Of a DNA stretch of 47,857 nucleotides, positions 1 through 47,857 are shown one piece after another (position 1 is the first letter of the stretch; each line of letters opens with the position of its first letter). Location: the NCBI GenBank assembly GCA_038843675.1, contig JAWBRV010000010.1:1-47857 (forward strand), in the 5' to 3' direction. The position numbers and the translations under genes are program-made. The notes beneath the pieces are model-generated. The model ran no database searches. It saw only the letters and a list, made by a program, of their open reading frames with translations, and had not been told where the DNA came from. The stretch comes from Candidatus Bathyarchaeia archaeon (lineage in GTDB: Archaea; Thermoproteota; Bathyarchaeia; 40CM-2-53-6; CALIRQ01).

Positions 1-1
1 G

Positions 2-427
2 CTGATCGGTTGGCTGTGGGGATACTCCATAGCCAAGAGGGGCCCGAGGCTCGGCAATAGCGTCCTCGATTACCTCCTCGATTGCGATGAGAGGGGGGCC
101 TTATTAGAGCTCAAAAGCGCCGTATTGCTCCATGAGGGCGATAAGGCCGGATACCCGGATTGCCCAACCCCTAGGGGGAGGAGGCAAATCGAGGAGCTCA
201 TGAGGTACGTGAGGAATGGGGGGCGCGGGATAGTGGCCTTCGTGGCCGCTTTGTCCAACGCCAAGGCCTTCAAGCCATATGAGCGCGGCGATCCTGAGAT
301 GGTCCGATTGCTCAAGGAGGCGCGATGCGCTGGAGTAGAGGCGAGGGCATTGGGGATGGAAGGAGAACTCGTGGATGGAGAGCTCAGGATATCCCTAACA
401 AACGATGATCTGCCCGTCCTGATATAG
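2..427 (+). CDS. sfsA: SfsA family protein, C-terminal part (cut by window edge)
   Basis: The frame is open from the first bases of the window and ends at TAG 425-427, so the 5' part is missing. The visible 141 residues carry the SfsA C-terminal signature: an ELKSAVLL strand, then PDCPTPRGRRQ, then FVAALSNAKAFKPYE, then a DPEMVRLLKEARCAGVE helix. SfsA proteins (usually about 230 residues) have an OB-like N-terminal domain and a nuclease-like C-terminal fold; in E. coli SfsA was named for maltose-metabolism effects and binds DNA, but the archaeal role is not established. An internal TTG at 125 gives a shorter ORF, but the conserved ELKS strand lies upstream of it, so translation must begin before the window. 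Confidence 0.88.
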   Translation: MIGWLWGYSIAKRGPRLGNSVLDYLLDCDERGALLELKSAVLLHEGDKAGYPDCPTPRGRRQIEELMRYVRNGGRGIVAFVAALSNAKAFKPYERGDPEMVRLLKEARCAGVEARALGMEGELVDGELRISLTNDDLPVLI

Positions 428-438
428 TGGGACCTTTC

Positions 439-453
439 CCCCATGAAATGGGG
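439..453 (+). other. small perfect hairpin after sfsA
   Basis: CCCCAT (439-444) and ATGGGG (448-453) form a perfect 6-bp stem with a 3-nt loop, 12 nt after the sfsA stop. No T-run follows, so it is not a typical archaeal terminator; it could protect the mRNA 3' end or be chance. Confidence 0.3.
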
Positions 454-460
454 CCATCTC

Positions 461-473
461 GATATATATTATA
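461..473 (+). promoter_or_regulatory. TATA box for larA-like/hypE operon
   Basis: An uninterrupted AT run (gatatatattata) in GC-rich surroundings lies about 70 bp before the GTG at 537. Initiation about 25 bp downstream would give a leader of roughly 45 nt holding GA-rich ribosome-binding sequence (gagggg at about 523-528, about 8 nt before the GTG). Confidence 0.55.
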
Positions 474-536
474 CCCGGACTTTAATGCCTCCCCGAATCG
501 AATGCGTATAGGAGGATCGGGCGAGGGGAAGGCCTA

Positions 537-1736
537 GTGGTTGAGATCTGGTTGCCATATGGTGATACGGAGGTATTCGTGAACGTGCCAACCGAGCGCC
601 TGCTCGGGTTCTTCGAGTTCCAAGCCCCCCAAGGCGGTGTATCTATTCAATCGATCTTGGGTTCTGCGATACCCGCCCTCTCCGGGGCGAGGAATGTCTC
701 CCTCGCCATCGATAGCGAGCTCATTCGATCCGAGGAGTGCATGGAGATCCTAAGGGCTTTGGGGGATTCCCTGTCCGGCGCTAACTTCAAAGCCTTCACG
801 AACGCCGATGGCCCTTTGCCGGACCTGCCGGGCTTGGAGTGGAGGCGCGGGGGATCGCCCGATCGCCCCTTCGAGGACTTGGGAAGGACGGGGCATGGTA
901 ACAAGGTCCGGATCGATCGAGATTTCCATAGATCGGATCGTAAGGTCTTGCTGGGGAGGCTGGAGAGGGACCCGATCCGTGGCCGTGAGTGGGTGAAGGG
1001 CCTCTTGGAATGCGTCGCCAGCCCAGAAACTGCCCGGGCCAATGCTGCGCTTGCGCTTGAGTGGGATCCCAAGACTGGCGCAGAGAGGAACCCATCCTAT
1101 CTGGATGGATGCGAATGTGCAAAGATTATCGGAATCGATTACGCGCTCTTCTTCATAGGGGGCGTAGGGGGAAGGTTTGTATATTGCGCCCAAGGGGGGT
1201 TCGAGGAAGCGTTAAGGATTGGCGAAGAGAAATATGGGCAATTGTATTCCAAGGCGATCGGCAGGAAAGCGAAGATCGCAATATCGAGCGCCGGCGGTGC
1301 CCCCAACGACCTTTGCTTCGAATCGGCCTCGCGCTCGATATTCAATGTGCTCGGCGGCTTGGAGGTGGGCGGGGCAATTTTGTCGCTGGCCGAGTGCCGA
1401 GGCGGGGTTGGCAACGCCGCCCTGATCGATGCCTTCGCTCGATACAGGGATAAGGAGAGGCTAAGGAGGGCCCTCGAGGAAGAGCCCTCGGAAGCGGGGA
1501 TCCATTCCTATCTCCTAATGAGGGTCTTCGAGGAATTTAGGGTCCTCTTGGTCTCGGCCATCCCGGAGGCCCTCCTGAGGCCCCTCAAGATCAAGGCCTT
1601 CAGATCCGCCAACTCGGCCTTGGAGAGCGCGACGAGGGCGCTCGGCGAGGATTCATTGATATACGCGATCGCGAACGCTTCCAAGAACTTTTTATCCTTG
1701 GCGGCTGGAGGCGGGCTAGGGGGTGGCCTGCGATAG
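537..1736 (+). CDS. diverged LarA-like (DUF2088) protein
   Basis: This 399-residue protein resembles the nickel-pincer lactate racemase LarA family in layout. The N-terminus (WLPYGDTEVFVNVP) matches the family's opening strand pair, and the C-terminal block (SSAGGAPNDLCF through GGAILSLAECRGGVG, about residues 240-285) matches the LarA C-terminal motif. The catalytic signatures are poor: there is no GTHRP-type motif, and where LarA has EPH..GYSGGAKS this protein has ERDP..REWVKG (about residues 143-152), so the expected histidine is an aspartate and only a lysine is kept. It may therefore be a non-racemase member. GTG start with GA-rich sequence 8 nt upstream. Its stop is 11 nt before hypE, so the two are almost surely co-transcribed, which hints at a role near nickel or hydrogenase maturation. 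Family call fairly firm; function unknown. Confidence 0.68.
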   Translation: MVEIWLPYGDTEVFVNVPTERLLGFFEFQAPQGGVSIQSILGSAIPALSGARNVSLAIDSELIRSEECMEILRALGDSLSGANFKAFTNADGPLPDLPGLEWRRGGSPDRPFEDLGRTGHGNKVRIDRDFHRSDRKVLLGRLERDPIRGREWVKGLLECVASPETARANAALALEWDPKTGAERNPSYLDGCECAKIIGIDYALFFIGGVGGRFVYCAQGGFEEALRIGEEKYGQLYSKAIGRKAKIAISSAGGAPNDLCFESASRSIFNVLGGLEVGGAILSLAECRGGVGNAALIDAFARYRDKERLRRALEEEPSEAGIHSYLLMRVFEEFRVLLVSAIPEALLRPLKIKAFRSANSALESATRALGEDSLIYAIANASKNFLSLAAGGGLGGGLR

Positions 1737-1747
1737 AAGCCATAAGG

Positions 1748-2779
1748 ATGGAGCATGGGGCCGGCGGGGCGATCATGCAACGCCTCATCAAGGAGCGGAT
1801 AATCAGGCGCCTCGGCGGGAGCGGCGTTGAGGTCCCGTTGGAAGCGATGGACGACTCAGCCGTCGTTAACGGCATAATCCTCAAATCCGACTCCTATACG
1901 GTCAAGCCCATATTCTTCCCGGGCGGCGATATAGGGAGGCTATCGGTTTCCGGGACCGTTAACGATATATCGGTCATGGGCGGGAGGCCCCTCGCCCTAG
2001 CATCGGGGCTCATAATCCAAGAGGGTTTCCCGCTTCAGGATTTGGATCGAATCCTCGAGAGCATGGCCAAAACTTGCTCCGAGGCCGGCGTTTTCGTAGT
2101 GACCGGGGACACGAAGGTCGTGGAGAGGGGCGGGCTGGATGGCATCGTCATAAACATGTCGGGGATTGGGGTCAGGAGCCCAGCCCTCGATTCGAACCTA
2201 GCGGAGGTTAGGCGCAGGAGGGCCTTGAGCTCCCAATGGCTATTGGATTCCAACTTGGCCGATGGGGATATCATAATAGTTTCGGGCACGATCGGCGACC
2301 ACGGGATAGCGATAATGTCCTGCAGGGAGGGCTATGGGTTCGAGGGGAACATCTCATCGGACGTTGCCCCCCTTAATGGGCTGGTCGAATCCCTGCTCAA
2401 GGTGGGCGGCATAGTGGCCATGAAGGATCCCACGAGGGGAGGGCTATCGAATGCGCTGAACGAATGGGCCCAGAAATCAAATGTAGGCATCTTGATCCAT
2501 GAGGACAGGATCCCGATCAGGGGGGAGGTCAGGGCGGCATGCGAAATGCTTGGCATAGATCCCTTGGACGTCGGGAACGAGGGCAAATTGGTGATAGGGG
2601 TCGTTGCGGAAAAGGCCGAGGAGGTATTGGAGGAGCTCCGCCGCCACGAGCTCGGCAGGGACGCCGAGATAATCGGATATGCGACCAAACGATATGAGGG
2701 GGTGGTCATGAGGACCCAAGTGGGCGGATTAAGGGTCCTCCCGCCCCCAATCGGGGACCCGATCCCGAGGATATGCTGA
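1748..2779 (+). CDS. hypE: hydrogenase maturation protein HypE (carbamoyl dehydratase)
   Basis: HypE takes a carbamoyl group from HypF on its C-terminal cysteine and dehydrates it with ATP to a thiocyanate, the source of the CN ligands of [NiFe]-hydrogenase. The 343-residue ORF opens with MEHGAGG, has the PurM-like core FFPGGDIGRLSVSGTVND followed by ISVMGGRPLAL, a DPTRGGL motif (about residue 221), and ends exactly in PRIC, with Cys343 as the last residue as required for activity. Length is normal for the family. It follows the LarA-like gene by 11 nt. The partner genes hypC and hypD are 2 kb downstream on the other strand; hypA, hypB, hypF and hydrogenase subunits are not in the window. Confidence 0.96.
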   Translation: MEHGAGGAIMQRLIKERIIRRLGGSGVEVPLEAMDDSAVVNGIILKSDSYTVKPIFFPGGDIGRLSVSGTVNDISVMGGRPLALASGLIIQEGFPLQDLDRILESMAKTCSEAGVFVVTGDTKVVERGGLDGIVINMSGIGVRSPALDSNLAEVRRRRALSSQWLLDSNLADGDIIIVSGTIGDHGIAIMSCREGYGFEGNISSDVAPLNGLVESLLKVGGIVAMKDPTRGGLSNALNEWAQKSNVGILIHEDRIPIRGEVRAACEMLGIDPLDVGNEGKLVIGVVAEKAEEVLEELRRHELGRDAEIIGYATKRYEGVVMRTQVGGLRVLPPPIGDPIPRIC

Positions 2780-2811
2780 ACCGATCTAGGGCTAGGCCCA
2801 TTCGATCCGGC

Positions 2812-3585
2812 TCATTCGATGATCTTCCTGAAGCTGATGGAGGCAGCTGTGAACATTAGGGCATCGAAGAGGGCTATCGCCGCGAGATCGATCGCCAAGT
2901 TGGACAGATCCCCGCTTATGAGGAGTCCCCTCACGGCATCGACGACGTAGCTCATGGGGTTGATCAGCGCGAAATATTGCAGGGGCTGGGGCATCATCTT
3001 AACGGGATAGAGCGCGTTGCTCGCGAAGAAGAGGGGGAATATTATGGCTTGACCCATGCCCATGACCCTCTCCCTGGTCTTCATGAGGGATGCCACCAAG
3101 ATCGAGGTGGCTGAGAAGCCCCCGGAGGCTAGGAATATTATCAGGAAGGCGAAGATGAAATGGACAGGGTTCGGGAGGAATTTCACCCCCATGAGCAACG
3201 CCAGCGGTATTATGACGAAGGTTTGGAATATGGCCCTGATGCCCGATGCCATGGATCTGCCGATCACCGTGGCATACCTAGAGGCAGGGGCCACGAGGAG
3301 CTTCTTCAGTATCCCAGATTCCCTTTCCCAAACTATCGTTAAGCCGAAGAAGACCGAAACGAACGTGGTGGATTGTATCAATACCCCTGGGGCTATGTAA
3401 TCCGTATACGGTATCCCGCCCGTCGGTATCGCCCTTACGGTGCTCATTACGGGTCCATAGACCATCAGCCAGAGGATCGGCTGGATGGCCCTCATGTACA
3501 ATTCGGCCCTATCGTGCTTAAGCCTCCTGAGCTCGAGTTTGAGCATAGCGGATATCATCCTCAAGGAATCCATCATGCCCATCAC
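2812..3585 (-). CDS. ABC-2 type exporter permease
   Basis: A 257-residue polytopic membrane protein with about six hydrophobic segments and the ABC-2 membrane domain pattern (PILWLMVYGP near the N-terminus; FIFAFLIIFLASGGFSATSI and INPMSYVVDAVRGLL later), as in DrrB/NodJ-like permeases. GTG start at 3585 overlaps the TGA of the upstream ATPase gene (GTGA), so the two are translationally coupled and form one exporter. The substrate cannot be read from sequence. It is the last gene of the hypC-hypD-ABC leftward run and converges on hypE with a 32-nt gap. Confidence 0.88.
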   Translation of the reverse strand: MMGMMDSLRMISAMLKLELRRLKHDRAELYMRAIQPILWLMVYGPVMSTVRAIPTGGIPYTDYIAPGVLIQSTTFVSVFFGLTIVWERESGILKKLLVAPASRYATVIGRSMASGIRAIFQTFVIIPLALLMGVKFLPNPVHFIFAFLIIFLASGGFSATSILVASLMKTRERVMGMGQAIIFPLFFASNALYPVKMMPQPLQYFALINPMSYVVDAVRGLLISGDLSNLAIDLAAIALFDALMFTAASISFRKIIE

Positions 3586-4592
3586 CCTCTCCTTATCATA
3601 CGCCTCATTTGCCTAACCTCGCCGATCCTCCCCATCGATTCAAGCCTGATCCCGGCGTACTTCAGGAAGACGTCATCCAACGTGGGCTTGCTCATGGAAA
3701 TCTTCTTGACCGGTACCCCATTTCCCCTCAGGACCTCCATTATGGGCGGTAGCGCGGTTTCCGCATCCTCGACGATCACGCTTAGCTCCGATCCGTTGGC
3801 GATGACATAGCCGACCGGCTCCAGTTCCCTAATCCTATCTAGAACTTTCTCCTCAACGAAATCTTCTCCAAGGCCCAACAGGATTACCTCCCTCCCAACC
3901 GATCGCTTGAGTTCATCGCTCGATCCCAATGTCACTATCCTCCCTGCGTTTATTATCGCCATCTCATCGGAGTAGAGATCAGCCTCGTCCATGTAGTGCG
4001 TATTGAAGAATATTGTCGTGCCGCATTCCCTCCTGAAGGAGGAGAGCCTCTCCCAAACGAGCTTTCTGGCGGATGGGTCCAAGCCGATCGTCGGCTCATC
4101 CAAGAACATTATCTTAGGCCTGATCAACATCGCGCAAGCGATCTCGAGCCTCCTGATCATCCCGCCCGAATAGGTATTAACGAGGTTGTGGGCGACATCG
4201 CCCAAGCCCATGTATTCCAGCGAATCCCATATGATCCCTTCCCTTTCGCTCGGTGCCACGCCGTATATCTCGGCATATGTGAGGAGGTTCTCATACCCGC
4301 TTATGTCGGTCCAAACGCTTATCTCTTGGGGCACGTAGCCGATGAGCCTCCTCACTTTGGCGCCCTCGCGGACCACATCCAGCCCGAAGACGCGAGCCTC
4401 TCCCGATGTTGGCCTGAGCTGGGTCGTTAATATCCTCATGAGGGTCGTCTTCCCGGCGCCGTTCGGGCCCAATAGGGCGAATATCTTCTCCGCCCCGATC
4501 TCCAATTCGACCCCATCCAATGCCCTAAGTCCGCCCTCGTAGACCTTAACAAGCCCTCTGGCCTCCACCGCCGCTTCATTTGATCCGCCCAT
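3582..4592 (-). CDS. ABC exporter ATP-binding protein (DrrA/CcmA type)
   Basis: A 336-residue ATPase with Walker A GPNGAGKTT (about residues 43-51), signature YSGGMIRRLEIA, Walker B IMFLDEPTIGLDP and switch histidine in NTHYMDEAD. After the nucleotide-binding domain (about 1-235) a roughly 100-residue C-terminal extension follows, as in drug/lipid exporters of the DrrA group. Its stop overlaps the permease start. It begins 39 nt after hypD, so it may be transcribed with the hyp genes, although no functional link between HypCD and this exporter is known. Confidence 0.92.
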   Translation of the reverse strand: MGGSNEAAVEARGLVKVYEGGLRALDGVELEIGAEKIFALLGPNGAGKTTLMRILTTQLRPTSGEARVFGLDVVREGAKVRRLIGYVPQEISVWTDISGYENLLTYAEIYGVAPSEREGIIWDSLEYMGLGDVAHNLVNTYSGGMIRRLEIACAMLIRPKIMFLDEPTIGLDPSARKLVWERLSSFRRECGTTIFFNTHYMDEADLYSDEMAIINAGRIVTLGSSDELKRSVGREVILLGLGEDFVEEKVLDRIRELEPVGYVIANGSELSVIVEDAETALPPIMEVLRGNGVPVKKISMSKPTLDDVFLKYAGIRLESMGRIGEVRQMRRMIRRG

Positions 4593-4631
4593 CGGTTGGC
4601 ATCGCCATAATGGTCCCCTTCGGGGCCGCCA

Positions 4632-5756
4632 TTATGCTTTTTGAGGGTCCCCGGCCCGCGCTCCGGGCCCATATCTATAGCTTATGAAGCAAGCCCCCTC
4701 TATCGAAACCATGCAGGGACCGCGGGGATGCGCCGGATTACAAGCCGTCCCGAATAGGGGACAATCCTCGGGCTCGGCGACCCCTCGGAGGACCTCGCCG
4801 CATCTACAATTGGGATCCTCCGATATCTCCAATGCCACGATATCCGATAGCTCATCTTCGTAAACCTTCCTCGCGTCATAGGCCTCGAACTTCTCCCTCA
4901 ATGCCATTCCAGATTTTGGCACCAAGGGGAAGCCGCGCCAAGGGACGTCGATGGGCTCGAAGACCTGATCTATGGCCTCCAAGGCCTTTTGGTTCCCCTC
5001 ATATCTAACGGCCCTTGTATACTCGTTCTCGACCTCCGCTCTGCCATCCCTTATCTGCTTGGCGAGCATGTAGATCGCGGCAAGCACGTCCAATGGCTCA
5101 AACCCGGCGATGACTTGGGGGATCCCATATTTTGAGGAGATGAACTCATAGGGCTTGACCCCTATTATAGTGCTCACATGACCCGGCTGGATGAAGCCCT
5201 GTATCCTGACCTCGCCCATCCCCAATATGGCATCGAGCACCGGGGGTATGTAGCGGTGGCAACATAATATCGAGAAGCCCTCCGGCGGATCGGAGAGCAA
5301 GAGAGAAGCGGTGCCCGGAGCCGTCGTTTCGAACCCGATCGCAAGGAAGACGACCTCCCTCCCCAACCTCCTAGCGATCTCGGCCGCATCCCTTATGCTG
5401 TATACGACCCTTATATCCCCGCCCTCCGCCCGCCGATCGAGTAGCGAGCCCCTCGGCCCTCTGACTCTCGCGGCGTCCCCGAAGGTCGCTATGATCTTCC
5501 CCCTCTCCATCAAAAGCCCCGCCTCCTCGTATTCCCTCTGGGTCGTAACGCAAACCGGGCATCCGGGTCCGGATACGACCCTGATGCCGCATCCTCTCAG
5601 GAGTGGGTCGAGCCCGAAGCGCATTATCGTATCCTGATGCGTGCCGCAAACGTGCATTATGGTCGCCTTCACCCCCAAGCCCTTTATTCCCTCCAAGATC
5701 TTTTCAGCCAGCCCCCTGTCCCTGAACCTCAATTGCGGTTGGGCCCCCGCGCTCAT
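4632..5756 (-). CDS. hypD: hydrogenase maturation protein HypD
   Basis: HypD is the iron-sulfur scaffold on which, with HypC, the Fe(CN)2CO unit of [NiFe]-hydrogenase is assembled. The 374-residue protein has all the diagnostic motifs: HVCGTHQ (Cys37), GPGCPVC (Cys66, Cys69), FETTAPG, RYIPPVL, and a Cys-rich C-terminal block with NCRCGEVL, EDCPLFG, ACNPAHPRGPCMVS and EGAC that supplies [4Fe-4S] ligands. Length is typical. The ATG at 5756 is 16 nt from the hypC stop, so they form one operon. Confidence 0.97.
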   Translation of the reverse strand: MSAGAQPQLRFRDRGLAEKILEGIKGLGVKATIMHVCGTHQDTIMRFGLDPLLRGCGIRVVSGPGCPVCVTTQREYEEAGLLMERGKIIATFGDAARVRGPRGSLLDRRAEGGDIRVVYSIRDAAEIARRLGREVVFLAIGFETTAPGTASLLLSDPPEGFSILCCHRYIPPVLDAILGMGEVRIQGFIQPGHVSTIIGVKPYEFISSKYGIPQVIAGFEPLDVLAAIYMLAKQIRDGRAEVENEYTRAVRYEGNQKALEAIDQVFEPIDVPWRGFPLVPKSGMALREKFEAYDARKVYEDELSDIVALEISEDPNCRCGEVLRGVAEPEDCPLFGTACNPAHPRGPCMVSIEGACFISYRYGPGARAGDPQKA

Positions 5757-5772
5757 ATCCGAACGGCGCCCC

Positions 5773-5994
5773 CTATCCCACGCCCAGTTTGAATATCTCG
5801 CTCCAAAGCTCCAGCGTCTTCTTGGCCTCCTCCTCGTCTAGGACTTGTATTGCGAAGCCCGCGTGAACTATCACGTAATCCCCGACCTTGGGGTTGATCA
5901 AGGAGATATCGACTTCCCTCGTGACCCCTCCGAAGTCCACCTTCGCCAATCCGCCCTTGATCTCCATGACCCTCCCTGGAATCGCCAAGCACAT
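5773..5994 (-). CDS. hypC: hydrogenase maturation chaperone HypC
   Basis: A 73-residue member of the HypC/HupF family. It begins MCLAIPGRV, with the essential Cys2 that binds the Fe(CN)2CO precursor, followed by the OB-like barrel (AKVDFGGVTREV, VGDYVIVHAGFAI) and the C-terminal helix starting LDEEEAKKTLELW. HypC shuttles the iron centre from HypD to the large-subunit precursor. It is first in the hypC-hypD-ABC operon; the TATA element at 6020-6034 puts the transcript start only a few nucleotides before its ATG. Confidence 0.97.
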   Translation of the reverse strand: MCLAIPGRVMEIKGGLAKVDFGGVTREVDISLINPKVGDYVIVHAGFAIQVLDEEEAKKTLELWSEIFKLGVG

Positions 5995-6019
5995 TTTCGC
6001 GGCCAGCTGATGGAATTTT

Positions 6020-6034
6020 CTTATAAATATATTT
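6020..6034 (-). promoter_or_regulatory. TATA box for hypC operon
   Basis: On the minus strand the sequence reads aaatatatttataag. Its centre is about 34 bp from the hypC ATG, giving an almost leaderless mRNA. It faces away from the pyrG promoter 55 bp further on. Confidence 0.6.
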
Positions 6035-6082
6035 GTCCCGCATCCTCATTAAGCGCCCCACCGGATCATTTGGTCCTCGGGT

Positions 6083-6092
6083 AATTTTATAA
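6083..6092 (+). promoter_or_regulatory. TATA box for pyrG
   Basis: aattttataa sits about 30 bp before the ATG at 6120 and is the only good TATA element here, which suggests a leaderless or nearly leaderless pyrG transcript and favours the upstream ATG. Confidence 0.55.
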
Positions 6093-6119
6093 TGGGCGAG
6101 AAATCCAACCAAAGCCGTA

Positions 6120-7811
6120 ATGGCTGCCAGTGATCTAGGCGAGCGAGTGGTGCAAAATACTGTTGGCGAAGGAGCCAGATCGAAAGGTGGCCGAGTCAAG
6201 TATCTCTTCGTTACCGGCGGAGTCATGTCCGGAATAGGCAAGGGCGTTGTCACATCATCCCTCGGGAAGATTCTGCAAGCGAGAGGGTTCTCGGTCACGG
6301 TGATGAAGATAGACCCCTACCTAAACGTCGACGCGGGCACCATGAATCCATTGGTCCATGGGGAGGTATTTGTAACCGAGGATGGGGGGGAGGTGGATAT
6401 GGATATCGGGACCTACGAGAGGTTCCTCGACCTAGACCTAACGAAGGAGCACAACATAACCACCGGTCAGATCTACTTATCCGTGATAGAGAAGGAGAGG
6501 AGGGGGGACCTCCTTGGGAAATGCGTGCAAATAATACCCCACGTGACCGACGAGATAAAGTCTAGGATAAGGGGGATAGCGGCCAAATATCCGGTCGATG
6601 TGGTCTTAGTGGAGATCGGGGGAACCGTTGGCGACATAGAGGGCTTGCCCTTCTTGGAGGCGGCGAGGCAAATGAGGCTGGAGGAAGGGTTCGGGAACGT
6701 CATCAACGTCCACGTGACTCTCGTCCCCGTGCTGGAGGTCGTTGGAGAGCAGAAGACCAAGCCCACCCAGCATAGCATCCAAGAGCTCAGGAGGATCGGG
6801 ATACAGCCCGATGCCATAGTCGCGAGGAGCAAAAAGCCCCTTTCGGAAACTTCAAGGAAGAAGATCGCGCTATTCTGCAACGTCGAGGAGCGCGCGGTCT
6901 TCACCTCCCCGGACGTGGAGAGCATATATGAGGTCCCTCTGATACTTGATGAGCAGGGCGCCGGGGATTACCTCGTTGAAAGGCTTGGCTTAAGAGGGGG
7001 GAATCCACCTTATTGGGCCCCTTGGAGGGCCATCGTGAAGAAATTCGTCGAACCAAGGTATTCCATCAAGATAGCCATGTGCGGGAAGTATACCGAGCTG
7101 GCGGATTCCTACGTAAGCGTTAACGAGGCCCTCAAGCATTCCGGAGCTGCCTGCGACTCCAAGGTGCAAATCGATTGGATTGGGACGGAGGAGTTCGAGG
7201 AGGACGAGGAGAAGCTCGAACACCTGAGGGACTACGATGGAATACTAATACCTGGAGGCTTTGGGGCCCGAGGCGCGGAGGGAAAGATAAAGGCCATATC
7301 CTTCGCCAGATCCAACGATATTCCCTTCTTGGGCATTTGTTACGGATTCCAGCTTTCGATAGTGGAGTTTGCCAGATCGATAGGCTTCGAGGATGCCAAC
7401 AGCACCGAGATAGACCCCTTTACCAAGGACCCGGTCATAGATCTGATGCCGGAGCAGAAGTCGATCAGCCTGATGGGTTCCACGATGCGGCTCGGGGCCC
7501 ACAGGATAGTCCTGAAGGAGGGTAGCATGGCGATGCGCCTTTACGGGAGCAAGATCGTGACCGAGAGGCACAGGCATAGGTATGAGGTTAACCCGAGGTA
7601 TTGGGAGGCCTTGGAGCGCGGCGGGCTCGTCTTCTCCGGGATTAGCGAGGATGGCCTGAGGGCGGAGATCGCAGAATTGCCGGGGATGCGCTTCTATATG
7701 GCGACGCAGTTCCACGCCGAATTTAAATCGAGGCCCAATAGGCCCTCCCCTCCATACCTAGGGTTCGTGAGGGCTTGCTTGGAGAGGAGGCTCAGCCGAT
7801 CTAAGCCGTAG
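6120..7811 (+). CDS. pyrG: CTP synthase
   Basis: PyrG makes CTP from UTP, ATP and glutamine, the last step of de novo pyrimidine nucleotide synthesis. The 563-residue protein has the N-terminal amidoligase domain (P-loop [17 protein letters not shown], then [15 protein letters not shown] and [10 protein letters not shown]) and a C-terminal class I glutaminase domain with GICYGFQ (Cys407) and QFHAEF (His532, Glu534). About 25 residues precede the usual first strand ([10 protein letters not shown]); the codon there is GTC, so a longer start is needed. The ATG at 6120 fits the TATA box, although GTG codons at 6147 and 6150 are alternatives. It stands alone, divergent from hypC. Confidence 0.97.
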
Positions 7812-7855
7812 GGACGTTGTGGCGCGGGTTCGCCTCAGGGCTTCGCTAGAACGAT

Positions 7856-8089
7856 TCATTCCGGGGGAATGCAAATGTATAATATATTGCTCCCCCTTAC
7901 GATCACGCTCCCGAAGTTGGCTACGGGGCTATCGTTGTTGAATTTCGTCGCCCCCTCCAAGACTATGTTCATGTGACTATCACAATCCACCATCTTCCCC
8001 CTATACTCCGCGTTGTTCTTCAGCTTTATCATGACCTCCCTATTCGACCTCTTCATCAGAAGGTTCAAGGGTTTCCTCGAAGGCTCCAA
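7856..8089 (-). CDS. archaeal Sm-like RNA-binding protein (LSm)
   Basis: A 77-residue Sm-fold protein with Sm1 (EVMIKLKNNAEYRGKMVDCD, then HMNIVLEGA) and Sm2 (VIVRGSNILYI) motifs. Archaeal LSm proteins form heptameric rings that bind U-rich RNA and take part in RNA processing. TTG start at 8089 is inferred, because the family usually begins about ten residues before the first helix (KPLNLLMKRS). It converges on pyrG (45-nt gap) and has its own TATA box at 8129-8138. Confidence 0.93.
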   Translation of the reverse strand: MEPSRKPLNLLMKRSNREVMIKLKNNAEYRGKMVDCDSHMNIVLEGATKFNNDSPVANFGSVIVRGSNILYICIPPE

Positions 8090-8128
8090 AGCGCCAACAC
8101 ACCCTCTTGGACTGGGATCTTGACAAAC

Positions 8129-8138
8129 ATATAAAAGC
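8129..8138 (-). promoter_or_regulatory. TATA box for LSm gene
   Basis: On the minus strand cttttatatg lies about 45 bp before the TTG start of the LSm gene, leaving a short leader of about 20 nt. Confidence 0.5.
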
Positions 8139-8200
8139 CTTTTCCGGGATCCAGCGGCATTTTCATCGACCCCTCCCGGCCCATTTGGAGTTCTTCAAGC

Positions 8201-8208
8201 TTATATAA
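8201..8208 (+). promoter_or_regulatory. TATA box for radA (leaderless)
   Basis: ttatataa is centred about 24 bp before the radA ATG at 8228, the standard TATA-to-start distance, so the mRNA should begin at or next to the start codon. No Shine-Dalgarno sequence is present in between. Confidence 0.7.
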
Positions 8209-8227
8209 GGGGAACTTTAATCCCCTC

Positions 8228-9241
8228 ATGGAGAGGGCGGGAGATTCGATATTGAGCTCGGAACCCGCGAAGAGGAAGTACGAGTTCATAGAGGATATAC
8301 CGGGCGTCGGGCCGGCGACGGCGGATAAGCTCAGGGAGATGGGCTTCCATACGATAGAATCCCTAGCGACCGCCACGGTCAAGGAGCTGATCCCGGCCGG
8401 CATCGGGGAGAAGCAGGCCCAGAGGATCATCTCGGAGGCCCGGGATAGCATAGCGCTCACCTTCATCCCAGCCAAGGAACTCATAAGGATGAGGCAGAAC
8501 GTCCTCAGGCTCACGACCGGCAGCAAAGCGATCGATGAACTCCTCGGCGGCGGCATAGAGACCCAAACGATAACCGAATTCTATGGGGAGTATGGGGTTG
8601 GCAAGAGCGTCCTTTGTCATCAGCTCTCCGTGAACGTCCAACTACCCATCGATAAGGGGGGATTGGATGGAGGGGCGCTCTACATAGATACCGAGCAAAC
8701 CTTTAGACCCGAGTGGATAGTGAGGATGTCCCAAGACTTGGGATTGGATCCCGATTCCGTTTCGCAGCGCATAATATATAGCGAAGCATATAACAGCGAC
8801 CATCAGATATTGATATTGGAGAAGGCTGATAAGATAATAAAGGATAATAACATAAAATTGATAATAATAGACTCCTTAACAGCCCACTTCAGGAGCGAAT
8901 ATTTGGGGAGAGAGATGCTGGCGGAGAGGCAACAGAAGTTAAACAACCATATGCATAAGTTGCTCAGGCTCGCGAGGGCGTTCAATGCGGCGGCCGTCGT
9001 CACGAATCAAGTCATGGCAAAGCCTGATGCTTTCTTTTCGGCCCCCTTGGAGGCGGTGGGCGGCCATATAGTGGCCCACACCTCCCATACGAGAGTATTC
9101 GTTAGGAAGGCAGCGAGCGGACCGGTCAGGATAGCGAAGCTCGTATCGAGCCCTTACCTACCGGAGGGGGAGAGCGTTTTCAAGATAACCTCTAGCGGCG
9201 TGAAGGATGTCACGGAAGAGGATCAGAAGAAGAGGAGATGA
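8228..9241 (+). CDS. radA: RadA recombinase
   Basis: RadA is the archaeal RecA/Rad51 homologue that forms filaments on single-stranded DNA and drives strand exchange. The 337-residue protein has an N-terminal helix-hairpin-helix domain (DIPGVGPATADKL, about residues 23-35), the polymerization linker (ALTFIPAKEL), Walker A GEYGVGKS (120-127), Walker B LIIIDSL (211-217) and the L2-adjacent AVVTNQVMAKPD. The Walker A loop differs slightly from the common GEFGSGKTQ. The next gene starts 7 nt after its stop. Confidence 0.97.
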   Translation: MERAGDSILSSEPAKRKYEFIEDIPGVGPATADKLREMGFHTIESLATATVKELIPAGIGEKQAQRIISEARDSIALTFIPAKELIRMRQNVLRLTTGSKAIDELLGGGIETQTITEFYGEYGVGKSVLCHQLSVNVQLPIDKGGLDGGALYIDTEQTFRPEWIVRMSQDLGLDPDSVSQRIIYSEAYNSDHQILILEKADKIIKDNNIKLIIIDSLTAHFRSEYLGREMLAERQQKLNNHMHKLLRLARAFNAAAVVTNQVMAKPDAFFSAPLEAVGGHIVAHTSHTRVFVRKAASGPVRIAKLVSSPYLPEGESVFKITSSGVKDVTEEDQKKRR

Positions 9242-9248
9242 TACGCGA

Positions 9249-9587
9249 ATGAAGATGGACCTTAAGAATTTTTTTAAGTTGTTATTGGAGAGGAAAATAA
9301 ATGAAGCGGAGAAGGAATTATCGAGGATGAGGGGGGAGGGGGGCTCGGAGTGGGAGCGAGGATTCATGAAGGCCCTCGAGGGGCTCCTGCTGGCCCAGAA
9401 AAACCCCAACGATAAATACCTCTTCCTAAATAGCGAGGCATTCACAAAACGAGAATTGAGGGAGCTGAAAAGGAGGTTCCTAAAGCATTCAAAGGATGAG
9501 CTCCATGCGGAGTACGATAGGGGATATTTCAGCTGCATGGTGGAATATGTGAAGGCCCTTGAGAAGATGGGCCCGGGGGAGGGCTAG
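9249..9587 (+). CDS. conserved-looking helical protein downstream of radA
   Basis: I do not recognise this 112-residue protein. It is predicted almost all helical, very charged, with a C-terminal half rich in Lys/Arg and Tyr (HSKDELHAEYDRGYFSC). The frame is open from 9207, inside radA, but the ATG at 9249 has a good ribosome site (gaggag just before the radA stop) and is preferred. Tight spacing after radA suggests co-transcription and perhaps a role in recombination or repair, by context only. Confidence 0.6.
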   Translation: MKMDLKNFFKLLLERKINEAEKELSRMRGEGGSEWERGFMKALEGLLLAQKNPNDKYLFLNSEAFTKRELRELKRRFLKHSKDELHAEYDRGYFSCMVEYVKALEKMGPGEG

Positions 9588-9623
9588 CCGCAATTACGAT
9601 CGGCTGGTCGGCATCCGACTCGC

Positions 9624-9905
9624 TCAACCGTATTGGAGCGTGTTCAATAGGATTAGGACCATCGACCACACTAGGAAATAGGTCCCGATCCCGGTTGTGA
9701 TGAATTTATATTTCTTCCCCATGTTCCCCCACAGGCTGGGGGAGTACCTGATGATGGCGCATGATAAAATGAAGGCTGATACCGCCAGCCCCACCCCATA
9801 ATACCCGACGATCCTTAGGATATGACAGACAAAGGCCACGACTATGGCCAAGAGGAGTCTCGACCAATAGACCACCGATGATGGGGTAGGTTTATTAAGC
9901 GGCAT
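9624..9905 (-). CDS. EMC6/Rab5IP-like small membrane protein
   Basis: A 93-residue protein with three hydrophobic segments (about residues 15-32, 36-52 and 68-90). Its pattern matches eukaryotic EMC6: a first segment ending in a G-x-Y-G turn (here VGYYGVGL), a second short segment, a basic loop (GKKYKF), then a Gly- and Tyr-containing last segment (TTGIGTYFLVWSMVLILLNT). EMC6 is a core subunit of the ER membrane insertase, and related archaeal proteins have been described. The frame extends upstream to 10046, but the ATG at 9905 starts just before the first membrane segment with ggaaagg upstream. It converges with the gene after radA. Assignment is from pattern memory, so moderate. Confidence 0.55.
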   Translation of the reverse strand: MPLNKPTPSSVVYWSRLLLAIVVAFVCHILRIVGYYGVGLAVSAFILSCAIIRYSPSLWGNMGKKYKFITTGIGTYFLVWSMVLILLNTLQYG

Positions 9906-9952
9906 TCCTTTCCATCCCGCGATGCTGAGCCTAGAGGGCTTATTGGGTCCCG

Positions 9953-9962
9953 ATATATAAAA
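9953..9962. promoter_or_regulatory. shared TATA region between EMC6-like gene and rqcH
   Basis: atatataaaa can serve either strand. To the right it gives a leader of about 70 nt for rqcH (10058); to the left, about 25 nt for the EMC6-like gene (9905). It is the only strong AT box in the 150-bp divergent interval. Confidence 0.45.
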
Positions 9963-10057
9963 GATGAGTTGTGTAATATCAAGGGCGGATCCGGTGCTCC
10001 AGGGGGTTGGTATCCACATCCATATCCAATTCCGAGCGCGGCTCAAAGAAGGCCTCC

Positions 10058-12013
10058 ATGAGCAATTTCGACCTATTCTTCCTAATCCCAGAACTCAAGG
10101 ATAAGATTGTGGGCAAGATCATCGATAACGTATATCAAATTTCTGACGATACATTCGTGATGAAAATGAGGCCCGGGAACGTCGAGCTCCTGCTCCAGCC
10201 CGGGAGGAGGATCCATGTAACTAACTATGCCATCAAGAAGCCCAAGGAGCCGACCCCCTTCTGCATGGCCCTAAGGAGGCGCTTGGTCGATTCAAGGGTT
10301 TCTGGCATTGAACAGGTCGGGTTCGAGAGGATCGTCAAGATTGATCTAATGAGGGGCCAAGAGACCCTCTGCCTTTACGTGGAGTTGTTTAAGAGGGGAA
10401 ACCTAGTCCTAGTGAAGGATGGGAAGATATCGCTTGCGTGGAGATATGCGAGGATGAAGGACAGGAGCATAGTACCAAATGCTGAATTCAAGCTTCCACC
10501 GAAGGGGGATCTGGATCCCAGGTCCCTCTCGCCCGAGCAGCTCCTATCCCTAGGGCGAAGGGGCGGGCCCCTCTGGAGATCCTTGATGGATGCCTTGGGG
10601 ATCAATAGGCTTTACGCCTCAGAGCTGGCTCTCAGGGCGGGGCTGAGTCCGGATTCCGATTGTAGCCAATTGGGCCAATCGGATTTCGAAAGGATAGGGA
10701 ACGCGGTCGCATCCATCCTCTCCGAAGAGCCAAGCCCGGTCGTGGTCTTGAGCCGCTCCGGGAGCCTTCTAGATGTTACGCCGATAAAGTTGAAATCATA
10801 CGAGGGCCTTCAAGTTAAGGAATATTCTTCTTTCAATGATGCGTTGGACGATTTCTTTACGGAATTGGAGAAGGAGAGGGAGGAGATCCTCCTCAAGGAA
10901 GCTCATTCCAAGCAGCTTGAGAGGATGGAAAGGATTCTAAGGGCTCAAAGGGAGGAGCTTGAGAAGGTTTCGAAGATGATATCCCCCCTGAGGGAAGCGG
11001 CCGATGCGATCTGCTCAAGGATGAATGAGGTGAAATGGATCGCATATTCATTCTTCTCAAGCTTGGAGGAGGGCAAATCCGAGGAGGAGGCTTTGGAGAG
11101 TGCCAAAGGGCTTTCCAAAGGCGATATCGAGGTCTTGGGGTGGGATGGGGCCTCCGGTGAATTGAGACTTTCATTAAAGGGCGTGCCTTTCTCGATCTCC
11201 AAGGGGAGGGGGCCTGGGGAGGCCGCGAGCCTATTATACGAAAGGGCCAAGGAGTTGGAGAGGAGGGCTGAAAAGCTGAGGGCCCTAATCGAGGCGACGG
11301 AGGCCCAAATCGCCTCGATGGAGAAGGGTTTTTCAAGGCGAATTGAGGAGGGGCTAAAGCTCTCGAGGAAGGTCGAGAAGAAATGGTATGAGAAGTTCAG
11401 GTGGTTCCGTTCTTCGAGCGGGAAGCTCGTTCTGATAGGGAGGGATTCATCGAGCAATGAGCTCCTGATCAAGAGGTACTTGGAGGCGGGCGATGTCGTG
11501 TTTCACGCCGATATCCCTGGTGCCCCCTTCGTGGTGGTCAAATGCGGGGGGGATCTGGATGAGGCCACCGAGATGGAGGCGGCAACAGCAGCCGCCTCAT
11601 ATAGCAAGGCTTGGGCTGAGGGGATAGGCTCCTTGGACGTATTCTGGGTCAACTCCGATCAGGTTGAGAAGGGGGCTCCGAGCGGCGAATATCTGAAGAA
11701 AGGGGCCTTCATGATAAGGGGGCGGAGAAACTACATCAGGGGCGTTGAGCTTAGGCTCGCCATAGGGATCGATCCGGAGGCCATGGAGATCTTAGCCGGG
11801 CCTAGAACCGCGGTTGAGGGGAGGACTCCATACTTCGTGGAAGTGGTTCCCGGGGAAACCCCCTCACGAAGGTTGGCCGAAGCGATCCTGAACCGCTTGA
11901 TTGAAAAGGTTCCTAAGGCGATCGCGAAGGGGCTCAAGAGCGATGAAGTCATCTCCAAAGTACAGGCTCTCTTGCCCTACGGGAGGGGGGATTTGGCAAA
12001 GGGCCAAGGATAA
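10058..12013 (+). CDS. rqcH: archaeal RqcH/NEMF homologue (NFACT protein)
   Basis: A 651-residue NFACT-family protein. These bind stalled large ribosomal subunits carrying peptidyl-tRNA and recruit tRNA for C-terminal tailing in ribosome quality control. Order of parts: NFACT-N (from MSNFDLFFLIPELKDKIVGK to about residue 270), helix-hairpin-helix and coiled-coil arms (about 280-445, very rich in Glu/Lys/Arg/Leu), and NFACT-R (WYEKFRWFRSSSGKLVLIGR, then HADIPGAPFVVVK, about 450-570). The frame opens at 10007, but ATG 10058 coincides with the family's usual first residues. Confidence 0.93.
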   Translation: MSNFDLFFLIPELKDKIVGKIIDNVYQISDDTFVMKMRPGNVELLLQPGRRIHVTNYAIKKPKEPTPFCMALRRRLVDSRVSGIEQVGFERIVKIDLMRGQETLCLYVELFKRGNLVLVKDGKISLAWRYARMKDRSIVPNAEFKLPPKGDLDPRSLSPEQLLSLGRRGGPLWRSLMDALGINRLYASELALRAGLSPDSDCSQLGQSDFERIGNAVASILSEEPSPVVVLSRSGSLLDVTPIKLKSYEGLQVKEYSSFNDALDDFFTELEKEREEILLKEAHSKQLERMERILRAQREELEKVSKMISPLREAADAICSRMNEVKWIAYSFFSSLEEGKSEEEALESAKGLSKGDIEVLGWDGASGELRLSLKGVPFSISKGRGPGEAASLLYERAKELERRAEKLRALIEATEAQIASMEKGFSRRIEEGLKLSRKVEKKWYEKFRWFRSSSGKLVLIGRDSSSNELLIKRYLEAGDVVFHADIPGAPFVVVKCGGDLDEATEMEAATAAASYSKAWAEGIGSLDVFWVNSDQVEKGAPSGEYLKKGAFMIRGRRNYIRGVELRLAIGIDPEAMEILAGPRTAVEGRTPYFVEVVPGETPSRRLAEAILNRLIEKVPKAIAKGLKSDEVISKVQALLPYGRGDLAKGQG

Positions 12014-12016
12014 GGC

Positions 12017-12025
12017 TTTATAAAA
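12017..12025 (+). promoter_or_regulatory. TATA box for the CBS-pyrC operon
   Basis: tttataaaa lies about 36 bp before the TTG at 12057 and immediately after the rqcH stop, marking a new transcription unit. Confidence 0.55.
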
Positions 12026-12056
12026 TCCGCGTCTTTGGGAGCTTGGGGATTCGGGC

Positions 12057-12632
12057 TTGAAGAAGCGCACCGATTTGCCAAAGGTTTCTGTGAAGGAGAT
12101 CATGTCCTCCCCGGTGATCACCGTGAAGAAGGGGGAGAACGCCATAAAGGTCGCAAAATTGATGATCGACAATAAGATAGGGAGCGTGATAGTCGTCGAT
12201 GAGGAGAAGAAACCCATAGGGATAATCACCGAGAGGGATATTGTCAGGATTATGGCCTCCGGGGCGCTCGATCCGGAGAGGACGAAGGCGGAGGATATAA
12301 TGAGCCAGCCGCTCAGGACGATATCCCCCGAGCTGGGCATCGAGGAGGCTGCCAAATTGATGAGGCAGTTGGGAGTTAAGAGGCTCCCGATAATGGAGGG
12401 AGGGACGCTAGTGGGGATAATCTCGAGCGGAGATATAATCCGAGTGACCCCCTCCATAATAGAGATGTTGCTCGAGAGATCCCGGATCGGGCCGGCCGTG
12501 CCCGAGCCCAAGACGACCTCCTTGATGGGATATTGCGATCTATGCGGGGCTTGGTCCGATGGCCTGAGGCCGAAGGATGGCCAGTACATATGCGAGGATT
12601 GCCTCAGCGATCTTGATGGGGAATCAACTTAA
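12057..12632 (+). CDS. CBS-pair protein with C-terminal zinc ribbon
   Basis: A 191-residue protein with two CBS motifs (about residues 12-68 and 77-135; VKEIMSSPVITVKKGENA and AEDIMSQPLRTISPELG) forming one Bateman module, which in the family senses adenosyl nucleotides. The C-terminus adds a treble-clef-like zinc site C160-x2-C163 and C179-x2-C182, often seen in archaeal regulators. TTG start at 12057. It precedes pyrC by 16 nt and heads a pyrC-Mut7C-AMMECR1-glycosyltransferase run, so a nucleotide-responsive regulatory role is plausible but unproven. Confidence 0.85.
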   Translation: MKKRTDLPKVSVKEIMSSPVITVKKGENAIKVAKLMIDNKIGSVIVVDEEKKPIGIITERDIVRIMASGALDPERTKAEDIMSQPLRTISPELGIEEAAKLMRQLGVKRLPIMEGGTLVGIISSGDIIRVTPSIIEMLLERSRIGPAVPEPKTTSLMGYCDLCGAWSDGLRPKDGQYICEDCLSDLDGEST

Positions 12633-12648
12633 ACCACCGGAGAGATCG

Positions 12649-13968
12649 ATGAGGGCGGACCTAAACTTAGTAGGAGGCAAGGTATATATAGACGGTTCTC
12701 TGGTGGACTGCGGCCTTTCGATAGAGGATGGCAGGATAAGGAAGGTGGGGAAGGAGGCAAGCTTACCCCCCTCGGATGAAGAGATGAGCGCTAGGGGGCT
12801 CATAATCCTCCCCGGGCTTATCGATGCCCATGTCCACATGAGGGATATGGGGCTTTCCCATAAAGAGGATTTCGGCTCCGGGACCGCGTCGGCCGTATGC
12901 GGCGGCTTCACGACGGTCCTAGATATGCCCAATACCTCACCCCCCACGGATTCCCCGGAGCGCTTATTGGAGAAGATGGAGGTGGCTAGGGGGAGGATCC
13001 TATCCAACGTCGGCCTACACGGAATGATGACGAGCGATTTAGATGATCTATATGGAATGATTGAGCTAGGGATCTTCTCCCTGAAGATCTTCATGGATCG
13101 TTGCGATTGGCCAAGGGAAACTTTTGAGAGGGTCCTCGCTGCGTGTAGGGATCGCTCCCTGCCGGTGACGTTCCATGCGGAGAGGGCCCATTCGAAGTGG
13201 AAAGGAAGCCGGCTTCGGGAGGATGGGTGTGGCATAGGGGACTTCCTGAGGGCCCATGACCCCGAGCTCGAAGTTCTGGCGGTAGAGGAGGTGATCGATT
13301 TGATACGCCGCACAGGGGCCAAAGGCCACATATGCCATATCTCACTCCCCGAATCGGTCGAGAAGTTGAGGGCCTCGCGACTCAGCGGAGCGATTACCTG
13401 CGAAGTGACGCCGCATCATTTATTGCTGTCCTATGATAGCTACGCAGAGCTCGGGAATCTCGCGCTAACCCTCCCTCCTTTGAGGTCCCCGGAGAGGGTG
13501 AGGGGCTTAATGAACTATTTCCTCCAATGCCGGATAGATATCGTAGCTAGCGATCATGCGCCCCACTTAAGGGATGAGAAGCTTGGGGGATCCGTGTGGG
13601 AAGTCCCTCCCGGGATACCCGGCTTGGAAACAACCTTCCCGCTTTTGTTCACTTTAGTAGCGAAAGGGGATCTACCGCTCTGGAAAATGATTGAGGCTTT
13701 ATCGGAGAAGCCCGCCGAGTTGTTTGGGATTGAGGGGAGGGGGAGGATAAGGGAGGGGTTCATGGCCGATTTGATCATGGTGGATCCAAGGGCGGAATAT
13801 GTCTTGGACTCTTCGGCATTCAAATCGAAGGCAAAGTACTCCCCATTCGATGGTTGGAGGGTGAGGGGGCGGGTCGTTAAGACGATCGTGAATGGGGAGG
13901 TGGTTATGGATGAGGGGGAAATCGTTAGTAAGCCGGGCATTGGATCCCTTCTGAGGCCTTCGCGATGA
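12649..13968 (+). CDS. pyrC: dihydroorotase
   Basis: The third step of pyrimidine synthesis, cyclising carbamoyl aspartate to dihydroorotate. The 439-residue amidohydrolase has the metal site HVH (His61, His63), the lysine expected to be carboxylated in SLKIFMD (Lys146), metal histidines near 176 and 230, and SDHAPH with catalytic Asp302. MPNT (about 93-96) and the substrate loop fit class I dihydroorotases. The frame is open from 12577 inside the CBS gene, but ATG 12649, eight bases after ggagag, gives the normal family N-terminus. Its stop overlaps the next ATG (ATGA). Confidence 0.95.
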   Translation: MRADLNLVGGKVYIDGSLVDCGLSIEDGRIRKVGKEASLPPSDEEMSARGLIILPGLIDAHVHMRDMGLSHKEDFGSGTASAVCGGFTTVLDMPNTSPPTDSPERLLEKMEVARGRILSNVGLHGMMTSDLDDLYGMIELGIFSLKIFMDRCDWPRETFERVLAACRDRSLPVTFHAERAHSKWKGSRLREDGCGIGDFLRAHDPELEVLAVEEVIDLIRRTGAKGHICHISLPESVEKLRASRLSGAITCEVTPHHLLLSYDSYAELGNLALTLPPLRSPERVRGLMNYFLQCRIDIVASDHAPHLRDEKLGGSVWEVPPGIPGLETTFPLLFTLVAKGDLPLWKMIEALSEKPAELFGIEGRGRIREGFMADLIMVDPRAEYVLDSSAFKSKAKYSPFDGWRVRGRVVKTIVNGEVVMDEGEIVSKPGIGSLLRPSR

Positions 13969-14459
13969 AATTCATTACCGATGGGATGCTTGGCAGGCTC
14001 TCCAGGTGGCTAAGGATAATTGGATATGATGTGGAATACATCAGGAACGCTTCCGATGAAGAGATTTTGCGGAGAGCGAAAGAGGAGGGTCGTACGGTGC
14101 TGACGAGGGATCGAAGCCTATATGCGATGGCCAAGAGGGACGGGGTGGGGGCGATATTATTGGAGGAGAAAGATTTGTTTGGGCAGTTGGCGAGGCTCGT
14201 AGAGTTGGGCGCGATAGACGTGGACCCCTGCAACGAATCGCGATGTCCGATTTGCGGATCCGCCTTGAGGGAGATTGAGAAGGGCGAGGTCGCAGGGAGG
14301 GTGCCGGCCAAGAGCCTCGAGCTCTATGAGGAGTTTTGGGAATGTGAGAACGATAGGTGCGGTAAGGTTTACTGGATGGGTAGCCATTGGAGGAGGATAG
14401 AGGAAAGGTTAAAGGCGCTTGAGGATTTCAAATCGCGCTTGGCTGGCGAGGTGTCATAG
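13965..14459 (+). CDS. Mut7-C RNase domain protein with zinc ribbon
   Basis: A 164-residue protein of the Mut7-C (DUF82) family: a PIN-like nuclease core (MKFITDGMLGRLSRWLRIIG, then RTVLTRDRSLY with the paired acidic residues) and a C-terminal zinc ribbon (CPICG about residue 90, CENDRCGKVYW about residue 126). Homologues are predicted RNases. The ATG overlaps the pyrC stop and the AMMECR1 GTG comes 1 nt after its stop, so it is in a tight operon. Confidence 0.9.
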   Translation: MKFITDGMLGRLSRWLRIIGYDVEYIRNASDEEILRRAKEEGRTVLTRDRSLYAMAKRDGVGAILLEEKDLFGQLARLVELGAIDVDPCNESRCPICGSALREIEKGEVAGRVPAKSLELYEEFWECENDRCGKVYWMGSHWRRIEERLKALEDFKSRLAGEVS

Positions 14460-14460
14460 G

Positions 14461-15084
14461 GTGTCGAATGAATTTTCCCTCGAAGATGGGAAGTTCTTGG
14501 TGAAACTGGCGCGAAGGGCCATATGGGAGTTGTTGAGGGGCTCCAAGAAGATATCCCCCCCGGAGGGCCTCGACGAAAAATTCCTGAGGAAGAGGGGGGT
14601 CTTCACGACCCTAACGGATCACGAAAGCGGGGAGCTGAGGGGATGCATAGGCTTCCCGTTCCCAACGAATCCGCTGATCGAGGCCGTCATAGATTCGGCC
14701 ATAGAGGCCGCCACGAGCGATCCCAGGTTCCCGCCGGTGACCTTGGAGGAGCTCGAGAGGAGGATAGTCTTGGAGCTGAGCATATTGACCGATCCGGAGC
14801 CCATCCGGTTCAAGGACCCGAGGGAATGCCCTTCCATGATCGAAATAGGAGAGGATGGACTCATCGTTGAGAGGGGATGGGCCAAGGGTCTCCTACTGCC
14901 GCAGGTCGCCGTGGAATGGGGATGGGATCCGGAGGAGTTCCTGAGCAATTGTTGCATAAAGGCCGGGCTCCCGCCGGATGCTTGGCTAATGGGGGGGACC
15001 AAGATCTACAAATTCAGGGCCACAATATTCTCCGAGAAGTCCCCCAATGGGGAAGTCTTTGAAAAGAGGTTGAAGAGCGAGTAG
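14461..15084 (+). CDS. AMMECR1 domain protein
   Basis: A 207-residue single-domain AMMECR1 protein with the invariant LRGCIGFP motif (about residues 58-65), AIEAATSDPRFPPV and VERGWAKGLLLPQVA-type segments. The molecular function is not known; archaeal members often sit near radical-SAM or modification genes. GTG at 14461 lies directly after the Mut7-C stop; an earlier in-frame ATG at 14419 is inside the previous gene and less likely. The next gene starts right after its stop. Confidence 0.92.
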   Translation: MSNEFSLEDGKFLVKLARRAIWELLRGSKKISPPEGLDEKFLRKRGVFTTLTDHESGELRGCIGFPFPTNPLIEAVIDSAIEAATSDPRFPPVTLEELERRIVLELSILTDPEPIRFKDPRECPSMIEIGEDGLIVERGWAKGLLLPQVAVEWGWDPEEFLSNCCIKAGLPPDAWLMGGTKIYKFRATIFSEKSPNGEVFEKRLKSE

Positions 15085-16290
15085 ATGAAGGTATATGTTT
15101 CGGCCTGCGGCATAGGGAACGGACACATGGCTAGATGCGATCCCTTGATTTCCCATCTGATGCGCAGCGGGATCGATGTCCTAGTGTCCACCTATTCCGA
15201 CGGGTATGCATATGCCCTGAGGAGGGGCTTCAGAACCGTGAGGGCGCTCTCGATAAATTATAGAACCAAGCCGGATGGGTCGGTGGATTTCAAGAGGACG
15301 GCGACCTCCAGCGGCTTCTCCTTGGGGGTCCACAGGTTCCTCAAGCAATTGGTTCGGGAGATAGAGTATATGAAATGGTACAAGCCTGATGTCGTTATAT
15401 CTGATTCTAGGGCTTCCTCGCTCATAGCGGCCAAGTTGCTCGGGATACCATGCGCATTAATACTGAACCAATTCAGGATCAGAATCGTCAAGGCCCCCTC
15501 AAACGGGTCCTTGGGGCTTTCGGACAGGATCTTCTTCCTGATAGCCAACCTCGCTTGGATCTACCTGGGCGTCCTCCTCTCCTGCATATGGGAGCTCGCC
15601 GACAGGATCTTCATCCCGGACTTCCCACCTCCACTCACAATATCGGAGGGGAATTTGAGATTGCCTAGAAGGGCCTTGAGGAAGGTCGAATTCGTGGGCC
15701 CGATGGTCAGACTCGAGGATGGGAACGAAAGGGATAGGATCCTCCGGGAGCTGGGCTTAGGGGGGGATAAGCCCTTGATTTACTTGGCAGTCAGCGGGCC
15801 TAGGAAGGAAAGGCAATTTCTCGTAGATAAGTTGGAGGACATGCTGAAATCGGATTTGATGAGGCGCTCGGGATATCAGTTCGTTATGTCCTGCGGGGAT
15901 CCCTTGGGGAGGAGTTCCAAGAGATTTGGAAACGTCGTGATATTTGATTGGGTCGATGATCAAGATGCCCTCATGAGGGCATCCAAGGTCGTCCTATGTC
16001 GAGCCGGGCATGGGACCATAATGAAGTGCATATCCCTCGGGAAGCCCATGATACTCGTCCCGACCCCTGACCACACCGAGCAATATGGAAACGCGGAGAA
16101 GGTGGAGAGGTTGGGCTTGGGGAGGGTGTTGCACCAAAAGGATCTATCCGAAGTTGCCCTCTTGAGCGTCATTGAAGACCTGGTTGGGAAGAGGATTGAA
16201 TTCAAATTGAGGGGCGAGGGGGACGCCTTTTCAAGGATAATTGATTATATAAACCTCCATCGACGGGGTGAGCAGTCGCCCGCGCATTAG
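15085..16290 (+). CDS. MurG/UGT-like glycosyltransferase
   Basis: A 401-residue GT-B fold protein. The N-terminus (MKVYVSACGIGNGHMARC) is the first Rossmann strand with the GxGHxxR-type loop of GT28/MJ1255-like enzymes; the C-terminal donor domain has CRAGHGTIMKCISLGKP and PDHTEQYGNAEKV (about residues 310-345), the UDP-sugar site of this group. A hydrophobic stretch (about residues 150-175) suggests membrane association. ATG abuts the AMMECR1 stop. Likely a glycolipid or cell-surface glycan enzyme; donor and acceptor unknown. Confidence 0.82.
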   Translation: MKVYVSACGIGNGHMARCDPLISHLMRSGIDVLVSTYSDGYAYALRRGFRTVRALSINYRTKPDGSVDFKRTATSSGFSLGVHRFLKQLVREIEYMKWYKPDVVISDSRASSLIAAKLLGIPCALILNQFRIRIVKAPSNGSLGLSDRIFFLIANLAWIYLGVLLSCIWELADRIFIPDFPPPLTISEGNLRLPRRALRKVEFVGPMVRLEDGNERDRILRELGLGGDKPLIYLAVSGPRKERQFLVDKLEDMLKSDLMRRSGYQFVMSCGDPLGRSSKRFGNVVIFDWVDDQDALMRASKVVLCRAGHGTIMKCISLGKPMILVPTPDHTEQYGNAEKVERLGLGRVLHQKDLSEVALLSVIEDLVGKRIEFKLRGEGDAFSRIIDYINLHRRGEQSPAH

Positions 16291-16330
16291 GGTAGGCTAT
16301 TGATCGATGGGCTGAGGCGGGCGAGGCCGT

Positions 16331-16867
16331 TCATGAGCTTCTACCTCGCCTTAACCTCTCGGCCTTCTCCCCCCAATATTTGACCCATCTAGGGGATCCC
16401 AGCTCCTCGCTCATTCTTCTGCACCTCTCATAGAACAATAAACGCTCTTCATCCCCCATTGATTCTACCTCCCTTTTCATTCCCTCAAAAGTCCCGCTTG
16501 GATCGTATATGGCCACGCCATCCTCGCAAATTATGTAACAGAAGGCCCCCAAGAACTCGTTCTCCTTCATGATCTTCTTGAAGATACCCCTCGGGCATAT
16601 GAAGAGCTTCAGCGGGCCTATCCTGTGAGCCATCATCCTGGCCTCGGCCGAAAATTGGACGAACGTTTCCAGATCCGTTCCATCGTCCAGCAATATGAGT
16701 GCGTCCAAATCGCTATCGAAGGAATAATCCCCCCGCGCCCTAGAGCCATAGATTATGATGGCTTCTATTCCGGCTCCATATTTCTTCCCGATCGCGAGCG
16801 CGAACTCCTTTAAGCTTTCGAGGGCGCCCTTGGCCGGGGCTGGCCTTTGGGACGTGGATCGGATCAC
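16331..16867 (-). CDS. nucleotidyltransferase (Pol-beta fold) protein
   Basis: A 178-residue protein with the minimal nucleotidyltransferase signature GSRARGDYSFDSDLD (about residues 41-55; G-S, then the D-x-D metal pair) and a helical C-terminal half ending in a basic tail. GTG start at 16867 overlaps the TGA of the small gene before it (GTGA), so they are coupled. MNT proteins are often antitoxins paired with HEPN toxins, but the partner here is not HEPN-like. Substrate unknown. Confidence 0.8.
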   Translation of the reverse strand: MIRSTSQRPAPAKGALESLKEFALAIGKKYGAGIEAIIIYGSRARGDYSFDSDLDALILLDDGTDLETFVQFSAEARMMAHRIGPLKLFICPRGIFKKIMKENEFLGAFCYIICEDGVAIYDPSGTFEGMKREVESMGDEERLLFYERCRRMSEELGSPRWVKYWGEKAERLRRGRSS

Positions 16868-17094
16868 CCCCTTTCCTTATCGAGTTCGGCCTTGATCACA
16901 ATGGCCTCTCCCAAGGGTATATCGAGCTCCGCCGCTAACTCTTCCGGGGTTATATCGGGCCTCTCCGGGATTATTTGTTCCGAGATGTATTTCTTATGGT
17001 ATTTGTACATGGGGAGGCTATGGACCGTTTCGACCAATATATCCCAGAGGTCGGCCCCCGACCCCTCTCGGCCATCCTTTCTCCCACGATCCAT
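16864..17094 (-). CDS. small protein coupled to the nucleotidyltransferase
   Basis: I do not recognise this 76-residue protein. The frame is open upstream to 17343, but the ATG at 17094 is preceded at about 22 bp by an AT-rich element (ctaataaagc on the minus strand, 17111-17120), which fits a leaderless start. The C-terminal half (DITPEELAAELDIPLGEAIVI) looks like a helix-turn-helix, so DNA binding or partner binding is possible. Its stop overlaps the nucleotidyltransferase start. Confidence 0.6.
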   Translation of the reverse strand: MDRGRKDGREGSGADLWDILVETVHSLPMYKYHKKYISEQIIPERPDITPEELAAELDIPLGEAIVIKAELDKERG

Positions 17095-17215
17095 GGGGGA
17101 TCGCTCGAAAGCTTTATTAGGGAATCGCGGAAAAAGATTTCTGAGGGCATCGGAGCTTTTGGGCAAAACCCTAACTCCAAAGGACCTCCGAAGCTCTATG
17201 GGGTGATGAGTAAGG

Positions 17216-17446
17216 ATGAAGTTGGAGGAATTGATAAAGGATTCGAAGAAGTATGGATGGGATGTGAAATCGGTCAGATACATCTCTGATGGTGAGGTAT
17301 TATTCGAGTTCGAGAAAAATCTGAGGAATAAGAAATACCACATCTACGTATTCTCGAGCCTTGATGGTAAGGTGATGAGGGGTTTCAACTTCTTCGAGAA
17401 AGAGGTTCCCATGAATTTGAATCAATGGGACAATTATGTCCAATAG
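17216..17446 (+). CDS. small hypothetical protein
   Basis: A 76-residue acidic/basic mixed protein with no family I recognise (MKLEELIKDSKKYGWDVKSV; beta-rich middle KKYHIYVFSSLDGKVMRGF). A strong ribosome site, ggtgat, ends about 9 nt before the ATG. It is divergent from the nucleotidyltransferase pair and its stop is 3 nt from the stop of the convergent coiled-coil gene. Confidence 0.55.
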   Translation: MKLEELIKDSKKYGWDVKSVRYISDGEVLFEFEKNLRNKKYHIYVFSSLDGKVMRGFNFFEKEVPMNLNQWDNYVQ

Positions 17447-17449
17447 GGA

Positions 17450-17983
17450 TTAAACCTTGGATCTTTCATAAGCCCTCCTCAACGTCCACCTGATCGCGTT
17501 CTTCAGTTCCAAAAGCCTCTTCTCGGTGCCATAATTCTTTACGATTAGCCCCCTCACGCGGCCGTTCTCCTGATCCAATTCATAGGATATGGCCTTATCC
17601 GGGGGGATCTCCCCGGCCTTGACGGCCTCTAGATCCTTGGCTTGGAGGGGATCCAAGACTTTCCCTATCAAAAAGGCCCTCAATGGGGGGGAGTTGGCAT
17701 CGAGCTTCAAGCCCTCATCCATCCTAACGACCAAATGGTCCTTGAAGACGTCGAGATCGGCCAAATGGACTCCATCCTCGGTCTTTATGGGTATCGATTG
17801 CATTGGGGCCTCGGCCTCCGGCGCCTTGGGCAATTTCATTTTCTTGAAGCTCCTCTCAGCCAGTAATACGTCAACGACCTCGACTAAGGACCTCAGATTT
17901 GCGACCTCCGCCTCTAGTTCCCCTATCCTCCTTTCTAAGAAGGCCTTGGCCTCGGCCAGCTTCTTCAAATCCTCCTCGCTCAA
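17450..17983 (-). CDS. coiled-coil protein coupled to ferredoxin
   Basis: A 177-residue protein of unknown family. Residues 1-50 form a heptad-rich coiled coil (LKKLAEAKAFLERRIGELEA and on); a globular part follows with PIKTEDGVHLADLDVFKDHL and a basic C-terminal helix (AIRWTLRRAYERSKV). The frame runs upstream to 18046, but the TTG at 17983 overlaps the ferredoxin stop (TTGA) and begins right at the coiled coil, so I choose it. Translational coupling suggests it works with the ferredoxin. Confidence 0.6.
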   Translation of the reverse strand: MSEEDLKKLAEAKAFLERRIGELEAEVANLRSLVEVVDVLLAERSFKKMKLPKAPEAEAPMQSIPIKTEDGVHLADLDVFKDHLVVRMDEGLKLDANSPPLRAFLIGKVLDPLQAKDLEAVKAGEIPPDKAISYELDQENGRVRGLIVKNYGTEKRLLELKNAIRWTLRRAYERSKV

Positions 17984-18204
17984 GCCATCTGCACCTTGGC
18001 CACGGCGATCGCGAAGTCTGGGCAATAGAGCTCGCAGAGGCCGCATAGCCTACAAGCGCTCGGATCCCTTAGGACGGCGGGCCTTACGCCCTTGGAGTTC
18101 AAAGAGTCGCCGAAGGCAAGGGCCTTAGCGGGGCAGAACTCGATGCAGATCCCGCAACCCTTGCAAAGCTCCCTATCTATGGCCACCCTCTCCAGGATCG
18201 CCAC
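17980..18204 (-). CDS. 2x[4Fe-4S] ferredoxin, KorD-like
   Basis: A 74-residue electron carrier with two cluster motifs: CKGCGICIEFCP (about residues 14-25) and CRLCGLCELYCP (about 51-62). The layout with VAIDRELCKGC near the start and a ~25-residue spacer between motifs resembles the delta subunit of 2-oxoacid:ferredoxin oxidoreductases. No alpha, beta or gamma subunits are adjacent; instead it is coupled to a coiled-coil protein. It could serve the ferredoxin-dependent oxidoreductase encoded 2 kb away, but that is only proximity. Confidence 0.9.
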   Translation of the reverse strand: MAILERVAIDRELCKGCGICIEFCPAKALAFGDSLNSKGVRPAVLRDPSACRLCGLCELYCPDFAIAVAKVQMA

Positions 18205-18228
18205 CCCTTTTAGTGATAACTTAGCGCC

Positions 18229-18239
18229 TAATTAAAATA
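18229..18239. promoter_or_regulatory. divergent TATA region, ferredoxin / Gfo-Idh gene
   Basis: ctaattaaaat is close to symmetric and lies about 30 bp from the ferredoxin ATG (leftward) and about 50-80 bp from the oxidoreductase start candidates (rightward). One box may serve both genes. Confidence 0.4.
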
Positions 18240-18312
18240 CTCTCTCCCGCTTGGTTTATGAGGGCCTCTCCGGAGCGGGGCATTGGGACCGATCAAGGGG
18301 AGCGGTGAAGCT

Positions 18313-19194
18313 TTGACCGAGCGGGTCAGGATCGGGTTAATAGGATATGGGTCTTGGGGCAAGAAGCACTTCGCTGCCCTATCGAGGAACCCAAGGGCGG
18401 ATCTGAGGGGCGTGTACGACCCGGCTTATCGAGGGGATGGGTTCTTCCCCTCATTGGACGATCTATTGGAAGAGGTTGAGGCGGTCGATGTGGTCGTCCC
18501 AGCTGGATCCCTTGCGAGGATAAGCATCAAAGCCATGGAGGCGGGAAAGCACGTCTTCATAGAGAAGCCCATGTCGGTTAATTTGGAGGAGGCCCTTAAG
18601 CTTGAGGATGCTTGGAGGAGGAATCCGGGCTCCAAAGTAATGGTTGGGTTCATAGAGCGCTTCAATCCGGTCTTCCAAAGGATCAGGGAGATCCTGAGGG
18701 CGGAGCCCCCCTCCATGGTCTTTTGTCAAAGGTCCGGGATGCCCGCCTCCGTGACCAAGCAAACGGGCGTGATATTGGACCTAGCGATACATGATATCGA
18801 TCTCCTGATCTGGTGCCTTGGCATGCCTAGGTCCGCGAGGGCGAAAATCGAGGAGAGCTTCGATTGGGGGCGAGTTGAGCTGGATTTCGATCGCTCCAAG
18901 GCCATGATAGTGGCGGATTGCTTGGGCCCAAAGGTCAGGAGGTGGGTGGTGAAGCTGAAGGGGAGCACCTTGCACGCGCATTTCCAAGAGGATAGGTGGA
19001 GGCTATTCGAAGGCGGCTCGGAGATTCCAGTGGAATGGCGAATGCCCCTCGATGCCGAATTAGACCATTTCATAAGCTCCATATTGAACGATGTGGAGCC
19101 TTCGCCCGGGATAGGGGATGGGATAAGGGCTCTGGAAGTCATAGAGAGGGGGCTGAGTAGCGAAGGGATTCTCGCCCCCAGATCTGGGGGCTAA
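18313..19194 (+). CDS. Gfo/Idh/MocA family oxidoreductase
   Basis: A 293-residue NAD(P)-dependent sugar-type dehydrogenase. The N-terminal Rossmann fold shows VRIGLIGYGSWGKKHFAAL, VPAGSLARISIKAME and the family EKPMS motif (about residues 88-92); the C-terminal part has the HDIDLLIW motif typical of the group. TTG at 18313 has ggtga 5 nt upstream and gives a normal length; an in-frame TTG at 18283 would add ten residues. Substrate is not deducible; many relatives act on nucleotide sugars or inositols. Confidence 0.85.
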   Translation: MTERVRIGLIGYGSWGKKHFAALSRNPRADLRGVYDPAYRGDGFFPSLDDLLEEVEAVDVVVPAGSLARISIKAMEAGKHVFIEKPMSVNLEEALKLEDAWRRNPGSKVMVGFIERFNPVFQRIREILRAEPPSMVFCQRSGMPASVTKQTGVILDLAIHDIDLLIWCLGMPRSARAKIEESFDWGRVELDFDRSKAMIVADCLGPKVRRWVVKLKGSTLHAHFQEDRWRLFEGGSEIPVEWRMPLDAELDHFISSILNDVEPSPGIGDGIRALEVIERGLSSEGILAPRSGG

Positions 19195-19273
19195 GCGCTC
19201 GCCGTTTCGGGCCTAGCCCTCTTTTTCCTACTGCGATGAATCTTCCTATTTGTTGATATGTAGCACACAGAAA

Positions 19274-19283
19274 CACTTAAATA
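19274..19283 (+). promoter_or_regulatory. TATA box for the three-gene mini-operon
   Basis: cacttaaata lies about 38 bp before the TTG at 19316, leaving a leader of about 12 nt that contains the ggtgat ribosome site. Confidence 0.45.
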
Positions 19284-19315
19284 GGGGGAGATGGCCCATT
19301 ATCGTGGTGATCTGG

Positions 19316-19585
19316 TTGGAGCGGAGGAGGCTCTTCGTCAATTTGCCGATTGAGAAAAGGAGGATGCTCGTGCTCAAGATAGAGGCCACGAAGCTGTTCA
19401 ATATTTTGACGCGGGTGAAAGAGCTCGTCCGCGGCCTAGAGGGGTTGGAGGAGGCTGGCGATCTGACCATAGCGAGGCTGGAGGAGGCTGAAAGGACTCT
19501 GAGAAGATTCGTCGGCCAGTTGGAAAATAGAGTCGAGCGTGAGGGGAGCGCCCCCCTTGCCATTCAATCAGTTTCGAGGGGGTGA
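19316..19585 (+). CDS. small helical protein, first gene of mini-operon
   Basis: An 89-residue protein of no family I know. It is helical and highly charged with leucine spacing typical of a coiled coil (LFNILTRVKELVRGLEGLEE, then ARLEEAERTLRRFVGQLENR). The frame extends to 19250, but TTG 19316 is preceded by ggtgat at 19306-19311 and is chosen. Its TGA overlaps the GTG of the next small gene. Confidence 0.55.
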   Translation: MERRRLFVNLPIEKRRMLVLKIEATKLFNILTRVKELVRGLEGLEEAGDLTIARLEEAERTLRRFVGQLENRVEREGSAPLAIQSVSRG

Positions 19586-19683
19586 GGAGTTTGGAGATAT
19601 CATACTTCCTAGCTGGGGTGCTGAGCGGCATAGCGTTGTTGTTCGCGTTCCTGATAATGATGCCCATGGAGTGGTTGGAGTGA
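19582..19683 (+). CDS. 33-residue single-span membrane protein
   Basis: Too short for routine gene calling. GTG at 19582 overlaps the preceding stop (GTGA); a TTG at 19591 is an alternative with ggag just before it. The product is one clear membrane helix (YFLAGVLSGIALLFAFLIMM) followed by PMEWLE. Its stop overlaps the next ATG (TGATG). Overlaps on both sides and the clean hydrophobic helix argue that it is real. Confidence 0.5.
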   Translation: MRSLEISYFLAGVLSGIALLFAFLIMMPMEWLE

Positions 19684-19781
19684 TGGGGAGGTTCAAGAAG
19701 CCGGATCCTTTCGCGATTTATTCCATCGAGGACTATTATCGGGATGCGGATGGCAATTGGAGATTGAAGAAGAACCGCTGA
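19683..19781 (+). CDS. 32-residue charged protein, last gene of mini-operon
   Basis: ATG at 19683 overlaps the stop of the membrane mini-protein and has gttggag upstream. The product is soluble, aromatic and charged (FKKPDPFAIYSIEDYYRDAD, then a basic tail). A longer ORF in this frame from 19539 would overlap the two upstream genes entirely, so the short form is preferred. A T6 run follows 33 nt after the stop. Function unknown. Confidence 0.45.
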   Translation: MGRFKKPDPFAIYSIEDYYRDADGNWRLKKNR

Positions 19782-19814
19782 AGCCCTAGGCGGCGATTCC
19801 AAACAATCCCTCCC

Positions 19815-19820
19815 TTTTTT
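19815..19820 (+). terminator. T-run terminator after mini-operon
   Basis: A run of six T's in the context ccc-tttttt-ccc, 34 nt after the last mini-gene stop, is the kind of U-tract at which archaeal RNA polymerase terminates. Confidence 0.45.
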
Positions 19821-19935
19821 CCCTAGGAGCGGCCTTGCCCTTTCCGGAGGCCCAGATGGTTTGCAATACCCCATGGGCAATAGATTCTAAATCCCAAGGG
19901 CTTATCTGGGCAATCTTTATCTCCTAGACTGGCGA

Positions 19936-19950
19936 CTGAAGGGCCTTCAG
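19936..19950. promoter_or_regulatory. palindrome upstream of AOR-HPS gene (candidate operator)
   Basis: CTGAAGG-G-CCTTCAG is a perfect 7+1+7 palindrome 17 bp before the TTG. A TATA-like ctttatct (about 19915-19922) would place the transcript start within it, which is where a repressor site would act. A short RNA hairpin is the alternative reading. Confidence 0.4.
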
Positions 19951-19967
19951 GCAGCGGTGGGCATCTC

Positions 19968-22448
19968 TTGGGCAAATATGGTGGATATATGGGCCGAATC
20001 CTCCGGGTGGATCTTTCCTCGGGATCGATCGAGGTAGAGGAGCTGGATTGGGAGATCGCGGCCAAATACGTTGGCGGAAGGGGCTATGCGGCGAAGCTCC
20101 TTTACGATGGCCTCCCGAAGGGCGTTGATCCCCTCTCCCCTGAGAACATCCTAGTATTCGCCACAGGGCCCGTGACCGGGCTCCCAGCGCCAACCTCTGG
20201 TAGGTTCTCAATATCGGCGAAGAGCCCGTTGACCGGCACCATAATGGATTCCAATTGCGGGGGATATATAGGGGTCGAGCTGAAGAGGGCGGGTTTTGAT
20301 GTCATCATAGTGGAGGGGGCCAGCCCCAGCCCAGTTTACCTCCTAATCCGCAACGAAGGGGCCGAGCTTAAGCCAGCGGAGCATCTATGGGGAAAGCTCG
20401 TAGACGAGGTTCAAGGGATGATAAGAAGGGAGGTTGGAGATGATAGGGTTAAGGTGGCCTCCATAGGGCCGGCCGGGGAGAATAGGGTCAGGATCGCCTC
20501 AATAATGGCTGACATCCATAGGGCCGCTGGGAGGGGGGGCTTGGGGGCCGTGATGGGATCGAAGGGTCTTAAGGCGATAGCCGCAATAGGCGATAAAAGG
20601 ATCGAGCCCGCTAACGAGCGCGCCTTCTTGAAGGAGGTCAAGATGGTTAATGAGGTGCTCTCCCGGAATCCACTGACGGGCGATACCTTAGGCAGATACG
20701 GCACTGCCTCCTTGGTCCATATAATAAACAGGGCCGGAATATTGCCGACGAAGAACTTCCAGCTGGGGACCTTCGAGGATGCTGAGGCGGTGAGCGGGGA
20801 GGCGATAGCGAAGAGCATCCTAGTCAAGAAGAAGGGCTGCTTCGCCTGCCCGATAATGTGCGGGAGGGTCACGAAGATAAAGGGCCCCGGCGGGGAGATA
20901 ATGAGCGAGGGGCCCGAGTATGAAACCGTATGGTCGCTCGGCCCTAATTGTGGGATCTCCGATATAGGGAGGATAGCCATGATAAACCATCTCTGCAACC
21001 TCTACGGGCTTGATACGATCTCCTTCGGCAATACGGTCGGATTTCTGATGGAAGCCCGCGAGAAGGGGTTGCTAGAGGTCGAGAAGCCTGATCTTAGATG
21101 GGGAAACCATGAGGCCGTTGAGGAGATGGTAAGGCTGACGGCTGAGCGAAGGGGGATCGGGGAGCTAGCATCAGAGGGCGTTAAGAGGATCTCGGAAAGG
21201 ATAGGTGGGAAGGAGTTCGCCATGCATGTGAAGGGGATGGAGCTCCCAGCCTATGATCCCAGGGGGGCGAAGGGACAGGGCCTCGCTTATGCGACATCAA
21301 ATAGGGGCGGCTGCCACCTCAGGGCCTATATGATAGAGAGCGAGATATTGAGCCTTCCGCGCTATTTGGATCCGCTGAAGAGCGAGGGGAAGGCCGGGCT
21401 TGTGAAGAGGATGCAAGACGTCTTCGCCGTCTTGGATAGCATGATAATGTGCAAATACACTACGCTGGCCCTGTTCAAGACCTTGGAATATGAGCCCTAC
21501 TTCTACGCCCGCCTCCTCACAACCGCGACGGGCTTCTATTTCGATGAAGAGGAGTTCCGCAGAGCCGGGGAGAGGATTTACAATATCGAACGCCTCTTCA
21601 ACGCTCGCGAGGGGTTCGGGAGGGTCGACGATTCGCTGCCGCCGAGGTTAAGCGGGACCCCGATGCCATCCGGGCCCGCCGAAGGCCAGATCATAGATTT
21701 GGGCCCAATGCTCGATGAATACTACGCCATCAGGGGATGGATGCCCAATGGCATCCCGTCGGACAAGAGGCTTCAAGAGCTCGGGATAATCTCGCAGCCC
21801 ACATGGCCGAAGCTCCAAGTCGCCTTGGATTTAAGGGATTTGGAGGAGGCCCTCAGGATAGCCGAACTCTCCCATAGGGGAGGGGCCGAATGGCTGGAGG
21901 CTGGCACGCCCTTGGTGAAGAGCGCGGGCATGAGGGCCGTCAGCGAACTCAGGAGGAGGTTCCCGTCAGCGACGATAGTCGCCGATCTCAAGACCTTGGA
22001 CACGGGTTGGCTGGAAACGGAGATAGCAGTCCTAGCGGGCGCGGATATCGTTTCAATATCCGGGTTGGCCAGCGATAATACCATAAGGGATTCAATCGGA
22101 TGCGCTAGGAAATATGGTGCTAAGGTCATGGTCGATCTCTTGGAGGTGAGGGATCCGATCAAGCGCGCAAAGGAGATAGAGGCGCTGGGGGCCGATTACA
22201 TATGCGCCCATTCAGCTATAGACGTGCAAAGGGATAGGGACCAAGAGATAGATAGGAAGGTATCCCTCATTGCGGACCTCGCCAAGTCGATATCGATCCC
22301 CCTCGCGGTCGCCGGAGGGATCAGATACGATACGGCGAGGAAACTTGTAAGGGCTGGGGCCAAGATAATAATCGTTGGGGCGGCGGTGACTAGGGCGGCC
22401 GATCCCATGATGGCGACGAGGAGGATCGTTGAATCGATCTGCTCCTGA
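19968..22448 (+). CDS. fusion: aldehyde ferredoxin oxidoreductase + 3-hexulose-6-phosphate synthase
   Basis: One uninterrupted 826-residue frame holds two enzymes. Residues 1-605 are a full-length tungsten-type aldehyde ferredoxin oxidoreductase: YMGRILRVDLSSG start, CFACPIMC with Cys291, Cys294 and Cys298 plus Cys495 as [4Fe-4S] ligands, GPEYET (315-320), GLDTIS (347-352), GGCH (447-450), and the usual C-terminal MLDEYYAIRGW and GIPSDKRLQELGI. Residues 612-826 are a complete hexulose-6-phosphate synthase barrel: LQVALDLRDLEEALRIAE, EAGTPLVKS, ADLKTLDTG with the D673-x-K675-x2-D678 catalytic set, MVDLLEV, VAGGI and VGAAVT. The synthase interconverts ribulose 5-phosphate plus formaldehyde with hexulose 6-phosphate; the first domain oxidises aldehydes with ferredoxin. 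TTG start with ggtgg 8 nt upstream. No hexuloisomerase or formaldehyde-activating enzyme is adjacent. Domain calls are firm; formaldehyde as shared intermediate is inference. Confidence 0.93.
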   Translation: MGKYGGYMGRILRVDLSSGSIEVEELDWEIAAKYVGGRGYAAKLLYDGLPKGVDPLSPENILVFATGPVTGLPAPTSGRFSISAKSPLTGTIMDSNCGGYIGVELKRAGFDVIIVEGASPSPVYLLIRNEGAELKPAEHLWGKLVDEVQGMIRREVGDDRVKVASIGPAGENRVRIASIMADIHRAAGRGGLGAVMGSKGLKAIAAIGDKRIEPANERAFLKEVKMVNEVLSRNPLTGDTLGRYGTASLVHIINRAGILPTKNFQLGTFEDAEAVSGEAIAKSILVKKKGCFACPIMCGRVTKIKGPGGEIMSEGPEYETVWSLGPNCGISDIGRIAMINHLCNLYGLDTISFGNTVGFLMEAREKGLLEVEKPDLRWGNHEAVEEMVRLTAERRGIGELASEGVKRISERIGGKEFAMHVKGMELPAYDPRGAKGQGLAYATSNRGGCHLRAYMIESEILSLPRYLDPLKSEGKAGLVKRMQDVFAVLDSMIMCKYTTLALFKTLEYEPYFYARLLTTATGFYFDEEEFRRAGERIYNIERLFNAREGFGRVDDSLPPRLSGTPMPSGPAEGQIIDLGPMLDEYYAIRGWMPNGIPSDKRLQELGIISQPTWPKLQVALDLRDLEEALRIAELSHRGGAEWLEAGTPLVKSAGMRAVSELRRRFPSATIVADLKTLDTGWLETEIAVLAGADIVSISGLASDNTIRDSIGCARKYGAKVMVDLLEVRDPIKRAKEIEALGADYICAHSAIDVQRDRDQEIDRKVSLIADLAKSISIPLAVAGGIRYDTARKLVRAGAKIIIVGAAVTRAADPMMATRRIVESICS

Positions 22449-22460
22449 GTCCCTCCCCCT

Positions 22461-24221
22461 TCACTCCGATATCTTCTTCAATTGATTCCTGTACATTTCG
22501 GCAATCTCCTTCGAAGTTGTGGCATCCTCCGGAGATTTATCGTCCCTCCAGTTCCCGGTGAACCGAGGGAATCTTAGGGCGAAGCCGCTGCCCCTCCGAA
22601 CCGAATCCTTAGAGCAGGTATGGAGCGGCGATAGGGAAATCTCATCCGCGGCTATCTCCATCACCAAGGATGGCACGAACCATACATCGGGCTCGATCTG
22701 GGATTTGACCCTGGGATGCTTATGATTGATGACGTAGGGCTTCATCTTCTCCGGCAGGGCCTTCAGGTCCTCGTCGGTGAAGCCGCTCCCGAGCTTGCAT
22801 ACGGTTTCGAATACATCCTCCTCATCATTATAGGCAGCCATCAGAAGTGCGCCATATGTGCCCGCCCTCTTCCCTCGCCCCATGAAAGCGCCGACGGGAA
22901 CCAAGTCGAACGTATCTATCGCCTCCGCCTTGTAGGACCTCTTGTACTTTATCCAAAGCCACCCCCTAGCCCCGGCTTGATAAACGGAATTTTCCTGCAG
23001 GCTCTTCACCACTAAACCCTCGCAGCCCAAGGATATCGCGTGCTCAAAGTAGGCCTCAAGCTCCTCTGGATCGCTAACGATCTTCCTCTCCGCGATCTTC
23101 ACGAAATCCGTCTCAGTCACTATGCTCTCCAATTCCTTCCTCCTAATTGGATATGGTTCGCGGGTTAGATCCCTGCCCACGTAGAGGGCATCGAAGGCGA
23201 AGAAGACCACCGGGATCTCCTCCGCCATCTCCTCGATCATGTACTTCCTGCCCCTTCGCTGGGAGATCATCTGGAACGGCATCATCTCCCCCGTGTTCGG
23301 ATCGACCCCAACGCATTCTCCCTCCAAAACGGCTCCATTCGACTTAACGGCCTCCCTAAGATGCGATACCACATCTGGGAATTGCTCTGTTATGTTCTCC
23401 AACCTCCTCGAAAATAGAATGATCGAGTCGCCCGAGATATGGGCTTGAACCCTGAGCCCATCGTACTTGTATTCTGCTGAGCCTCGCCCACCCAATTTCT
23501 CCAATATCTCGGATGGCGATGAGAGCCTCTCCGCCAGCATGGGCCTTATCGGCCTCCCGAGGATTATCCCGAACCTCTTTATGCCCTCTAGCCCCTCCTC
23601 GGCGACCTTCTTGGCCACATAGCCCAAGTCCGATGATAGGTTATACGCCCTCTCTATCTCCTCCCTAAACTCCTTAGTGCCCGCGAAGGCCACCGATAGG
23701 GCATCGAGAATCGTCATATCCGCGATTCCGAGCCTTAACTTCCCCAAGGCCGTCCTGACGATATATTTGCCCTCCTTCGGGGAGGCATTGTTGAGGAGCT
23801 TCGTGAGGAGCCTTATCTTCAAATCGACCGATCCCGGGCCCGTGGAGCGGGAGATCTTATCGAATGCATCGTAGACATCCTCCACGGTCAGTGCCTCTTG
23901 GAAGAGGATCGATTGGGACCTCCTCTCCAACAGGGCCTCAGTAGCCTTCCCGAGATCCCCGACCCTCCGATATAGCTCTTCCACCTCCCCCTCTCGCCTG
24001 CCCGATGAGGCGGCGATGGCCCTTATGGCGAGCTTCTCAGCTACCCCGAGCTCGATCCCCATATAATCGGGGCATATCTTTCCTTGGGAGAGATATACAA
24101 CCTTATCTATGATCCCCTTTGGCGTTCGCCTGAATAAATCCGCCAATAGTTCAGTCATCTCAAGCCTTTTGGTTGTGGCCTCTATCCTCTCATAAGCATC
24201 CGCTATGATCGAATACCTCAA
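22461..24221 (-). CDS. lig: ATP-dependent DNA ligase
   Basis: A 586-residue archaeal/eukaryotic-type ligase for nick sealing in replication and repair. It has the N-terminal DNA-binding domain (about 1-215), the adenylation motif I EYKYDGLR (nucleophile Lys252), motif III FFAFDALY, motif IV EGLVVKS, motif V WLWIKYKR, and the C-terminal OB fold with motif VI-like GFALRFPRF. Length and motif order match the family. It is convergent with the AOR-HPS gene (12-nt gap). Confidence 0.97.
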   Translation of the reverse strand: MRYSIIADAYERIEATTKRLEMTELLADLFRRTPKGIIDKVVYLSQGKICPDYMGIELGVAEKLAIRAIAASSGRREGEVEELYRRVGDLGKATEALLERRSQSILFQEALTVEDVYDAFDKISRSTGPGSVDLKIRLLTKLLNNASPKEGKYIVRTALGKLRLGIADMTILDALSVAFAGTKEFREEIERAYNLSSDLGYVAKKVAEEGLEGIKRFGIILGRPIRPMLAERLSSPSEILEKLGGRGSAEYKYDGLRVQAHISGDSIILFSRRLENITEQFPDVVSHLREAVKSNGAVLEGECVGVDPNTGEMMPFQMISQRRGRKYMIEEMAEEIPVVFFAFDALYVGRDLTREPYPIRRKELESIVTETDFVKIAERKIVSDPEELEAYFEHAISLGCEGLVVKSLQENSVYQAGARGWLWIKYKRSYKAEAIDTFDLVPVGAFMGRGKRAGTYGALLMAAYNDEEDVFETVCKLGSGFTDEDLKALPEKMKPYVINHKHPRVKSQIEPDVWFVPSLVMEIAADEISLSPLHTCSKDSVRRGSGFALRFPRFTGNWRDDKSPEDATTSKEIAEMYRNQLKKISE

Positions 24222-24333
24222 TGCTCTCCCGATGGGATTTTATGTTCCGTCCTTAATTTACCTTATCGAAGCCCCTTCGGCCCCCTCACGCGAAGGCCCA
24301 AAATCCTATTTCAGTTAACAATCGTGCTCAAAG

Positions 24334-24341
24334 CTTATAAG
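24334..24341 (+). promoter_or_regulatory. TATA box for the ABC/Kelch operon
   Basis: cttataag is the best TATA element in the 245-bp divergent interval between lig and the ABC operon. Initiation near 24362 would leave a leader of about 100 nt. The rest of the interval holds the inverted repeat described next and a short tcccc-gca-gggga hairpin at 24354-24366; no gene is visible. Confidence 0.45.
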
Positions 24342-24423
24342 AGCGCCCTCGAATCCCCGCAGGGGAAGGGCCGATGGGGAGGGCATTGCTGGGGGACAGT
24401 GGATTCGCGTTCTTCCCGGCTCA

Positions 24424-24454
24424 CGAGGATCCAAGAATTATGTATGGATCCTCG
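24424..24454 (+). repeat. 10-bp perfect inverted repeat before the ABC/Kelch operon
   Basis: CGAGGATCCA (24424-24433) and TGGATCCTCG (24445-24454) are exact inverted copies around an AT-rich 11-nt spacer (agaattatgta). The second arm ends 12 nt before the first start codon (24467). It could be an operator, or an RNA hairpin limiting access to the ribosome site. Confidence 0.5.
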
Positions 24455-24466
24455 AGTTGATGGACT

Positions 24467-24811
24467 ATGGCCGATGCTCCGGTGCTCATACCGTTATTGG
24501 TCCTCGGGGCCCTGATCGGCTTTTTATTACGCGGAACGGGAGCCAAAATAGGCTGGAGGTTCGTGGCCCTTGGCTCCATTCTCGGAGGATTGGGGAACTT
24601 GGCGCATGGGGCCGTATTAATGCTGACCCGGGGCAGGATGGCGGCCGAGAGTGTTACCAGAATCCCGGCGATCAGGCAGGTCGTGGCCATCGATCCTCCC
24701 CCCCTCTTCCTAGCGCTCTGTTTCCTGACTGGCTCCCTCATGGTCCTATTCGTCTTCGCATCGGCAATCTTGATGCTCCGGATATGGAGGGGGAGAGGGC
24801 TTGAGGAATGA
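24467..24811 (+). CDS. small membrane protein heading the ABC operon
   Basis: A 114-residue protein with about three membrane helices (residues 7-23, 32-53, 80-105) separated by short polar loops, not a family I recognise. ATG at 24467. Its stop lies 11 bp inside the ATPase gene, so it is coupled to the ABC system and may be an accessory subunit. An ORF in the +1 frame over the same DNA is a shadow without membrane character. Confidence 0.6.
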   Translation: MADAPVLIPLLVLGALIGFLLRGTGAKIGWRFVALGSILGGLGNLAHGAVLMLTRGRMAAESVTRIPAIRQVVAIDPPPLFLALCFLTGSLMVLFVFASAILMLRIWRGRGLEE

Positions 24812-25508
24812 TGGGGAGATAGTAAGCGCCGAGGGGGTCACCAAGGTCTATTCCACAGGCGGATTGCGCTATGAGGCCCTTCGCGGGATATCGATCCGGA
24901 TCGAGAGCGGGGAACTCATTTCCATAGTGGGGCCCTCGGGCAGCGGGAAATCCACGTTGCTCCACATCATGGGCCTGATCGATAAGCCCAGCAGCGGGAG
25001 GGTCTTCTTCGAGGGCCGGGATACCTCGAAGATGGGCGAGGATGCGCTCGCGATGCTGAGGAACGAGCGCATCGGATTCGTCTTCCAAGCCTACAACTTG
25101 GTCCATCGCTTGACGGCCTTGGAGAACGTGGAGCTCCCCCTGATCTCGCGCGGAATTGACCCAAAGATCCGGCGGGAGAGGGCGATGAAAATGCTGGAGC
25201 TGGTCGGCCTTTCTTCGAAATACAAGAACAGGCCTTACGAGCTGAGCGGGGGTGAGCAGCAAAGGGTCGCAATCGCGCGAGCGCTCGTTACGAACCCCTC
25301 CATAGTTTTCGGCGATGAGATCACGGGGAATTTGGATAGCAAAACAACGCTCCAGATCGTGGAACTGGTGAGGGAGATAAATGAAAGTACCGGCACAGCC
25401 TTCGTCCTAGTGACCCATAACCCAGAAGTCGCCGCAGCAACCCGAAGGCGCATATTCCTACGGGATGGGAGGATAGAAAGGGACGAACGGAGGGAGGATT
25501 TCAATTGA
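24801..25508 (+). CDS. MacB/LolD-type ABC transporter ATPase
   Basis: A 235-residue ATPase of the MacB/LolD family, which powers mechanotransmission or lipoprotein/peptide export rather than classical transport. Walker A GPSGSGKST (about residues 41-49), signature LSGGEQQRVAIARAL, and Walker B IVFGDEITGNLDSKT, where the family usually has ADEPTGNLD. TTG start at 24801 has gggagaggg upstream and overlaps the previous gene. Its TGA overlaps the start of the next gene (TTGA). Confidence 0.92.
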   Translation: MRNDGEIVSAEGVTKVYSTGGLRYEALRGISIRIESGELISIVGPSGSGKSTLLHIMGLIDKPSSGRVFFEGRDTSKMGEDALAMLRNERIGFVFQAYNLVHRLTALENVELPLISRGIDPKIRRERAMKMLELVGLSSKYKNRPYELSGGEQQRVAIARALVTNPSIVFGDEITGNLDSKTTLQIVELVREINESTGTAFVLVTHNPEVAAATRRRIFLRDGRIERDERREDFN

Positions 25509-26479
25509 GGGATATCCGCCTCGCGCCGGCCATATTGATTGCGCTGATCGCATTGGGATATGCAACAACTTCGTTCTCGGTCCAAGGGGCCGTCTATCAA
25601 ACGCCGCAGTTCAAGGTCGTGAGGGCGTCTTGGGGCACCTCTGACTCCGAGATCCAATCTGCCCCGGGGGATAAGAACATACCACTTTTAGTTATCGCGC
25701 AAAACATGAGCAATTCGACCATCACTGGCTTGAGCGGGACCTTGTTCCTGCAACCGCCCTTCTCCAACATCTCCGGCGGAAGGCTCGCCCGCGCCTTCTA
25801 TGAGGGCAGCGTTCCCCCAGGATCGACGTTCCTTTTGAGGTTCCCCTTGAACATAGATCCAGACGCGAGCCCGGGCGAGTATCGGCTGAGCATGAGGATC
25901 GAGTACCTAATGCTCGTAAGCGGCGTTGGGAAGACCCTCTACGTCGCCATGGAGGGAATTGTAGATATCCCAGTCTTGGTTACGGGAATGCGCTATCTAA
26001 TGATCTATTCCTTGAGCACTTTGCCCAGCGAAATTCAGCCGGCCGGGAACTTCACGATATCCGGGAGCATAGTCAATACGGCCTCCTCGAGCTTCTATAA
26101 CACCAACGTTTCGGTCTCATCGCCCGCGCTCGTGCGCTCTCCCTTCCTATTCATGGGGCAGGTGGATCCGAACATCCCGAGGCCGTTCAGCTTCTCCCTC
26201 CAAGCCAAAAGGGATCTCCAGAGCGGGGAGTACCCGATCAAAATCACAGTAACCTATCGAGATTCGCTAGGCGTGATCCATGTCAACTCGGCGACGGTGA
26301 CCATAAGCGTTCAACAGCGCGCGATCCAAACTAGGCCCGTAATAACCCAAGCGGAGAGGGGTCCCTTAGAAACGGCCATTGAGATCATTTGGAGGCTCAT
26401 CAGGTTCTTCCTCGGCCTCTTCGCCCTGCCATCCATCGGGCGCGCATGGGAGGGATTTCAGGCGCTTGCGAGCGGCTGA
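25505..26479 (+). CDS. secreted/anchored envelope protein of the ABC operon
   Basis: A 324-residue protein with an N-terminal signal or anchor segment (LAPAILIALIALGYATTSFS), then about 260 residues of beta-rich, Asn/Ser/Thr-rich extracellular sequence with several N-x-S/T sites (MSNSTITGLSG, FTISGSIVNTASS), and a C-terminal amphipathic/hydrophobic stretch (IIWRLIRFFLGLFALPSIG). This resembles the archaeal S-layer-domain (COG1361-type) proteins that accompany MacB-like permeases. TTG start overlaps the ATPase stop. Confidence 0.65.
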   Translation: MRDIRLAPAILIALIALGYATTSFSVQGAVYQTPQFKVVRASWGTSDSEIQSAPGDKNIPLLVIAQNMSNSTITGLSGTLFLQPPFSNISGGRLARAFYEGSVPPGSTFLLRFPLNIDPDASPGEYRLSMRIEYLMLVSGVGKTLYVAMEGIVDIPVLVTGMRYLMIYSLSTLPSEIQPAGNFTISGSIVNTASSSFYNTNVSVSSPALVRSPFLFMGQVDPNIPRPFSFSLQAKRDLQSGEYPIKITVTYRDSLGVIHVNSATVTISVQQRAIQTRPVITQAERGPLETAIEIIWRLIRFFLGLFALPSIGRAWEGFQALASG

Positions 26480-27698
26480 TGTATATTCGATGGCCCTCAA
26501 GGCGCTTAAGGATCGGAAGCTACGGAGCGCATTGACAATCCTAGGCATCACAATAGGATCGGCCCTCATAGTCGCCTTGGTCGCATCCACCGGCGGCCTC
26601 ACCGCCAGCGTATCCAAGCAGATAGAGAAGATAGGCATTACGACCATAATGATCTCCTCAACCTCGCCTCGATTCCAGATCACCGATGAGGACGTAATCT
26701 CCGTGAGGGGGATCCCGGGCGTAAAGGACGTCATCCCCTATATCTCTAGGAGGTTGAGCCTCAATTATGGAAGCAACAGCCTCTCCGTTTCGCTATTCGG
26801 GATCGAGCAGGGCAAGATCCAATCGATTTACAAGGGTCTCGCCTTAAGCCGGGGCACCTTGGCCGATGAATATGACCCGACCGGGGTGATCATTGGATCG
26901 GCCATAGCCAATCCCCCATCCGAGAGCTTTCCACCCCTCGACGTCAACGAGATGCTGATCCTCCAAGGGGGAGTTGGCTCGTCAACGTCGACATATTCCT
27001 TCATAGTAAAGGGGATCCTAGCGCCCTATGGCGCCGCGGGGTTCTTGGATATAGACGAGGCCGTCTTCATGAGCTTAACCGGAGCGCGCCTGTTATTCCG
27101 TTCGGCATATTATTCGGGCTTGTACGTCATCGCGGAGTCGGCCGACGCGGTGGACTCCGTCGTGACCTCATTACAAAACTATTACGGCTCAAGCGCTAGG
27201 ATCAGTAGCCCCTCCGCGCTCCTATCCACCGCGCAATCAGTCACCACTCAGCTCACCTACTTCCTCGGGAGCATCGCGGCGGTTTCGCTCTTCGTCGCCG
27301 GGGTCGGGATAGCTAATACAATGTATATCTCGGTCGTTGAGAGGACCCGGGAGATAGGGATCCTTAAGGCGATCGGATACAGGCCTAGGCAGATCCTCTC
27401 GCTCTTCTTGGCGGAGGCCGCGGTAACCGGGATGATAGGAGGCTTGATCGGGACGTCGGCCGGTGTGCTGCTGTCCTTCCTCCTAAGCGGGAATCTGCCG
27501 TTCGGTTTCCGGGTTCCGGGCATCGGGTTCAGGCCCGGCCAGAGCGCGACCGCGGGCGCATCCTTCTCGCCAGCGCTTTCCGCGGAGCTGATCCTCTTCT
27601 CCCTAACTTTTCCAGTGGCCATCGCGATCCTAGCGGGGCTTTACCCAGCTTGGCGCGCTTCTAGGATGGATACAGTGATCGCCCTGAAGTACGAATGA
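26466..27698 (+). CDS. MacB/FtsX-type ABC permease
   Basis: A 410-residue permease with the MacB layout: an N-terminal membrane helix (LTILGITIGSALIVALVAST), a periplasm-facing MacB_PCD domain (about residues 50-270), then three membrane helices including the conserved VERTREIGILKAIGYRPRQI loop. The frame runs upstream to 26379, but TTG 26466 gives the family start (MRAADVYSMALKALKDRKLR) with gggagg about 12 nt before it; ATG 26490 is the alternative. It overlaps the envelope protein gene by 14 bp. Confidence 0.9.
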   Translation: MRAADVYSMALKALKDRKLRSALTILGITIGSALIVALVASTGGLTASVSKQIEKIGITTIMISSTSPRFQITDEDVISVRGIPGVKDVIPYISRRLSLNYGSNSLSVSLFGIEQGKIQSIYKGLALSRGTLADEYDPTGVIIGSAIANPPSESFPPLDVNEMLILQGGVGSSTSTYSFIVKGILAPYGAAGFLDIDEAVFMSLTGARLLFRSAYYSGLYVIAESADAVDSVVTSLQNYYGSSARISSPSALLSTAQSVTTQLTYFLGSIAAVSLFVAGVGIANTMYISVVERTREIGILKAIGYRPRQILSLFLAEAAVTGMIGGLIGTSAGVLLSFLLSGNLPFGFRVPGIGFRPGQSATAGASFSPALSAELILFSLTFPVAIAILAGLYPAWRASRMDTVIALKYE

Positions 27699-27743
27699 GG
27701 GGCGGGAGAGGCTTTGGGGGAAGGTAAGGGGGCATAATTAGGG

Positions 27744-30700
27744 TTGAGGGGATCGCTTTCATCAATACTCCTCTTGGCGATCCTGAGTCCCCTCCCTTGG
27801 ATGGGGAAGGCGCTGGGGAGCGATGTGCCAGTTGAGATGTCCCCCGGCAAGGTCCCGCCACTGGGCAATAACCATTACCTAAGGACCCCGGAGGTTCGGG
27901 TCAAGGCCGGATTCTCGAGGGCGATAATCCTCCAAGAAACCGTTGGGGATCTCCTGTTCAGTGTAACAGTCGAGGGAAGGAGGCGGAACATAGCGATCTA
28001 TATCCCGCCGGAGTTCGGGGTGAAGGGCTTAGATCACGTTTGGACCGATATAACGAACGATTATCGATTCATATCGCTATCGAGGCTCTCCGACCGCGAC
28101 CCGATAGCCCCCGGGTGGAGGAGGGTCCTCGTTTCTAGCGAAAGGGGCATACCCCCGGGATCCCATTTCATAAGGATATTCAATGTCACCGCCCCCAGTA
28201 TCGTTGGGCGATATTTCTTCAAGATATATGTGGACGGTGCCTCCATTGGTGCCGAAAATTTTCCAACGCTCGTGGTATCGGCGGACCCGAACCCGGCCTA
28301 TATCTCCGGAACGGTCCTTGACGGCGGTAGGGATCCGACGCGCTACGGCAGGCCCATTCGCCTCGAGGAGGGGCAGGGCGGGATGGTCATAGCGGAGGGG
28401 GTGACCCCGGATGGGCGTGTGATCGTGGCCCAAGCCTTCTTCAATTCATCGGCCAATGGTCGATATACCCTCTATGGCCTAGCCCCGGGCATATATCGAT
28501 TAACCGCCTCAGCCGCGGGCTATTATAACGCAACAAAGCCCGAGCCCGTAGCGGTACTCGCTGGCCAATCGCTGGAGGGAATCGATCTGCACGTGAGCCC
28601 AAGCCCGAGGATAGAGGGGATCGTGTGGTCCAAATGCGGGGGATTCCCATGCGAATGGGGATCTATCGGCAGGAGGCCCGGGCCGATGGGCGGCGCCGCC
28701 TTGGTCTACGTGGGCTCAGGCGTTCTCCCGGGATGCGATCTGATATACGCGTTCCGCGGGGGCAATAGCACCGATTTCTTCAGATATGATGCCATATCGG
28801 ATAAATGGGAGCCGAAGCGATCAGCTCCGGGCCCGGTGGGCCCCGGGGGTTCACTCGCCTTCGATGGCATTCAATACATTTACGCCCTCCAAGGAGGGGG
28901 CTCTCGAGCGTTCTGGCGCTATGATATTGTGGAGGACGAGTGGGAGGCTTTGGAGGACGCTCCATTCCCCGTGGGAGCTGGCGGGTCCCTCGTTTTCTGC
29001 GGGGGCTTGATCTACGCCCTGGCCGGCGGGGGCTCGAGTGGGTTCCGATACTACGATCCTGTGATGGGCCAATGGGGGGGATATCTCCCGGATACCCCCC
29101 ATCCGATCGGGGCAGGGGGATCGCTCGTCTTCGCCGATGGCTCCATATATGCGCTGGCTGGGGGCGGCACGAGCCATTTTTGGATGTATAACCTCTCCGA
29201 TCCCGCCCTAGGTTGGCAAACCCTCGCAAGCGCGCCCTTTTCTGCGAAGGACGGGGCATCGATGGCATACGATCCCATCAATAAAGTCATATACGCGCTC
29301 GCGGGAGGGGGCTCGGGAGATTTCAGATATTATTCGACGACTTGGATGGTTTGGTCATCATCCCTATCCTCCCCTGACTGTGTTAAATCCGGGGGTGCGT
29401 TGGCATTCGACACCAGCAATGGAAGGCTTTATGCGTTCTTGGGGGGAGGGTCGGAGGCCTTTCGGCGCTACGATCCATCCTCCGATTCATGGGGCGATGC
29501 GAAGTCCTTCCCATCGCTTTATCCTAGGCCCATATCGATCGAGATATTGGATTCCCTAGGCAATTCGAAGCGCATCCTCCAAGGACTAACCGATCCTGAA
29601 TCGACGAGATTCGATTTCTCCTATGGTGGGGAGATCAAGCTCGATGGGCATATACCCCAAGACGGCGCGGGATACATTTCCGGCATCTCCCCGGGATCCT
29701 ATATCCTCAGGGCTTGGGCGAACCAATACATCCAGCCGAGCGCGGTGGAGCTCCCCGGCCTCCACATCAAGGCGACCGGCGTATGGATCGACCTCTCGAG
29801 CCAAGACGCATCGAAGAGGATCGAGTTCGACATCCACCGAGCCGGCCGGGCGGAGATAACGGTGCATTTCAAGGATTATGCAGGATTGAAAAAGGCCACG
29901 CCTATCGGATCCGATAAAACGCTCACGGTGGAGATATACGACCGCGATGGGACCGTATGGGCGCGCAACTCCACGAAGGTGTACGCCGGGAACTCCTCCG
30001 GATCGGTTATCCTGACGGGCCCATTGGGTACCCTTCGGGACTACGGAATCCCGAAGGGCACCTACGGCATCAGCGTTTCCATCCCCGGGTTTTACCAGCC
30101 CTACGATTCCTACATCACCATCTCCGAGAATAACGCCGCGACGAGGATGAGCCTCGAGGTCCTCAAGGGGGGATCGTTGAATATCACGATCAATCCCGTG
30201 GACATGCAACGGCCTTCGATACCTAGGAAGTGGCGCCATCCCGGCGAGCCGATAAGGGTTGAGGTTAGGGACAGATATGGCGTTGAGATAATCGCTTCAA
30301 ACGTCACCTTTCAGAGGCTTCCCCCCCATGAGGGGGAGGGGGCGAGGCTCTCCATAACCGGGCTGAGGGCCGGCATTTACTCAATCCATATCTTCACCTA
30401 TGGATACGTCCAACCCAGCCCCTATTATGTTTCCGTATTCGAGGGCATTATGACGGACGTATCCGTGGACGTCATGTTGGGATGCGAGCTCAATATCACG
30501 GTGATCCTCAAGAAGGAGGGCATCTTCTCCAATGGCGTGGATACCTACCCCTTCTCCTCGCGAGTCCCAGTTCGCGTTCAAGTCTTGGATTCGATGAATC
30601 GGTTCGTGGCAGCAGCGACCTCCCATATACCATCGGACTCCAAAAGCTTCAGCCTATTGCTGGCCGGCTTCAGGAGATACGCGGGCGGCTATTCCGATCG

Positions 30701-31139
30701 AAGATGGATCAATTACTACGATACAACAGATGGCTCGGCGCAGCGCGATTATGGGCTGGCGGCCGACTCCTATAGGATACTAGTATATGTGCCGGGTTTC
30801 ATGCAAAGCGAGGAGATCGTAACGCCAGCGCCCCCCCAAGGTGGAAACGTGAGCATCATCCTGAGCCTTGAGCGGCTGGCGCATTTGACCGGGCGCGTCG
30901 AGAGCTTCGATGGCTTCGGGAGGCTCGTATACCTTAATTGGGCGAGGATCGATGCGATCGGCATCAATTCGAGGGATTCCGCGCCGACCTTGGATGGATC
31001 CTTCGAACTATGGCTTAAGGGGGGCCGCTATTTTATCATCTGCTTTTCAGACGGCTATGGGATGGTTTCGAAGGAGATAGCGATATCCGATGGCTCCGAT
31101 TCATCCCTCGATTTCCGCTTAGAGGCGATCCCCGCTTGA
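27744..31139 (+). CDS. large secreted Kelch / carboxypeptidase-regulatory-like protein
   Basis: An 1131-residue protein with an N-terminal signal peptide (SSILLLAILSPLPWMGKALG). Parts in order: a beta domain (about 30-185), a carboxypeptidase-regulatory-like module (about 187-285; NGRYTLYGLAPGIYRL), six Kelch repeats (about 332-590) predicted to form a beta-propeller, and then four or more further beta-sandwich modules with the same 'G.Y.I.V...GY' pattern (TYGISVSIPGFYQP, IYSIHIFTYGYVQP, SYRILVYVPGFMQS). Many N-x-S/T sites suggest glycosylation. No C-terminal anchor is visible. TTG start at 27744, 45 nt after the permease. Probably surface-exposed or secreted, handling or binding polymers; substrate unknown. 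Confidence 0.8.
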   Translation: MRGSLSSILLLAILSPLPWMGKALGSDVPVEMSPGKVPPLGNNHYLRTPEVRVKAGFSRAIILQETVGDLLFSVTVEGRRRNIAIYIPPEFGVKGLDHVWTDITNDYRFISLSRLSDRDPIAPGWRRVLVSSERGIPPGSHFIRIFNVTAPSIVGRYFFKIYVDGASIGAENFPTLVVSADPNPAYISGTVLDGGRDPTRYGRPIRLEEGQGGMVIAEGVTPDGRVIVAQAFFNSSANGRYTLYGLAPGIYRLTASAAGYYNATKPEPVAVLAGQSLEGIDLHVSPSPRIEGIVWSKCGGFPCEWGSIGRRPGPMGGAALVYVGSGVLPGCDLIYAFRGGNSTDFFRYDAISDKWEPKRSAPGPVGPGGSLAFDGIQYIYALQGGGSRAFWRYDIVEDEWEALEDAPFPVGAGGSLVFCGGLIYALAGGGSSGFRYYDPVMGQWGGYLPDTPHPIGAGGSLVFADGSIYALAGGGTSHFWMYNLSDPALGWQTLASAPFSAKDGASMAYDPINKVIYALAGGGSGDFRYYSTTWMVWSSSLSSPDCVKSGGALAFDTSNGRLYAFLGGGSEAFRRYDPSSDSWGDAKSFPSLYPRPISIEILDSLGNSKRILQGLTDPESTRFDFSYGGEIKLDGHIPQDGAGYISGISPGSYILRAWANQYIQPSAVELPGLHIKATGVWIDLSSQDASKRIEFDIHRAGRAEITVHFKDYAGLKKATPIGSDKTLTVEIYDRDGTVWARNSTKVYAGNSSGSVILTGPLGTLRDYGIPKGTYGISVSIPGFYQPYDSYITISENNAATRMSLEVLKGGSLNITINPVDMQRPSIPRKWRHPGEPIRVEVRDRYGVEIIASNVTFQRLPPHEGEGARLSITGLRAGIYSIHIFTYGYVQPSPYYVSVFEGIMTDVSVDVMLGCELNITVILKKEGIFSNGVDTYPFSSRVPVRVQVLDSMNRFVAAATSHIPSDSKSFSLLLAGFRRYAGGYSDRRWINYYDTTDGSAQRDYGLAADSYRILVYVPGFMQSEEIVTPAPPQGGNVSIILSLERLAHLTGRVESFDGFGRLVYLNWARIDAIGINSRDSAPTLDGSFELWLKGGRYFIICFSDGYGMVSKEIAISDGSDSSLDFRLEAIPA
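28738..29511 (+). repeat. six Kelch repeats inside the secreted protein
   Basis: Six units of about 43-48 residues share the pattern: aromatic/aliphatic-YAL-x-GGGS-x2-F-x2-YD, then W, then P-x-P-x-G-x-GGSL-x-F. Units 2-5 have YALAGGG or YALQGGG almost unchanged. Six blades suit a closed propeller. Confidence 0.8.
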
Positions 31140-31217
31140 GGCTCATGGTCGTCGAATCGGGATGGGCCAGCGCGATAGGATTTTATCCCACTTGATTTAA
31201 CAAGGTTAGGGAGTTGA

Positions 31218-31733
31218 TTGAAGATGGCCGCGGAACGCCCCATGGCTTGGGCATTGGCCGCCTTCTCGGCGGCCCTCGGCTTGGAGGGCTTGTTAATCTC
31301 CCACCTGCAGGGGATGGGATTCCATCTCCCGGCCCAGCTCCCGACGATTGGTCCATTAGCCTCAGCGCTCCTCTTGCTCCTTCCCGCTCTAGCGGCCGCC
31401 GCCCTCGCCGCCTCCTGCTGGTTCGAGGCCGTTTCCACCAAGGGTGGCTTGATCGCGCTGGGGCCGCGGACCAAGGCCTTTGCCCTTTCAGCCATCCTGT
31501 TTTCCTTCGGGGCCGGGGCCTACCTTCCCAACCTCTTGACTTCCGATGCCTTCATGGGGATCCTGAGGGGTGTGGTTGCGATCGCCCCCCCTTTGGAGGG
31601 ATGGATGCAAATCTTCTCCGATGCCGCCCTCTCATTCTTCCGATTGGAGGGTGTATGGAAATACCTAATATCCCTGAACCTCGCCTCCGCGGCCTCCGCC
31701 TTGATGGCCTATGCGCTTAAGAGGAGGATTTGA
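31218..31733 (+). CDS. polytopic membrane protein
   Basis: A 171-residue protein of Ala/Leu-rich membrane helices (about residues 9-30, 44-68, 84-104, 148-166) with no family I recognise. Start is TTG 31218 with gggag upstream or ATG 31224 two codons later. It is 78 nt after the Kelch gene and is followed 58 nt later by another small membrane protein; either the tail of the Kelch operon or a separate unit. Confidence 0.6.
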   Translation: MKMAAERPMAWALAAFSAALGLEGLLISHLQGMGFHLPAQLPTIGPLASALLLLLPALAAAALAASCWFEAVSTKGGLIALGPRTKAFALSAILFSFGAGAYLPNLLTSDAFMGILRGVVAIAPPLEGWMQIFSDAALSFFRLEGVWKYLISLNLASAASALMAYALKRRI

Positions 31734-31791
31734 GGATTGGAAAGATTTATCCCCATGCCGACCTCCAATTGGCTCCAAAGGGTGGCTTCGC

Positions 31792-32172
31792 ATGGCCTTG
31801 GAAAAGGATAAGGAAAGGCCGGGGAGGATCCTGCTGGCCCCCTCGGTCCTTCATTTGATCGCGGCCGCGTATTTGATCGCGATGACCATATTCCTTGATC
31901 GGACGATGTTCCACCTCTACGCCATCTCGGCCCTTTCGATCGCGGCCGCCGTGGGAGGGCTGAAGGCGTTGCGCTGGGGGCTCTGGGCCTCCCTCTTGGC
32001 GGTGCCCCTCATGATCGCCTTGGCGATAGGGGCGCTGTATTACTCGATCGCCATAAGGGGTCTTGCCCCAGATGCTGTGACTATAGCCTTCCATGCCTCA
32101 TTGTTAGGCCTAGCTGCCATTTCGGTTATAGCAACGTTGATATTTTTAGCTAAGAGGGATCATTTCAAATAG
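31792..32172 (+). CDS. small four-helix membrane protein
   Basis: A 126-residue protein with four hydrophobic segments (about residues 16-36, 40-57, 59-80, 92-118) and charged ends. ATG 31792 with ggtgg about 7 nt upstream is preferred over the upstream GTG/TTG region at 31711. It ends 27 bp inside the end of the convergent glycosyltransferase gene. Function unknown. Confidence 0.6.
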   Translation: MALEKDKERPGRILLAPSVLHLIAAAYLIAMTIFLDRTMFHLYAISALSIAAAVGGLKALRWGLWASLLAVPLMIALAIGALYYSIAIRGLAPDAVTIAFHASLLGLAAISVIATLIFLAKRDHFK

Positions 32173-33480
32173 GGATTGCTCAAGGGAGCGGGGATCGATT
32201 TGGCCGTACTTCGGGGTCCTAAGGAACGGGGATTTCAAGCCCAAGAGGGCCTCGATGACGCCCTTGGAATTGCTGAAGATTATTCCACAAGCCAAGGCGC
32301 CGAGGCAGGCAAGCCTCTTTAGGCCGTCCATCCACCTCTCGTGCAGCTTTGAGATCGCCGTACCATATACGACCATGGGGGATAGGTAAACGGCGGCCGT
32401 GGAGGCCACCATTAAGGGCGTGATCGATAGCCTCCAATAATTGACGAAGAAGAAATTCACCGGGAAGACCAAGTAGTAGGGGATTGTTAGAAGTATTCCA
32501 ATGGCCGAGAGGGGAAAGACCATGTAGGCGCTCAGTTGAAGGAGGACGGCCAGCTTCTTTGGGAGCGAGAGGCTTCTATCTAAGATTATCCTCCACCAAT
32601 ACTTCTTCAGGCACTCTGTGAATCCCTTGGCCCATCTATATTGTTGCCTTTTGAAGGCAGAGAAGGTCGGGGGAAGCTCACCGGGGCATACGACCTCGGG
32701 CAGGTACCTATACTTCCATCCTCCCAGCAACAACCTCATGGAGAGGTCGAGGTCCTCGGCCAAGGTGTCAGGGGACCAGCCGCCGACAGATTCGATCGCC
32801 GCCTTCCTGAAGACCCCGCCGGTCCCGCTGAAGTGCGGGAAGAGGTTGGCCTTATACCTAGCCATCTGGTCTATTAGGTCGTGGGCATCCATTGCCAGCG
32901 AGGCGCCGAGCGTTAGCCAAGATGAGAACTTGTTCAAATACCCCAACCTAGTTTGGACGAAGGCTATGCGATCATCCTCATAAAAATGGGGGATCGTTAT
33001 CTTGAGGAAATCCTTTGGGGGCACATAATCGGCATCGAATATGGCTATGAAATCCCCGGAGGAGTTCCTCAAAGCCAATTGGAGGGCCCCGGCCTTGTAG
33101 CCGCTTCGATTGGGCCGCCTTAGGACCTTGACGAGATCCGGGAATCTGGATTGATAACCATCGACGATCTCCGATGTGCCATCGTTCGAATCGTCGACGA
33201 CCAATATCTCCAGCTTATCCCTCGGATAATCCAAGGCCAAGCAGGCATCTAGGATTCTAGATGCAACCCTTCTTTCGTTATAGAGGGGAATATGTATCGA
33301 AACCTTGGGCCAATCCTTCGGCTCATCGGGCTTGGTCCTCCTCTGGGAATGCCTCCCCAAGGAGATGGCGGTCAAGGCTAACCAATTCAGGCCATAGATG
33401 CCCAATAGCATGGTGACTATGGAGAGCGATATCAGCACGACCTGTTGAGGCGTAGTGAGCCAGCTGAGCGGGTAGTTCAT
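32146..33480 (-). CDS. processive family-2 glycosyltransferase (CESA-like)
   Basis: A 444-residue membrane glycosyltransferase. An N-terminal helix is followed by the GT-A domain with VSIHIPLYNE, DD in LVVDDSNDGT, the DAD motif in IFDADYVPP, the TED-equivalent LAEDLD, and QQYRWAKGF (QxxRW motif), which marks processive, polymer-making enzymes; then four or so C-terminal membrane helices. Likely makes or extends a surface polysaccharide. Its 3' end overlaps the convergent membrane-protein gene by 27 bp. Confidence 0.92.
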   Translation of the reverse strand: MNYPLSWLTTPQQVVLISLSIVTMLLGIYGLNWLALTAISLGRHSQRRTKPDEPKDWPKVSIHIPLYNERRVASRILDACLALDYPRDKLEILVVDDSNDGTSEIVDGYQSRFPDLVKVLRRPNRSGYKAGALQLALRNSSGDFIAIFDADYVPPKDFLKITIPHFYEDDRIAFVQTRLGYLNKFSSWLTLGASLAMDAHDLIDQMARYKANLFPHFSGTGGVFRKAAIESVGGWSPDTLAEDLDLSMRLLLGGWKYRYLPEVVCPGELPPTFSAFKRQQYRWAKGFTECLKKYWWRIILDRSLSLPKKLAVLLQLSAYMVFPLSAIGILLTIPYYLVFPVNFFFVNYWRLSITPLMVASTAAVYLSPMVVYGTAISKLHERWMDGLKRLACLGALACGIIFSNSKGVIEALLGLKSPFLRTPKYGQIDPRSLEQSLFEMIPLS

Positions 33481-33503
33481 CTTCCCGCGGTAAAAGACCG
33501 TCG

Positions 33504-33516
33504 CTTAAAATAAAAA
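33504..33516 (-). promoter_or_regulatory. TATA box for the GT2 gene
   Basis: The minus strand reads atttttattttaag, centred about 30 bp before the ATG at 33480, suggesting an almost leaderless mRNA. The remaining intergenic DNA to topA (33550-33690) shows no gene or further element. Confidence 0.5.
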
Positions 33517-33523
33517 TCTTTGG

Positions 33524-33547
33524 GGATCCGACCCAAAGCCCGGATCC
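33524..33547. repeat. 7-bp inverted repeat next to the GT2 promoter
   Basis: GGATCCG (33524-33530) and CGGATCC (33541-33547) are exact inverted copies with a 10-nt spacer, just upstream of the GT2 TATA box. Possibly an operator; the short arms make chance possible. Confidence 0.3.
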
Positions 33548-33692
33548 GCTCACAGATCCCCGGTTGGCCGATGCATCGGGAGTTCAAATTTTGGGACGAT
33601 CGGTGAATTTTGGTTTTGCGATCGAAGGGGATGGACATGCGCATGTATGGATGCCCTCGCGATCTTCAAGGAGACGCCGTTGAGGGGCCGCG

Positions 33693-35768
33693 TTATTCAT
33701 GCCCTCGACCCCCTTCCGCGAAGCATTTGGGACATGCGGCGAAGGGCCTCCTACCCATGGGCCTCACCCGGATCAATTGGAAGCCGCAATCCTCGCATAC
33801 CTTATTCAAAAGCGATATCTTGCCGCGCTGCGGCAATGGAAGCGCGAACTTGCATCCCTTGGTCCAAGCGCCCGAGCATCCTATGAACCTCTTCCCGGTC
33901 CGCCTGCTCCTAATGATCGATAGGGGGGATCCGCAACGGGGGCAAGAGGCGCTCAGCCTCAATAACTTTGACCTAGCCTCCAATATCGCCTTCGACAACT
34001 CCTCCCCTATCGCTCCCTCCTTCGATTTCAATTCCAAGAGTATGGGCTTAAGGAATTCAATCGCGGTTTCGAGCACCTTCTTCCTCTCCGCCTCCCCCCT
34101 CGTTATCGCATCCATCGATGCCTCCAGCTCCTTTGTGAATTTGGCATCGAGGATCTTCGGGCAATATTTCGAGAGCGTTTCTACGACCTTCATCCCGAGG
34201 GGGGTGGCTTCGATCCTGTTGCCGCTCATATAGCCCCTCCTGAACAAGATATCAATTATATCGGCCCTAGTCGCCTTCGTCCCTATCCCCTCCTCCTCCA
34301 TGGCCCTAAGCAGGCTGCTCGGGTTGAAGCGGGGCTTGGGCTTGGTGAATCGGGGGATCGCTTCGACCTCCGCGAAGAGGACCTCCTGCCCCTCGCGGAG
34401 CGGGGGGAGGGAGCTCTCTCCCAAATCCGCGTATGGCGAATATAGCTCGATCCATCCCTTGCTAAGGTATTTTATCCCACTCAACTGGAACTTATGCCCA
34501 CCGCACGCCAAGATGGCCCTCTCGACCCTCCTTAGGGCGGGCTCCCCGAAGGTCGCGAGGAACCTCTTGACTATCAGGTCGAAGAGAGCCCTCGATCGCT
34601 TATCCAAGGCGCCCGTTGGATGATTCCCCGTGGGGTATATGGCCGGGTGCGCTGGATCGTCCCTATCCCCTTCATTGGGCCTCAGCTCCTTCATGGCCAA
34701 TAGCCTCGAACAGGGGGCCTCATATTCGCGAAGCTTCGAGAGGGATTCGATTATGGATGAGTAATCGAGTCCCTTGGGGAGCTTTTGGCTCGACGTCCTA
34801 GGATAGGATATGAGCGCGTCGAGGTAGAGGCGCTCCAATATCGAGAGGCTCTGCTTGGGCTCCAAGGCGAAGTGCTTATACGCCTCGGCTTGGAGATCGG
34901 GGAGGCTAAAGGGTGTTGGCGGAGCAATTTCCGAAACCTTGGCCTCAACGCGCTCCACGACCCCCTTCCTCCCAGATACGGTCCCGACGATCCCATCGGC
35001 CTCCTCCTTACGCGATACAGCTCCCCCCTCGTATTCGGCGTTTAGGATCGCATCGTTTATCTTCACTTTCGAAACGATCGACCAATACGGCCTAGGGACA
35101 AAGGTCGCTATCTCCAGCTCCCTTTCGACAACGAATTTCAAAGTCGGCCCTTGGACCCTCCCTATGCTGAGGGCCTCATAGCGCCCACTCGCGCTGCGGA
35201 CCGAATTGATCAATGCCCTAGAAAGGTTTATCCCGTAGACCCAATCCACCTCATGCCTGCACCTAGCGGCCTCAACGAGTTCGAAATTCAAGCTCGGGAG
35301 CGGGTTATCGTAGGCCTTCCTCAGCTCCCAAGGCGTTAAGGTGCTGAATTTCATCCGCTTGGCCTTGCCCTCAGCGCCCCCGCAGGCGTATTTGAGAACC
35401 ATATATCCTATGAGCTCCCCTTCGAGGTCGTAGTCGCAAGCGTTAACGAACTCATCAGCGCCCTTGGAGAGCTCCGATATAGCTGATATGAGGCCCTTCA
35501 ATCTCCTCCGGCTCCCATTGACCTCGGGCTTGGGCCTCCAAGAAAAATCGAGAATCGGGTATTCCAATTCGCTCTGGCCGCGAGCGGGACCCACCTCATA
35601 CAGGTGGCCCGAGGCATGGCATATTATTATCCGCTTGCCTCCCCTGATGACCTCGAATGCGCGGTGGCCGTATCGGGAAAACTCCTTGACGCCCCCTCCG
35701 TTGGAGAGGGCCTCCGCCAACCTCTTGGCGGCATCCCTCTTCTCGCATATTATGAATACGCTCCTCAT
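33693..35768 (-). CDS. topA: DNA topoisomerase I (type IA)
   Basis: A 691-residue type IA topoisomerase that relaxes negative supercoils by cutting one strand. Toprim domain with Glu9 and CDYDLEGE (Asp112, Asp114), active-site tyrosine in LISYPRTSS (Tyr322), the EEGIGTKATRADII loop, and a C-terminal zinc-finger region (CPRCGSPL, GCSGAWTKGC, CEDCG, CPKC). The frame continues upstream to 35885, but ATG 35768 gives the family N-terminus and overlaps the stop of the zinc mini-protein (ATGA). Confidence 0.95.
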   Translation of the reverse strand: MRSVFIICEKRDAAKRLAEALSNGGGVKEFSRYGHRAFEVIRGGKRIIICHASGHLYEVGPARGQSELEYPILDFSWRPKPEVNGSRRRLKGLISAISELSKGADEFVNACDYDLEGELIGYMVLKYACGGAEGKAKRMKFSTLTPWELRKAYDNPLPSLNFELVEAARCRHEVDWVYGINLSRALINSVRSASGRYEALSIGRVQGPTLKFVVERELEIATFVPRPYWSIVSKVKINDAILNAEYEGGAVSRKEEADGIVGTVSGRKGVVERVEAKVSEIAPPTPFSLPDLQAEAYKHFALEPKQSLSILERLYLDALISYPRTSSQKLPKGLDYSSIIESLSKLREYEAPCSRLLAMKELRPNEGDRDDPAHPAIYPTGNHPTGALDKRSRALFDLIVKRFLATFGEPALRRVERAILACGGHKFQLSGIKYLSKGWIELYSPYADLGESSLPPLREGQEVLFAEVEAIPRFTKPKPRFNPSSLLRAMEEEGIGTKATRADIIDILFRRGYMSGNRIEATPLGMKVVETLSKYCPKILDAKFTKELEASMDAITRGEAERKKVLETAIEFLKPILLELKSKEGAIGEELSKAILEARSKLLRLSASCPRCGSPLSIIRSRRTGKRFIGCSGAWTKGCKFALPLPQRGKISLLNKVCEDCGFQLIRVRPMGRRPFAACPKCFAEGGRGHE

Positions 35769-35995
35769 GCCGAGCCCATCTTCCGCTTGATCAGTTCCTT
35801 CACGGCCCATCCGGTCTCGCTCAGCTCCAAGAGCCTCTCGAGGAATTCCCGATACTGGAGCTTTCCCCCATAGGCCTTGGACCAATCCTCATAGGCTGCT
35901 TCCAAACTTAGCTTCGCCTTTAAATGGAGTTCGCAAAGATCCGATCCCATAACCCTTGCCCTTCCGCATATCGAGCAATGCCCATGATTCGCCAT
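35765..35995 (-). CDS. zinc-binding mini-protein coupled to topA
   Basis: A 76-residue protein with one probable zinc site near the N-terminus (HCSICG, then LCELH, about residues 5-25) and a helical, charged rest (AYEDWSKAYGGKLQYREFLE). Its stop overlaps the topA ATG, so topA translation is coupled to it. ATG 35995 is preferred; a TTG at 36007 is closer to the leaderless position and is possible. I do not know its function; the coupling suggests a topoisomerase partner or regulator. Confidence 0.65.
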   Translation of the reverse strand: MANHGHCSICGRARVMGSDLCELHLKAKLSLEAAYEDWSKAYGGKLQYREFLERLLELSETGWAVKELIKRKMGSA

Positions 35996-36031
35996 CTTGC
36001 CACACAATGGAGGGGGGATTCATTAAAGAAG

Positions 36032-36039
36032 TTTTAAAA
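36032..36039 (-). promoter_or_regulatory. TATA box for zinc mini-protein/topA
   Basis: ttttaaaa lies about 28 bp before TTG 36007 and 40 bp before ATG 35995 on the minus strand. Confidence 0.45.
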
Positions 36040-36112
36040 AAGTGCCCCCTTAAACGGGCAAGCCCATTTTAACGGAATGCCGCCGAGGAAAAGGAGTTAG
36101 CCCTTAGGGTGG

Positions 36113-36122
36113 ATTTATTAAA
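36113..36122 (+). promoter_or_regulatory. TATA box for agmatinase (leaderless)
   Basis: atttattaaa is centred 28 bp before GTG 36146, the spacing for a transcript that begins at the start codon. Confidence 0.6.
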
Positions 36123-36145
36123 AAGGCCCTTGATCCCTAAAGGGC

Positions 36146-37054
36146 GTGATCCATGAAATGGAGATCGATTTCCTCATGGCCCCGCCATTGGAGTTCTTGG
36201 GGAAGTCAGTTCCATTCCCCAAAGCGGACTACGTCGTCATCGGGGTTCCATTTGACAGGACGAGCACCTATAGGCCCGGATCCAGATTCGCGCCGAACGC
36301 CCTCAGGGAAATATCGCTGAACGTGGAAACATACAGCTTCCTATCGGAAATCGATGCCGAGGACTTGAAGATACACGATGCAGGAAATCTTTCCATATCC
36401 GCCAACGTGGAGGAAACCTTGGAAAGGGTTAGAAGGGTTGTATCGGAGGTTGTGGGATCTGGGAAGGTATCGATATTATTGGGCGGAGAGCATACCATTT
36501 CATATGGCGCCCTGATGGCCCTCTCGGACCTCGGTATCAAATTCGACGTGGTGGATCTCGATGCCCATTCCGATGCGAGGGATGAATATGAGGGGCTGAG
36601 GCTATCCCACGCAACCTTCATGAGGAGGGCCGTTGAGGATCTGGGGATTCGGGACATAAGGTATGTTGGGCTGAGGGCCATATCCAAGGAGGAGTTGGGC
36701 TTCATAAGGGGGGAGGGTGTCAAAGCCAATACGGCCTTGGACCTGAAAGGCTTGGGCAAGGGGGCATCAAGCCTCGATGTCCTATTTAGCGACCCAGCGC
36801 CCAAGAGATACATCTCCATCGACTTGGATGTCCTAGACCCGGCCTTCGCGCCGGCGGTCGGGAACCCGGAGGGTTGCGGAGTTTATCCGGAGGAGCTCCT
36901 CCCAATCCTGAAGAGGGCCGCCTCGGCCCGCGTGGCTGGGATCGATCTATGCGAGTACGTCCCGGCTTATGATAACGGCTCAACGGGGGTTCAGGGGATT
37001 AAGCTCCTTCTGGAAGCCATCTGCGCCATCGAGGCCTCCAAGGGAGGGCGCTGA
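36146..37054 (+). CDS. speB: agmatinase-type ureohydrolase
   Basis: A 302-residue binuclear-manganese hydrolase of the arginase/agmatinase family, most likely agmatine to putrescine plus urea. Metal ligands: GGEHT (His116), DLDAHSD (Asp139, His141, Asp143), SIDLDVLDP (Asp226, Asp228) and the family's PEGCG. In archaea the agmatine route feeds polyamine synthesis. GTG 36146 fits a leaderless start from the TATA box; ATG 36158 is the alternative. Other guanidino substrates cannot be excluded. Confidence 0.9.
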   Translation: MIHEMEIDFLMAPPLEFLGKSVPFPKADYVVIGVPFDRTSTYRPGSRFAPNALREISLNVETYSFLSEIDAEDLKIHDAGNLSISANVEETLERVRRVVSEVVGSGKVSILLGGEHTISYGALMALSDLGIKFDVVDLDAHSDARDEYEGLRLSHATFMRRAVEDLGIRDIRYVGLRAISKEELGFIRGEGVKANTALDLKGLGKGASSLDVLFSDPAPKRYISIDLDVLDPAFAPAVGNPEGCGVYPEELLPILKRAASARVAGIDLCEYVPAYDNGSTGVQGIKLLLEAICAIEASKGGR

Positions 37055-37178
37055 GTGGCATCGGGTCCCTTCCCTCCTTCCCCGGGAAAAGCCCAGCTTG
37101 AACCGTTTGCAAAGGTTCTTAAGCCACATCCCTCCACCATATCCCCAGATCGGATCGGCCCTAGGCCGAGGTTCGGTT

Positions 37179-39707
37179 ATGAGCGCGGGAACATCGCTCC
37201 AAATCAACGAAGGCCTGAATATAGAGGAGGCGTATCTTCTATCGGCGGGGTATGACGGGGAGCGAGGAAGGGCGTTCCTGAAGCTCTACGATAAGGGCGA
37301 AGATAGGATAAAGATATGGTATGACGACACGGGCCATCTGCCCTATTGCATATCGAAGGATCCCTTGGAGGAGCTTGAGAGGAACGAGGCCATCTCCAAA
37401 CATCCCGGGCTCGCCAGATTTGAGAGGGCGGAGAGGTACGACGCCCTAAGGGATCGGCGCTTGGATGTGGTTATAATATATGGGAAGGATCCGCTCGCCA
37501 TAGGCGGGAAACCTTCCGGATCGATAAGGGATATCGTGAAGGCTTGGGAGGCCAATATAAAATACGTGGAGAGTTATATCTACGATCTTGGATTTACGCC
37601 CTGCATGCCCTATAGGGTTTCAAACGGACGTTTGTATCCCATAACCCAAGAGCTCCCGAGGGAGGCAATCGCCCATTTGGAGAGGGCGCTCGAGGGCGAG
37701 GACGAGGAGCATAGGAAAGCCGTGCGCGAATGGATATCGCTCCTCGAGGCCCCAATGCCAAAGCTCAAAAGGGTAGCCTTGGACATAGAGGTATATTCCC
37801 CAATAGTCACGAGAGTCCCGGACCCGAGCGAGGCGGAGCACCCGATACTCTGCATTGGGTTCTTCGATAACGAGGGGAGAAAGAGGATACTCCTCCTAGA
37901 TAGGGGTGAGGGGTTCAAGGGCGAGGCCCTCCCAAGCGATTTGGGAGCAGCCTTCTTCAAATCCGAGGCCGATATGCTGAGGGCCGCATTCGAGATCATC
38001 CGCGAGTACCCGGTACTCCTAACCTTCAATGGAGATGATTTCGATCTCAACTACATTTGGCATAGGGCCCAAAGGCTCGGGATCGGTAGGGAGGAGATCC
38101 CCCTCGAGGTTGGGAGGGAATCCATCTCCATCAAGAACGGCGTCCACATAGACCTTTACAAATTCTTCGTGAACAAGTCGATGCAAGTTTATGCCTTCAG
38201 GCAGAAGTATCGCGAGATGACGCTGGACGACGTAGGCATGGCGCTGCTTGGAGAGGGGAAGAGGAGGAGCGAGGCATCGGTTTCCGATATGAGCTATTCG
38301 GAACTCGCCGCGTATTGCATGAAGGATGCGGAGCTCACGATGCGCCTATCCACATACGACGATGAGCTGGTCATGAAGTTGATCGTGGCCCTCTCGAGGA
38401 TAAGTTGCTTGGGAATCGAGGAGGTGAGCAGGCAGGGCGTTTCCAATTGGATAAGGAGCATGCTGTATAGGGAGCATAGGAGGAGGGGATACCTAATCCC
38501 GAGGCCGGATGAGATCTTAGAGTTGAAGGGCACGATAGCGACCGAGGCGACCATAAAGGGCAAGAAGTATAAGGGGGCGATCGTGGTCGAGCCGAAGCCA
38601 GGGGTCCATTTCGGCGTCGCCGTCTTGGACTTCGCATCCCTATACCCCTCGATAATAAAAATGTGGAACTTGGGATACGAAACGATCCTATGCCCGCATG
38701 AGGACTGCAGGGACAATTTGGTTCCGGGGACTCCCCATTGGATCTGCAAAAAGAGGAGGGCGATACAGAGCGTCCTAATAGGATCCCTTAGGGACGTGAG
38801 GGTGAAATGGTATAAGCCGAAATCGAAGGATGGTTCCCTCCCGGAGCCGAAGAGGAACTGGTATATGGTCGTGCAGGATGCCCTCAAGGTCATCCTAAAC
38901 GCCTCTTATGGAGTATTCGGAGCGGAGACCTTCAGCCTCTACTGTCCGCCCGTGGCCGAGGCAACGGCGGCCATAGGGAGATATGTCATAAGGAGGGCCA
39001 TAGAGAAGGCCAAGTCCTTGGGGGTCGAAGTCCTCTACGGGGATACGGATTCGATCTTCCTCGGGACCACTGATCAGGCCCTTTTGAGCGAGCTCGTGAA
39101 ATGGTCGAAGGAGGAGCTGGGAATGGAGTTGGAGATAGACAAGTACTACAGATACTTGGCCCTTAGCTCTAGGAAGAAGAACTACCTAGGGGTTAGGGAG
39201 GATGGAAGCGTGGATATAAAGGGCCTGACCGGGAAGAAGAGGCACGTTCCCGAATTCCTACAAAAGGCCTTCTACGATATGATCCAAATCTTGAGCGAGG
39301 TCAGGTCCTTCGACGAGTTCAATTCGGCTAGGGAAAGGATAAAGCGCATAGTGAAGGAATGCTATACCAAACTCAAGAATCGCGAATATTCGCTGGAGGA
39401 ATTGGCCTTCAATGTGATGATGGGCAAATCGCCGGAGGGTTATACGAAGACGACGCCGCAGCACGTCAAAGCAGCTAGGCTATTGTCGCAAAGGGGGATC
39501 GAGATCAAGCCGGGCGATTTGATAGCCTTCGTGAAGGTCACTGGCGAGCTGGGGGTCAAGCCGGTACAGCTCGCGTCCAAAAACGAGATAGATACTGAGA
39601 AATACTTGGAATATATAAGCTCCACGTTCGATCAGGTCCTCGATGCCCTCGGCATAGAGTTCGATGAGCTGATAGGGGTGAGGAGGCTGGAGTCCTTCTT
39701 CAGATAA
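37179..39707 (+). CDS. polB: family-B DNA polymerase
   Basis: An 842-residue replicative-type polymerase. The proofreading exonuclease is intact: Exo I LDIEVYSP (Asp202, Glu204), Exo II TFNGDDFDLNY (Asp287), Exo III YCMKDAEL (Tyr379, Asp383). Polymerase motifs: A DFASLYPSII (Asp484), B KVILNASYG, C YGDTDSIF (Asp622, Asp624), plus KKKNYLGV and KGLTGKKR in the thumb. Between motifs A and B is a cysteine-containing loop (CPHEDCRDN..HWICKKR) typical of crenarchaeal-type PolB. The frame is open from 36969, but ATG 37179 gives the correct N-terminus. Confidence 0.96.
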   Translation: MSAGTSLQINEGLNIEEAYLLSAGYDGERGRAFLKLYDKGEDRIKIWYDDTGHLPYCISKDPLEELERNEAISKHPGLARFERAERYDALRDRRLDVVIIYGKDPLAIGGKPSGSIRDIVKAWEANIKYVESYIYDLGFTPCMPYRVSNGRLYPITQELPREAIAHLERALEGEDEEHRKAVREWISLLEAPMPKLKRVALDIEVYSPIVTRVPDPSEAEHPILCIGFFDNEGRKRILLLDRGEGFKGEALPSDLGAAFFKSEADMLRAAFEIIREYPVLLTFNGDDFDLNYIWHRAQRLGIGREEIPLEVGRESISIKNGVHIDLYKFFVNKSMQVYAFRQKYREMTLDDVGMALLGEGKRRSEASVSDMSYSELAAYCMKDAELTMRLSTYDDELVMKLIVALSRISCLGIEEVSRQGVSNWIRSMLYREHRRRGYLIPRPDEILELKGTIATEATIKGKKYKGAIVVEPKPGVHFGVAVLDFASLYPSIIKMWNLGYETILCPHEDCRDNLVPGTPHWICKKRRAIQSVLIGSLRDVRVKWYKPKSKDGSLPEPKRNWYMVVQDALKVILNASYGVFGAETFSLYCPPVAEATAAIGRYVIRRAIEKAKSLGVEVLYGDTDSIFLGTTDQALLSELVKWSKEELGMELEIDKYYRYLALSSRKKNYLGVREDGSVDIKGLTGKKRHVPEFLQKAFYDMIQILSEVRSFDEFNSARERIKRIVKECYTKLKNREYSLEELAFNVMMGKSPEGYTKTTPQHVKAARLLSQRGIEIKPGDLIAFVKVTGELGVKPVQLASKNEIDTEKYLEYISSTFDQVLDALGIEFDELIGVRRLESFFR

Positions 39708-39716
39708 GCGCCCGCA

Positions 39717-40469
39717 TCAGCCGCGATCGCTGAGCAACTTCACGAACCTCGATGCATCGTTGAACATATGGATATTATTGAAGAGAACGTAAACCTCCGA
39801 TACCCCAGATCCCTTCAATGAGGATACCCTATCTAGAAGCCTATTCAGGTCATTATCCGTATACTTATACCCGTAATTATATTCCCTCCCCCCGAGGCCA
39901 TGCAGCCTCGTGTAGGCGATCGGGCCGATGGCCATTGGCTCATGCCTTAGGATATCGAATACCGGTATCAAGCCCAGCCGTTCGCAAATCTCCCCAACCT
40001 TCCCCCTTCGATCCTTCCACTCCCCCCTCGGCTCCCACGCTATCCTCAAGCCATCCCTCCTAATCGAAGAGAAGAAGCCCTCCATGTTCTCGATGTTCTC
40101 CTTCGATGCGCCAAACCCGGGCGGGGTTTGGAGGACGCATATCCTCGCCCCCAGCGCCTCGCATACTTCCTTCGTCCTTTCCCAAGCTCGAATGTTCTCC
40201 TCCGTGGGCTTAAAGGAGCCGTAGTTCGCGGGATCCCCGGGCGGGCTGGCCTTGGACCTCCGCCAGACCGGGCTATCGATTGGGTGGGTGATCGCCATCC
40301 AGCCCTTCACGGAAAATTCGAAGCCCTGGGGGGATTCGCGGAGCCAATTCTCGATCGATCTCTTTGTCGGGATGTTGTAGAACGTGCTCTGGACCTCCAC
40401 CAGCCTCATTCGGGAAAAATAGGTCCTCATCGCGACCGGGAAGCCACAGCATCCTACCTTAACTCTCAT
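39717..40469 (-). CDS. DUF72 (YecE-like) TIM-barrel protein
   Basis: A 250-residue DUF72 protein with the family landmarks: VGCCGFP start, VEVQSTFYNIP, WLRESPQGFEFSVKGWMAITH, WEPRGEW, AYTRLHG and YVLFNNIH. Biochemical role of the family is not established. The frame continues upstream to 40550, but ATG 40469 is right at the conserved start and has ggtggg 6 nt before it. It converges with polB (9-nt gap). Confidence 0.9.
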   Translation of the reverse strand: MRVKVGCCGFPVAMRTYFSRMRLVEVQSTFYNIPTKRSIENWLRESPQGFEFSVKGWMAITHPIDSPVWRRSKASPPGDPANYGSFKPTEENIRAWERTKEVCEALGARICVLQTPPGFGASKENIENMEGFFSSIRRDGLRIAWEPRGEWKDRRGKVGEICERLGLIPVFDILRHEPMAIGPIAYTRLHGLGGREYNYGYKYTDNDLNRLLDRVSSLKGSGVSEVYVLFNNIHMFNDASRFVKLLSDRG

Positions 40470-40579
40470 GTGTCCCACCGAGGTGGGGGGGCCGCCGTCG
40501 GCACGCGATAATATGGATTGCCATCGACGAACCCCCTCCTTGCAAAACACCGCCCGCCAAATTAATAGAATTTTTCCTC

Positions 40580-41013
40580 ATGCGCTATGCCGAAGGCTCC
40601 TTTTGGCTCTCGAAAAGGGGCGCGCTCGTCAAGTATATAGTCAAATCGGCCCTTCATAGGAGCAAAATGGTCAGTTTCTTTGAGAAAGCCTCCGTCGGCG
40701 AGCTTTACGTGAGTCCGATCACCTTGAGCGAAGCGCTATACATAGCATCGCGGATATATGAGATGGGGGATGCACTCGATTATACCCCATGGGTCAAGAG
40801 AAGGGCGAGGATGGCGAGGGTAGACGAGGGCATCGCCATCAGGGCCGGAGAGCTCAAGAAATCGCTGGGAATATCGCTACCAGATTGCTATGTGATCGCG
40901 AGGGCAGAAGCGGTTAAGGCGATCCCCCTATCAGGGGCATCGAGGAGGGGGTGAGGCCCATCCTGAGCGGCTTGGAGGAGCTTTTTGAAGGGATGCCACA
41001 TTTAAGGGGCTAA
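40580..41013 (+). pseudogene. frameshifted PIN-domain (VapC-like) ribonuclease
   Basis: The ORF to 40954 (124 residues) reads like an archaeal PIN toxin: SFFEKASVGELYVSPITLSEALYIA, acidic DEGIAIRAGE, and the C-terminal LPDCYVIARAEAVKA. It then ends abruptly (PLSGASRRG). In the frame reached by adding one base near 40930 the expected tail continues (FRGIEEG, VRPILSGLEELFEG) to TAA at 41011-41013, so a base seems to be missing in the cta-tca stretch. The first Asp of PIN domains also appears as Glu (YAEGSFWL). No antitoxin gene is visible nearby. Read as a decayed toxin or a sequencing error. Confidence 0.6.
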
Positions 41014-41119
41014 CATCTTGGGGCTTAAATAGGGCCTTATCCTTAAATGGAATGATTTCTCCTCTCGCCATAGGTTTGTAAAGCTCATGAAAGTCCATGC
41101 AAAAATTAATACCAAACTC

Positions 41120-41126
41120 AAAAAAA
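41120..41126 (-). terminator. T7 terminator of the cupin/GntP operon
   Basis: On the minus strand TTTTTTT lies 29 nt after the cupin stop, fitting archaeal U-tract termination. The rest of 41014-41154 is AT-rich without a gene. Confidence 0.55.
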
Positions 41127-41154
41127 GGGAGTTGTAAAGGAGGGTGGACCTTTC

Positions 41155-41556
41155 TTATTCGAATATTTCATAGGGAGACTCCGTGGGCCATTTGGGGAGT
41201 AGGCCGACAAACATTATTCCGCCAACTACCAATAAGCGCACCGGTTCATTCCCAAGCGCAAAAACCCTGTGCTTGGTATTTGGGGCGTTGTAGATGGCAT
41301 CCCCAGCCTCGAAATCGTGGCGGACCCCTTCCGACTCTATATATCCTTTCCCGGAAAGCACATAGTATACCTCCTCGCAGTTATGGCGGTGTAACGGGGA
41401 GTGATTTCCCGGGGGTATTTCTACTATGCCCATTATGAGCGTTTTCGTATCAACTCCGGTCTCCGGATATATCAGCTTCCAATCCCTAACGCCGGCCCTT
41501 TTCTCCATGGGGGCCCCGCTAATGAATTCTGATTTCTTAACAACCACTTTTCCCAT
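41155..41556 (-). CDS. single-domain cupin
   Basis: A 133-residue cupin with motif 1 HSPLHRHNCEEVYYVLSGKG (His, His, Glu metal ligands) and motif 2 GDAIYNAPNTKHRVF (His). ATG 41556 is chosen because aggtga lies 8 nt before it; a GTG at 41568 would overlap the previous stop. In this operon a role in sugar-acid isomerisation or sensing is plausible. It is the last gene of the cassette before a T7 terminator. Confidence 0.85.
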   Translation of the reverse strand: MGKVVVKKSEFISGAPMEKRAGVRDWKLIYPETGVDTKTLIMGIVEIPPGNHSPLHRHNCEEVYYVLSGKGYIESEGVRHDFEAGDAIYNAPNTKHRVFALGNEPVRLLVVGGIMFVGLLPKWPTESPYEIFE

Positions 41557-41568
41557 CAGCCAACTCAC

Positions 41569-42909
41569 CTATCTGAACAAGAATGCTTGGAAGAGCAGTA
41601 AGAATATTAGCGTGGTTATGGCATTAATGGCTGTCGAAACCGTATAGACCTTTAAGCCCCCCCTCACGCTTAAGCCACCCGTCTTAGCTACGACCCAGAA
41701 GCCGCTGTCGTTCACATGGCAACCGAGCAAACCTCCGGAGCCTATAGCGACCGCCAGCCAGAGCGGATTAAGAGCTATGTAGGGGGCTATCGGCGCCATG
41801 AGTTGCGATGTTGTGATAATGGCGACAGTCCCGGAGCCCTGAGCCGCTTTGATCCCAGCGGCTATTCCCCAAGCCAAGAGTATCGCGAGCAGTGGCGAAA
41901 TTTGAGCGCCTAATGTCGTTCCGAAGATCTTGCCTATGCCACTCGCTTGGAGTACTGCCCCAAACGAGCCGCCCACAGCAGTGATGAGGAGTATTATGCC
42001 CGCCGAGGAGATGGCGGTCCCAACCGACCGGGCGATCGCTGCTCGGTCCATAGTTCTTGTCGCTACCCCCATGGCAACTATAGCGCCCAAGAACATCGCT
42101 ATATCTCTAGCGCCAAGGAATAGCAATATTTTTCCTGCAATACCAACTTCTTTTCCCAATATGATCGGAATTATCGAAGCTAAGCATATCAAAATTATAG
42201 GAAGGGCTATTGGGATGATCGCTAATCCAAAGGGTGGCATTTTGACCTCGACTTCCCGTTCTATTGCAATTGGCTCCTCATCATTCTCCGGAGCCCAGCG
42301 CAGGTACTTGAGGATGGAGCGATAGGCTAAAAGTGCTAAGAAGGCGCCCGGGATCCCGACGAGGGCCCCACCAACGATCATTAGAGCCAACGGAACTTTC
42401 AGCGCATCTGCAACGGCCAGCGGACCAGGGGTTGGGGGGATAAGCATATGCGCTGTTCCTAAGCCTATCACTAGAGAGCCAAGTGTTATAGCCAATGGCA
42501 ATTCCGTTAAGCGGGCCAACCTGCGAGCTATCGGAGCTAATATCACGAAGCCCACATCGAAGAATACCGGAGTTGAAACAACAAGCCCAGTCGCGGTTAG
42601 GGCTTCGGGAACGCGGCGCTTGGAAACGACCCGCAAGAAACCATTAACGATGCTGGTCACACCGCCGCAATCGGCCAGCAATTGACCGATTAAAACTCCA
42701 AAGCCTATCACGAGGCCTATTCCCCTCATCGTCCCGCCGAAGCCATCGCCTATAGTCTTCACTATGGTTGAAAGGTCCATGCCCGCGGCCAGTCCATAGT
42801 AGAGCGTTGATACGAAAAGAGCGAGGAACGCGCTTTGTTTCAAGCGAATTATTATGAACAGAGCCAAGACTATTGCTATTATAAGGTGCAAGATGAGTAT
42901 GCTTTCCAT
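41569..42909 (-). CDS. GntP-family gluconate/sugar-acid permease
   Basis: A 446-residue permease with about 12 membrane helices and the GntP-family loops (LIGQLLADCGGVTSIVNGFL, LIPPTPGPLAVADALKV, GSGTVAIITTSQLM, HVNDSGFW). GntP proteins bring in gluconate or related acids with protons. It has its own AT-rich promoter and start region; its mRNA would also carry the cupin gene. Substrate within the sugar acids cannot be set from sequence. Confidence 0.92.
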   Translation of the reverse strand: MESILILHLIIAIVLALFIIIRLKQSAFLALFVSTLYYGLAAGMDLSTIVKTIGDGFGGTMRGIGLVIGFGVLIGQLLADCGGVTSIVNGFLRVVSKRRVPEALTATGLVVSTPVFFDVGFVILAPIARRLARLTELPLAITLGSLVIGLGTAHMLIPPTPGPLAVADALKVPLALMIVGGALVGIPGAFLALLAYRSILKYLRWAPENDEEPIAIEREVEVKMPPFGLAIIPIALPIILICLASIIPIILGKEVGIAGKILLFLGARDIAMFLGAIVAMGVATRTMDRAAIARSVGTAISSAGIILLITAVGGSFGAVLQASGIGKIFGTTLGAQISPLLAILLAWGIAAGIKAAQGSGTVAIITTSQLMAPIAPYIALNPLWLAVAIGSGGLLGCHVNDSGFWVVAKTGGLSVRGGLKVYTVSTAINAITTLIFLLLFQAFLFR

Positions 42910-42921
42910 TTTCTCTCATTA

Positions 42922-42952
42922 TTGTAGTATGTATGACTTTTCTTTTTAAAGC
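42922..42952 (-). promoter_or_regulatory. gntP promoter with candidate GntR operator
   Basis: The minus-strand TATA tttaaaaag (about 42943-42951) lies about 38 bp before the gntP ATG. Between them the plus strand reads TTGTAGTATGT (42922-42932). The same word with one change occurs at the matching place before gntR, so it is a candidate site for that regulator. Confidence 0.5.
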
Positions 42953-42981
42953 TTTTTCTTTATTGATTATTCATAAATGAA

Positions 42982-44115
42982 CTAAAAAGATTCTAGCTTG
43001 AGAGGATCCCAGCGAAACTTTTCCAGTCCCTTTTCATTAATCTCGATACCAATGCCGGGACTTGAGGGAATCTCGAAGTATCCGTTCTTAATGGTTATCG
43101 GTTTCTCAAATATCTCTTCTTTTGCCGGACATTTGGATACGTCATAGGGGGCTATAACTCCGCCCGGGACCGAGGCCATTAAATGAAGAGCTCCCGCCAA
43201 AGCGATGTCCGTACCATAGGCATGGGGAGAATACTCAATGCCATGAGCCGTAGCGAAATTGCATATCTGCTGAGCTCCCGTAATTCCTCCACATCTACTT
43301 ACATCTGGCATTATGAACCTTATAGCCCTCGAATGAATGAGACGTGCCGCGTCGAGAATATCAAACGCATTCTCCCCAGCCGCTAATGGTATTCCAATGC
43401 GTTCAGAGATCCACTTTAAGCTCTCAAGGTCATCGCATCTTGTGGGCTCTTCGAGCCAGTAAAGCGAATATTCTTCTAATGCCTTAGCCATTTTAAGGGC
43501 CTGATGCCTTCCCCAAGCCATATTGGCATCGACCATTAGATCCACATCATACCCTATCACTCTTCGCGTTTCCCTAACCAATTCCAGATCGGACCTCTCA
43601 TCGAATCCTACTCGCACCTTGACCGCCGTGAAGCCCTCACTCGCGCAATCCCCAGCATGGCTGGCTTGGTCAGATGGATCGAGGCCAACGGCATATGCAC
43701 GAATCGGCTTCGCATAGCCCCCCAACATCTGATATAGCGGTAAGCCGGAGGCTTTTCCAAGGATGTCCCAAAGGGCTATATCTACACCGCTTATAGCTTG
43801 ATATATTGCGCCCTTGGCCCCCCATTGTAGACCTTGGTTTAATAGAGCGGAGATCATCTTCCGCCACAGCCGCTTTACCTCAAGCGGATTCTCGCCAATG
43901 AGGAGGGGTTTTATCCCATAAATTATGGTGAACAGGCGCTCTTGAATTGACCAATATGGAAAGTTCACGGAGGTTTCTCCCCATCCTTCGAGGCCCTCAT
44001 CCGTAGATATCCGAATTAATGCAAAGTTTCGATGCTCAATAATTCCGAAAGAGAAGCGCAACGGCTTCTCCAGCTTTGATCTAATGGGTATCAGCTCGAC
44101 ATTTGTGATTTTCAT
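42982..44115 (-). CDS. enolase-superfamily sugar-acid dehydratase (mandelate racemase group)
   Basis: A 377-residue protein aligned by spacing with mandelate racemase. Lid domain 1-125, barrel after. Metal ligands Asp196 (LMVDANMAWG), Glu222 (LEEPTRCDD) and Glu248 (AAGENA); base dyad Asp271 (PDVSRCGG) and His298 (SPHAYG). The K-x-K pair is K166-x-R168 (KVRVG), so the second lysine is replaced and only the His/Asp base remains, which favours a dehydratase over a racemase. ATG 44115 has ggaggaaggag just upstream. It follows gntR by about 20 nt. Confidence 0.9.
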   Translation of the reverse strand: MKITNVELIPIRSKLEKPLRFSFGIIEHRNFALIRISTDEGLEGWGETSVNFPYWSIQERLFTIIYGIKPLLIGENPLEVKRLWRKMISALLNQGLQWGAKGAIYQAISGVDIALWDILGKASGLPLYQMLGGYAKPIRAYAVGLDPSDQASHAGDCASEGFTAVKVRVGFDERSDLELVRETRRVIGYDVDLMVDANMAWGRHQALKMAKALEEYSLYWLEEPTRCDDLESLKWISERIGIPLAAGENAFDILDAARLIHSRAIRFIMPDVSRCGGITGAQQICNFATAHGIEYSPHAYGTDIALAGALHLMASVPGGVIAPYDVSKCPAKEEIFEKPITIKNGYFEIPSSPGIGIEINEKGLEKFRWDPLKLESF

Positions 44116-44135
44116 TCTCCTTCCTCCGTATTTCA

Positions 44136-44849
44136 CTAATAATTGAGTTCCAACCTTTGCATGATCCCCTTAAAATGTCGCTCGGTTTCAGAGATCGCCT
44201 TGGCTTGATTCCTAGAATTTATAGCCGCGAAGATTCTCTCATGTTCCTTAACGACATCATCCATATGGCCTGGCGATGATAAGCATCTTTCCTTTATTGA
44301 TCGCCACAGTTGGCGCTTCATGACCTCTAGGAAGCTTTGGAGCGCTTCTATAAGGAGCGCGTTCTTTGCGCTCCTTGCCAATATCAAATGAAATTCGTAA
44401 TCCATCTCAAGGAATCGATCATAATCCCGCTTCTTAGCGACTTCTTTCAGCTTTTTGATAGAGAGGGATAAATTACGTATGTCCTCAGGAGTAGCACGCT
44501 TACAAGCTAAGGCTGCTATTCCAGGCTCCAATGCCATCCTCGCTTCAAGCGCTTCAAAAGACCCCGCCCCCTCTTCAAGTATATCCATGAGGCGGGATCG
44601 CAGGATCCCATTTAAGCCATTTTTGACATAAGTGCCATCACCAGCGCGCCTCTTAATGACCCCCACTAACTCCAGAGCGCTCAGAGCCTCCCTGACACTG
44701 GTTCTGCTGACGTTCGTTTGCTCCGCTATGGCGTTCTCAGGAGGAAGTTTATCGCCGGGTTTCAGTTTTCCATTAGCTATTGCCTCCAATATCTGCTCTG
44801 CGACGAAAATCGATTTTTTCTCCGCTTGGAGCTTCCGGAGCAAGATCAT
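44136..44849 (-). CDS. GntR/FadR-type transcriptional regulator
   Basis: A 237-residue repressor: N-terminal winged helix (LKPGDKLPPENAIAEQTNVS, then RTSVREALSALELVGVI) and an all-helical FCD effector domain (about residues 85-225; ARMALEPGIAALACKRA, MDYEFHLILARSA, HERIFAAINSRN). FCD regulators typically sense the sugar acid their operon degrades. The frame begins at 44876, but ATG 44849 fits the TATA box at about 44881-44888 and the position of the shared motif at 44863-44873. Confidence 0.9.
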   Translation of the reverse strand: MILLRKLQAEKKSIFVAEQILEAIANGKLKPGDKLPPENAIAEQTNVSRTSVREALSALELVGVIKRRAGDGTYVKNGLNGILRSRLMDILEEGAGSFEALEARMALEPGIAALACKRATPEDIRNLSLSIKKLKEVAKKRDYDRFLEMDYEFHLILARSAKNALLIEALQSFLEVMKRQLWRSIKERCLSSPGHMDDVVKEHERIFAAINSRNQAKAISETERHFKGIMQRLELNY

Positions 44850-44862
44850 CTTCCCTTTTATT

Positions 44863-44888
44863 TTGTAATATGTCATTCATTTATAAGC
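44863..44888 (-). promoter_or_regulatory. gntR promoter with candidate auto-operator
   Basis: Plus-strand TTGTAATATGT (44863-44873) lies 14 bp before the gntR start codon, just as TTGTAGTATGT lies 13 bp before gntP. The TATA (minus strand cttataaat, about 44880-44888) is further upstream, so the motif sits near the transcript start. Confidence 0.5.
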
Positions 44889-44934
44889 TTACCCCAATCG
44901 CTCAAAAGCAATCAAGGGCTTCGGAGAGGGTAAG
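44888..44934. repeat. inverted repeat CTTACCC / GGGTAAG
   Basis: CTTACCC (44888-44894) and GGGTAAG (44928-44934) are perfect inverted copies 33 bp apart, between the gntR promoter and the end of the P-ATPase gene. Possibly an operator pair or a 3' hairpin of the ATPase mRNA. Confidence 0.3.
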
Positions 44935-44942
44935 TTCATTCC

Positions 44943-47660
44943 TTAACCCTTAGACGGGCTGGCGATGCCTTTGCCGCGTCTCATCGCTAGCTTCAAGGCC
45001 TCCAATAGGAACAGGGGCAGGAGGGATGAGGCGGCGGCGATGGCGATATCGGAGGTGGTTGGGATGCACATCCCGAAGGCCTCCCGAACGGCGGGTATGA
45101 GCAATATGGCCAAGGTTAGGATGGCCGATGAGGCGACCGCCAACCAAAGGGACCTATGGGGCCTGACCTTGAGGATCGAATGGGTGAGGGAACGGCAATT
45201 AAGGGCCACGACGAGCTCGAAGAAGACGAAGATCAGGAAGAGCGTCGTCCGGGCCTCGGGGAGGCTGATGCCCAAATCCATCCAAAAGGCCCAGAGGAGG
45301 ATCGGGGATAGGATCGCGGGTATGGCGAAGAGCATGAGCTTCACCTCCCTAGTGAAGACGCTCTCCTTCGGATCCCTGGGTGGCCTCCTCATCAAATCGG
45401 GATCCGGGGGGCTGACCCCAAGCGCCAACGCCGGAGCGCCATCGGTGGCCAAGTTGACCCACAATATCTGGGCCGGGACCAAGGGCAGCGGAAAGCCTAG
45501 GAGGACGCCCCCGCCTATCACTATTATCTCGATCAAGTTGCATTGCAGGAGATAGGTCAGGTATTTCTTTATGTTATCGTAGATCCACCTGCCCCTCTCT
45601 ATGGCCTTTATTATCGTCGCGAAGTTATCATCCGCCAAGACCATGTCGGATGCCTCCTTAGCCACATCGGTTCCGGTTATCCCCATGGCTATCCCTATGT
45701 CGGCCCTCTTTATCGCCGGCGCATCGTTGACCCCGTCGCCAGTCATCGCGACTATCTGCCCCTTCTTCTTCCAAGCCTCCACTATCTTGGTTTTATGGAG
45801 CGGCGAAACCCTCGCGTATACGCTCACCCTATCGACGATCGCTTCCAGCTCTTCATCGCCCATCCTCTCCAGCTCGGCCCCAGTCAGCACCATGTCGCCC
45901 TCCTTGAAGATCCCCATCTCCTTAGCGATCGCGACCGCGGTGAGCTTATGATCGCCCGTTATCATTATCGGCCTTATCCCCATCCCCTGGGCCACCTTGA
46001 CGGCCTCCTTCGCCTCCTCCCTTGGGGGATCGATCATGCCGACGAGCCCGAGGAAGACCAGATCCCTCTCCAAGGATTCCTCATCGAGGTGGGCTCCCTC
46101 CGGGATCTCCTTATAGGCGACGGCGAGGACCCGGAGTGCATCGGAGGCCATGGCCTCGTTCACGCTTAGGATAGCCGCCCTCTCCCCATCCGTAAGCCTC
46201 CTCATATCGCCGCCCTCGAGAACGAAGGAGCACCTCTCCAATATGACCTCCGGGGCGCCCTTGGAGAAGGCGACCTTGCCGCCCATGGTGGATGCGTGGA
46301 CGGTGGTCATGCGCTTCCTTTCGGAGCTGAAGGGCAATTCGCCCACGCGGGGCCATTCCCTTCGAACGGCCTCTTGATCGAACCCGGCTTTGGCGGCGAC
46401 CACTATGAGGGCCCCCTCGGTCGGATCCCCCTTTATGCGCCACCTGCTGCCCTCCCTCTCGAGCTTGGCATCGTTACAACAAACGATCGCCCTCATGAGC
46501 AAGGGGAAGGCGTTCCCATCGGGGTTGAAGGGCGCCTCCCCGATCAGGAACTCGCCCTTAGGCTCGTAACCCGTTCCGCTAACATTGATGATCTTCCCAT
46601 CGGCGTATATCCGCCGAACCGTCATCTCGCCCTTGGTCAGGGTCCCGGTCTTATCGGCGCAAACCACGGTTACGCATCCCAAAGTCTCCACGGCGGGCAT
46701 CCTTCTGACCAAGGCGTTCCTCTTGGCCATCTCGTGCATTCCTATGGCCAAGGTGCCGGTTACGATGGCCGGCAGGGCTTCCGGGACGGCCGCGACCGCG
46801 AGGGCGACCCCGAACAGGACCATCTCCAGCGCGAAGGCCAAGGAGAGATGGCCCCTGAATATGAGCTCCTTGCCAATCCCGAAGCCGACTATGGAGAAGC
46901 AAACCGCTAGGCATAGGATCCCGAGCCATTTGCCGACCTCCTCCATCCTTTTCTCGAGAGGCGTTTCCTCCTCCTCCAAGGCGGCGACCTCCTTGGCTAT
47001 CTTCCCGAGCTCGGTCGCCATACCCGTGGCCGTCACGACGGCCCTTCCCTTGCCGTAAGTGATCGCGGTCCCGGAGAATACCATGTTCCTCCTATCCGCC
47101 ACATAGGTTTCCTCGGGCAATGGGTCCAAATGCTTCGGCACCGGCGTCGATTCGCCCGTCAAAGGCGCCTCGTCGGCCTGCAGGCTAACCGCCTCAATCA
47201 GCCTAGCATCGGCGGGCACCTTATCCCCCGCCTCGAGGACCAATATATCGCCCGGCACGAGCTCCCTTGATGGAATCTCTCTTTCAACGCCGCCTCTCAG
47301 GACGGTTACGATGGGGGCGAGCATCCCCTTCAGGGCCTCGAGGGCCCTCTCGGCCCGATACTCCTCCACAAAGCCTAATAGAGCGCAGACCACGACTATG
47401 GCCAATATTATAGCAGCATCGAGCACCTCCCCCAGCGCTGCGGAGAGGATCGTCGCCAGAATTAGGATTATGATTAGGATATTCTTGAATTGATCGATCA
47501 ATATCTTGAGCGGGGATTCCCTCTCTTCGGAGATGAGCTCGTTCGGACCGAACTTCTCGAGCCTCCTTTTGGCCTCCTCCTCGGTCAATCCATTTCGATC
47601 TGTCCCGAGGGCGCTTAGGACCTCCTCGATGCCCATGGAATGCCATGCCTTGGGCTCCAT
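44943..47660 (-). CDS. P-type cation-transporting ATPase (Ca2+/type II group)
   Basis: A 905-residue ion pump in the cytoplasmic membrane. N-terminal cation-ATPase domain ([15 protein letters not shown]), actuator TGES (168-171), the M4 motif PEALP (293-297), phosphorylation site DKTGTLT (Asp336), nucleotide-binding KGAPE, and hinge [20 protein letters not shown]. The M6 segment has [13 protein letters not shown] with Asn and Asp as in Ca2+ pumps. About ten membrane helices. The ion is likely Ca2+ (or Na+/Mg2+/Mn2+). ATG 47660 with gcgaggga just upstream. Confidence 0.94.
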
Positions 47661-47714
47661 CGATCCCTCGCCCAGCTCTTGGGGATTACCGAGGCGGATA
47701 ATTGGGGGGATCGC

Positions 47715-47721
47715 AATAAAA
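47715..47721 (-). promoter_or_regulatory. TATA box for the P-type ATPase
   Basis: ttttatt on the minus strand lies about 58 bp before the ATG at 47660, allowing a leader of about 30 nt that includes the ribosome site. Confidence 0.4.
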
Positions 47722-47840
47722 CGCTTTCCCTAGGGCTTCAAAGGGATGTCGGCTAATCAATTCGCTATGAGGCTTGAATTCGGCTCGGCGAGGGGCCGGC
47801 GCGCCCGGCGAATATGGCCCTAGTCCTGAATATGCCCAAT

Positions 47841-47848
47841 ATTATAAG
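47841..47848 (+). promoter_or_regulatory. possible promoter for a gene beyond the window
   Basis: attataag stands out in GC-rich DNA at the right edge; a transcript would start about 25 bp on, outside the window. The stretch 47725-47840 shows no gene. Confidence 0.3.
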
Positions 47849-47857
47849 GGGCAGGGA

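Follow-up and report, generated by a model that had tools for sequence, protein, structure and literature searches.

A gene joining aldehyde:ferredoxin oxidoreductase to 3-hexulose-6-phosphate synthase in Bathyarchaeia: a candidate enzyme for pentose-phosphate synthesis with a built-in formaldehyde sink

In archaea lacking transketolase, the reverse RuMP pathway, formed by phosphohexuloisomerase (PHI) and 3-hexulose-6-phosphate synthase (HPS), is thought to make ribulose 5-phosphate with the release of formaldehyde (PMC5241800). The pathway has been proposed in Bathyarchaeia as well (PMC8407382). HPS is already known in fused form with PHI, with Fae and with RraA/MenG (PMC5241800, PMC11237513), and the Fae-HPS fusion was interpreted as a means of formaldehyde capture (PMC5241800). 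A survey of archaeal fusions names, in its main text, Hps-Phi alone for ribose synthesis (PMC11237513). A fusion of HPS with an aldehyde:ferredoxin oxidoreductase (AOR) was not found described in the open literature searched; this agrees with the original prediction, whose author was aware of no such fusion.

The gene studied here was located in a window of 47,857 nucleotides, which is the whole stretch of DNA analysed, from the draft genome of a Candidatus Bathyarchaeia archaeon. Its features are the following:

19968..22448, + strand: fused AOR-HPS gene, TTG start, 826 codons and a stop, alternative in-frame ATG at 19989; the full-length homologues are intact
19968..21791, + strand: AOR domain, residues 1-608, assigned from family matches and Foldseek
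21792..21803, + strand: very short linker, SQPT, residues 609-612, between the ends of the AOR and HPS matches
21804..22445, + strand: HPS domain, residues 613-826, assigned from profile and structure matches

From the TTG at 19968 the frame stays open up to a stop codon whose last base is 22448, resulting in a protein of 826 amino acids. The Pfam domains determined in this protein were AFOR_N at 9-208 (E 7e-81), AFOR_C at 224-607 (E 1.7e-145) and OMPdecase/HUMPS at 614-820 (E 5.8e-33). Both AFOR domains were complete, covering profile positions 1-198 of 199 and 3-385 of 385, respectively. The AOR family match stops at 607-608 and the HPS match starts at 613-614. The claim that both halves lie complete in one frame, at the coordinates given with it, was thus borne out. 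The original prediction had pointed to the region near 21,790-21,800 as the place where a stop or a frameshift would break the fusion; none was present there in the window sequence or in the homologous junctions. Two congeneric species keep the frame across the junction GIISQPTWPKLQVALDL, and so, with changes, do further Bathyarchaeia and Methanomethylicota genomes. The dN/dS values between the congeners were about 0.09 for the AOR half and about 0.04 for the HPS half, which corresponds to purifying selection on both, and the fusion is therefore no chance juxtaposition.

The two other species of the source genus carry the fusion with 90-92% identity, and it was detected also in other Bathyarchaeia of the families f6, f9, f12 and f18. 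In the phylum-wide sample, the fusion was present in 30 of the 398 genomes, the 30 being spread over 8 families; it was either complete or truncated where a contig ends. The named records belong to Hecatellales, Methanomethylicota, Nezhaarchaeota, one Thermoprotei archaeon and one Hadesarchaeon. The merging of two adjacent genes by an error of assembly or frame was considered, as the source assembly is a draft in 20 contigs, and was rejected as extremely improbable: the identical single frame recurs in the 30 genomes of the sample and in independent assemblies, and the low dN/dS extends across both halves.

In the AOR tree of 137 rows, which included 84 sampled unfused AORs, all the fused AOR domains grouped in a single clade (SH-aLRT 97) that contained no unfused AOR. 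The fused HPS domains fell into three groups in the HPS tree, where three changes of the AOR-HPS label were needed; the AU test did not reject a single clade of fused HPS domains (p 0.356). We do not claim repeated fusion, because this test allows one HPS clade and the fused domains are a single clade in the AOR tree. The simplest reading of these trees is one old fusion which would have spread later by descent and transfer, and domain replacement may have taken part in its history.

The solved sequence closest to the AOR half was that of P. furiosus AOR, with 602 bits, compared with 372 bits for the P. furiosus formaldehyde:ferredoxin oxidoreductase (FOR). The Foldseek comparison of the same half resulted in TMt values of 0.97 with 1aor and 0.92 with 1b25. 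The [4Fe-4S] cysteines C291, C294, C298 and C495 align with C288, C291, C295 and C494 of P. furiosus AOR and were kept in every fused row covering those positions. Glu332 of P. furiosus AOR, a ligand of the inter-subunit iron, is replaced by Met338 in the fused protein. The second-shell Thr, Glu, Tyr and His of the aldehyde-oxidising members were defined from PMC12096430, and T246, E319, Y429 and H450 of the fused protein correspond to T243, E313, Y427 and H448 of P. furiosus AOR. By these residues, the site looks intact as that of an AOR-like aldehyde oxidoreductase, and it would presumably hold tungsten. Formaldehyde would be the substrate judging from the fusion partner and the genome context. 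A high affinity of the AOR half for formaldehyde is not to be assumed, since the substrates of the P. furiosus "formaldehyde" oxidoreductase are probably different short aldehydes, glutaric semialdehyde for example (PMC12096430).

For the HPS half, the RuMP_HxlA profile (TIGR03128) matched residues 616-823 with 191.9 bits in the whole protein. In the genome search the HPS domain of the window scored 196.1 bits, just below the equivalog cut-off of 200 bits, and many other fused members scored 203-217 bits. The best solved match was the HPS part of a bifunctional HPS/PHI, followed by the stand-alone HPS 3ajx. The catalytic residues of the HUMPS/OMPDC superfamily, D621, E644, D673, K675, D678 and H748, were present in 31 of 31 fused rows, with D673, K675 and D678 arranged in the motif D673-x-K675-x2-D678. 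These last three residues and the four cysteines of the AOR half had all been numbered correctly in the original prediction. When both halves were considered together, the catalytic residues of the 31 fused sequences from varied lineages were conserved wherever covered, and the only gaps fell in two rows that are truncated. The specificity positions D723, I751 and A782 are of the HPS type; KGPDC has E112, R139 and T169. Positions 112, 139 and 169 are taken here as the specificity sites of KGPDC, in view of the KGPDC mutants named in PDB entries 1xbx and 1xbz. The specificity residues point to HPS rather than KGPDC, and the catalytic site looks intact. The AlphaFold model of the fused protein had a mean pLDDT of 94.7 and a pTM of 0.93, and the pLDDT remained at about 94-95 through the junction with no drop. 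As the second domain accounts for one quarter of the chain length, so high a pTM suggests that the two predicted domains are packed in a defined way.

The relation between the fusion and Fae was followed in the relatives. The bathyarchaeial relatives mostly carry the Fae-HPS fusion. In the phylum sample, Fae was found in 55 of 55 class members with HPS but without the AOR-HPS fusion and in none of the 3 with both. The contrast over these 58 genomes gave a Fisher p of 3e-5, a value which ignores relatedness, rests on few independent lineages, pools the Fae-HPS and DHDPS-Fae genes in the count and includes draft-genome absences that can be gaps. In a second draw, five further fused genomes were without Fae (G002, G045, G048, G055, G071). 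A divergent fused genome of that draw, G007, had a DHDPS-type Fae match with a stop (G007:C10:2384-2857, a frame with one TGA), and G050 and G067, both incomplete, had HPS-RraA but lacked Fae as well as the fusion. Because the bathyarchaeial relatives without the fusion mostly have Fae-HPS, AOR appears to stand in place of Fae in the fused Bathyarchaeia. Outside this pattern, a stand-alone Fae was present in addition to the fusion in G189, G204, G209 and G285 (family f53), and a second HPS, of the HPS-RraA type, in G045, G055, G166, G204, G285 and G296. The N half of transketolase was detected in two fused genomes (G103, G279). Since the H4MPT cyclohydrolase (MCH) was found in 10 of the 23 fused genomes tested and a stand-alone Fae in some, missing tetrahydromethanopterin is no general condition for the fusion.

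Two further gene arrangements were observed during these searches. In a second Fae fusion of Bathyarchaeia, Fae comes after an aldolase domain of the DHDPS family, and the whole protein has about 495 amino acids; the copies read were L226:1552-3000 (G095:C31) and L227:2-1339 (G398:C2), and ORFs of similar size occur in many genomes. The aldolase may release or consume formaldehyde, and would be a further case of fusion to a formaldehyde-handling enzyme. At G269:C20:4387-6201, an AOR match lies within an open frame of 942 amino acids, possibly another AOR fusion.

The AOR half could also oxidise another aldehyde or serve as a broad detoxifier, in which case its fusion to HPS would serve only stability, co-expression or assembly. 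AORs sensu stricto are broad in substrates and P. furiosus FOR probably does not act mainly on formaldehyde (PMC12096430), and the source genome holds three AORs besides the fused one. This explanation is nevertheless considered unlikely: in the 137-row tree the AOR clade occurs fused to HPS only, archaeal HPS is otherwise fused to Fae or PHI, which serve the same formaldehyde/hexulose step (PMC5241800, PMC11237513), and the fusion holds the place of Fae-HPS in Bathyarchaeia.

In the source genome, the fused HPS was the sole HPS. PHI, proposed earlier as something to look for elsewhere in the genome, was found as a separate gene (G000:C4:24681-25241) with 187 bits against a cut-off of 160. Transketolase, Fae and MCH were not found in this draft of 20 contigs, where gaps are possible. 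Two adjoining PurP-like genes (formate-dependent AICAR formyltransferase) were present as well. This tandem lies at G000:C2:99584-101763 (L225:4585-6764), beside purC. In archaea, free formate is a substrate of PurP and PurT (PMC10025317); formate-dependent activity has not been shown for all PurP-like proteins, and one gene of such pairs may have another activity (PMC3261824). Three genes of the RuBisCO large family were noted separately (G000:C1:68960-69793, G000:C7:59835-60635, G000:C4:36401-37237); the last of these is about 11 kb from PHI, falls below the type III cut-off and scores nearly equally to 2,3-diketo-5-methylthiopentyl-1-phosphate enolase.

The neighbourhood of the fused gene was searched for operon clues, and neither the window nor the recurring neighbours gave a functional link. 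In the window, a Gfo/Idh/MocA oxidoreductase lies upstream and an ATP-dependent DNA ligase (22461-24221) is convergent downstream. The same ligase recurs beside the fusion in two families, including f9 (Hecatellales) with 59-60% identity. Another recurring neighbour is a protein of 173 amino acids, which looks nitroreductase-like to us. In the window, no genes for formate use, tungsten cofactor or ferredoxin were found adjoining the fusion, and across the clades no conserved functional neighbour was found.

The product of the fused gene is probably a bifunctional enzyme that makes pentose phosphate safely, with AOR serving as the formaldehyde sink in place of Fae. The separate PHI would convert fructose 6-phosphate to hexulose 6-phosphate, from which the C-terminal HPS would produce ribulose 5-phosphate and formaldehyde. 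The N-terminal AOR would then oxidise formaldehyde to formate, passing two electrons to ferredoxin and filling the role that Fae, with tetrahydromethanopterin, holds in the Fae-HPS fusions. The AOR step would pull the reversible HPS reaction to ribulose 5-phosphate, avert toxicity and recover low-potential electrons. Such oxidation needs no pterin and should be favourable with ferredoxin, because the formate/formaldehyde potential is low. The formate could then enter the formate-dependent purine synthesis by PurP, and in that case nucleotide synthesis might draw on both products. The ribose-synthesis direction is favoured because the fused HPS is the sole HPS of the source genome, PHI is present, and transketolase, Fae and MCH were undetected; a net flow toward ribulose 5-phosphate is what we infer.

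The original prediction of a formaldehyde-centred bifunctional enzyme gained support from this genome context, with formaldehyde as the presumed substrate. Two directions had been offered in it. The release of ribulose 5-phosphate with AOR as the sink agrees with the sole HPS, the PHI and the lack of detected Fae, transketolase and MCH; formate assimilation stayed a possibility only, being energetically harder and without a genomic pointer. In formate assimilation, AOR would reduce formate to formaldehyde with reduced ferredoxin, HPS would fix it on ribulose 5-phosphate, and PHI would convert the product to fructose 6-phosphate. The two activities can run either way, acids are reduced by AORs when low-potential donors are supplied (PMC9295118, PMC12727526), and a route from formate through formaldehyde to RuMP was proposed from the genome of Desulfurococcus amylolyticus, with a different reductase (PMC7143981). 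However, the formate/formaldehyde potential is very low, from -650 to -450 mV as quoted in PMC7143981, lasting fixation needs the regeneration of ribulose 5-phosphate, for which no transketolase was found, and the fused HPS as the sole detected route to ribulose 5-phosphate requires the opposite net direction. We regard assimilation as quite improbable. Scavenging of external formaldehyde, with HPS-PHI fixing and AOR oxidising it as parallel sinks, is very improbable. Both enzymes could consume formaldehyde, and the co-occurrence of the separate enzymes was so read in Brockarchaeota (PMC8065059), but pentose synthesis would be left unexplained in genomes without transketolase, and two competing sinks profit little from fusion.

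Returning to pentose synthesis with AOR as the sink, a stronger form of it would be a dedicated ancient enzyme in which formaldehyde passes between the two sites without release, coupling pentose synthesis to redox in Fae-less archaea. We put this forward tentatively, holding it somewhat doubtful. If channelling were true, each ribulose 5-phosphate made would also yield one formate, for purine synthesis, and two electrons on ferredoxin. The reverse RuMP steps set free one formaldehyde for every pentose, and the fusion is a candidate for handling it in archaea that make the sugars of RNA and DNA without Fae and tetrahydromethanopterin. It also hints, on genetic grounds, that one AOR clade has formaldehyde as its true substrate. 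Through it, pentose synthesis, the reduction of ferredoxin and the supply of formate for purines may be connected in the widespread uncultured Bathyarchaeia, Methanomethylicota and Nezhaarchaeota, a connection that can be tested. In one-carbon engineering, AOR-HPS could serve as a natural design for formaldehyde handling.

Compared with P. furiosus AOR (1aor) and the AORs sensu stricto, the fused AOR has the complete domain, the cluster cysteines and all four second-shell residues, whereas it forms a separate clade that is always HPS-fused in the sample. P. furiosus FOR (1b25) shares the fold and carries the name of the reaction proposed for the AOR half; it is more distant in sequence, however, and its native substrate is probably not formaldehyde. 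The HPS-PHI fusion of Pyrococcus and Thermococcus (NF041755; PDB 9lj9) belongs to the same pathway and is the best solved match of the HPS half, with 219 bits and 51% identity in the fold match. Its partner is an isomerase on the C-terminal side, while PHI is a separate gene in the source genome; no PHI domain was found in the fused chain, which ends after HPS. The HPS-RraA/MenG fusion (NF005442; Methanospirillum hungatei, PMC5241800) likewise joins HPS to another domain and gave the best NCBIfam score for the HPS half, but its RraA-like domain is of unknown role and has no redox centre, and it coexists with AOR-HPS in some genomes. The Fae-HPS fusion of methanogens and Bathyarchaeia (NF009833; PMC5241800) has HPS at the C-terminal side of a formaldehyde-removing enzyme and the same proposed role in providing ribose 5-phosphate. 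In contrast, Fae condenses formaldehyde with tetrahydromethanopterin, whereas the AOR here would work by redox with ferredoxin and formate; the fused HPS lies on a different branch of the HPS tree, and no Fae domain was matched in the fused protein by Pfam or in the source genome. HPS fused to a formaldehyde-consuming enzyme is thus already known, and the novelty would be the predicted redox-active AOR as the partner of HPS.

Follow-up and report, generated by a model that had tools for sequence, protein, structure and literature searches.

A giant secreted protein family encoded beside MacB-class and ABC-2 transporter genes in one order of Bathyarchaeia

The window analysed here, a stretch of 47,857 nucleotides of DNA from a Candidatus Bathyarchaeia archaeon, contains a compact five-gene unit in which a MacB-type ABC ATPase and permease are combined with an anchored protein and a giant secreted protein, and relatives of this giant recur in other genomes beside transporters of two unrelated ABC classes. 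The recurrent pairing of motor and giant, with two types of motor, suggests an ATP-powered cell-surface machine. Our best explanation, to which we assign a probability of roughly 45%, is an ABC machine of type VII (the MacB structural class) with two dedicated extracytoplasmic partners, whose ATP cycle acts on a surface rod.

The genes, here called O1 to O5, are arranged head to tail on one strand, and their products and domains are as follows:

24467..24811, + strand: O1, membrane protein of 114 aa with two predicted transmembrane (TM) segments (ORF and hydropathy; no Pfam or NCBIfam match)
24801..25508, + strand: O2, LolD/MacB-type ABC ATPase (Pfam ABC_tran, 6.6e-31)
25505..26479, + strand: O3, secreted/anchored protein with two Ig-like domains (AlphaFold, Foldseek, VIA, hhalign)
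26466..27698, + strand: O4, MacB-type permease of 410 aa with four TM segments (Pfam, hydropathy, PDB profile search)
26526-27179, + strand: MacB_PCD domain of O4, extracellular (Pfam 3.8e-22, 80 bits, over the cut-off)
about 27270-27671, + strand: FtsX domain of O4 (Pfam 5.1e-22, 78.6 bits, over the cut-off)
27744..31139, + strand: O5, secreted giant of 1131 aa with a signal peptide and without a C-terminal TM anchor
27825..28283, + strand: conserved N-terminal beta domain of O5, residues ~28-180, family-defining (alignment A1)
28296..28643, + strand: CarboxypepD_reg-like domain of O5, residues ~185-300 (Pfam 5.4e-15)
28689..29519, + strand: six-bladed Kelch propeller of O5, residues ~316-592, a variable insert (Foldseek, repeats by eye)
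29529..31121, + strand: rod of further beta-sandwiches of O5, residues ~596-1126 (AlphaFold secondary structure)

All open reading frames of the first-pass annotation were recovered, and its description of five closely spaced genes, four of them overlapping, is accurate, the overlaps being those of the first four: O1 and O2 overlap by 11 bp, O2 and O3 by 4 bp, and O3 and O4 by 14 bp if O4 starts at TTG 26466 (its reading frame opens at 26379, and the start was set from aligned relatives), and a gap of 45 bp separates O4 from O5. The same gene order is found in two further genomes, G023 (locus L046, with a giant truncated at the edge of the contig) and G005 (locus L047), at 34-69% BLASTP identity, which argues that O1 to O5 are real genes. 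Genes were called with a greedy script that is able to drop genes; the ATPase of locus L048 was dropped in this way and recovered by tblastn (97% identity). The window's genome comprises 1.36 Mb in 20 contigs, and misbinning of the contig is unlikely because the run of an AFOR-HPS fusion, a ligase, O6, O7, a GT2 and a topoisomerase is collinear in G002, a genome of the same genus; the proteins of this run are 79-93% identical between the two.

Judged from their sequences, O2 and O4 are a MacB-class (type VII) ABC pair. O4 combines the MacB_PCD and FtsX domains with four TM segments predicted by hydropathy (residues 22-40, 259-277, 310-328 and 375-393, the large extracellular domain of ~218 residues lying between the first and the second), and the ATPase motifs of O2 are intact, with GPSGSGKST as Walker A, LSGGEQQ as the signature, a Walker B and an H-loop; ABC_tran scores 108 bits. 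In a PDB profile search, the best match of O4 was a full-length one to the solved MacB 5lil (E 1.9e-43), and the profile also matches SpMacB (5xu1), YtrF (9o9x), LolF and LolC/E. By the criteria applied here, O1 to O5 are neither a MacAB-TolC nor a LolCDE nor an FtsEX system. ATPase and permease are encoded by separate genes and not fused as in MacAB-TolC (PRK10535 has a cut-off of 966 bits, against which O2 scores 214 and O4 100), and no HlyD/MacA-type family was found in O1 to O5 with Pfam up to an E value of 1, O3 being modelled as two Ig-like domains. The equivalog cut-offs were missed both for LolCDE (LolD, the best NCBIfam match of O2, 250 versus 307.75 bits; LolC/E 84.5 versus 362.45 bits) and for FtsEX (FtsE 193 versus 264.85 bits; FtsX models 26-34 versus 225-255 bits). 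Since the host is an archaeon and no HlyD/MacA-type family was detected in O1 to O5, a MacAB-TolC mode of action is unlikely, as had been recognized before.

The giant O5 was modelled by AlphaFold with a mean pLDDT of 78.4 and a pTM of 0.60. According to this model and the motif score, its insert is a Kelch propeller: Kelch_6 is matched at 6.2e-10 and 39.2 bits (cut-off 25.3), six repeats can be seen by eye, and in Foldseek the six-bladed fold resembles 8pjs with an rmsd of 2.4 over 275 columns and a target TM of 0.78. A PEGA match was found by Pfam at residues 768-798, and a weak local NCBIfam match to an anammox S-layer protein reaches 11.7 of 1400 bits. For the N-terminal domain no sequence relative was detected in the PDB, the best match of the A1 profile (E 0.11) lying in the next domain.

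This profile, built from A1, an alignment of the N-terminal part of O5, was used for genome searches. It matched 19 of 256 genomes of the class; 18 of these come from the 38 that represent the window's order (its own genome included), and the nineteenth match is marginal and concerns the CarboxypepD-like part only. Among 398 genomes drawn from the phylum six were matched, all from the window's order, and a short-pattern scan of species genomes yielded four loci, in G001 and G002 of the same genus and in G019 and G025 of the same order. On the sequence evidence, the constant part of the family is the N-terminal beta domain together with the carboxypeptidase-regulatory-like domain, and in the samples searched it is order-specific, barring the one marginal match. 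The Kelch propeller, which had been taken as the hallmark of the giant, had to be rejected as a defining feature: it occurs in only 3 of 13 MacB-linked giants (that of L053 is cut off before this region), and among the ORFs of the searched loci the model of the region matches only the giants of the window, L046 and L047 and a stand-alone Kelch protein, L043. O1, listed before as a regular member of the system, is confined to the same three loci, the only ones in which BLASTP found an orthologue directly before the ATPase. The ATPases of L039 and L049 are extended at the N-terminus by ~165 residues, which contain three TM segments and occupy the place corresponding to O1; the idea that O1 is a split-off version of this membrane part was dropped, as no similarity between them was found (hhalign E 0.2; best BLASTP E 0.9).

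The constant domain is carried by 59 ORFs, of which 13 lie in MacB units, 14 in units with an ABC-2 transporter and 32 outside such units. The first-pass annotation named a lack of linkage between giant and ABC pair in other genomes as a ground for refutation, and this did not occur: 13 of the 16 giants of the MacB clade, in 12 genomes, are the last gene of a unit, on the same strand and 19-72 bp behind it (the 16 being 12 linked and three unlinked rows of the giant tree plus L053, which is linked and too short for the tree). All 13 adjoin a MacB permease and an O3-like protein, and an ATPase is present in 12 of them; in the thirteenth (L050) the contig ends. Even where the order of permease and O3 is swapped (L057, L061, L064), the giant is still last. 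The three unlinked giants of the clade (L041, L132, L133) form a genus-specific group with no ABC genes nearby. Taking both motor types together, every linked giant (27 of 27) directly follows, in the same orientation, the gene of an anchored protein or a permease, at a distance of -4 to 72 bp, the value for L039 resting on a start chosen by alignment. Several of the 32 ORFs outside units are located at contig ends. Among these is L156, which probably represents the opposite end of the linked L062 giant, itself at a contig end in the same genome. Another four are found a few genes away from a lone MacB permease or an ATPase, e.g. L149 and L161 (permease) and L134 (ATPase, four genes away). As 32 of the 59 domain-bearing ORFs lie outside such units, a giant can work without one.

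Viewed from the permease, a giant follows 13 of the 29 MacB_PCD matches (28 over the cut-off) in the 18 giant-bearing genomes, among them both permeases of this kind in the window's genome. Above a profile threshold of 500 bits there are 18 loci, namely the 13 linked ones plus L149, L166, L167, L168 and L172, a threshold that favours linked permeases since the profile was built from the 13 giant-linked ones. In L166 the contig ends just after O3, in L149 a giant of the other type lies divergently beside the MacB permease, and G010 contributes three close permease paralogues (L167, L168, L172) with no ATPase, O3 or giant beside them. The remaining MacB_PCD permeases score lower and fall mostly elsewhere in the permease tree.

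O3 was called an S-layer-like anchored protein, a fair but loose description of what is modelled as an N-terminal signal/TM helix, two Ig-like sandwiches (residues 36-159 and 165-269) and a C-terminal helix (residues 287-323) that is hydrophobic over residues 290-308 (AlphaFold mean pLDDT 78, pTM 0.45). Foldseek and VIA relate it to tandem sandwiches; the top Foldseek matches were C-terminal barrels of transglutaminases, which we read as a shared common fold and not as kinship, and no sequence relatives were found in the PDB up to an E value of 1. The only Pfam match of O3, to NPCBM_assoc (NEW3), stays below threshold (13.7 bits versus a cut-off of 24.4, E 0.075), and that of the anchored protein of the ABC-2 unit L040 lies above it (42.8 bits). 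A direct comparison of the O3 profile with the anchored proteins of the ABC-2 units gave an hhalign E value of 1.6e-13.

These ABC-2 units comprise 14 further loci in 14 genomes, in which a homologous anchored protein (~420 aa) and a giant (1220-1293 aa where complete, with one of 1072) adjoin an ABC-2 transporter (ABC2_membrane_3). The type of ABC motor is not fixed, which speaks against regarding the system as purely MacB-type. Six of the 14 units lie on one strand and consist of ATPase, one permease, anchored protein and giant (L040, L048, L051, L055, L059, L062); in the other eight, an ATPase and two permeases lie on the opposite strand beside L052, L060, L065, L135, L140, L142, L147 and L058/L137, the last being split over two contigs and L140 showing one permease before the contig end. 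The N-terminal parts of MacB-type and ABC-2-type giants match each other with an hhalign E value of 3.4e-55, a stronger match than that between the two O3 types. It is conceivable, and we propose it tentatively, that the outer half of the system, an Ig-like anchored adaptor with a giant rod, is standard and its motor swappable between MacB and ABC-2, and that a conserved histidine of the mature N-terminus, possibly metal-binding, characterizes the ABC-2 and unlinked branches and is missing in the MacB branch (the pattern for this histidine was drawn up with the sequences already in view). The histidine-bearing domain has four PDB matches, none better than E 0.27, and one weak Pfam match in one of 14 members.

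The giant tree (46 of the 59 rows, without 13 that were fragmentary or too distant) follows the motor. ABC-2-linked giants lie on one side of a branch with support 99/96, and a different branch (100/97) sets apart the MacB-linked giants plus the three unlinked members of their clade; the motor label changes five times, compared with a mean of 22.9 after shuffling. In the permease tree of 57 rows, the linked permeases all belong to a group confined to the order (support 83/99), whose 21 rows comprise 13 linked permeases, seven unlinked ones and one at a contig edge. The main group from outside the order (25 rows) is separate from it, and four outside rows are long-branched with no firm place. 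The nearest relatives of the window's O2, O3, O4 and O5 (N-terminal part) are all in G005 and G023, the paralogue within its own genome being farther. Over 12 loci, the distances of the four proteins correlate with r values from 0.77 to 0.97, with none of 5000 permutations as high, and a Mantel test of permease against giant gave r 0.834 (again 0 of 5000 permutations, 12 loci, species history uncontrolled). Species history alone would give such a correlation too, yet it leaves the contrast with the paralogue unexplained. Co-inheritance as an operon also fits mere co-regulation. In G002, the flanks are collinear with the window, and ~5.9 kb are missing between window positions 24700 and 30604, from inside O1 to inside O5; a piece of O1 and the end of O5 persist as remnants broken by stops. 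The unit thus seems to have been present in the genus and then lost as a block in G002. In G001, the ends of two contigs, at window positions 24268 and 31038, flank the place where the unit would be expected.

Proteins of the MacB class are described as coupling ATP hydrolysis to work outside the membrane and as carrying no substrate across it (PMC5985334). In the machine that we consider the best explanation, ATP hydrolysis by O2 dimers would set the extracellular domain of O4 in motion, and the membrane-held O3 would be seated on that domain at the place that MacA occupies in MacAB. O5 would be exported by Sec via its signal peptide and docked on O3 and O4 as a long, outward-pointing beta rod, and given the MacB class of the permease and the extracytoplasmic nature of the additional linked parts, the motion of O4 may be passed through O3 to this rod, the ATP cycle shifting its position or binding state. 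The rod probably holds glycan or envelope material, as its carboxypeptidase-regulatory-like domains and, in the window copy, the Kelch propeller may indicate, and the system would remodel, load or grip the cell surface rather than pump a drug outward. Docking on the complex is compatible with the lack of an own anchor in many linked giants: a C-terminal TM segment is kept in 9 of 19 linked giants versus 20 of 23 unlinked ones with a visible end (Fisher p 0.008, uncorrected for kinship and with few independent events; L156 was counted as the C-terminus of the giant in L062, and L135, which is short, and L149_1, which ends in masked sequence, were scored as lacking an anchor). Against this explanation count the 32 of 59 domain-bearing ORFs outside units, the six of 14 ABC-2 units with one permease and one ATPase (ABC-2 transporters normally export substrates), the three bare permeases of G010, and the giants L041, L132 and L133 without ABC genes.

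Alternatively, as the first-pass annotation suggested, the giant could be the client of the ABC pair. Once exported by Sec, O5 would remain close to the membrane, and the pair together with O3 would extract, fold, release or assemble it into a surface layer, similar to the extraction of lipoproteins by LolCDE. In favour of this, O5 carries a signal peptide and lacks the C-terminal TM segment with which, preceded by IPEF, the relative in G005 terminates, and LolD is the top NCBIfam match of the ATPase, though under the cut-off. However, the LolCE cut-off is missed as well, and the signal region of O5 contains no cysteine and hence no lipobox, which leaves Lol-type extraction without a handle; together with the distribution of anchors among linked and unlinked giants, this makes a client role unlikely.

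An export function appears doubtful to a similar degree. Here, the ABC proteins would move a peptide, lipid or glycolipid, and O3 and O5 would receive, scaffold or hold this cargo at the surface. As two unrelated ABC classes (MacB-type and ABC2_membrane_3) share the partner pair, their common task is most easily seen as delivery of cargo and not as force; among the beta domains of O5 and of its relatives there are also some with matches to carbohydrate-associated Pfam families, e.g. fn3_3. The ABC-2 motor of the sister systems is compatible with either shared cargo delivery or a second case of mechanical coupling, for which NosDFY is an example. Against export, MacB-class proteins show no sufficient transmembrane channel (PMC5985334). 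Co-regulation of a defence or efflux ABC cassette with an adhesin, transcribed together with no joint mechanism, would be in line with 19 of the 29 best-scoring loci from outside the order, where a MacB permease and an O3-like neighbour have no such giant in the short flanks, but is improbable given 13 MacB and 14 ABC-2 units across several families, the persistence of the giant behind anchored protein or permease despite gene-order changes within the unit, and a split of the giant tree by motor that exceeds what it predicts.

Several known systems share parts of this arrangement. SpMacB (5xu1), YtrF (9o9x), LolF and FtsEX have the same MacB_PCD/FtsX-type permease and no outer-membrane duct; compared with them, O1 to O5 lack a HlyD/MacA-type adaptor or cell-wall hydrolase and possess an Ig-like anchored protein and a giant rod. 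NosDFY and YtrBCDEF are ABC systems other than plain transporters. YtrBCDEF, whose solved YtrF chain is among the matches of the O4 profile, combines two ATPases, two membrane proteins and YtrF (PMC7828314); PDB and Pfam searches revealed no relation of O3 or O5 to the partner proteins of NosDFY or YtrBCDEF. Outside the order, the Bathyarchaeia loci mentioned above (taken from the 30 best-scoring, with ~1.5 kb of flank, one lacking a permease match) resemble the O1 to O5 unit in the pairing of a MacB permease with an O3-like neighbour, which is mostly ~470 aa long, and their short flanks contain no A1-type giant; a MacB permease beside an O3-like protein thus occurs elsewhere in the class. Archaeal loci with ABC proteins of the SalXY family, which we take to be MacB-like, are also comparable. 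Such loci, in the neighbourhood of arCOG01994, contain small membrane proteins, SalXY-family ABC proteins and S-layer proteins and are predicted to function in membrane remodelling (PMC5898192). By description, components of these kinds also lie side by side in O1 to O5; the published loci in addition hold an AAA+ ATPase and were identified in three euryarchaeal lineages, and the portion of that paper available to us describes no such giant.

A literature search, with thin coverage of subscription journals, found no paper on a system of the O1 to O5 type. New, as far as this search shows, are a family of giants confined to this order, the fact that it invariably comes last in the MacB units, and its association with motors of two classes. 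A cultivated member of the Bathyarchaeia from order B26-1, an order other than that of the window, possesses an S-layer covered by an outermost sheath (PMC10477458), and a long surface rod may thus have a place to act. With a small, well-defined gene unit in one lineage, in which a giant partner is combined with either of two motors, the action of a motor on a surface protein becomes directly testable, and the A1 domain provides a named partner family to look for. To our knowledge, hardly anything is known about the use of MacB-type ABC proteins by monoderm archaea; if the proposed machine is real, mechanotransmission by this class would extend past bacterial cell walls and outer membranes.

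The locus L186 on contig C14 of G002, a genome of the same genus as that of the window, is a degraded remnant of the five-gene unit: on the reverse strand, at approximately 8560-9304, the start of O1 (the small membrane protein) adjoins the end of O5 (the giant secreted protein), stops included. In the window, two more genes for small membrane proteins of 171 and 153 aa follow downstream of O5 on the same strand (31218-32172); both are still present in G002 after the deletion, and they probably lie outside the five-gene unit. Also found as one ORF in both genomes, with 92% identity, is a fusion of aldehyde ferredoxin oxidoreductase to a 3-hexulose-6-phosphate synthase-like domain (window 19968-22448).

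On contig C3 of G000, the locus L043 (3610-5784) encodes a stand-alone secreted Kelch protein with a proline-rich linker and a C-terminal transmembrane segment. Its propeller is similar to the insert of O5, and this protein is a possible source of the O5 Kelch domain. Two MacB-type ATPases (L039, 5233-6399; L049, 9458-10627) carry a fused N-terminal part of about 165 residues with three transmembrane segments, and three MacB permeases of genome G010 (L167, L168, L172) are close to the giant-linked group and occur without an adjoining ATPase or O3, the Ig-like anchored protein.

Giants outside the MacB clade start with the motif [AGS]|H.TLG, which places a histidine right behind a typical signal peptide. 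This pattern was composed after the sequences had been inspected, and the N-terminus is missing in two of the 59 rows; the histidine is present in 32 of 33 ABC-2-linked or unlinked giants with a visible N-terminus (the exception being L148), in one of eight distant ORFs, one of them a fragment, and in none of the 16 MacB-clade giants.

Histidine-type N-termini: L040, L042, L048, L051, L052, L055, L059, L060, L062, L065, L134-L147, L149-L154, L161-L163

One of these loci, L149 (799-3795, contig C97 of G036), shows a mixed arrangement: its MacB permease, which at 536 bits (threshold 500 bits) belongs with the giant-linked ones, is divergent to the adjoining histidine-type giant, and neither an ATPase nor O3 lies nearby. 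Frequently, histidine-type giants contain a second histidine 20-51 residues downstream of the first, often within HVPGP. Proteins with a metal-binding N-terminal histidine were the subject of a recent targeted search (PMC12537917), and the N-terminal histidine of giants outside the MacB clade looks like one of this metal-binding kind.
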